A program made the position numbers and the translations under genes. Below are positions 1 through 28,379 of a DNA stretch of 28,379 nt, one piece after another. Positions within the stretch are counted from its first letter, which is position 1. Each line of letters begins with the position of its first letter. Source of the stretch: a virus; the IMG/VR virus record IMGVR_UViG_3300007276_000218, positions 1 to 28,379 of that record; one strand, 5' to 3'. The notes beneath the pieces are model-generated. The model was not told where the DNA came from. It ran no database searches and saw only the letters and a list, made by a program, of their open reading frames with translations.

Positions 1-15
1 CAAAAGGAACACGAC

Positions 16-378
16 ATGAGTACTCCATGGAGAAGCTTAAAAGAATCATATAACACTATGAGATCTAAGCAAGAACTATCAGAAGAAAAACAAGAAGCAC
101 TAGGTGAACTTACAGAGGCACAAGTAGATGCAATTACTCAGCTACTAAATCTCGACGAAATTTCAGCATCTAAGTTAGGCCGTTATGCATCAAAAGCCGT
201 AAAATCCGGTAAAAAAGCCGAAAAGGATATGGATGATTCTTTCGTAGGTGATGATATGGATAAGGCCAAGTTCAAAAAAGGCCAACGCACCATGATGAAA
301 AGAAATAAAGGTGTTGATCGCGCTCTTGATAAAATCAAAGGCAGTTCATTCGTGAAGGTTCACGCCACAGACGACTAA
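16..378 (+). CDS. Unknown basic phage protein, possibly virion-associated
   Basis: 120-residue protein of unknown function. A good ribosome binding site (AAAGGAA) lies just before the ATG. It is hydrophilic and Lys-rich and appears mostly helical: residues 1-45 are charged, and a segment around residues 50-65 (SASKLGRYASKAVKSGKK) is followed by an acidic patch and a basic stretch. I recall similar 'LxxYxxKA' segments in uncharacterised proteins of marine T4-like phages, often beside virion genes; that is memory, not a search. No signal peptide, membrane segment or catalytic motif is visible. It ends at a strong terminator and the next plus-strand gene is the tail tube gene, so it is likely the last gene of an upstream transcript that begins outside this window. 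Confidence 0.7.
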   Translation: MSTPWRSLKESYNTMRSKQELSEEKQEALGELTEAQVDAITQLLNLDEISASKLGRYASKAVKSGKKAEKDMDDSFVGDDMDKAKFKKGQRTMMKRNKGVDRALDKIKGSSFVKVHATDD

Positions 379-390
379 TAAAATACTTGG

Positions 391-418
391 AGGGAGCTTA
401 ATTGCTCCCTTCTTTCTT
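391..418 (+). terminator. Rho-independent terminator after the first gene
   Basis: A 7-bp perfect stem (AGGGAGC / GCTCCCT) with a 6-base loop is followed by the T-rich run TCTTTCTT. It ends the transcript of the gene at 16-378. The stem also contains the stop codon of the small minus-strand gene at 398-526, so the two convergent genes share this DNA. Confidence 0.8.
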
Positions 419-526
419 ATTAAATAGTTCATTATGGCAATGCGGACATAGATAGTGCCAACTCAATTCTTCTTCTAGAACAGGTTCACCGCATCGGGCA
501 CAGGGCACTTCCTTCTTATCACTCAT
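398..526 (-). CDS. Small zinc-ribbon protein (42 aa), minus strand
   Basis: A 42-residue reading frame on the minus strand, starting with ATG at 526 behind a strong AGGAG ribosome binding site (spacing about 7). The translation has two CxxC knuckles: CARC at residues 9-12 and CPHC at residues 27-30, which together look like a zinc ribbon. The intervening part is acidic (VLEEEL), and the tail is short and polar. The start and RBS quality together with the four spaced cysteines make a real gene more likely than chance. It is one of only two minus-strand units I can support and lies between the terminator of the first gene and the tail tube late promoter. Function unknown: small zinc ribbons in phages often bind nucleic acid or RNA polymerase, but nothing here proves that. 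No convincing minus-strand promoter was seen. Confidence 0.65.
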   Translation of the reverse strand: MSDKKEVPCARCGEPVLEEELSWHYLCPHCHNELFNKKEGSN

Positions 527-548
527 TACTTTTCTCCTATGTGATTCT

Positions 549-556
549 TATAAATA
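549..556 (+). promoter_or_regulatory. T4-type late promoter (TATAAATA) for the tail tube gene
   Basis: Exact TATAAATA, the T4 late promoter box read by gp55 with the gp45 clamp. It lies 24 bases upstream of the tail tube ATG, with an AAGGA ribosome binding site in between. Both gp55 and gp45 are encoded in this window, which supports the reading. Confidence 0.8.
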
Positions 557-580
557 TATCATAAGCGCAAGGAATTGTAA

Positions 581-1084
581 ATGGCAAATATCAAACAGAA
601 TTATCTCTCTCCTATTGAATTTCGATTCGTTATTCAAAGGCTTCCGCATGTGACATTCTTTACCCAAAATCTTTCGCTCCCAGGAGTATCACTTAATCCG
701 ATAGAACAACCAACACCATTCAAGAAACTATATCACACCGGTGACTCACTAACTTATGATAGACTTAGTGTAAGTTTCAGAGTAGATGAAAATATGAAGA
801 ACTATATTGAACTCTATAACTGGATGGTTGGTATGACCTTCCCAGATAACTTTGAACAGTTTGCGAATCTGGATGAAAGTCAAGATGGATTATATTCTGA
901 TGCTTCAGTACTAATTATGAGTAATAGTAAAAATCCTAATGTTACTTATAAGTTCAAGAATATCTTCCCTGAATCCATTACTAATATCGACATGGATACT
1001 ACACAGGGTGATATTGATTATGTTATAGCTACATGCAGTTTCGTGGTGGAATCATATACAATTACAGCGGGTAAAAGTAGTTGA
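581..1084 (+). CDS. 19: Tail tube protein, T4 gp19 family
   Basis: 167 residues, close to T4 gp19 (163). Gp19 subunits stack as hexamers to form the inner tail tube. The N-terminal LSPIEFRFVIQRLPHVTFF, the LPGVSL turn, and the central segment with FRVDEN then YNWM, NFEQF and a late FPESIT match the pattern I know for this family in marine T4-like phages. The start follows AAGGAA. Expression should be late, from TATAAATA at 549-556. The stop codon overlaps the -35 box of the uvsY promoter, so no terminator separates them. A gp54-like or other tube-fold baseplate protein is an alternative, since several T4 baseplate proteins share this fold. Confidence 0.75.
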   Translation: MANIKQNYLSPIEFRFVIQRLPHVTFFTQNLSLPGVSLNPIEQPTPFKKLYHTGDSLTYDRLSVSFRVDENMKNYIELYNWMVGMTFPDNFEQFANLDESQDGLYSDASVLIMSNSKNPNVTYKFKNIFPESITNIDMDTTQGDIDYVIATCSFVVESYTITAGKSS

Positions 1085-1109
1085 CATTTTAGAATAAATT
1101 TGGTATAAT
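1081..1109 (+). promoter_or_regulatory. Perfect sigma70 early promoter for uvsY-uvsW
   Basis: TTGACA (1081-1086), a 17-base spacer, then TATAAT (1104-1109): both boxes are perfect. The -35 box overlaps the stop of the tail tube gene. Start of transcription should be near 1116, leaving the GGAG before uvsY inside the leader. Confidence 0.9.
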
Positions 1110-1136
1110 GAATATATTTTGCTTAATGGAGATACT

Positions 1137-1571
1137 ATGAAACTTGATGATATTTATGAAATGTGGGGAAAAGATGGAACAATTGATATGGTTAACGTAT
1201 CTACAGAATCCTCTGAAATACCTAAGCTACACAACAAATATTTTAGGATGTATGTTAACGAAGGACTCAGGCTCAAGAAGCTTAAGGCGGAGTTCAAGCA
1301 ACTAAATAAGCTGAAAACAGAATATTACCGAGGTGAACTTGATATAGATGAACTTCGACAATATGGATGGAAACCACAACCACTGAAGCTATTGAGATCT
1401 GATGTTCCTACGTATGTAGAGGCCGATGATGATATTATCAACCATAGCTTAAAGATTGGGTTACAGGAGGCTGTTGTAGATTACTTGGAATCTATTCTAA
1501 GGCAAATAAATAATAGAGGATTCCAACTCAAGACAATTGTGGATTGGGAGAGATTTAGAACAGGTGGATAA
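1137..1571 (+). CDS. uvsY: UvsY recombination mediator
   Basis: 144 residues (T4 UvsY 137). UvsY loads the UvsX recombinase onto single-stranded DNA covered by gp32. The C-terminal pattern INNRGFQLKTIVDWERFRTG matches T4 UvsY's closing 'IKSRGFAIKHIQDMRAFEAG'. The middle is a helical, Lys-rich segment (residues about 35-75), as in T4. The ATG at 1137 is chosen because GGAG lies 5 bases before it; an in-frame TTG at 1119 is upstream but sits before the ribosome binding site. Its TAA overlaps the uvsW ATG (TAATG), so the two are translationally coupled. Driven by the perfect promoter at 1081-1109. Confidence 0.88.
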   Translation: MKLDDIYEMWGKDGTIDMVNVSTESSEIPKLHNKYFRMYVNEGLRLKKLKAEFKQLNKLKTEYYRGELDIDELRQYGWKPQPLKLLRSDVPTYVEADDDIINHSLKIGLQEAVVDYLESILRQINNRGFQLKTIVDWERFRTGG

Positions 1572-3034
1572 TGTCAGATACAGTATACGTTGAAAAGGTA
1601 GATAATGTCTATGTGAAGATACACGCCGAACCTAGTATTAAAATGGAAATGAATGATTACTTTTCATTCTTTGCTAAGAACTACCAATTCATGCCGGCTT
1701 ATAAGAATAAGTTCTGGGACGGTAAAATTCGACTTCTAAATACTATGACTGGACTTATCTATGGTGGTCTTCTCACGTATATTGCACAGTTCTGTAAGAG
1801 TAGAAATTACAGAATAAAGATTGATCCAGAACTCATGGAAGTTGAAGATATTCCTGAGAACTATGGCATCGAATTAGCAAAAGAATTTGGTGCAACCCTA
1901 ACACCACATGATTATCAAAATAGAGCAGTAGTAGAAGCTCTATCACAAGAACGCAAGTTGTTCTTGTCGCCTACTGCTTCGGGTAAATCTTTCATTATAT
2001 ATCTAATTGCTCGGTATCATGCAGAAAAGCATAATAGAAAGGTTCTTATTATTGATCCTACTATTTCTCTTGTGCTCCAATTAGAAGGCGATTTCACCGA
2101 ATATAACAACGGTAAGAAACTCGATATTCATAAAATCCAAGGTGGTGCAGATAAGAATGTTGAGGCGGCATATACCATTTCCACATGGCAATCACTACAG
2201 AGAATGCCGGCATCATTCTTTTCTAAATTTGATGTAGTAATAGTTGACGAGGCGCATCTAGCATCAGCAAAATCCATCACTGGCATTATGGAAAAATGTC
2301 CACATGTCAGATACAGATATGGTCTTACTGGTACCATTGATGATTCGGAAACTCATAAGTTAGTTCTTACTGGCCTGTTCGGTAACATATCCAAAGTAAT
2401 TACTACCAAAGAACTCATTGACCAAAATAAATTATCAAGTTTCAAGATTAATGGTCTCATTCTAGAGTATTCTAATGCTTCCAGAAAATTAGTATCTAAG
2501 ATGGATTACCAGGCAGAGATCGACTGGATTGTGTCGCATGAGCGCCGTAATAAATATATATGTAACCTCGCCGATAATCTACCTGGCAATACCTTGATAC
2601 TATTCCAATTCGTTGAGAAACATGGTATGGTATTAGAGAAAATGCTCAAAGAAAGCAAAAAGACTGTACACTTTATCCACGGTAAAGTGGATGGTGAAGT
2701 CCGAAATGATGTTAGAAAAATTGTAGAATCATCTAATGACAATATCATTCTCGCCAGTTACGGCACCTTTTCTACTGGTGTAAATATTAAGCGACTTGAT
2801 AATTTGATTATGGCATCTCCGTCTAAGTCAAAAATCCGGAATCTACAATCTATCGGCCGTGTTCTTCGAAAGGGTAACGGCAGTGATTCTGCAACACTCT
2901 ACGATATAGCAGATGACTTACAGTGGAAAAAGAAACAGAACTACGCAGTCAAACATTTTCTTGAGAGAATAAAGATCTATTCTAATGAGAAATTCAAATA
3001 TAAAATCTATAATGTGGAATTAGAAAAAGAATGA
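1571..3034 (+). CDS. uvsW: UvsW DNA/RNA helicase (SF2)
   Basis: 487 residues (T4 UvsW about 503). UvsW unwinds R-loops and branched DNA, drives fork regression and helps shut off origin-dependent replication. Visible: an N-terminal domain with the family pattern NYQFMPAYKNKFWDGKIRL (38-56); Walker A SPTASGKS (133-140); DEAH box (226-229) in VIVDEAHLA; motif III GLTGT near 251-255; motif VI QSIGRVLRKG in the C-terminal half. All key helicase motifs are intact. It overlaps uvsY upstream and the next unknown gene downstream (ATGA). In T4, uvsW is partly late; here no late promoter is seen directly before it, but read-through from the tail tube late promoter at 549 could reach it. Confidence 0.95.
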   Translation: MSDTVYVEKVDNVYVKIHAEPSIKMEMNDYFSFFAKNYQFMPAYKNKFWDGKIRLLNTMTGLIYGGLLTYIAQFCKSRNYRIKIDPELMEVEDIPENYGIELAKEFGATLTPHDYQNRAVVEALSQERKLFLSPTASGKSFIIYLIARYHAEKHNRKVLIIDPTISLVLQLEGDFTEYNNGKKLDIHKIQGGADKNVEAAYTISTWQSLQRMPASFFSKFDVVIVDEAHLASAKSITGIMEKCPHVRYRYGLTGTIDDSETHKLVLTGLFGNISKVITTKELIDQNKLSSFKINGLILEYSNASRKLVSKMDYQAEIDWIVSHERRNKYICNLADNLPGNTLILFQFVEKHGMVLEKMLKESKKTVHFIHGKVDGEVRNDVRKIVESSNDNIILASYGTFSTGVNIKRLDNLIMASPSKSKIRNLQSIGRVLRKGNGSDSATLYDIADDLQWKKKQNYAVKHFLERIKIYSNEKFKYKIYNVELEKE

Positions 3035-3357
3035 GACTCAAACATATAAAATTTAAAGTAGGAGATGATGTTTTGGCTTATGTGGAATCACACTCTACAG
3101 GCGAATACATCATTCATGCGCCCGTTTCAATTGAGATTGATCCTAATCATGGATACATGGCAAAGAATTGGTTAGCATTATCAGAGTCATCATTCACCTA
3201 TATCCAGTCTCGTGATATTCTTTTCATTAATAATGCATCAGAGAATGCAGAGAATTACTACCGTGAATACATTGAATATATTCAAAAACCTGACAGTGAT
3301 TCATTATCAGATGAATTAGAAGCATTCATTGAATCAAAGAGTAGTATTAAACACTAA
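3031..3357 (+). CDS. Unknown protein between uvsW and gene 55; Sm-like barrel possible
   Basis: 108 residues, function unknown. The first 70 residues look like a small all-beta domain (KHIKFKVGDDVLAYVESH, then IIHAPVSIEID, then a strand SRDILFINNA), and a helical acidic tail follows with NAENYYREYIEYIQ. I recall equivalents between uvsW and gene 55 in marine T4-like phages, some annotated as Sm/Hfq-like; this is weak. It overlaps the end of uvsW by an ATGA junction, so it is the third gene of the uvsY operon. The ribosome binding site is poor, so coupling is likely. A minus-strand promoter (3380-3407) points into this gene. Confidence 0.75.
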   Translation: MRLKHIKFKVGDDVLAYVESHSTGEYIIHAPVSIEIDPNHGYMAKNWLALSESSFTYIQSRDILFINNASENAENYYREYIEYIQKPDSDSLSDELEAFIESKSSIKH

Positions 3358-3379
3358 TATATTTTATAACCTTATAGGT

Positions 3380-3407
3380 ATTATACCATAACTAAAACCT
3401 GTGTCAA
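3380..3407 (-). promoter_or_regulatory. Perfect sigma70 promoter on the minus strand, antisense to the uvsW operon
   Basis: Read on the minus strand: TTGACA (3407-3402), a 16-base spacer, TATAAT (3385-3380). Both hexamers are perfect. It diverges from the gene 55 promoter; the two -35 boxes form an inverted repeat (TGTCAACC ... GGTTGACA). Downstream on the minus strand I see no gene, so the product would be RNA antisense to 3031-3357 and uvsW. Confidence 0.6.
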
Positions 3408-3435
3408 CCATTAAATGATAAAATTCGAAAAAAGG

Positions 3436-3464
3436 TTGACAGATATGAAGAATTGTGTTATACT
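3436..3464 (+). promoter_or_regulatory. Sigma70 early promoter for gene 55
   Basis: TTGACA (3436-3441), a 17-base spacer, TATACT (3459-3464). The start of transcription would be near 3471, and GGAGG (3477-3481 region) lies just before the gene 55 ATG at 3485. Serves the 55-47-46 transcript. Confidence 0.9.
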
Positions 3465-3484
3465 AAGAACATTATGGAGGCGAC

Positions 3485-4072
3485 ATGACAGATAAAATTA
3501 AACGTAGATCAAAGAATGATTACATCAATAATGCTGATTTTTACAAGGCACTAGTTGAATATAAGAAGGCATGTAATGAAGCTGAAGAAGCTGGTGAAGA
3601 ATACCCAGTAATCACAAATTATATCGGCAAATGTATCTTCGATATTGCCAACAAACTCAAATATAGATATAACTTTATTAATTATCCTTTCCGTGAAGAT
3701 ATGGTATCTGACGGTATTGAGAATGGTGTTATGGTTGTACGGAACTTCGACCCCGAAAAGTCTAAAAATCCTTTTGCCTACTTTACGCAGGTAATCTATT
3801 ATGCCTTTGTGCGTAGAATCCAAAAGGAAAAGAAACAGCTATACATTAAGCATAAGGTGATGGAAAACTCGGTTCTGCATGGTGATGCTGTTACTCAATC
3901 TGAGCAGGGTGGATCCACTGAAGCCGGTCACATTGATCTTACCACAGACTATATGAATGACTTTGTATCTAATTATGAAGAGTCAATGGAAAAGAAAAAG
4001 AAACCTAAGCAGACTAAGGGTGCTATTGATAAATTCTATACAGATGATGATGAATCTAAAAAACAAGAATAG
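3485..4072 (+). CDS. 55: Late transcription sigma factor gp55
   Basis: 195 residues (T4 gp55 185). This sigma-like protein redirects host RNA polymerase to TATAAATA promoters, activated by the DNA-bound gp45 clamp. The central part aligns by eye with T4 gp55: IANKLKYRYNFINYPFREDM, then DGIENGVMVVRNFDPEKSKNPFAYF, then AFVRRIQKEKKQ, matching T4's 'GLSKRFNFSGY', 'DGIEASIKGLHNFD', 'KNPHAYITQ' and 'FVQRIKKERKE'. The tail is Lys-rich then acidic. Its start has a strong GGAGG and its own early promoter. It is followed after 9 bases by gene 47, so the sigma factor and recombination nuclease share a transcript. The TATAAATA sites in this window are its likely targets. Confidence 0.93.
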   Translation: MTDKIKRRSKNDYINNADFYKALVEYKKACNEAEEAGEEYPVITNYIGKCIFDIANKLKYRYNFINYPFREDMVSDGIENGVMVVRNFDPEKSKNPFAYFTQVIYYAFVRRIQKEKKQLYIKHKVMENSVLHGDAVTQSEQGGSTEAGHIDLTTDYMNDFVSNYEESMEKKKKPKQTKGAIDKFYTDDDESKKQE

Positions 4073-4081
4073 GAGAGTCAC

Positions 4082-5146
4082 TTGAAGGTAGCAATTATTA
4101 CTGATACACATTTTGGTGCCCGAAATGATAACTCGGTATTTTCGACTTACTTTAATAAATTTTATGATGAAGTATTTTTTCCGTACATAGATGAACATGA
4201 GATTAAGACGGTTTTGCATCTCGGTGATCTAATTGACCGCCGTAAATATATCAATTTCTTGACACTACATAACTCAAAGAAATTCATCCGAAATTTGCAT
4301 GATCGTGGTATTACTACTCATATGATACTCGGAAATCATGATACCTATTACAAGAATACTAATGACGGCAATGGTGTAAATGAGATCTTTAGTGATAGTA
4401 CATTTGATCTTTTCTATATCTATCAGAATGATCCTGTGGAATTAGAATTGGGTTCTACTAAAATACTCATGGTTCCGTGGATAACTGCAGATAATTCTAT
4501 TGCTTGTACCAAAGCTATTGCTGATACTAGTGCCCAAATCTTAATGGGTCATCTTGAGATCCAGGGTTTTGAGATGATGAAAGGTCAACCTTGTCATGAA
4601 GGATTCGATAAAAAGCTTTTCAAGAAATTTGACTCAGTGTATTCTGGTCACTTCCACCATCCATCAAAATATGATAATATCGAGTATTTGGGTGCACCCT
4701 ATGAGATGAATTGGACAGATTTTGAGGGTAAACGAGGGTTCCATATACTTGATACTGAAACTCGGGAACTCACATTTATTCCAAATCCATTCAGAATGTT
4801 TCATAAGATCACCTACAGCGATAAAGATCTTACGGTAGAAGATATTGACAATCTGGACACTTCCTTGTTGACAAGTACCTACATTAAGGTTATTATCAAA
4901 GATAAGGAAAATCCCTATATCTTTGATCTATTTGTAGATAAATTGCAATCAGCAGGTGCCGCTGATATTAAAATTGTCGAAGATCATATGAACATGGATG
5001 ATATAGATGAAGATGATCTCATCGACGAGGCACAAGATACTCACACAATACTGTCCCAGTATATTGACGGAATTGAGACTAAATTGAATAAAGTTAAAAT
5101 TAAAACTGCAGTTCATGAACTCTATAATGAGGCGATTAATTTATGA
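4082..5146 (+). CDS. 47: Recombination endonuclease subunit gp47 (Mre11/SbcD type)
   Basis: 354 residues (T4 gp47 339). It is the nuclease partner of gp46 that resects DNA ends for recombination-dependent replication. Metallophosphoesterase motifs are complete: DTHFG (8-12), GDLIDRR (48-54), GNHD (84-87), then GHLE and GHFHHPS. The C-terminal part has a strongly acidic stretch (DDIDEDDLIDEAQD). The start codon is TTG at 4082; I accept it because AGGAG lies 6 bases upstream and the encoded MKVAIITDTHFG begins exactly at the family's first strand. The stop overlaps the gene 46 ATG (ATGA), fitting equal production of the two subunits. Confidence 0.95.
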   Translation: MKVAIITDTHFGARNDNSVFSTYFNKFYDEVFFPYIDEHEIKTVLHLGDLIDRRKYINFLTLHNSKKFIRNLHDRGITTHMILGNHDTYYKNTNDGNGVNEIFSDSTFDLFYIYQNDPVELELGSTKILMVPWITADNSIACTKAIADTSAQILMGHLEIQGFEMMKGQPCHEGFDKKLFKKFDSVYSGHFHHPSKYDNIEYLGAPYEMNWTDFEGKRGFHILDTETRELTFIPNPFRMFHKITYSDKDLTVEDIDNLDTSLLTSTYIKVIIKDKENPYIFDLFVDKLQSAGAADIKIVEDHMNMDDIDEDDLIDEAQDTHTILSQYIDGIETKLNKVKIKTAVHELYNEAINL

Positions 5147-6858
5147 GTGCGTTACACTTCGAGAAAGTTAGATATAAGAACATTCTGTCTACTGGTAATC
5201 AGTGGACCGAAATCGTTTTGGATGCCAATAAATCTACACTTATCATCGGTGAAAATGGCGCAGGTAAATCCACTATGCTGGATGCTATATCTTTTGGTCT
5301 ATACGGAAAGCCCTTTCGAAAGATTAATAAGCCACAACTCGTTAACAGCATTAATGAAAAGGGTCTGGAAGTAGAGGTATATTTCCGAACCGGTGGAAAT
5401 AGCTATAAAATCGTCCGTGGAATAAAGCCTGGCATTTTCGAAATCTGGCGTGGATCAGAACTGGTAAATCAGGATGCAGCGGCAAGAGACTATCAGAGTT
5501 ATCTTGAGGAGAATATTCTCAAACTCAACTTCAAATCTTTCGGTCAAATTGTAGTACTTGGATCTTCTACCTTCGTGCCATTTATGCAATTACCTACTGG
5601 ACAGAGACGCGAAGTTATTGAAGATCTTTTGGACATTCAGATCTTTACCAGCATGAACTATTTGCTTAAAGAAAGGGTGAACACTAATAAGGACGCCCTG
5701 AAAGATCTTAAATATCATGTAGATCTACTTACTAATAAGATCAAAGACGCCAAGGATCATAACGAATCAATTCGCACCATGAAAAAAGATGAAGTGGCGA
5801 AGATTAGAGTTAAGGTTGCGGACCTTTTGAAGTATATAGAATCAGAAAAGGTCAACATTAATACCAACGAAGAGGAAATGCGGGAGCTACTCCACCAAAT
5901 ATCTGATAAGTCGAAGGTTGAGGAAAGGTTAAATCAATACCAAGATCTCATGCGGAGAATGGATACTAAAAATTCTAGACTCAATAAAGACAATTCTTTC
6001 TTCAGTGAGCATAGTGACTGTCCTACATGTAGGCAGGATATTGATGATGAATTTAAGCAAAATATCATACTCAAGAATACTAACGAACTGAAAGAGCTCG
6101 AGGCAGGTATCCGTCAGGGTGATGAAAAGATAAATGATCTTCGTGAGAGATTATCTGAGATTGCTGACATCGGCAAGCTCGTCATAGAAAAGAACCTAAC
6201 CATCCAAGAACATAGGGCCAATATTAATCTCACTAAGAATACATTGGACAGTATTAAGAAAGATCTTGAAGATGCTGAGGCTGAAGTCGAGACAATTGAC
6301 CAAAGTAAAATCGAAGGCTTAAAACTTGAGCTGAAGGATTATAGAGTAAGAGGTGAAGAATTAGTAAATGAACGCGAAGTTCTTTCTGTAGTTTCTGTGA
6401 TGCTTAAAGATGGCGGGATTAAAACGAGAATCATTAAGCAATATGTTCCAGTGATGAATAAGCTGATTAATAAATATCTCGCATCTATGGATTTCTTTGT
6501 TGACTTTAGACTTGATGAAAGTTTTAATGAGACAATTAAATCTAGGTTCCGTGACATATTCTCTTATGCATCATTTTCAGAAGGCGAGAAACTTCGAATT
6601 GACCTAGCATTACTTTTCACCTGGCGTGCAGTATCTAAACTACGGAATTCCGTATCTACTAATCTATTAGTAATGGATGAAATTATGGATAGTAGCCTAG
6701 ATAATGCAGGAACTGAAGAATTTCTCAAAATCATTAATGAACTCACAGAGGATTCTAACATCTTTATTATTAGTCACAAGGGTGATCAGTTATATGATAA
6801 GTTTGAACACACGATTAAATTCAAGAAAACCAAAAACTTTAGCATGATGGAAACATAA
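5143..6858 (+). CDS. 46: Recombination endonuclease subunit gp46 (Rad50/SbcC type)
   Basis: 571 residues (T4 gp46 560). This SMC-like ATPase works with gp47 in end resection. Walker A GENGAGKS (36-43); two coiled-coil arms (about 175-290 and 300-410) around a zinc hook CPTC (293-296); ABC signature FSEGEKLRIDLAL (478-490); Walker B LLVMDEIMD (508-516). All expected parts are present, so it should be active. It begins with an ATGA overlap with gene 47; a GAGG lies about 11 bases upstream. The next gene starts 2 bases after its stop. Confidence 0.95.
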   Translation: MSALHFEKVRYKNILSTGNQWTEIVLDANKSTLIIGENGAGKSTMLDAISFGLYGKPFRKINKPQLVNSINEKGLEVEVYFRTGGNSYKIVRGIKPGIFEIWRGSELVNQDAAARDYQSYLEENILKLNFKSFGQIVVLGSSTFVPFMQLPTGQRREVIEDLLDIQIFTSMNYLLKERVNTNKDALKDLKYHVDLLTNKIKDAKDHNESIRTMKKDEVAKIRVKVADLLKYIESEKVNINTNEEEMRELLHQISDKSKVEERLNQYQDLMRRMDTKNSRLNKDNSFFSEHSDCPTCRQDIDDEFKQNIILKNTNELKELEAGIRQGDEKINDLRERLSEIADIGKLVIEKNLTIQEHRANINLTKNTLDSIKKDLEDAEAEVETIDQSKIEGLKLELKDYRVRGEELVNEREVLSVVSVMLKDGGIKTRIIKQYVPVMNKLINKYLASMDFFVDFRLDESFNETIKSRFRDIFSYASFSEGEKLRIDLALLFTWRAVSKLRNSVSTNLLVMDEIMDSSLDNAGTEEFLKIINELTEDSNIFIISHKGDQLYDKFEHTIKFKKTKNFSMMET

Positions 6859-6860
6859 AT

Positions 6861-7283
6861 ATGAGAGTAGGCTTTACAGCGTCCACATTCGATCTTCTAC
6901 ACGCCGGCCACGTCCTGATGTTACGTGAGGCGAAAGAACAATGTGACCACTTAATGGTTGCATTACAGGTAGATCCTAGTATAGATAGAGAAGAAAAGAA
7001 TAAACCGGTCCAAACCTTAGTCGAAAGATATGCCCAACTTTCGGCTGTAAAATATGTAGATGAGATTATCTGCTATGAGACTGAGGAAGATCTCATTGAT
7101 ATTCTTTCAATGTTTAGAATTGATGTAAAGATTATGGGCGAAGAATATCGCGAGAAGGATTTTACTGGCAGAGAAATCTGTAAACAGAGAGGTATTGAAC
7201 TCTACTTTAATAAGAGATCACACCGATTTTCTACCAGTGGCCTTCGAAATAGAATTTTTAGAATTGAAAGTGATATAACATAA
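6861..7283 (+). CDS. Cytidylyltransferase-like nucleotidyltransferase
   Basis: 140 residues of the small HxGH nucleotidyltransferase family (glycerol-3-phosphate cytidylyltransferase / RfaE-domain type). The nucleotide-binding signature GFTASTFDLLHAGHVLML (4-21) contains the HAGH motif, and the C-terminal RFSTSGLRNRI corresponds to the family's 'STSxLxxRI' motif. An intermediate KIMGEEYREKDFTG fits the substrate loop. Such proteins transfer CMP or AMP to a phosphorylated substrate; the substrate here cannot be told. I recall a similar gene after 46 in marine T4-like phages. It starts 2 bases after gene 46 and its stop overlaps dexA (TAATG), so it belongs to the 55-47-46 transcript. Possible roles are glycan precursor or cofactor synthesis. 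Confidence 0.8.
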   Translation: MRVGFTASTFDLLHAGHVLMLREAKEQCDHLMVALQVDPSIDREEKNKPVQTLVERYAQLSAVKYVDEIICYETEEDLIDILSMFRIDVKIMGEEYREKDFTGREICKQRGIELYFNKRSHRFSTSGLRNRIFRIESDIT

Positions 7284-7903
7284 TGTACGGCAAAAACTTT
7301 ATTATTGACTTCGAGACACTCGGTACAGATATCGTAAATGGATTTCCTGTAGTAGATTGCTCATACATGACGTTTGACGCCGACAGATTTACATCAGATA
7401 ATCCGTATACATACGAAGAATTACTCGATAGTATGCAAAAGATTAAATTCGATGTGGAGGACTATTGCACCAGATTTGGCTATAAACCATCAAAATCCAC
7501 ACTCCAGTGGTGGTCAACTCAACCCCCAGAAGCCCGGAAGCAACTTAAACCACTTCCTTCTGATCTTACTGTCGAGGAATTTGCTGATAAACTGGTCGGT
7601 TATCTTCAGAATAATAAACCTAATTTTTGGTGGTCTCGAGGTAATACATTCGATCCTTTGGTTATCTATAGGATTTTTGATGATATTAATAGAACAGATG
7701 AATTTGCCAAGCTATGTAAATTCTGGGCGCTTCGAGATATTAGAACATATATTGATGCAAAATTTGACTTTAATCCTAAGATCAATAACGGGTTTGTGGT
7801 CGATGAGTGGAAAGATAAATTTGTGAAGCACGATTCTCGACATGATGTAACCGTAGATATTTTAAGACTACAGCTAATTATAAGGACAAATAATGAAGAC
7901 TAA
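7283..7903 (+). CDS. dexA: DexA-like 3'-5' exonuclease
   Basis: 206 residues (T4 DexA 227). DEDD-family exonuclease that degrades DNA from the 3' end. Motifs match T4 DexA: FIIDFETLG with D9 and E11; TLQWWSTQPPEARK versus T4 'TIEWWKNQSPEARK'; WWSRGNTFD versus 'WCRGMSFD'; CKFWALRDIRTYIDA versus 'CKFWNQRDIRTRIEA'; HDSRHDVTVDIL versus 'HDSIHDCAKDIL'. The four acidic residues and the catalytic His are kept. The N-terminal metal pair follows the start closely, so the ATG at 7283 is right. It overlaps the preceding gene by TAATG and the dut start by 11 bases. Confidence 0.9.
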   Translation: MYGKNFIIDFETLGTDIVNGFPVVDCSYMTFDADRFTSDNPYTYEELLDSMQKIKFDVEDYCTRFGYKPSKSTLQWWSTQPPEARKQLKPLPSDLTVEEFADKLVGYLQNNKPNFWWSRGNTFDPLVIYRIFDDINRTDEFAKLCKFWALRDIRTYIDAKFDFNPKINNGFVVDEWKDKFVKHDSRHDVTVDILRLQLIIRTNNED

Positions 7904-8333
7904 TGAACAAGCAGTTATCCTCTTTCAGAAGATGTATCCATTCTCCCAAATTCCTACGCGGGGTAGCTACTATGCTGCTGGCTTGGATCTATATTCAACT
8001 GATAATATAGTCATTGAACCAGGCGCTAGGGCTATTATTGGTACGGGAATTAAAGCAGAGATTCCTAATGGTAACTACTTACGTATTGCACCGAGATCTG
8101 GCTTGGCGGCAAAATCTGGAATTGATGTTATGGCTGGTGTTGTAGATTCTGACTATCGCGGAGAAATTAAGGTTATTCTCGTGAATCATGGCCAATCTTA
8201 CTTTAATGTTGGTGTTGGTGACCGTATTGCTCAGGCCATTCTGGAAAAGTACACACCAGCGGATGTGGTAGAAGTGAATGAAATCAGTGAAACTGAACGC
8301 GCCCATGGTGGATTTGGTAGTACAGGAAACTAA
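7893..8333 (+). CDS. dut: dUTP diphosphatase (trimeric dUTPase)
   Basis: 146 residues, the usual trimeric dUTPase length. It turns dUTP into dUMP and pyrophosphate, keeping uracil out of phage DNA and feeding thymidylate synthesis. All five motifs are visible: AAGLDLYS (28-35), PRSGLA (67-72), GVVDSDYRGEI (82-92, with D85 as the catalytic Asp by family analogy), GDRIAQAI (109-116) and RAHGGFGSTG (136-145, the phosphate-closing arm). The ATG is preceded by AAGGA. T4 itself uses an unrelated dUTPase/dCTPase (gp56); a trimeric enzyme here means ordinary dCTP may not be destroyed, unlike T4. Confidence 0.97.
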   Translation: MKTNEQAVILFQKMYPFSQIPTRGSYYAAGLDLYSTDNIVIEPGARAIIGTGIKAEIPNGNYLRIAPRSGLAAKSGIDVMAGVVDSDYRGEIKVILVNHGQSYFNVGVGDRIAQAILEKYTPADVVEVNEISETERAHGGFGSTGN

Positions 8334-8337
8334 ATAG

Positions 8338-8366
8338 TTGACATTGACATCACAGTGTGTTATAGT
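8338..8366 (+). promoter_or_regulatory. Sigma70 early promoter for the glycosyltransferase block
   Basis: TTGACA (8338-8343), a 17-base spacer, TATAGT (8361-8366), starting 4 bases after the dut stop. The -35 box is directly repeated (TTGACATTGACA). Transcription would begin near 8373, which makes an ATG at 8372 unlikely to be used from this promoter. Confidence 0.85.
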
Positions 8367-8380
8367 GAGGAATGAAACAA

Positions 8381-9925
8381 ATGTCAGAGAATAAAATGAA
8401 TGATGTACCCGAGAGCAGTGGATACGATAACTATCTAGATGCTGAGAAGAATGAGACTGATGAGTATAGCATCACTCTTGATAGGTTTATCAAAGAAAAA
8501 GTGGTAGTTCCATTTAATCAGAAAGTCGTTGAAAAGGATGATTTTGTGAGACTAGTGAAAGTCCATCTTTTAGATCTGGATGCTCATAGAGAATTCTGTA
8601 ATCTTATGAAACAGATTATCCCACACGAAAAGAATGAAATCTATTATCCACTCGAACCTGCAAATGCTCTGTTTCCGGTTGACGATTCTGTTCCATTTGA
8701 TGTGGATGTTGATCTTATTACGCCTAAGAAAAATAAACCAAATAAGTCCACTAAATCTCCAGCACTCGATGTTGAAGTAGAAAATGTTCAAACGGTAGAT
8801 AAAGAATGGAAATCTCATTGGAAAGGGATGCCAAGTTTTATTCAAGAAGAATGTGAGTCCTATAAATCGGTTTGGGTGAAAATTCGCACAGATAAAGATC
8901 TCGAAAAATTTGCCGAATTGACTGATAATAGTTTTACCGAAAAAACAAAATTTGTCCATTTTCCTCGAAAAGATAAAGCAAATAATTTGGTAAAGCGTTG
9001 GATTGGTCCAGCAAGTATTCCAAAATATCCTATGTACATTATCTCTAAAGGTCGACACGAGTCGATGTTTACTTCACGTACATTCGCAAAGATGGAAATC
9101 CCACATTATATTGTAATCGAGCCACAGGATTATGATAATTATGTAGAAGCCCTAGATAAATTCAACATTAATCCATATGCTACATTGCTGGTGGCGCCGT
9201 TCTCGAATCATGGTGATGGTCCTGGTAGGGCACGTAATTGGTCATGGGATCACTCTATTCATCTTGGAGCTGAGCGCCACTGGGTTTTTGATGATAACAT
9301 TAAAGACTTTTACAGACTTCAAATGAATAACCGCTACCGTGTAATGACTGGTTCAATCTTCAATGCTATGGAAGATTTCGTTGACCGTTATACTAATGTA
9401 ATGCTCGCGGGACCGAACTATTACTTTTTCTGTGCCAGTACTCAAACTTATCCGGCGTATGTTGCTAACACTAGAATCTATTCTGCTCTACTTATCAAAA
9501 ATGATTGTAGACACAGATGGCGTGGAAGATATAATGAAGATACTGATCTTTCACTTCGCGTCCTCAAAGACGGTGATGCCACAGTACAATTCAACGCGTT
9601 TCTTCAAGGTAAAGTCGGTACTCAATTGCTCAAGGGTGGTAATACCGAAGAGTTTTATCACAAAGAAGGCGATGTAGATAAAGAAAAATGGCGCGAAGGC
9701 GTAATGAACGCTTCCGGGACTATAAATAAATCTAAGATGCTATGGGAAATGCATCCCGATGTGACGACATTGGTATGGAAATACGGCAGAGCACATCATC
9801 ACGTAGATTATAGTAAGTTTATGAGAAATAATAAGTTGATTATGAAACCTGGCATCGAAATACCACAAGAAGAAAACGAGTACGGTATGGAATTTACCGA
9901 TACTTATGATTATGTACCATACTAA
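8381..9925 (+). CDS. TET-associated-type glycosyltransferase (TAGT-like) with N-terminal extension
   Basis: 514 residues from this start. The C-terminal two thirds matches, from memory, the phage TAGT family (glycosyltransferases linked to TET/JBP dioxygenases that decorate hydroxymethylated pyrimidines in DNA): PMYIISKGR (217-225), VIEPQDYDNY, a PFSN...GRARNWSWDHS segment, RHWVFDDN (299-306, nucleotide-sugar/metal site), FVDRYTNV, NTRIYS and RWRGRYNEDTDLSLRVLKDG (379-398). Residues about 142-198 (KGMPSFIQEE ... TKFVHFPRK) resemble a small domain I recall beside ParB-like or methylase proteins in phages. The first 140 residues are acidic/basic and look partly disordered. Start is uncertain: ATG at 8372 (1 base after GAGGA), 8381 (9 bases after it) or 8396 (AGAGAA before it). 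First gene of its own transcript. Confidence 0.85.
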   Translation: MSENKMNDVPESSGYDNYLDAEKNETDEYSITLDRFIKEKVVVPFNQKVVEKDDFVRLVKVHLLDLDAHREFCNLMKQIIPHEKNEIYYPLEPANALFPVDDSVPFDVDVDLITPKKNKPNKSTKSPALDVEVENVQTVDKEWKSHWKGMPSFIQEECESYKSVWVKIRTDKDLEKFAELTDNSFTEKTKFVHFPRKDKANNLVKRWIGPASIPKYPMYIISKGRHESMFTSRTFAKMEIPHYIVIEPQDYDNYVEALDKFNINPYATLLVAPFSNHGDGPGRARNWSWDHSIHLGAERHWVFDDNIKDFYRLQMNNRYRVMTGSIFNAMEDFVDRYTNVMLAGPNYYFFCASTQTYPAYVANTRIYSALLIKNDCRHRWRGRYNEDTDLSLRVLKDGDATVQFNAFLQGKVGTQLLKGGNTEEFYHKEGDVDKEKWREGVMNASGTINKSKMLWEMHPDVTTLVWKYGRAHHHVDYSKFMRNNKLIMKPGIEIPQEENEYGMEFTDTYDYVPY

Positions 9926-9937
9926 TAGGAAGTTTTT

Positions 9938-10327
9938 ATGAGAGAATATATCTTTAACGAGAATAAATTGATTGAAGAATTTAAGGAATATGTAGATAAA
10001 ACATATGGAGAACATTACTCGGGTGACCGAAAGATTCAGACAACAGAATTGATGCTAGACCGAGGAAGGGCAGAAGGATTTTGCCTAGGTAATGTTGATA
10101 AGTATAGCAATAGATACGGCGAAAAGGGTGATGAAACTGAATGGCGAAAGGATCTATTTAAGATTCTACACTACACACTAATCATGATTTATGCCCATGA
10201 TGAAAAATATGCTACTAAAGAAACATTTAACGGTAGAGCAAGAGACGGTCAAGGCCGGGTGACGAGTGAAGATTTCTCTGGTATTACTATGGCGACAGTT
10301 AATCCTAATTTGAGAGACTCTGTATAA
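9938..10327 (+). CDS. DUF3310 family protein
   Basis: 129 residues. The central segment EGFCLGNVDKYSNRYGEKG then DLFKILHYTLIMIY (about 46-90) matches DUF3310, a small helical family common in phages and often called a putative nucleotide kinase or pyrophosphatase-like protein, with no firm biochemistry. The N-terminus is acidic and helical; the C-terminal 40 residues are Gly/Thr-rich. Start is well supported by AGGAAG 5 bases before the ATG. It sits between two glycosyltransferases and its TAA overlaps the next ATG (TAATG). If DUF3310 does act on nucleotides, this placement would fit a modified-nucleotide or DNA-modification pathway, but that is speculation. Confidence 0.75.
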   Translation: MREYIFNENKLIEEFKEYVDKTYGEHYSGDRKIQTTELMLDRGRAEGFCLGNVDKYSNRYGEKGDETEWRKDLFKILHYTLIMIYAHDEKYATKETFNGRARDGQGRVTSEDFSGITMATVNPNLRDSV

Positions 10328-11229
10328 TGAAAAAAGAAATTTCAGTAGACGACCTTAAAAATAAGAAACTCTTTATTGCTACACCTATGTACGGTGGGCA
10401 ATGTTCTGGTCTATATACTAAAGCTTCAAATGATTTGGCAATGTTCTGTGGTGCTCATGGCATTGAAGTTAAGTTTTATTATCTATTTAACGAAAGCCTT
10501 ATTACCCGAGCACGAAACTATTGTGTTGACGAATTTCTTCGGTCGGGTTATACTCATCTTATGTTCATTGATAGTGACATTCACTTCAATTATAAGGACG
10601 TATTAGCACTATTAGATCTATGTGATGAGGATTCTGATTACGATATCGTAACGGGACCTTATCCTAAGAAAACTATTGCATGGGAGAAAATTAAAAAGGC
10701 TGCTGATATGGGATATGGAGATGATAACCCACATCAACTAGAGCATTTTATGGGCGACTTCGTATTCAATCCAGTTGACGGTACATCTTTCAAACTAGAT
10801 GAACCGGTAGAAATTCGAGAGGGTGGCACTGGATTTATGATGATCAAACGTAGCGTGTTTACCGAATATGAAAAGGCATATCCCGAATTACTCTATAAAC
10901 CAGATCATGTTCGAACTGAACACTTTGACGGTAATCGGGAAATCATGGCTTATTTTGACACGATTATTGATCCTGACACAAAGCGGTATCTATCAGAAGA
11001 TTATATGTTCTCGTATAATGCCAGGAAAATTGGACTAAAATTGTGGTTGTGTCCTTGGGTCCAATTGCGACATATCGGAACCTATATGTTCCAGGGTTCA
11101 CTTAATGCATTAGCAGCTATTCAAGCGTCACCTACTGCATCTCCAGAATCCAATAGGAAACACTACAAGAAACAAGACGAAACCAAAAACAGACAGCAAC
11201 GCCGAGCGGCAAAGAAAGGTAAAAAATAA
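10327..11229 (+). CDS. GT-A fold glycosyltransferase
   Basis: 300 residues. An N-terminal KKLFIATPMYGGQCSGLY strand-loop, then THLMFIDSDIHF with a DxD motif (D82-S-D84), a GPYPKK segment, an EGGTGFMMIKR acceptor-side loop (about 168-178) and a YLSEDYMFSYNARKIG motif (about 221-236, the acidic catalytic region) give a typical inverting GT-A layout. The tail is very basic (RQQRRAAKKGKK), which could contact DNA or RNA. No signal peptide or membrane segment, so it acts in the cytoplasm. It forms one operon with the TAGT-like gene and DUF3310 protein, and its TAA overlaps gene 45. It may add a second sugar to DNA or glycosylate a protein or lipid; the acceptor is unknown. Confidence 0.8.
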   Translation: MKKEISVDDLKNKKLFIATPMYGGQCSGLYTKASNDLAMFCGAHGIEVKFYYLFNESLITRARNYCVDEFLRSGYTHLMFIDSDIHFNYKDVLALLDLCDEDSDYDIVTGPYPKKTIAWEKIKKAADMGYGDDNPHQLEHFMGDFVFNPVDGTSFKLDEPVEIREGGTGFMMIKRSVFTEYEKAYPELLYKPDHVRTEHFDGNREIMAYFDTIIDPDTKRYLSEDYMFSYNARKIGLKLWLCPWVQLRHIGTYMFQGSLNALAAIQASPTASPESNRKHYKKQDETKNRQQRRAAKKGKK

Positions 11230-11879
11230 TGAAATTCAGTGAAAATACTTTGGCGGTACTAAAGAACTTTTCGGAGATTAATCCGAGTGTTATGTTCCGT
11301 GCGGGGAATACTATTCGTACTATTTCTCCTCAACGTACAGTCATGGCTGCGGCCACTGTTGCGGATGAATTCCCGGGTTCTGCTGGGGTATATGATCTTA
11401 CTCGATTTTTGGGTACGCTTTCCCTATCTAAAAATCCTGAAATCTCATTCGAAGATAAAAAGTTTGCAATTTCCAGTGATCGGATTAAAACATCATACGG
11501 TTTCGCATCAGAATCTATGATTGTTACTGCACCCGATAAAGATATTGTGGTACCTGATCCTGAATGTACAATTGACGTTGAGTGGGCAGATATCTCTAAC
11601 GTACTCCGGGCTGCTAGTGTTCTTCAACTAGGTGAAATCTCTTTCATGAGTGATGGTTCGCATATCTATATGTCAGCACTCAACACTAAGAATCCCACAT
11701 CAGATAACTGTAGTGTAAAACTCGCAGAATCTACAGATGGCAAGAAATACAATATGGTAATCAAGGTAGAGAATCTTCGCTTGATGCCAATGGATTATAC
11801 CATCACTCTATCTTCGGCTGGAATGGCCCACTTTAAATCTGAGAACATCCAATATTGGATCGCTCTTCAATCAGTCTAA
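11229..11879 (+). CDS. 45: Sliding clamp gp45
   Basis: 216 residues (T4 gp45 228). Trimeric ring that tethers polymerase gp43 and, in its transcription role, activates gp55-RNA polymerase at late promoters. The start KFSENTLAVLKNFSEINPSVMFRAG parallels T4 'KLSKDTTALLKNFATINSGIMLKSG', and later VYDLTRFLGTLSL parallels 'IYDLNGFLGILSL'. The C-terminal half keeps the repeated beta pattern of the second clamp domain. Starts by a TAATG overlap with the glycosyltransferase and has little ribosome binding site of its own, so translation of the clamp may depend on that gene. T4 gene 45 has no such upstream partner. Confidence 0.93.
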   Translation: MKFSENTLAVLKNFSEINPSVMFRAGNTIRTISPQRTVMAAATVADEFPGSAGVYDLTRFLGTLSLSKNPEISFEDKKFAISSDRIKTSYGFASESMIVTAPDKDIVVPDPECTIDVEWADISNVLRAASVLQLGEISFMSDGSHIYMSALNTKNPTSDNCSVKLAESTDGKKYNMVIKVENLRLMPMDYTITLSSAGMAHFKSENIQYWIALQSV

Positions 11880-11903
11880 TTTTAATTGCTATGGAGGCAA
11901 CAT

Positions 11904-12092
11904 ATGAATACTAACGATTTACAACTCATGCTAACCGTGTTAGAACAATGTGCTAAGCGAGGCGCATTTGCTGCAGATGAATTCCTTGCGATCGGTAATC
12001 TTCGGGAAAAACTTATTGCTGAATTGCAACCGAAGGCCCAACCCGCGCAGACGGCGCCCAAAGAACCGGCACCTACATCGAAGAAGTCCTAA
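11904..12092 (+). CDS. Small unknown protein between 45 and 44
   Basis: 62 residues with the start at the ATG at 11904, which has a strong GGAGG 7 bases upstream; a TTG 18 bases earlier in frame lies before that site and is rejected. Residues 1-40 are predicted helical (NDLQLMLTVLEQCAKRGAF then ADEFLAIGNLREKLI), and the rest is a Pro/Ala/Lys tail ending KKS. I recall small proteins of this shape beside the clamp genes in marine T4-like phages, but know no function. It is not T4 RpbA. It sits in the 45-44 transcript, so a replication or transcription accessory role is plausible but unproven. Confidence 0.75.
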   Translation: MNTNDLQLMLTVLEQCAKRGAFAADEFLAIGNLREKLIAELQPKAQPAQTAPKEPAPTSKKS

Positions 12093-12111
12093 TCAACTAT
12101 CTATAATATGA

Positions 12112-13071
12112 ATGGCGTATAATATGACAACAGCAGAAAACTTCCTATGGGTCGAAAAATATCGGCCACAGAAAATCGCAGATACAATTCTGCCCAAGGA
12201 ACTTAAAGAAACCTTTCAACAGTTTGTGGATCAAGACAATGTACCTAACTTGATTTTGTCGGGTACTGCGGGTACAGGTAAAACTACGGCTGCAAAGGCT
12301 ATGTTGAATGAAATTGGTGCAGACTATATTGTAATCAACGGTTCGATGAACGGTAATATTGATACTCTCCGTAACGAAATTGCCAACTTTGCATCTACAG
12401 TATCTTTTGCCGGCGGCAGAAAATATGTTATTCTGGATGAGGCCGATTATCTCAATGCAAATAGTACTCAACCTGCTTTGCGGAATTTCATGGAGGAATT
12501 TAGTAAAAATTGCGGCTTTATTCTTACCTGTAATTTCAAAAATCGGATCATTGAACCGCTTCATTCTCGATGTTCAGTAATCGAGTTTAACATTCCCACA
12601 TCAGAAAAACCTGTTCTCGCTTCACAATTCTACAAGCGGGTATGCGGTATTCTTGATGAGAATGAGATCGAGTACAAGAATAAAACTGTTGCGGCGCTTA
12701 TTCAGCTATATTTTCCGGATTGGCGCCGCACCCTGAATGAACTGCAGAGATATTCTAGCACTGGTAAGATCGACGAAGGCATCTTGTCTAATAAGGGTGA
12801 TGATAATATCAACACGCTTTTCGCTCTTATGAAAGATAAACAGTTCAAAGAGGTACGCAAGTGGGTTGCTGAAAATTCAGATATTGATAGTGCTCAACTA
12901 TACCGTCAGTTGTACGATAAACTGTCTGATAAGATGGCATCTGTCAATTCTGTTGCTGATGCTATTATTATTCTGGCTCAATATCAGTATCAGGAAGCAT
13001 TTGTTGCTAATTCAGAAATCAATCGAGTAGCAGCATTGGCTACTATTATGGCCGAAGGGGATTTTAAATAA
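12112..13071 (+). CDS. 44: Clamp loader large subunit gp44
   Basis: 319 residues, the same length as T4 gp44. AAA+ ATPase that, with gp62, opens and loads the gp45 clamp. WVEKYRPQ near the N-terminus (13-20), Walker A GTAGTGKTT (51-59), Walker B/DEAD-type ILDEADYL, and the SRC motif in LHSRCSVIEF are intact, followed by the three-helix lid and collar region (residues about 170-319). Start: ATG at 12112 has no good ribosome binding site; an in-frame ATG at 12124 gives a 315-residue form and cannot be excluded. Its TAA overlaps the GIY-YIG gene (TAATG), not gene 62 as in T4. Confidence 0.95.
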   Translation: MAYNMTTAENFLWVEKYRPQKIADTILPKELKETFQQFVDQDNVPNLILSGTAGTGKTTAAKAMLNEIGADYIVINGSMNGNIDTLRNEIANFASTVSFAGGRKYVILDEADYLNANSTQPALRNFMEEFSKNCGFILTCNFKNRIIEPLHSRCSVIEFNIPTSEKPVLASQFYKRVCGILDENEIEYKNKTVAALIQLYFPDWRRTLNELQRYSSTGKIDEGILSNKGDDNINTLFALMKDKQFKEVRKWVAENSDIDSAQLYRQLYDKLSDKMASVNSVADAIIILAQYQYQEAFVANSEINRVAALATIMAEGDFK

Positions 13072-13523
13072 TGGTTACGCGAACATTGACTGGTGAGATT
13101 GTACTCGACGAATATGATATTGCCGAGGAACTTATCAAAACCTCTACTAAGAAGGCAGACATTTCACCTAATCTGGATACGCAAGGTGGTTATACTTTGA
13201 GTGTAGATAAAGAATATGTTAAGCCTATCTTCGGTCCAGGACTCTATGCCATCTTCAAGGATGATATTTGTCTATATGTGGGTGCTACTGGTATTGATAT
13301 TGCCACTCGACTCAATCGCTTTGTGAAGTCTATGCGGGGTAATCTTCGAGATGATGAAGGTCACGCTTTTGGTACATATTACAGGGGTTTACATGGTGAT
13401 TCGTTTGATGGTATTAAGGTAATTCAGTACCCATACAATGAAGATCTTACAGCACTAAAACGGATCGAGAACGCCATGATTACTATGCACAATCCTTTCT
13501 ATAATCGTAAGCGTGTACAGTGA
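13071..13523 (+). CDS. GIY-YIG nuclease-domain protein
   Basis: 150 residues. The C-terminal 95 residues form a GIY-YIG domain: PGLYAIF (56-62) is the GIY strand, LYVGATG (68-74) the YIG strand with 9 residues between, R80/R83 the catalytic Arg helix, E133 (in KRIENAMITMHNP) the metal-binding Glu, and N141 the closing Asn. The first 50 residues have no match I know. No DNA-binding helix-turn-helix or NUMOD region follows, unlike most homing enzymes. It lies between clamp loader genes 44 and 62, starting by TAATG overlap with 44. It could be a free-standing homing-type nuclease that entered the replication operon, or a domesticated repair or exclusion nuclease. Confidence 0.8.
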   Translation: MVTRTLTGEIVLDEYDIAEELIKTSTKKADISPNLDTQGGYTLSVDKEYVKPIFGPGLYAIFKDDICLYVGATGIDIATRLNRFVKSMRGNLRDDEGHAFGTYYRGLHGDSFDGIKVIQYPYNEDLTALKRIENAMITMHNPFYNRKRVQ

Positions 13524-13714
13524 ACTTTCTTAAGAAATTCAAAAAGAAAAAGTGTTTGATGTGTAAAAAGCGAGTAGGTGATACTTCACCTATTCTCAAG
13601 TATAAATATCAACAAGACGGAATAGATAAGATGGGTGAGGCATTTATTTGTAATAAGTGCGCTAACAAATTCGAAAAATTAGATAGTGAGGATAGATCCA
13701 GTGAACCCTTTTGA
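13520..13714 (+). CDS. Small zinc-ribbon protein between 44 and 62
   Basis: 64 residues with a GTG start that overlaps the TGA of the GIY-YIG gene (GTGA). A Lys-rich N-terminus (NFLKKFKKKK) leads into two CxxC pairs, C12-C15 and C44-C47, forming a zinc ribbon; the tail is acidic. No clear ribosome binding site, so translation probably couples to the gene before. Overlaps the start of gene 62 by 14 bases. Function unknown; a basic arm plus zinc ribbon suggests nucleic acid binding, by analogy only. Confidence 0.65.
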   Translation: MNFLKKFKKKKCLMCKKRVGDTSPILKYKYQQDGIDKMGEAFICNKCANKFEKLDSEDRSSEPF

Positions 13715-14096
13715 TTACATTTCAGATGCCTCTTATGCTAAAAAGAATATTATGAGGGGTACCGAAAACGATACTCTCGCCGAAAAGGGATATAATCCTT
13801 ATATCTCTAATCTGGCATTTTCTTATCATCCAGATAGTATTCTTCATGCAAATCTTATGAACCAGTATCATGAGCTACCAAATCGGGCCCAATATGAGTT
13901 CTATATCCACAGTTTGAGACCCAAAAAGAGGTTTGCCAAATGGGTCAAGAATATTGATAATGATGATTTAACCGCTGTGTGTGAATATTATAAATGTAAC
14001 ATCAATGTCGGTAAAGAATATCTGTCACTTTTGAGTAAAGAACAATTAGCCGCATTGAAGTCAGAACAAGATGTGGGTGGTACATCAAAGACCTAA
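13701..14096 (+). CDS. 62: Clamp loader small subunit gp62
   Basis: 131 residues, shorter than T4 gp62 (187) but of the size I recall for marine T4-like phages. NPFDYISDASYAKKNIM at the start, then NLAFSYHPDSILHANLMN and RPKKRFAKWVK, match that group; T4 has 'PRGKRYGKWAK' at the equivalent place. Gp62 is the single small subunit that, with four gp44, loads the clamp. The start codon is GTG at 13701, chosen for the GAGG 9 bases before it; an in-frame GTG at 13686 would add 5 residues. It is preceded by a zinc ribbon gene rather than by 44. No terminator follows; an A/T-rich leader of regA begins. Confidence 0.82.
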   Translation: MNPFDYISDASYAKKNIMRGTENDTLAEKGYNPYISNLAFSYHPDSILHANLMNQYHELPNRAQYEFYIHSLRPKKRFAKWVKNIDNDDLTAVCEYYKCNINVGKEYLSLLSKEQLAALKSEQDVGGTSKT

Positions 14097-14120
14097 GCTA
14101 TTTTTGGAAACAATATACAA

Positions 14121-14128
14121 TATAAATA
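14121..14128 (+). promoter_or_regulatory. T4-type late promoter box upstream of regA
   Basis: Exact TATAAATA followed by GT, as at 26909 and on the minus strand at 20586. It lies about 100 bases before the regA start. T4 regA is transcribed early and middle, so a late box here would be an added late source of the repressor. Confidence 0.6.
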
Positions 14129-14164
14129 GTTACGATGGAACAGATATCTATTCCGGATTAACTA

Positions 14165-14189
14165 TACACATGATTATATAGTATGTGTA
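14165..14189 (+). promoter_or_regulatory. Inverted repeat in the regA leader
   Basis: TACACAT (14165-14171) and ATGTGTA (14183-14189) form a 7-bp perfect stem with an 11-base loop, directly followed by TATAAT (14191-14196). It could be an RNA hairpin in the leader or a protein-binding operator next to a -10 box. No good -35 box is placed for that -10, so its role is open. Confidence 0.4.
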
Positions 14190-14226
14190 ATATAATGAAA
14201 CAAAAATAAAAAAGGTTGACGACAAA

Positions 14227-14622
14227 ATGAATTTAGTAGAGAATCTAGTGGAAGTTAATCTTCCTAATGATGATGCATTTCTGAAGGTAAAAGAAACACT
14301 CACAAGAATAGGTGTAGCATCTCGTAAAGACAAAAAGCTATATCAGTCTTGCCATATTCTGCACAAGCAGGGTAAGTACTATATTACCCACTTCAAAGAA
14401 TTGTTTATGCTAGATGGTAAAATCAACAATTTTGATGAAGATGATAAAGCACGAAGAAATACCATAGTCAATTTGCTTGAAGAATGGAAACTAATCGAGT
14501 GCGTGGACCCTAGCGCTATCGAAGATCCAGTAGCACCATTGTCACAAATTAAAGTTCTACCCTTCAAAGAAAAGGGAGAGTGGGAGTTAGTCCCAAAATA
14601 TCAGATTGGTAAAAAGCGATAA
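14227..14622 (+). CDS. regA: RegA translational repressor
   Basis: 131 residues (T4 RegA 122). RegA binds the start regions of many early phage mRNAs and blocks translation, including in T4 its own message and those of 44 and 45. The match is strong: AFLKVKETLTRIGVASRKDKKLYQSCHIL versus T4 'DFLKVKETLTRMGIANNKDKVLYQSCHIL' (quoted as separate parts: FLKVKETLTR and LYQSCHIL), then YYITHFKELF, RNTIVNLLEEW and WELVPKYQIG. The start region is A-rich (GACAAAATGAATTT), which suits RegA self-binding. AAGG lies about 11 bases before the ATG, a long spacing, so translation may be weak or regulated. Leader holds a late promoter and an inverted repeat. Confidence 0.97.
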   Translation: MNLVENLVEVNLPNDDAFLKVKETLTRIGVASRKDKKLYQSCHILHKQGKYYITHFKELFMLDGKINNFDEDDKARRNTIVNLLEEWKLIECVDPSAIEDPVAPLSQIKVLPFKEKGEWELVPKYQIGKKR

Positions 14623-14627
14623 TCTGA

Positions 14628-14635
14628 TATAAATA
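14628..14635 (+). promoter_or_regulatory. T4-type late promoter for hsp20
   Basis: Exact TATAAATA starting 6 bases after the regA stop and about 54 bases before the hsp20 ATG. Indicates late expression of the small heat shock protein. Confidence 0.7.
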
Positions 14636-14688
14636 AAGGTGGATGCCATAATGGGTCCACATACATCTTGCTTAAAGGAGATATAAAG

Positions 14689-15120
14689 ATGAACTCAAGA
14701 AGAATCACTAAAGACCCGTATGAAACTTTTACAGTAGGTTTTGATAACCTATTTAAACAAGCTTTCAATACGGCAGATACAAAATACCCACCATACAATA
14801 TTCTCAAGATCGGCGAAAATAGTTATTTGGTAGAATTGGCACTTGCTGGTTTTACTGATGCTGATGTTGAGTTGACACTAGAGGGTAATTCTCTGAATGT
14901 ATCTGGTAAAATTGAACAAACTGAAATGGACTATGATTACATCCACAAAGGGATTGCGAATAGGGCATTTAATCGTAGCTTTACACTTGCTGAGGGAGTA
15001 GAAGTGACAAGCGCAGATATGAAAGACGGGATTCTTTCTATCAAATTGGAAAGTATCTCGAAGAAAGAAAAATCGAAGAAAATTCCGATTGGAACAAATA
15101 GGGAATTTCTGAAGGAATAA
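14689..15120 (+). CDS. hsp20: Small heat shock protein (Hsp20 / alpha-crystallin)
   Basis: 143 residues. ATP-independent holdase that keeps unfolding proteins soluble. The alpha-crystallin domain runs about residues 35-125: YNILKIGENSYLVELALAGF, a DVELTLEGNSLNVSGK strand pair, an FNRSFTLAEGVEV stretch, and the family signature DMKDGILSIKLE. The C-terminal KIPI is the IxI/V motif used for oligomer assembly. Start is ATG 14689 behind AAAGGAG; an in-frame TTG 21 bases earlier is rejected because it precedes that site. Hsp20 genes near regA and 43 are known to me from marine T4-like phages. It has its own late promoter and a strong terminator, so it is a single-gene unit likely helping capsid or tail assembly. 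Confidence 0.95.
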   Translation: MNSRRITKDPYETFTVGFDNLFKQAFNTADTKYPPYNILKIGENSYLVELALAGFTDADVELTLEGNSLNVSGKIEQTEMDYDYIHKGIANRAFNRSFTLAEGVEVTSADMKDGILSIKLESISKKEKSKKIPIGTNREFLKE

Positions 15121-15123
15121 GAG

Positions 15124-15148
15124 AATGGGGCTTCGGCCCCATTTTTCG
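15124..15148 (+). terminator. Strong rho-independent terminator after hsp20
   Basis: An 8-bp perfect stem AATGGGGC / GCCCCATT closed by a TTCG tetraloop (15132-15135), followed by TTT. It starts 4 bases after the hsp20 stop and insulates hsp20 from the gene 43 promoter that begins at 15149. Confidence 0.95.
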
Positions 15149-15177
15149 TTGACAATAGATTAACAATGTGATATAGT
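15149..15177 (+). promoter_or_regulatory. Sigma70 early promoter for gene 43
   Basis: TTGACA (15149-15154), 17-base spacer, TATAGT (15172-15177). Transcription would start near 15184; GAGG lies 7-8 bases before the gene 43 ATG. Same -10 as the 8338 promoter. Confidence 0.9.
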
Positions 15178-15207
15178 TAATCTTCACCACTTAATAATGA
15201 GGTTCAT

Positions 15208-17703
15208 ATGCAGGGTTTTTATACCAGTGTAGCAAAGTACGGTAATTCTATTCTATATAGAGGGTACAATAGTTCTGGACACAGGATCGAGAAGAAGATA
15301 CCTTTTACTCCGACTATGTACGTATCTAGTCAAGCTGAAACTGGTTTCAAATCACTAGACGGCGAAAATCTTTCTCCCATAAATTTTGATAACATTAATG
15401 AATGCCGGGATTTTATCGAGCAACATAAGGGTATTGATAACTTTAAGGTCCATGGTAATACGAACTACGTTGCACAATTTATTCAACGTGAGTTCCCCGG
15501 ACAGATCAAATTCAATATTAAAAATATTAAGATCGGGGACATTGACATTGAAGTCCAGTCCGATAGTGGATTCCCACATCCCGATAAGGCCGAGCATCCT
15601 ATTATCTCTATCGCATATAAAGTATTCGGTGAAAGTGTAATTCATGTTTGGGGTCTGGGTGAGTATGATACCGATAAAGCGGATATTCCGCCAGGTAAAT
15701 TAGTACAATATCACAAATATGATATGGAGGTGGATCTTCTCCTCAGTTTTCTTTCTTTCTGGGAGAAAAATAGTCCAGATGTGATTACTGGTTGGAACAT
15801 TCGACTCTTTGACACCGTGTATATCGTTAACAGATTGGCGAATGTACTGGGTGATGCTGCACCAAAGCGCTTATCTCCTTGGGGTCAAGTTCGACACAGA
15901 ACAGTCAAAATGCAAAATAAGGTTCTGGATTCTTATGATATCGTAGGTATTCAGCAATTGGACTACTTTGATCTGTTCCAGAAATTTGATTACGTTTATG
16001 GTACTCTAGAATCATATGCACTTGATCATGTAGCTCATGTTGTTCTTGGTAAAAAGAAATTGAGCTATGAGGAATACGGTTCACTCCATGCGCTGTATAA
16101 AGAAAACCATCAGCTATTCATTGACTACAACATTAGGGATATTACGCTAATTGAAGACCTCGATACTGAATTGGGTCTTATTGAACGAGCACTTACGATT
16201 GCTTATAAGGGTGGCGTTAATTATGCCGACACGATGGGTACTACGGCCATTTGGGATTCTATTATCTACAGATATCTCGATGATCAGAATATCATTGTTC
16301 CACCTGAAACTCGCCAGACGAAGGGCGCATATCCGGGTGGTTACGTTAAGGATATTGTAGCTAATTCTTATGAGTGGGTTACTTCATTCGACCTAAACTC
16401 TCTGTATCCAAATCTGATTGTGCAGTATAATATGTCACCTGAAACTATCGTAGATGATGAACGATTACCTTCTGGGGTGGACCTATATCTAGAACAATCA
16501 TTCACGCCTGAGCACGACTATGCTGTCGCCGCCAATGGTATCTGTTTCACTAAGAATAAACGTGGCGCATTGCCTAGTATCATTATTGAGTACTATAATG
16601 AACGCCGCATCGTAAAAGATAAAATGCTTGATGCCCAGGCCCGCCGTGAAAAGAATCCATCGCCTGAGATTACTCGAGAAATTAACCTTCTGGATAACGC
16701 ACAGATGGCTATTAAAATTCTTTTGAACTCTTTGTATGGCGCCCTTGGTAATGCTCACTTTCGCTATTTTGATATGCGGATTGCTGAAGCTATTACGATG
16801 TCAGGGCAATTATCTATTCGTTGGGCTGAGAATGCCATTAACAGATCAATGAATAGCATACTGAATACTAAAGATAAAGATTACGTTATTGCCATTGATA
16901 CTGATTCTCTTTACATCGAAATGAAGGATCTCGTTAAAAAGTTCAATCCTTCCGATCCTGTAAAATTCTTGGACAAAGCATGTTCTGAGAAATTTGAATC
17001 TGTCCTACAAAAATCATATGATGATCTATTCGTTAAGATGAATGCATATGATAATCGAATGGTAATGTCACGTGAAGCTATTGCCGATAAAGGTATTTGG
17101 ACCGCTAAAAAGCGCTATATTCTCAATGTGCATAATAACGAGGGTGTGCAATATACAACACCGAAACTTAAAGTTACTGGTATTGAGGCCGTAAAATCAT
17201 CCACTCCAATGGTCGTACGAGATAAGTTTAAAAAAATCTTTAAAATTATGCTTGAGGGTACTGAAGCGGATATGCAAAAATTCATATCTGAGTTCGAAGA
17301 GGAATTTAAGCATCTTCAACCCGAGCAAGTATCGTTCCCCCGCGGAGTTTCAGATATTGAAAAGTGGAAGGATGATGGTAAACTGTTCAAAAGTGGTTGT
17401 CCTATCCACGTACGCGGTTCTATTATTCATAATCACTATATCAAGAAACTGAACCTAGAGAATGATTATGAGGAAGTACAGAATGGTACTAAGGTGAAAT
17501 TTTGCTATCTGAAAATGCCAAATCCCGTCAAACAGAATGTTATAGCTTTCACTCAATATCTGCCCCGCGAATTTAATCTAGAAAACTATATCGACTATGA
17601 TACACAATTTGAAAAGACGTTCAAGGCTCCACTAATACCAATTGCGGCTGCATTGGGCTGGAATCTCGAAAAAATTGCTACACTTGACTCGTTTTTTGGA
17701 TAA
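15208..17703 (+). CDS. 43: Replicative DNA polymerase gp43 (family B)
   Basis: 831 residues (T4 gp43 898). Exonuclease motifs: DIDIE (D113, E115) as Exo I, GWNIRLFD (D202) as Exo II, YNIRD (Y307, D311) as Exo III, so proofreading should be intact. Polymerase motifs: SFDLNSLYPNLI (A, D395), KILLNSLYGALGN (B, about 503-515) and IAIDTDSLYIE (C, D564 and D566). The C-terminal LDSFFG corresponds to T4's clamp-binding tail that docks in gp45. The polymerase is continuous in this phage: no intron, intein or split. Own early promoter; RegA, its usual regulatory neighbour, is two genes upstream. Confidence 0.98.
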   Translation: MQGFYTSVAKYGNSILYRGYNSSGHRIEKKIPFTPTMYVSSQAETGFKSLDGENLSPINFDNINECRDFIEQHKGIDNFKVHGNTNYVAQFIQREFPGQIKFNIKNIKIGDIDIEVQSDSGFPHPDKAEHPIISIAYKVFGESVIHVWGLGEYDTDKADIPPGKLVQYHKYDMEVDLLLSFLSFWEKNSPDVITGWNIRLFDTVYIVNRLANVLGDAAPKRLSPWGQVRHRTVKMQNKVLDSYDIVGIQQLDYFDLFQKFDYVYGTLESYALDHVAHVVLGKKKLSYEEYGSLHALYKENHQLFIDYNIRDITLIEDLDTELGLIERALTIAYKGGVNYADTMGTTAIWDSIIYRYLDDQNIIVPPETRQTKGAYPGGYVKDIVANSYEWVTSFDLNSLYPNLIVQYNMSPETIVDDERLPSGVDLYLEQSFTPEHDYAVAANGICFTKNKRGALPSIIIEYYNERRIVKDKMLDAQARREKNPSPEITREINLLDNAQMAIKILLNSLYGALGNAHFRYFDMRIAEAITMSGQLSIRWAENAINRSMNSILNTKDKDYVIAIDTDSLYIEMKDLVKKFNPSDPVKFLDKACSEKFESVLQKSYDDLFVKMNAYDNRMVMSREAIADKGIWTAKKRYILNVHNNEGVQYTTPKLKVTGIEAVKSSTPMVVRDKFKKIFKIMLEGTEADMQKFISEFEEEFKHLQPEQVSFPRGVSDIEKWKDDGKLFKSGCPIHVRGSIIHNHYIKKLNLENDYEEVQNGTKVKFCYLKMPNPVKQNVIAFTQYLPREFNLENYIDYDTQFEKTFKAPLIPIAAALGWNLEKIATLDSFFG

Positions 17704-17711
17704 ATAGCCAT

Positions 17712-17728
17712 GTGGGATAGTTCCCCAC
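17712..17728 (+). other. Small hairpin between 43 and uvsX
   Basis: GTGGG / CCCAC, a 5-bp stem with a 7-base loop, 9 bases after the gene 43 stop. No T-run follows, so it is not a clear terminator; it may be an attenuator, an mRNA 3' end stabiliser or chance. No promoter is evident before uvsX in the remaining gap. Confidence 0.3.
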
Positions 17729-17769
17729 TATAAAACACTCAACACAAACAAAACAAAAGGAAAATATCT

Positions 17770-18834
17770 ATGTCTTCACTTATGGAGAGAATGCAAAAAG
17801 TCGGCACTATTAAGCACGCTAGTGTGCTATCGGAATCTCCCTTTTTCAATAAAAAGGACAATATTCCAACTGAAATTCCTATTATTAATATGGCTCTATC
17901 CGGTAAGGTAGATGGTGGTTTATCATCAGGACTTACCTTCTTAGCGGGTGAGTCAAAGAACTTCAAAACTCTTCTTGGTCTTATGCTCGTTAAAGCATAT
18001 ATGAAAAAGTACCCAGAAGCCGTTTGTCTCTATTATGACTCCGAGTTCGGTACTACACCGAGTTACGTGAGCGCAAATGGCATTGATCCTACTAGAGTTC
18101 TCCACCTTCCAGTAGAGCATCTTGAGCAGTTGAAGTTCGATATCTCAAAACGTCTCGAGGCCATTGAGCGAGGAGACAAATATATTCTCTTCATCGATTC
18201 TGTGGGTAATTTGGCTTCTAAAAAGGAAGTAGATGATGCCCTTAATCAGAACCAAGCGGCTGATATGACTCGTGCTAAGATGATGAAATCTTTGTGGCGG
18301 ATTGTCACTCCATCATTGACCTCCAAGGATATTCCTTGTATTGCTATCAACCATACTTATCAGACTATGGAAATGTTTTCTAAAGCAATTATGTCTGGTG
18401 GTACGGGTGGTATGTATTCCGCAAATCAAGTATTTATCATCACAAAGGCTCAGGAAAAAGATGGTAAAGATCTTTCTGGTTATAAGTTCACTATCAATAT
18501 TGAAAAATCTAGATATGTGCGGGAAAAATCAAAATTCCCATTCATGGTTAAATTCGCAGGTGGTATTGACAAATGGTCAGGATTGTTTGATATTGCATTA
18601 GAGGGTAACTTTATCACAAAGGTAACCGCGCAGAAATATGCTAAAATGGATCCAGATACGGGTGAAGTCGAAGAAGAAGATTTCAAGCGCAAAGATACTG
18701 ATAATAAAGATTTTTGGTTACCCATCATCAAATCTGAACAATTCACGAAATATCTAGAGTCCCGGTACCAATTGGGCCAAGAAAGTCTACTAAATCCCGA
18801 GGACGAAGATGATTATGAGGCACCAACTGAATGA
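17770..18834 (+). CDS. uvsX: UvsX recombinase (RecA-like)
   Basis: 354 residues (T4 UvsX 391). It forms filaments on single-stranded DNA and performs strand exchange. Walker A GESKNFKT (60-67) has the UvsX-type Asn-Phe (T4: GPSKSFKS) rather than the bacterial RecA form. YILFIDSVGNL is Walker B, INHTYQTMEMF and GGTGGMYSANQVFII mark the DNA-binding loops, and the C-terminus is acidic (EDEDDYEAPTE), as in T4. Start has AAAAGGAAAA before the ATG. Ends in an ATGA overlap with gene 41. Confidence 0.95.
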   Translation: MSSLMERMQKVGTIKHASVLSESPFFNKKDNIPTEIPIINMALSGKVDGGLSSGLTFLAGESKNFKTLLGLMLVKAYMKKYPEAVCLYYDSEFGTTPSYVSANGIDPTRVLHLPVEHLEQLKFDISKRLEAIERGDKYILFIDSVGNLASKKEVDDALNQNQAADMTRAKMMKSLWRIVTPSLTSKDIPCIAINHTYQTMEMFSKAIMSGGTGGMYSANQVFIITKAQEKDGKDLSGYKFTINIEKSRYVREKSKFPFMVKFAGGIDKWSGLFDIALEGNFITKVTAQKYAKMDPDTGEVEEEDFKRKDTDNKDFWLPIIKSEQFTKYLESRYQLGQESLLNPEDEDDYEAPTE

Positions 18835-20237
18835 TTGAAAACACAATTCTATCGAGTTTAATTTTTAATGAAGAATTTGCACGGAAAACAATTCCGTTCT
18901 TGACAGATGAGTATTTTAATGAAGTAGAAGATAAAATCCTATTCAACAGTATTTCCGAATACATGGAAAAGTATAATGATGTGCCAGATAAACAGGCGCT
19001 GAGTATTACGGTTGAAGAACGAGATGATCTAAATGAGTCACAATACGCGTCTATTACAAAAAAGATTGGTGAGCTTAACTATGAGCTCACCGATCAAAAG
19101 ATGGATTGGTTGCTTGACGAAACCGAAAAATTCTGTCAAGAAAAGGCGGTCTATAATGCCGTTCGTAGATCAATTCTCGTCCTGGATGGTAAAGATAAAG
19201 AATATGATAGGGGATCAATTCCTAAAATCCTAAGTGATGCCCTATCTGTCGGCTTTGATACTAACATCGGTCACGATTTTCTTGGTGACTTCAATGAAAG
19301 GTTCGAGTTTTACCACCGTAAAGAAGAAAAGATTGCCTTTGATCTAGAGTACTTTAATACCATTACCAAGGGTGGAGTTTCTCGAAAGGCGCTTATTGTT
19401 GCTCTTGCGGGAACTGGTGTGGGTAAAACCTTGCTGATGACCCACTGTGCTGGTGCTAATCTTATGGAAGGTCTCAATGTTCTCTATATTACTATGGAGA
19501 TGGCCGAAGAAAGAATTGCCGAAAGGATTGATGCAAATCTATTGGATGTAACTCTTGATGATCTTAAAATCATGCCTAGAGATACATATAACCAAAGAAT
19601 GGCCCGAGTTCTTAAAAAGACTACTGGTAAACTTGTCATTAAAGAATATCCAACGGCATCAGCAAGTTCTAACCACTTCAGATTCCTTCTGAATGAACTT
19701 CAACTCAAGAAGAACTTCAAGCCCGATATTATCTATATTGATTATTTGAATATCTGCCAAAGTGCTAGGATCAAGCAAGGCGCTAATGTGAATTCCTATA
19801 CTTACATTAAAGCTATTGCTGAAGAGCTCCGAGGACTTGGAGTTGAATTTAATGTGCCGGTATTTACTGCAACACAGACTAACCGATCTGGTTTTTCTAA
19901 CAGCGACTTTGGATTGGAAGATACTTCGGAATCTTTCGGACTTCCTGCTACTGCTGACTTTATGTTCGGTATTATCTCAAGTGAAGAACTAGAGAAACTT
20001 GGTCAAATTATGATTAAGCAACTCAAGAACAGATGGGGTGATATTGCCAGTCCTTCAAGATTCGTATTGGGCATCGACAGATCTAAAATGCGACTATTTG
20101 ATGTAGAACAATCCGCTCAAGGAAATGTTATGCAAGATAAACCCGTGATGGACAATGCAGCATTCGGTAAACGGATGGACGACGAACTAGGACCTAAGAA
20201 ATCTTTCAAGAAACCCACATTCAATGGATTCCAATAA
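18831..20237 (+). CDS. 41: Replicative helicase gp41 (DnaB family)
   Basis: 468 residues (T4 gp41 475). Hexameric 5'-3' helicase of the T4 replisome. N-terminal helical domain (1-140), then Walker A AGTGVGKT (193-200), VLYITMEMAEERI (the family's 'EM' helix), DIIYIDYLNIC as Walker B, and TATQTNRSGF containing the glutamine finger; the Arg finger region lies in IMIKQLKNRWGD. All DnaB-type elements are present. Starts inside the uvsX stop (ATGA), so it is coupled to uvsX; the primase gene (61) is not in this window. Confidence 0.95.
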   Translation: MIENTILSSLIFNEEFARKTIPFLTDEYFNEVEDKILFNSISEYMEKYNDVPDKQALSITVEERDDLNESQYASITKKIGELNYELTDQKMDWLLDETEKFCQEKAVYNAVRRSILVLDGKDKEYDRGSIPKILSDALSVGFDTNIGHDFLGDFNERFEFYHRKEEKIAFDLEYFNTITKGGVSRKALIVALAGTGVGKTLLMTHCAGANLMEGLNVLYITMEMAEERIAERIDANLLDVTLDDLKIMPRDTYNQRMARVLKKTTGKLVIKEYPTASASSNHFRFLLNELQLKKNFKPDIIYIDYLNICQSARIKQGANVNSYTYIKAIAEELRGLGVEFNVPVFTATQTNRSGFSNSDFGLEDTSESFGLPATADFMFGIISSEELEKLGQIMIKQLKNRWGDIASPSRFVLGIDRSKMRLFDVEQSAQGNVMQDKPVMDNAAFGKRMDDELGPKKSFKKPTFNGFQ

Positions 20238-20408
20238 ATGAGTTATACCGTCAAAAAAGATAACAATAAGTTTAAAATTGTAGAGAAGGATAGTAAAGAG
20301 ATTCTTCTTGTGACCCCAGACGAGAAAAAGGCTAGGAATATTTGTAGGTCTCTGAATCTAGGTTCCGGATTCGGTAACTTTATTCCATATTTCTTTTACA
20401 GCACATAA
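20238..20408 (+). CDS. Small conserved-type protein after gene 41 (56 aa)
   Basis: A 56-residue frame beginning with the first ATG immediately after the gene 41 stop (TAA then ATG). Reads MSYTVKKDNNKFKIVEKD, then a helix DEKKARNICRSLNLGSGF and an aromatic end IPYFFYST. I recall small proteins with a 'CRxLNLGGGF...FF' end following gene 41 in marine T4-like phages, which supports a real gene. Function unknown. No strong ribosome binding site, so probably coupled to gene 41. It ends 5 bases before a strong bidirectional terminator. Confidence 0.75.
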   Translation: MSYTVKKDNNKFKIVEKDSKEILLVTPDEKKARNICRSLNLGSGFGNFIPYFFYST

Positions 20409-20573
20409 AAAAAAGGGACCGATCCTAAGTTGGACTGGTCCCTTCTAATTATGATGCGTTATCGAGCAGAACCCCACTGGTGCAATCTGCACAACCTCGA
20501 CTATTCCTTGTGAAAATCTAGTGTTAACCAAACTTCTCTTGCCTCTTACGCTATTACGTACATTCGCACCCAC
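20405..20573 (-). ncRNA. Candidate minus-strand late small RNA (or 42-aa leaderless ORF)
   Basis: A compact transcription unit on the minus strand: exact TATAAATA at 20586-20579, expected start of transcription about 20573 by T4 spacing, and a T8 terminator at 20444-20405. The transcript would be about 165 nt. Inside is a perfect GTGCA-GAT-TGCAC hairpin. The only long open frame runs from a GTG exactly at the predicted start (20573) to TAG at 20445, 42 codons (VRNSVRGKRSLVNTRF ... APVGFCSITHHN); it would be leaderless with no ribosome binding site. I favour a small RNA, but a peptide is possible. No tRNA shape is seen. Confidence 0.4.
20413..20444. terminator. Bidirectional terminator
   Basis: AAGGGACC (20413-20420) and GGTCCCTT (20437-20444) form an 8-bp perfect stem. 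On the minus strand it is followed by eight T residues, an excellent terminator for leftward transcription from the late promoter at 20586. On the plus strand the T run is weak (TTCTAATT), but the stem could still end the 43-uvsX-41 transcript. Confidence 0.9.
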
Positions 20574-20578
20574 AGTAC

Positions 20579-20586
20579 TATTTATA
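20579..20586 (-). promoter_or_regulatory. T4-type late promoter on the minus strand
   Basis: Forward TATTTATA is TATAAATA on the minus strand, followed by GT as in the other late boxes. It lies 12 bases from the divergent early promoter at 20598 and drives leftward transcription to the terminator at 20413-20444. Confidence 0.6.
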
Positions 20587-20597
20587 ACACTTTTTGG

Positions 20598-20625
20598 TTG
20601 ACTTTTATTTTAGTTATGATAAAGT
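20598..20625 (+). promoter_or_regulatory. Sigma70-like early promoter for the peptidase gene block
   Basis: TTGACT (20598-20603), 16-base spacer, TAAAGT (20620-20625). Weaker than the others, but its spacer shares the 11-mer TTTTAGTTATG with the minus-strand promoter at 3402, and GGTTGAC precedes both. The start of transcription should be near 20632, with GAGG before the ATG at 20646. Confidence 0.6.
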
Positions 20626-20645
20626 TATAAAAAATGAGGTACAAA

Positions 20646-21086
20646 ATGCATAGAATGACTTACGAGACTCAAGATATATCCATAAGTAAAATGGACTTCG
20701 AATTGATTTTCGCCTTTGCGGAAAATTTCCTTGGGATAGCTTCAGAGAATATTCACATTAGTTTTATCTTTGAAAAAATGAAGAATAAGGTATGTGGACA
20801 TATGCATCAACTGGATGTTGAAGAATATGAAATATATTTGAATGAAGGCCTTTCTCTGAGTGATATGATGCGAACAATTTTTCACGAAATGGTGCACGTT
20901 AAACAGTATCACTCCGGTAAATATATCGAAGGCCGCCATGCTTCCTTTTGGAAAGGTAAACGATGCGATACTTTCGGTGACGAGTATTTCAATCTGCCAT
21001 GGGAAGTTGAAGCATTTGCTATGGAAACGGAGATGGTAATAAAGTTTATGGATGTACTTAAGGCAGAACTTGAGCATGTGCTATGA
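20646..21086 (+). CDS. Putative zinc metallopeptidase (HExxH, zincin-like)
   Basis: 146 residues. The helix SDMMRTIFHEMVHVKQYHSG carries HEMVH (80-84), the zinc-binding HExxH motif, and a downstream PWEVEAFAMETE (118-129) offers a Glu ligand (about E122). A GRHASFWKGK segment in between recalls SprT-like and other small zincins. I cannot name the family firmly. The start at 20646 is chosen for the GAGG 6 bases upstream; the ATG at 20634 contains that site and is rejected. No signal peptide, so it acts in the cytoplasm. It is the first gene of the block driven by the promoter at 20598 and overlaps the next gene by ATGA. Confidence 0.75.
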   Translation: MHRMTYETQDISISKMDFELIFAFAENFLGIASENIHISFIFEKMKNKVCGHMHQLDVEEYEIYLNEGLSLSDMMRTIFHEMVHVKQYHSGKYIEGRHASFWKGKRCDTFGDEYFNLPWEVEAFAMETEMVIKFMDVLKAELEHVL

Positions 21087-21418
21087 TTAAAGAAATAAAT
21101 CAGATAATTGCCGGTTACAGAAAGGATATTGATTTCGTATTCCTGGATATCCTTGATCGAGATGAAACTTTACTTGTGCCTTGGGTATTGATGGCTGCTT
21201 ATGCCGAATATATCGACAAAAGTCCAATTATTTCAGATAAATTATTTGACAAATTGTGTCAGAAGGTTTATGATAACTATGATGATATTAATCATCCATA
21301 TCTGAGTACATTGGATAGACATATGTTTCTGGTAAAATCATTCCCAGATACTTATCCTGATCGAATTAAACATGGTGTTGAACACTTAAGGAAAATATAT
21401 GCAAACAGTCTTTCGTGA
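21083..21418 (+). CDS. Unknown protein with LigA Ia-like pattern
   Basis: 111 residues. The stretch VPWVLMAAYAEYIDKSPIIS then DKLFDKLCQKVYDNYDDINHPYL resembles the N-terminal Ia domain of NAD-dependent DNA ligases ('YYxxDxPxISDxEYDxLxxEL...HP'), which binds the NMN half of NAD. I recall similar short proteins in marine T4-like phages. The catalytic adenylation domain is absent, so it cannot be a ligase by itself; it may be a NAD/NMN-binding or accessory protein, or the likeness may be chance. Starts in the peptidase stop (ATGA) and overlaps the next gene by 20 bases. Confidence 0.7.
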   Translation: MIKEINQIIAGYRKDIDFVFLDILDRDETLLVPWVLMAAYAEYIDKSPIISDKLFDKLCQKVYDNYDDINHPYLSTLDRHMFLVKSFPDTYPDRIKHGVEHLRKIYANSLS

Positions 21419-21581
21419 AGAGATTAAAGAGGCTCTAGTCGAAGCAGTAATACTTGAAAGCGCATTTGATAACTTTGATGTAGATAATGTGTTGAAGGTG
21501 GCATGTAAATTAAGCAATGCGCCGTTTTGCCTAGTACTGAAACAATACAACGAAAAGGATCAACTATATGTCACCTATTAA
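21399..21581 (+). CDS. Small unknown protein (60 aa)
   Basis: 60 residues, unknown function. The ATG at 21399 has AAGGA 7 bases upstream. The N-terminal 35 residues are acidic and helical (REEIKEALVEAVILESAFDNF), the rest has LKVACKLSNAPFCLVLKQY with two cysteines. It overlaps the genes on both sides (20 and 14 bases), consistent with a real, tightly packed small gene. No domain recognised. Confidence 0.65.
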   Translation: MQTVFREEIKEALVEAVILESAFDNFDVDNVLKVACKLSNAPFCLVLKQYNEKDQLYVTY

Positions 21582-21840
21582 ATTTCCAGAATTTATTCGC
21601 GGTATGATGAAAGACAATAAAATGACCATGCGGCAAGTTCTTTTGTCCGAGATGGATCATTATCTCCGGAATAATTATCCGCACCTGACACCGAATCACA
21701 GCATCTTTATTAGTGCCAAACAAGATATTATCTTCCAGATGGCCTTTCTTACGAAATATGAGTGTGATTCTATGGATTTTTATCTCCAAGTTTTCGCCGA
21801 TCCGGCACTTGATTACACAGTAGAGGATCTCAAAAAATAA
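21568..21840 (+). CDS. Small unknown protein (90 aa)
   Basis: 90 residues, unknown function. AAAGGA lies about 9 bases before the ATG. Mainly helical and amphipathic: FPEFIRGMMKDNKMTMRQVL, then an aromatic middle and an acidic end (YTVEDLKK). Many Met residues. Overlaps the 60-residue gene upstream and ends 15 bases before the nuclease-like gene, within one transcript. No motif recognised. Confidence 0.7.
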   Translation: MSPIKFPEFIRGMMKDNKMTMRQVLLSEMDHYLRNNYPHLTPNHSIFISAKQDIIFQMAFLTKYECDSMDFYLQVFADPALDYTVEDLKK

Positions 21841-21855
21841 CAGAATAGGATAGTA

Positions 21856-22590
21856 ATGGCTAAGGTTGATACGGATTATATCCGTAGGGCTGAACGTATT
21901 ACTTCTTTTAATATTGAAACTAAAGACTTTGAAACATTATGCTATAAAAGAGAAATACAAACCCTAATACAAAAACACTTTTTCCCAAATTTTAATTTAA
22001 GAACACTATTAAAGAAAGTTGATAAGGCGAGACTAAATGAGAAAATAGAAATACTCAGGCAACATGATCCAGAACTCTTTACTAAACTGCACCACTATAA
22101 TCTTAAGGGTGTTGGTCCAGGTGAGGTCACTTTATTCTTTTTAGTGAATGACGTTTATCTCGGCGGCGGTTCGAGTTCAGGTGCGGATATAATCTGCAAA
22201 GATCTTTCATACGAAATTAAAGCGGTGCATGTATCTAAAGAAGGTTTGGCCCACAATTTTAAGTTGGGTGGAACCGTATCGTTATCTAATATTATGGTTG
22301 AACTTTATGATTTAGTATCGTACTATAAACTAGATGGTTCAGAAACGGAAATCAAGAAGAGTACAGTAAATATTCTTCGTGATAACTATTATGACGATTT
22401 TAGGCCAATTGAAGAAAAATTTGCAGATGCTGCACATGAATATTTCAGGAATCATGAAGTCATTTTTATCAACAATTCTCTCAGTAAACAGAAAGTAGGA
22501 AGGATAGAGGCTATAAAGCGGGTTCATCGTGATGATATTTTTATCGAGCGATTAACTAATGGAACTGTGAAGCCTATGATTAAATTATGA
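21856..22590 (+). CDS. Putative PD-(D/E)XK-type nuclease
   Basis: 244 residues. The central core has GVGPGEVTLFFLV (85-97, with E90), a Gly/Ser loop GGGSSSGADIIC (103-114, D111) and LSYEIKAV (117-124, E120-x-K122): the order E...D...ExK with strands around it fits the PD-(D/E)XK nuclease fold. Next a GGTVSLSNIM helix start. The ends are basic and helical. T4 has no gene of this kind in this position, and I recall similar uncharacterised proteins in marine phages beside the ligase-like gene. Start has AGGA 5 bases upstream; the stop overlaps the ligase-like ATG. Could be a repair, resolvase-like or host-DNA nuclease. No methyltransferase partner is beside it. Confidence 0.65.
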   Translation: MAKVDTDYIRRAERITSFNIETKDFETLCYKREIQTLIQKHFFPNFNLRTLLKKVDKARLNEKIEILRQHDPELFTKLHHYNLKGVGPGEVTLFFLVNDVYLGGGSSSGADIICKDLSYEIKAVHVSKEGLAHNFKLGGTVSLSNIMVELYDLVSYYKLDGSETEIKKSTVNILRDNYYDDFRPIEEKFADAAHEYFRNHEVIFINNSLSKQKVGRIEAIKRVHRDDIFIERLTNGTVKPMIKL

Positions 22591-23726
22591 CCAGAGTAAA
22601 ACATATATCACACCTCGAAGATCTTCTATTAGAGAATCGTATTGATACAGCAATATCTATGATATATAATCTATGCGGAGATAACAAATTAGAAATGAGC
22701 ACAAAATGGGATGGTGCACCATCTATCTTTGCCGGCACTGATCCGGAGGATAATGCATTCTTTGTTGCATGTAAAAGTATCTTCAACCGTAATCCTAAGA
22801 TATATAAGACCATCAGTTCTATTATGGGAGATAGCATTGATCCTGGATTAAAAGATAAACTCGCGAAATCTCTGGTGCATATGCGAGAAATGAATATTAA
22901 AGGAGTCCTCCAAGGTGATTTCATCTATACTAAAGAAGATCTATTTGAGATGGATATTGCTTCTGAATCGTTTTTGGCTTTTCATCCTAATATACTCGTT
23001 TACGCGGTACCGAAAAAGAGCGAAATTGCTTCACGGATACTTGCCTCCGACCTCGGTGTGGTCTGGCACACTGTATACTCAGGACGCACTCTTGGATCAA
23101 TGCAGAAGGATTTTACTCGAACGCCAGAAAGCTGTTTTACAGAAATTAAAGAAGTCTTCTCGCTAGATCCAACACTCGACTCCCGACAGTATGGATCTAA
23201 TCCAGAGATTATCTATAACGGTCATGAAGATCTTAATATGACTAATTGGTTATCAAATCTTTATAATAGAGAACTATTACAGACTCAAATCAATAGTTAT
23301 ATAAAACAGAATGATCGGTTTAATGATTGTGATGAGTTTGTGAAACATATCAATGATGGTGTACTCGGTAGATATGTTGTCGAGTGGGAGAAGAGAAAAA
23401 CAGATGCTGGTCGGGGCAGGATGAGAGCGAAATATATGGCTTATACTGATTTTTGTTATTCATTCAAGTTTAAAAACCTCATGGAAATGTATATCAAGGT
23501 ATCAGAGTTTAAAGATAAAACCATTGCAGCAATTTCCAATATGTCAGAGTTTAAAGTTTTTCTAAAAACTGAAGAAGGATATGTTAGTACTAATCATGAA
23601 GGCTACGTAATCAACGATGATGAGAACGTGGTGAAATTGGTTAACAGGTTCGACTTCAGTGCTGCTAATTTTAATAAGAAGTATATTAGGGGATGGGAAT
23701 TGAAGAGGTATGACGTTATGTCATAG
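22587..23726 (+). CDS. KxDG nucleotidyltransferase, ligase-like (DUF6267-type)
   Basis: 379 residues. K40-W-D-G43 in STKWDGAPSIFAG is motif I of covalent nucleotidyltransferases (DNA/RNA ligases and capping enzymes), where Lys takes the NMP. Further: VLQGDFIYT (107-115) as motif III, HEGYVI near 337-342 as motif IV (a second EGYV is 10 residues earlier) and VVKLVNRFDF near 348-357 as motif V. The order and spacing are right for a ligase adenylation domain with a large helical insert (about 115-330). I recall the family as DUF6267, common in marine T4-like phages, without proven activity. It could seal nicks in place of T4 gp30. It overlaps the nuclease gene by ATGA. Confidence 0.8.
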   Translation: MTRVKHISHLEDLLLENRIDTAISMIYNLCGDNKLEMSTKWDGAPSIFAGTDPEDNAFFVACKSIFNRNPKIYKTISSIMGDSIDPGLKDKLAKSLVHMREMNIKGVLQGDFIYTKEDLFEMDIASESFLAFHPNILVYAVPKKSEIASRILASDLGVVWHTVYSGRTLGSMQKDFTRTPESCFTEIKEVFSLDPTLDSRQYGSNPEIIYNGHEDLNMTNWLSNLYNRELLQTQINSYIKQNDRFNDCDEFVKHINDGVLGRYVVEWEKRKTDAGRGRMRAKYMAYTDFCYSFKFKNLMEMYIKVSEFKDKTIAAISNMSEFKVFLKTEEGYVSTNHEGYVINDDENVVKLVNRFDFSAANFNKKYIRGWELKRYDVMS

Positions 23727-23738
23727 CGGGTATACCTC
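23705..23738 (+). other. Possible RNA hairpin at the end of the ligase-like gene
   Basis: GAGGTA (23705-23710) can pair with TACCTC (23733-23738), and inside it ATGAC with GTCAT, around the stop codon of the ligase-like gene. No T run follows. It may stabilise the 3' end or be chance. Confidence 0.3.
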
Positions 23739-23799
23739 GAGAAAACAGTTTTATGGAATAAATAGTTGGAATCATAGACACTATTACAGGAAGCTGAAA

Positions 23800-24030
23800 A
23801 TGCACACATACGTTATTTCAATTCAAAATACCTTCGTTACTGAACTTAGCACAATATTATCCAAAATTGGATCTTTTCTTAAAGTTGGATATAATAGGTT
23901 AATTGAGTCTAGACAAATGTCTGCCAATCTTAAGATTGCAGAATATCTTGCTATGACAGAATATAGACAATATAGCGTACTGACTATCTATCATGCGCTT
24001 AACACGAATACATTGGACAGATTGCAATGA
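23800..24030 (+). CDS. Small unknown protein upstream of the DUF1127 gene
   Basis: 76 residues starting with the ATG at 23800, which has AGGA about 9 bases upstream; a longer frame from 23710 would begin inside the preceding gene and is rejected. Reads MHTYVISIQNTFVTELSTIL, then a basic middle (KVGYNRLIESRQ) and helix MSANLKIAEYLAMTEYRQYSV. The layout (short N-terminal arm, basic region, helix with 'LAxxEY') resembles the leader part of alphaproteobacterial DUF1127-type proteins, but without the signature. Its TGA overlaps the DUF1127 ATG. Function unknown. Confidence 0.55.
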   Translation: MHTYVISIQNTFVTELSTILSKIGSFLKVGYNRLIESRQMSANLKIAEYLAMTEYRQYSVLTIYHALNTNTLDRLQ

Positions 24031-24203
24031 TACGAAAATTACTAAATAAGTTCGAGAGATGGAATGATAATAGAGTAGATATCGCAGAACTAAATCGGAT
24101 GAGTGACCGAGAACTGAATGATATAGGCATTCATAGGGGTGACATATACCGAGTGGTAGTACTAGGCCAGGCCAGAAATTCTAAGGGCCAAGAATTAAAC
24201 TAA
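24027..24203 (+). CDS. DUF1127 (YjiS-like) small protein
   Basis: 58 residues, starting in the stop of the previous gene (ATGA). It has a basic N-terminal arm (MIRKLLNKFERWNDNR) and then the DUF1127 signature AELNRMSDRELNDIGIHRGDI (split as AELNRMSDREL, NDIGIHRGDI; residues 20-40), closely matching the family pattern 'L..LsDreLxDIGIxRxDI'. In bacteria these tiny proteins are common in alpha- and gammaproteobacteria; some have been linked to RNA turnover and to phosphate or C1 metabolism. A phage copy may tune host RNA metabolism. It is the best host hint in this window. Followed by a strong terminator. Confidence 0.85.
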   Translation: MIRKLLNKFERWNDNRVDIAELNRMSDRELNDIGIHRGDIYRVVVLGQARNSKGQELN

Positions 24204-24218
24204 TATACAATAATAAAT

Positions 24219-24248
24219 AAAAGGGTGGTCGGTAAGGCCACCCTTTTT
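24219..24248 (+). terminator. Rho-independent terminator after the DUF1127 gene
   Basis: AAAGGGTGG / CCACCCTTT, a 9-bp stem with a G/T-A type loop, followed by TTCA. It ends the transcript of the two small genes. The methyltransferase-like frame could be extended upstream into this stem (GTG at 24225), but that start is rejected. Confidence 0.9.
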
Positions 24249-24266
24249 CATTTTGGAGAGAAATAT

Positions 24267-24938
24267 ATGGACAATATTAAAAGTAAACGAACATGGGGTT
24301 CTCATATTCCTATCAATAAAGCTTTGATGGAGACGTATGATATTACTGGTATATTAGAATTGGGTGCAGGTTATCACAGCACAAAAATGTTCTTTGATTC
24401 TGTGGAACACGTACTATCGGTAGAAACTGATCCTGCTTGGGTTGATGAAATTAAAGAGATCGTACCTGAATCTGAAAATCATAACATCGTGCGGTATGAA
24501 ATTGATCCTTCTATTACCAGAGCTTCTAGAGCCTGGGATGTTGGAGAGGATTTTCTAGAAGAGAGCGTAAAGTTCTTTAAGTCACAACATAAGATTCTAA
24601 AGAAATCCAGTAAAGTAAACCTGCTGTTTGTAGACTGTATTTCATCTCTTCGCAGAGCGGCATTAGACGAGATGTATACGGATTTTGATTTTGTAGTATT
24701 CCATGACTATAATCTTAGAGGTAGGAATAATCACTGGCGCGGAACATTCCGTCCTAATAGTAAATATAAGATGTTCGTTGATGCAACATACCCGCAGCAT
24801 ACTGGTATTATTATGAAAAACAAGTATGCGAAAAAAATCGATGAATTATCCGAGCGGTTTGATGAGAATGTATTTAAATATACTTCTACTAATGATAAAC
24901 CTATGTTAATGAAGGCTGAGGATTATGGTGATATGTGA
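24267..24938 (+). CDS. SAM-dependent methyltransferase-like protein
   Basis: 223 residues from ATG 24267, which has GGAGAG 6 bases upstream. ILELGAGYHSTKMF (29-42) is the Gly-rich SAM loop (motif I), VLSVETD (49-55) ends in the acidic residue that holds the ribose, and VNLLFVDCIS then FDFVVFHDYN are the later strands of the class I fold. The target is unknown. It lacks the DPPY or PC motifs of DNA methylases, so a small-molecule, sugar or protein substrate is more likely. It opens a four-gene block with sulfotransferase and glycosyltransferase genes and overlaps the first sulfotransferase by 14 bases. Confidence 0.7.
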   Translation: MDNIKSKRTWGSHIPINKALMETYDITGILELGAGYHSTKMFFDSVEHVLSVETDPAWVDEIKEIVPESENHNIVRYEIDPSITRASRAWDVGEDFLEESVKFFKSQHKILKKSSKVNLLFVDCISSLRRAALDEMYTDFDFVVFHDYNLRGRNNHWRGTFRPNSKYKMFVDATYPQHTGIIMKNKYAKKIDELSERFDENVFKYTSTNDKPMLMKAEDYGDM

Positions 24939-25596
24939 ATCCGGTAGATTCATTTTCATCAGAATACCAAAAAATGCTAGTACTTCTCTGGCGACCTATT
25001 TCATTAATGCGTATTGTGATGAAGGTGATTCTTATACTCCCATTAATGATGCGGGTATAAGAAGCCAAAATTTTAGTGAAGATCTAATAAAGAAATATAG
25101 ATTAGGATACAGGTTCATACATCTCACTTTGAATGAACTTATTGATAACGAGATCATATCAGAAAAGAGTGTATCGGATAAGAGAGTTATAGGTTGCCTT
25201 CGAGAACCATTGGATCGTCAATTATCTCTATTTTTCTTTAGAAATAGAAGGGGAGATACTAGTGTGTCTACCTTTAGAGATGTATTTAAAGATGGAACAT
25301 GTAGAGGTGATACCAACAATTTTATTCTACAAAGTGACTACCTGAAGATAGGTGATACTAATGTAGGTGAATTTTGGTTATACGAGAACCTAAATGAGCA
25401 TCTGAGTAAATTCAAATCAGATGTGGAACCGAGGAAATCGGTTGATCTTCCCGTATATAAATCTAGTCATAGAAAAAATTTGGATAAACAAAATCTTATT
25501 GACGAATACTACGATCAGGCTACTCTAGATGCAGTGCATAGATATTATGAAAAAGATTTTGAATTATATGAAAGCTTATTGAGAAATGGTAATTGA
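24925..25596 (+). CDS. Sulfotransferase family protein (first copy)
   Basis: 223 residues. FIFIRIPKNASTSLATYF has IPKNASTS (14-21), the 5'-phosphosulfate-binding loop for PAPS, and VIGCLREPLDRQLSLFF (88-104) is the 3'-phosphate site (R93, S101), both in the pattern of the sulfotransferase-2/carbohydrate group. The C-terminal YYEKDFELYESL is typical of the family. No membrane anchor or signal, unlike eukaryotic Golgi enzymes. It likely transfers sulfate from host PAPS to a glycan. GAGG lies before the ATG; it overlaps both neighbours. Confidence 0.85.
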   Translation: MVICESGRFIFIRIPKNASTSLATYFINAYCDEGDSYTPINDAGIRSQNFSEDLIKKYRLGYRFIHLTLNELIDNEIISEKSVSDKRVIGCLREPLDRQLSLFFFRNRRGDTSVSTFRDVFKDGTCRGDTNNFILQSDYLKIGDTNVGEFWLYENLNEHLSKFKSDVEPRKSVDLPVYKSSHRKNLDKQNLIDEYYDQATLDAVHRYYEKDFELYESLLRNGN

Positions 25597-26281
25597 TAGA
25601 GCACTTATTATCCGTAGATTAGAGAATGATATCTCTATGGAATACGCCGAGGGTTGTGCGGCTTCATGTGAGGAACACAATCTCCCATACGAGTTTATAG
25701 ATGCCGTAGAGAATATCCCATGTGAACTTGCTTTTAAATCTGTTGGGGCATTCGCTAGAGATGGATACACTAACACACAGGGTAATTGCTGTTGCCATAG
25801 TTCTCATATCAAATGCTGGAAACGAATTGTAGAACTCAATAAGCCGTGTCTAATTCTTGAACACGATGCTGTAGTAAGAGGTGATGTTAGGAATATCAGC
25901 ATCCCAGATATGGCCGTAGTTACTTTCGGCCATAGAGTCGCTAATAAAGACGACTATACACCTATCGGACCAATAGAGAATCTTCAAGAGATTCCTAGAT
26001 CAGTAGGCGTACACGCGTGTGGATTATCGCCAATAACCGCTAAATGGCTCTTAGATGATGCTACAACGAAAGGAATAAAGATAGGTATAGATAGGTACCT
26101 AATGATGCAACGTAAATCGGGACTGCCCCTATACGTTGCTAATCCCGAACAAGTAGTATGTTGGGCAAGAGTTTCCACATCAAACATGCAACGAACTGCC
26201 CACTTCAAAACTCGAGCAAGACGAGATGTTACTAATTATCCCGATTCGTTTAGTTCTAATTGGCTGAAGGGAATGAAGTGA
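25586..26281 (+). CDS. Glycosyltransferase family 25-like protein
   Basis: 231 residues. The order NCCCHSSHIKCWKRIV (67-82), PCLILEHDAVV (87-97) and GVHACGLSPITAKWLL then IGIDRYLMM matches family 25 (LPS biosynthesis galactosyltransferase type: 'GcalSHi.iw..i', 'LILEDDa', 'IDxyl'). The usual EDD is EHD here, so metal binding may differ. Three consecutive cysteines (68-70) are unusual. Family 25 enzymes add sugars to lipooligosaccharide or glycoproteins. No signal or membrane segment. Sandwiched between two sulfotransferase genes with 11- and 1-base overlaps. Confidence 0.75.
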   Translation: MVIDRALIIRRLENDISMEYAEGCAASCEEHNLPYEFIDAVENIPCELAFKSVGAFARDGYTNTQGNCCCHSSHIKCWKRIVELNKPCLILEHDAVVRGDVRNISIPDMAVVTFGHRVANKDDYTPIGPIENLQEIPRSVGVHACGLSPITAKWLLDDATTKGIKIGIDRYLMMQRKSGLPLYVANPEQVVCWARVSTSNMQRTAHFKTRARRDVTNYPDSFSSNWLKGMK

Positions 26282-26913
26282 TGAATTATTTCATATTCGG
26301 ATTACAGAGATCTGGTACCAATTTCCTTGAAGAGATAATGAAGAAAAACTTTAGGGGAACTAGATACAATAGACAGAAGAAATGCTGGAAACATAGCATT
26401 ACTGTTCCTTGGGATTATGATATAAGTTTACCTACTATTCTATTATATAAGAATCCATATACTTGGATTGAATCTCTTTGTGATAGAAATAAAGTAGATT
26501 GGTTGAGAACCCAAAAGAATTATCCGGCTGATAAGTCAACAAATATTGATATGATTGCCGGTGCTAACAAGTTTGATGTAACGGTTTTAGCTAAAGCGTA
26601 TAGAGACTGGCACAAAAATTGGAAAGAATTTAAGTGCGACTCGAGATATTTTGTGCGATATGAAAGGTTACTTTCCCCAACAGATTGTGATATAATACTC
26701 AAGGAAATATCATCTAAGTATGATGTTAATGTTGTTAAAGCGTGGAATATTCCCAAAATTGGACAAGTAAGCCAATCAAGGGATTATTCTATGGAACGTC
26801 AAGAATACTATATCAAAATGCAACCAACTATTCTTACTGATATCCAGATAGAAGCTATTACGAAGATCATTACACCTGAACTCATTACTGATATAGGTTA
26901 TGATCCTTTATAA
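26281..26913 (+). CDS. Sulfotransferase-like protein (second copy)
   Basis: 210 residues from ATG 26281, whose A is shared with the TGA of the GT25-like gene; AGGG lies about 9 bases upstream. A start 21 bases earlier, inside the previous gene, is less likely. FIFGLQRSGTNFLEEIM (4-20) carries RSGTN, the 5'-phosphosulfate loop of prokaryotic-type sulfotransferases, and ILLYKNPYTWIESL looks like the 3'-phosphate site. It is divergent from the first copy, so the two likely have different acceptors. The end of the gene contains the late promoter of the following genes. Confidence 0.75.
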   Translation: MNYFIFGLQRSGTNFLEEIMKKNFRGTRYNRQKKCWKHSITVPWDYDISLPTILLYKNPYTWIESLCDRNKVDWLRTQKNYPADKSTNIDMIAGANKFDVTVLAKAYRDWHKNWKEFKCDSRYFVRYERLLSPTDCDIILKEISSKYDVNVVKAWNIPKIGQVSQSRDYSMERQEYYIKMQPTILTDIQIEAITKIITPELITDIGYDPL

Positions 26914-26916
26914 ATA
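26909..26916 (+). promoter_or_regulatory. T4-type late promoter before the nucleotidyltransferase and virion-type gene
   Basis: Exact TATAAATA overlapping the stop codon of the second sulfotransferase, followed by GT. It lies 40 bases before the next ATG and marks the switch to late genes. Confidence 0.75.
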
Positions 26917-26955
26917 GTTTTAACAGTAAGTGTACGCAAAACCTGTGAGGAAAGA

Positions 26956-27501
26956 ATGAAAAAGAATACGGTAGTTATATCGTGGGGTCGAATGAATCCA
27001 CCCACGAAAGGTCATGAAAAGGTAATTGAAGCCGTAAAGTCTACTGCAGCAGAACATAAAGCTGATGCGCGGATATACTTATCACATTCTCATGATAAAA
27101 AGAGAAATCCTCTACAGTATGTAGATAAAATTGTTATTGCCGAGAGCGCATTTGGTTCTATTATCCAGAGATCTGATGCCCGAACAATAACTAAAGTCCT
27201 TCAAGAATTAGAAATAGAATATAGTAATCTCATTATGATAGTGGGATCGGATCGAGTGGAAGATTTTACCACTCTCCTAAATAACTATAACGGTAAAGAT
27301 TATACATTCGACTCAATTCAGGTACTATCCGCGGGTCTTAGAGATCCAGATAAAGATGATATAAGTGGTATGAGTGCTACTAAGGTGAGACAGGCGGCCA
27401 TCGACCTCGATATAAAAACATTCGAGCAAGGAATACCCGCTATACTTAAATCGCAGAGCAAAGAAATAATAGATAAGATAAGAGGCAAGAATGGAAACTG
27501 A
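26956..27501 (+). CDS. Nucleotidyltransferase (NMNAT / cytidylyltransferase fold)
   Basis: 181 residues. VVISWGRMNPPTKGHEKVIE (6-25) has the 'GRxNPPTxGH' loop with a KGH in place of HxGH, and DISGMSATKVRQAA (near 131-144) is the ISGTxxR-like motif of NMN and related adenylyltransferases. MIVGSDRVEDF in between is the substrate loop. I recall this gene before a Lys/Arg-rich structural protein in many marine T4-like phages. Its late promoter and position suggest a late role, perhaps NAD salvage or a virion-linked nucleotidyl transfer; the substrate is not shown. Start has GAGGAAAG. It overlaps the next gene by 11 bases. Confidence 0.82.
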   Translation: MKKNTVVISWGRMNPPTKGHEKVIEAVKSTAAEHKADARIYLSHSHDKKRNPLQYVDKIVIAESAFGSIIQRSDARTITKVLQELEIEYSNLIMIVGSDRVEDFTTLLNNYNGKDYTFDSIQVLSAGLRDPDKDDISGMSATKVRQAAIDLDIKTFEQGIPAILKSQSKEIIDKIRGKNGN

Positions 27502-28379
27502 TGATTTCAACGAGGGCATTTCCCCTCAGCAGAGACGTAAAAAGGCTCTAACTATGCGCAGATTCGGAAAGAAAATTGCTGCAGCTAAAAAGAGAAAAGC
27601 AAATCGTAAAGCTACACCTGAAAAGTTAGCAGGTAGAGCACGTAAAAAGGCTATCCAGAAGGTGAGATCTATGGTTGCTGGTGAGAAGGGTAAAAAATAT
27701 AGTGAACTTTCACCCACAGAAAAGAGTATGATTGATACAAAAGTTGCTAAAAGGTCGACCGCAGTAGACAGAATTGCAAAGCGCATGTTGCCTAAAGTAA
27801 GGAAAAGTGAAAACGAACGCCTACAAGGTAAACGAAGCACTAACGAATCTTTTGAATCTCTACTTGAGGCATGTAGTGCGGATACTAAACCTAAGAAAAG
27901 ATTTCATGAACTCATGACTAAGAAGGGTAAAGTAAAATATGATAAGCGCTTCAAGATGTACAAGAATGCTCCGGTAAATGAAGCGGCACCAATTGACCAG
28001 AAACACGATAAACAAGATGATGCACTCGATGCGAGACAAGAACGCGAAAAGGATCGGATGAAAGTTCGTGAACTTCGGAAGAAGACTCGCGAAAAGATCA
28101 ACACAATCAGAACCGAAGACTACGAGATTCTTGAATTGGTTGATGATATATGTGAATCTATTAATAGCGATATCCAAAAAATTGAAGCAAAGTTAGAAGA
28201 GATTGCAGAAAATCACGGATGGTTGTATGAGACTTTAGAAGAAGTTTATACAAGAGGCCTTAATGATTTCGCCAATCAGGAAATGACACCAGAACAATTT
28301 GCAATGAATAGAGTAAATAGTTTTGTGAAAGAAGGATTAGCATACGATATAGATTCTGATCTGCTAGAATCTACTGAAA
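27491..28379 (+). CDS. Lys/Arg-rich virion-type protein, 5' part (runs off the window)
   Basis: The frame opens at ATG 27491 (AGAGG 5 bases upstream) and stays open for 296 codons to the end of the window, so the protein is incomplete. The first 65 residues are extremely basic (QQRRKKALTMRRFGKKIAAA then KKRKANRKA), a middle part has NESFESLLEA and KKRFHELMTKKGKVKYDKRF, and the later part is helical and acidic. The tail portion has long charged coiled-coil-like helices. I recall a protein with this kind of basic start after the nucleotidyltransferase in marine T4-like phages, labelled structural. It is expressed late from 26909-26916. The basic region could bind packaged DNA. Function unproven. 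Confidence 0.8.
   Translation, partial: METDDFNEGISPQQRRKKALTMRRFGKKIAAAKKRKANRKATPEKLAGRARKKAIQKVRSMVAGEKGKKYSELSPTEKSMIDTKVAKRSTAVDRIAKRMLPKVRKSENERLQGKRSTNESFESLLEACSADTKPKKRFHELMTKKGKVKYDKRFKMYKNAPVNEAAPIDQKHDKQDDALDARQEREKDRMKVRELRKKTREKINTIRTEDYEILELVDDICESINSDIQKIEAKLEEIAENHGWLYETLEEVYTRGLNDFANQEMTPEQFAMNRVNSFVKEGLAYDIDSDLLESTE

Follow-up and report, generated by a model that had tools for sequence, protein, structure and literature searches.

In a marine T4-like phage, two genes that overlap encode a likely restriction-type nuclease and a likely ligase-superfamily nucleotidyltransferase. The overall reading that we prefer, to which we give about an even chance, is that they represent a nuclease and ligase-type module that is mostly capsid cargo in related phages and acts inside the infected cell in the phage studied here. 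The original prediction described the pair as a nuclease-like gene coupled to a ligase-like gene; membership of the second protein in family DUF6267, an interchangeable nuclease slot, a CTP_transf_like third member, and a capsid-targeting-like tag in relatives all go beyond it. The folds are already known, whereas the arrangement of the module is undescribed as far as the literature that we found shows.

Gene layout

The window (the whole stretch of DNA analyzed, a 28.4-kb IMG/VR virus record) contains recognizable genes for DNA polymerase, UvsX, and a DnaB-type helicase a short way upstream of the pair. P0001, P0002, their motifs, and the transferase gene described below are all on the plus strand. 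P0001, the nuclease-like protein (244 aa; 21856 to 22590), and P0002, the ligase-like protein (379 aa; 22587 to 23726), are encoded exactly where originally predicted, and the stop of the first overlaps the start of the second by 4 bases (ATGA; 22587 to 22590). A CTP_transf_like nucleotidyltransferase gene, the third conserved member of the module (26956 to 27501; PF01467, E = 5e-5; phrog_3041, E = 3e-58), is separated from P0002 by ∼3.2 kb of other genes. These (24027 to 26913) encode a DUF1127 protein, which hints at a proteobacterial host, and then sulfotransferase-like and glycosyltransferase-25-like proteins. Between the helicase gene and the pair lies a gene for an SprT/M78-like putative metallopeptidase (20634 to 21086), with homologs at the same place in two other loci (L004 and L005). 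A small ORF (21083 to 21418) has a weak match to Nlig-Ia, a domain found in NAD+-dependent DNA ligases, at an E value of 0.0014 that misses the curated cutoff; it also matches phrog_19233.

P0001, a likely PD-(D/E)XK endonuclease

Homologs of P0001 occur in six Vibrio phage records and >80 IMG/VR loci. In an alignment of 44 sequences, the majority of them 33 to 50% identical to P0001, four residues are invariant: E90 (22123 to 22125), the candidate active-site Glu; D111 (22186 to 22188), a candidate metal-binding Asp; and E120 and K122 of an ExK motif (E120-I-K122; 22213 to 22221). The E…D…ExK order read from the sequence in the original prediction is thus conserved, including E120 and K122, whose conservation had been proposed as a check. 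No convincing family match was found in Pfam, PHROGs, NCBIfam, or PADLOC, and PDB sequence profiles gave no meaningful match; we took matches to SIR2_2 (E = 0.05) and PglX (E = 0.01) as chance. The predicted model (pLDDT 92.9) had no significant match with Foldseek alone, and its best structural alignments were almost all to type II restriction enzymes, with weak Z scores of at most 4.4. From its invariant residues and model, P0001 is likely a divergent PD-(D/E)XK endonuclease of the type-II-restriction-like kind. One locus (L045) carries tandem P0001-type genes (126 to 926 and 931 to 1728); the second copy is strongly diverged, with 24% identity to P0001, but retains the acidic residues and the lysine that are invariant in the alignment.

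P0002, a DUF6267 protein with ligase-superfamily motifs

P0002 matches Pfam family DUF6267 (PF19782) with an E value of 2.2e-70 and a score of 238.4 bits against a cutoff of 27, over profile positions 2 to 374 of 376; it also matches phrog_455 (E = 1.2e-70; columns 22 to 344). DUF6267 is present in 456 phage records at an E value of 1e-3, for the most part cyanophages, and in 35 loci of cellular genome collections, nearly all of them marine MAG contigs that resemble binned phage. In a tree, the branch leading to the window copy is very long, and a single-sequence scan with P0002 returned zero loci. Our literature search found no paper that names DUF6267.

Among 61 aligned sequences (the window plus IMG/VR loci; ∼31 to 36% identity to P0002), K40, W41, D42, G43, P45, Q109-G-D111, E338-G339, and K350 are invariant. 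These include motifs I (K40-W-D-G43; 22704 to 22715), III (Asp111; 22917 to 22919), IV (E338-G339; 23598 to 23603), and V (K350; 23634 to 23636) of covalent nucleotidyltransferases, as originally predicted; K40, the residue singled out for checking, is among them. Motif conservation at such identities, in P0002 as in P0001, excludes chance. The pattern departs from that usual for ligases at two points: in motif III, Glu is replaced by Asp (Q-G-D), and motif V contains a single Lys (K350-L-V) where KxK is usual.

In the AlphaFold2 model of P0002 (pLDDT 88.4), K40, D111, E338, and K350 lie in or beside strands in the nucleotidyltransferase order, and residues ∼200 to 319, between motifs III and IV, are mostly helical. 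Foldseek alone gave no significant match and PDB sequence profiles no meaningful one, but in a second structural alignment all 50 of 50 rows were RNA or DNA ligases. The best was Naegleria RNA ligase (Z = 8.5; rmsd, 3.9; 182 aligned residues), followed by T4 Rnl2 (Z = 7.5), T4 Rnl1 (Z = 7.1), and DNA ligases (Z = 6.3 to 6.9). Since Z scores below 8 can reflect a common arrangement, it is the motifs and the uniform list of ligases that carry the argument, and since gaps of less than about 1 unit count as ties, either RNA or DNA may be the substrate as far as structure goes. Structure prediction, proposed originally for both proteins, bore out the ligase half, with ligases exclusively, and for the nuclease half returned almost entirely type II restriction enzymes, at weak scores. 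We conclude that P0002 is likely a covalent nucleotidyltransferase of the ligase superfamily, as predicted from its motifs and model. A T4 gp30-type identity was rejected: a Pfam scan of P0002 gave DUF6267 only, with PF01068 unmatched.

Linkage of the module genes

The coupling of the two genes is conserved. In the loci that we fetched, a DUF6267 gene lies downstream of 87 of 88 P0001-type ORFs, with a spacing within 10 bases in 73 of 85 measured pairs, and it is followed by a CTP_transf_like gene in 92 of the 99 loci with room for one. The order DUF6267 then transferase also occurs in phages DLP6, C48C1, P-HM2, DSL-LC02, S-RSM4 (where the copy is annotated merely as hypothetical), and P-RSM4. 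The window transferase matches columns 419 to 591 of phrog_455, the same family whose columns 22 to 344 match P0002; fused forms therefore seem to be part of phrog_455. The sole P0001-type gene unlinked to DUF6267 is that of Vibrio phage Va1, in whose genome DUF6267 was not found. Directly upstream of the Va1 P0001 homolog is a gene for a fusion of another K-T-D-G protein with a CTP_transf_like domain (locus L002, 6466 to 7938).

An exchangeable slot with nuclease-like families

DUF6267 loci that lack a P0001 homolog have other families upstream. Within ∼4.5 kb of DUF6267, 106 of 122 nonredundant loci have a P0001-type gene or another candidate nuclease family; 3 have a HAD-type gene only, and 13 have neither. 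The slot families were defined from the slot position itself, and most are called nuclease-like on a short motif alone: three slot alignments have invariant D..SLK, PKSD..SHK, or E..D..ExK columns. In one family, all six of six members match a PADLOC type II restriction enzyme profile (REase_II; best E = 7e-14), and one member of another family also matches a profile of this kind (E = 1e-9). PDB sequence profiles gave no meaningful match for slot alignments A5 to A7. Profile comparison of P0001 with the other slot families yielded no significant common nuclease domain, the alignments being confined to the tag-bearing N-terminus or to a short stretch with D..ExK, and homology of these families to P0001 is therefore not established. 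Two slot families have ∼100 N-terminal residues in common (hhalign probability, 98%; E = 2e-13) and differ in their conserved motifs further downstream, an architecture reminiscent of polymorphic toxins. Tagged genes for HAD-type phosphatase-like proteins (FDIDETLF) were also seen in or near the DUF6267 locus (L019, 5608 to 6210; L086, 2420 to 3022; L027, 6330 to 6944).

Capsid-targeting-like tags in relatives

T4 internal proteins are packed into the head via a 10-residue N-terminal capsid-targeting sequence, and gp21 cleaves after L/I-x-E (PMC9026906). We searched N-termini with a strict pattern modeled on this sequence, using other ORFs of ≥150 aa for comparison. Among relatives, it was found in 107 of 131 DUF6267 proteins, 92 of 129 transferases, and 27 of 59 nucleases, compared to 68 of 891 other ORFs; among shuffles its frequency was below 1%. 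A looser pattern picked 92% of DUF6267 proteins, 81% of transferases, and 78% of nucleases versus 21% of other ORFs, with shuffles near 10%. As controls, the strict pattern picked 5 of 252 ORFs in T4, two of which start MKTYQEFIAE, and 6 of 161 in C48C1, four of them consecutive and starting at DUF6267. A gp21-type protease was present in 14 of 15 records. Tag presence was not significantly correlated between neighboring module genes. In C48C1, a tagged, strongly basic 123-aa protein encoded between DUF6267 and the transferase (L009, 7212 to 7580) may be a further internal protein of the head; ORFs resembling it are present in several IMG/VR loci.

In the literature, we found a single review on capsid targeting together with cyanophages. 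Published virion data that we found cover the transferase; for a tagged DUF6267 protein or a slot nuclease, none turned up. The transferase (T4-GC190) was detected by mass spectrometry in S-SM1 virions (PMC3037559), and a cytidylyltransferase was found in S-CREM2 virions, which according to its authors could be carry-over (PMC10665884). In S-CREM2, three of the four ORFs with the tag pattern encode virion proteins (Fisher P = 0.047), and the untagged DUF6267 protein is absent from the published virion list. Two of the ORFs that combine tag pattern and virion protein in this phage encode an SAM hydrolase (ORF6; L198, 3840 to 5081) and the small ORF13 product (L198, 10313 to 10546), whose gene lies beside one annotated as a CRISPR-Cas9 nuclease.

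None of the ORFs in the window, P0001 and P0002 included, has the tag pattern, and cyanophage DUF6267 proteins lack it too. Given this and its long branch, we make no claim of packaging for the window copy.

Proposed function and alternatives

Taken together, the computed motifs, ligase-like fold, linkage, tags, and slot exchange are consistent with a module, found widely among marine T4-like phages, that would combine an interchangeable restriction-like nuclease, a conserved DUF6267 protein, and a CTP_transf_like nucleotidyltransferase. P0001 would be the divergent endonuclease, and P0002, its partner, a covalent nucleotidyltransferase with K40 probably adenylated. In most noncyanophage relatives, DUF6267 and the transferase, and often the nuclease, appear to begin with a T4-type targeting sequence ending in L/I-x-E; given these tags, they are probably packed into the head, trimmed by gp21, and delivered with the DNA. 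We infer such delivery for the nuclease and DUF6267, as we do the enzymatic activities and the preference for DNA over RNA. The division of labor may be that the nuclease cuts host or competitor DNA and the ligase-like enzyme closes breaks in nucleic acid belonging to the phage. P0001 and P0002 of the window lack a tag and so probably act inside the infected cell. A more specific version, which we hold tentatively, is a polymorphic head-cargo locus in which a rapidly exchanged nuclease of the restriction-enzyme type, in some cases attached to a common tagged N-terminal domain, is packed in the capsid and injected with the genome together with the DUF6267 ligase and the nucleotidyltransferase to cut and reseal against host or rival DNA; the window would then hold an untagged version.

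The location of P0001 and P0002, shortly after the genes for polymerase, UvsX, and helicase, and the untagged state of the window and cyanophage copies, would also fit an intracellular DNA repair or replication pair, in which the nuclease trims, DUF6267 seals nicks and stands in for gp30 where that is missing, and the tag seen in relatives is fortuitous or serves some other purpose. Five complete cyanophages and C48C1, in which PF01068 (gp30-type DNA ligase) was not found, agree with this explanation, which we regard as possible though doubtful. However, PF01068 was found in 6 of 15 records. Five of these (complete phage DLP6 and four IMG/VR records) are among the 14 that bear DUF6267; the sixth is Va1, in which DUF6267 was not found. 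Such co-occurrence weakens the original suggestion of simple gp30 replacement and means that DUF6267 is not simply a gp30 substitute, although it could take on that role in genomes that lack gp30. An exchangeable nuclease slot and head-type tags are likewise unexpected for housekeeping repair enzymes. An NAD+-dependent ligase was also considered as a candidate and rejected, PF01653 being present in 0 of 15 records.

That RNA ligases head the structural list, and that HAD-type phosphatase genes occupy some slots, would suit an RNA-repair module, in which DUF6267, as an RNA ligase, rejoins tRNA or other RNA species that host defense nucleases have cut, while the nuclease and transferase process RNA ends. 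We think this unlikely: DNA ligases follow so closely that the gaps, of about one unit, are ties, and the slot nucleases look like DNA restriction enzymes. Less probable still is that DUF6267 is a nucleotidyltransferase other than a ligase, acting, for example, in protein nucleotidylation or, with its CTP_transf_like partner, on a nucleotide-linked small molecule. Its atypical motifs III and V, its strong linkage to and apparent fusion with the CTP_transf_like protein, and the different K-T-D-G fusion protein preceding the Va1 P0001 homolog all point that way; against it, the other core motifs of the ligase superfamily are all invariant and the partner slot is nuclease-like.

Assignment to the ligase superfamily opens DUF6267, a domain-of-unknown-function family, to testing and is relevant to how DNA might be sealed in cyanophages that lack gp30. 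If tagged relatives are indeed packaged, ocean phages introduce both restriction-type nucleases and ligase-type enzymes as infection starts, and the T4 internal-protein idea would widen from small proteins to an exchangeable enzyme set.

Comparison with known systems

P0002 is a clear member of DUF6267 (PHROG 455; cyanophage T4-GC 71) and shares with it the position ahead of a CTP_transf_like gene, but is divergent and is paired with a P0001-type nuclease. It has the same I-III-IV-V motif order as the RNA ligases (Naegleria Rnl, T4 Rnl2, and T4 Rnl1), its best structural matches, and differs from them in its motif III Asp, one motif V Lys, helical region, and lack of a sequence-level match. 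With T4 gp30 it has superfamily-level motifs in common, but it has no PF01068 match, and some genomes carry both kinds of protein. P0001 resembles type II restriction endonucleases (PvuII, HincII, HinP1I, EcoRV, and DpnI) in its E..D..ExK order and structural alignments; in contrast to them, it has low Z scores, lacks a sequence match, and has no identified methyltransferase partner adjacent to it. Finally, the N-termini of relatives match the tag pattern and L/I-x-E protease site of T4 internal proteins IPI, IPII, and IPIII, but their cargo is enzyme-like (nuclease, ligase-like, and nucleotidyltransferase) rather than small proteins, and the window copies lack the tag.
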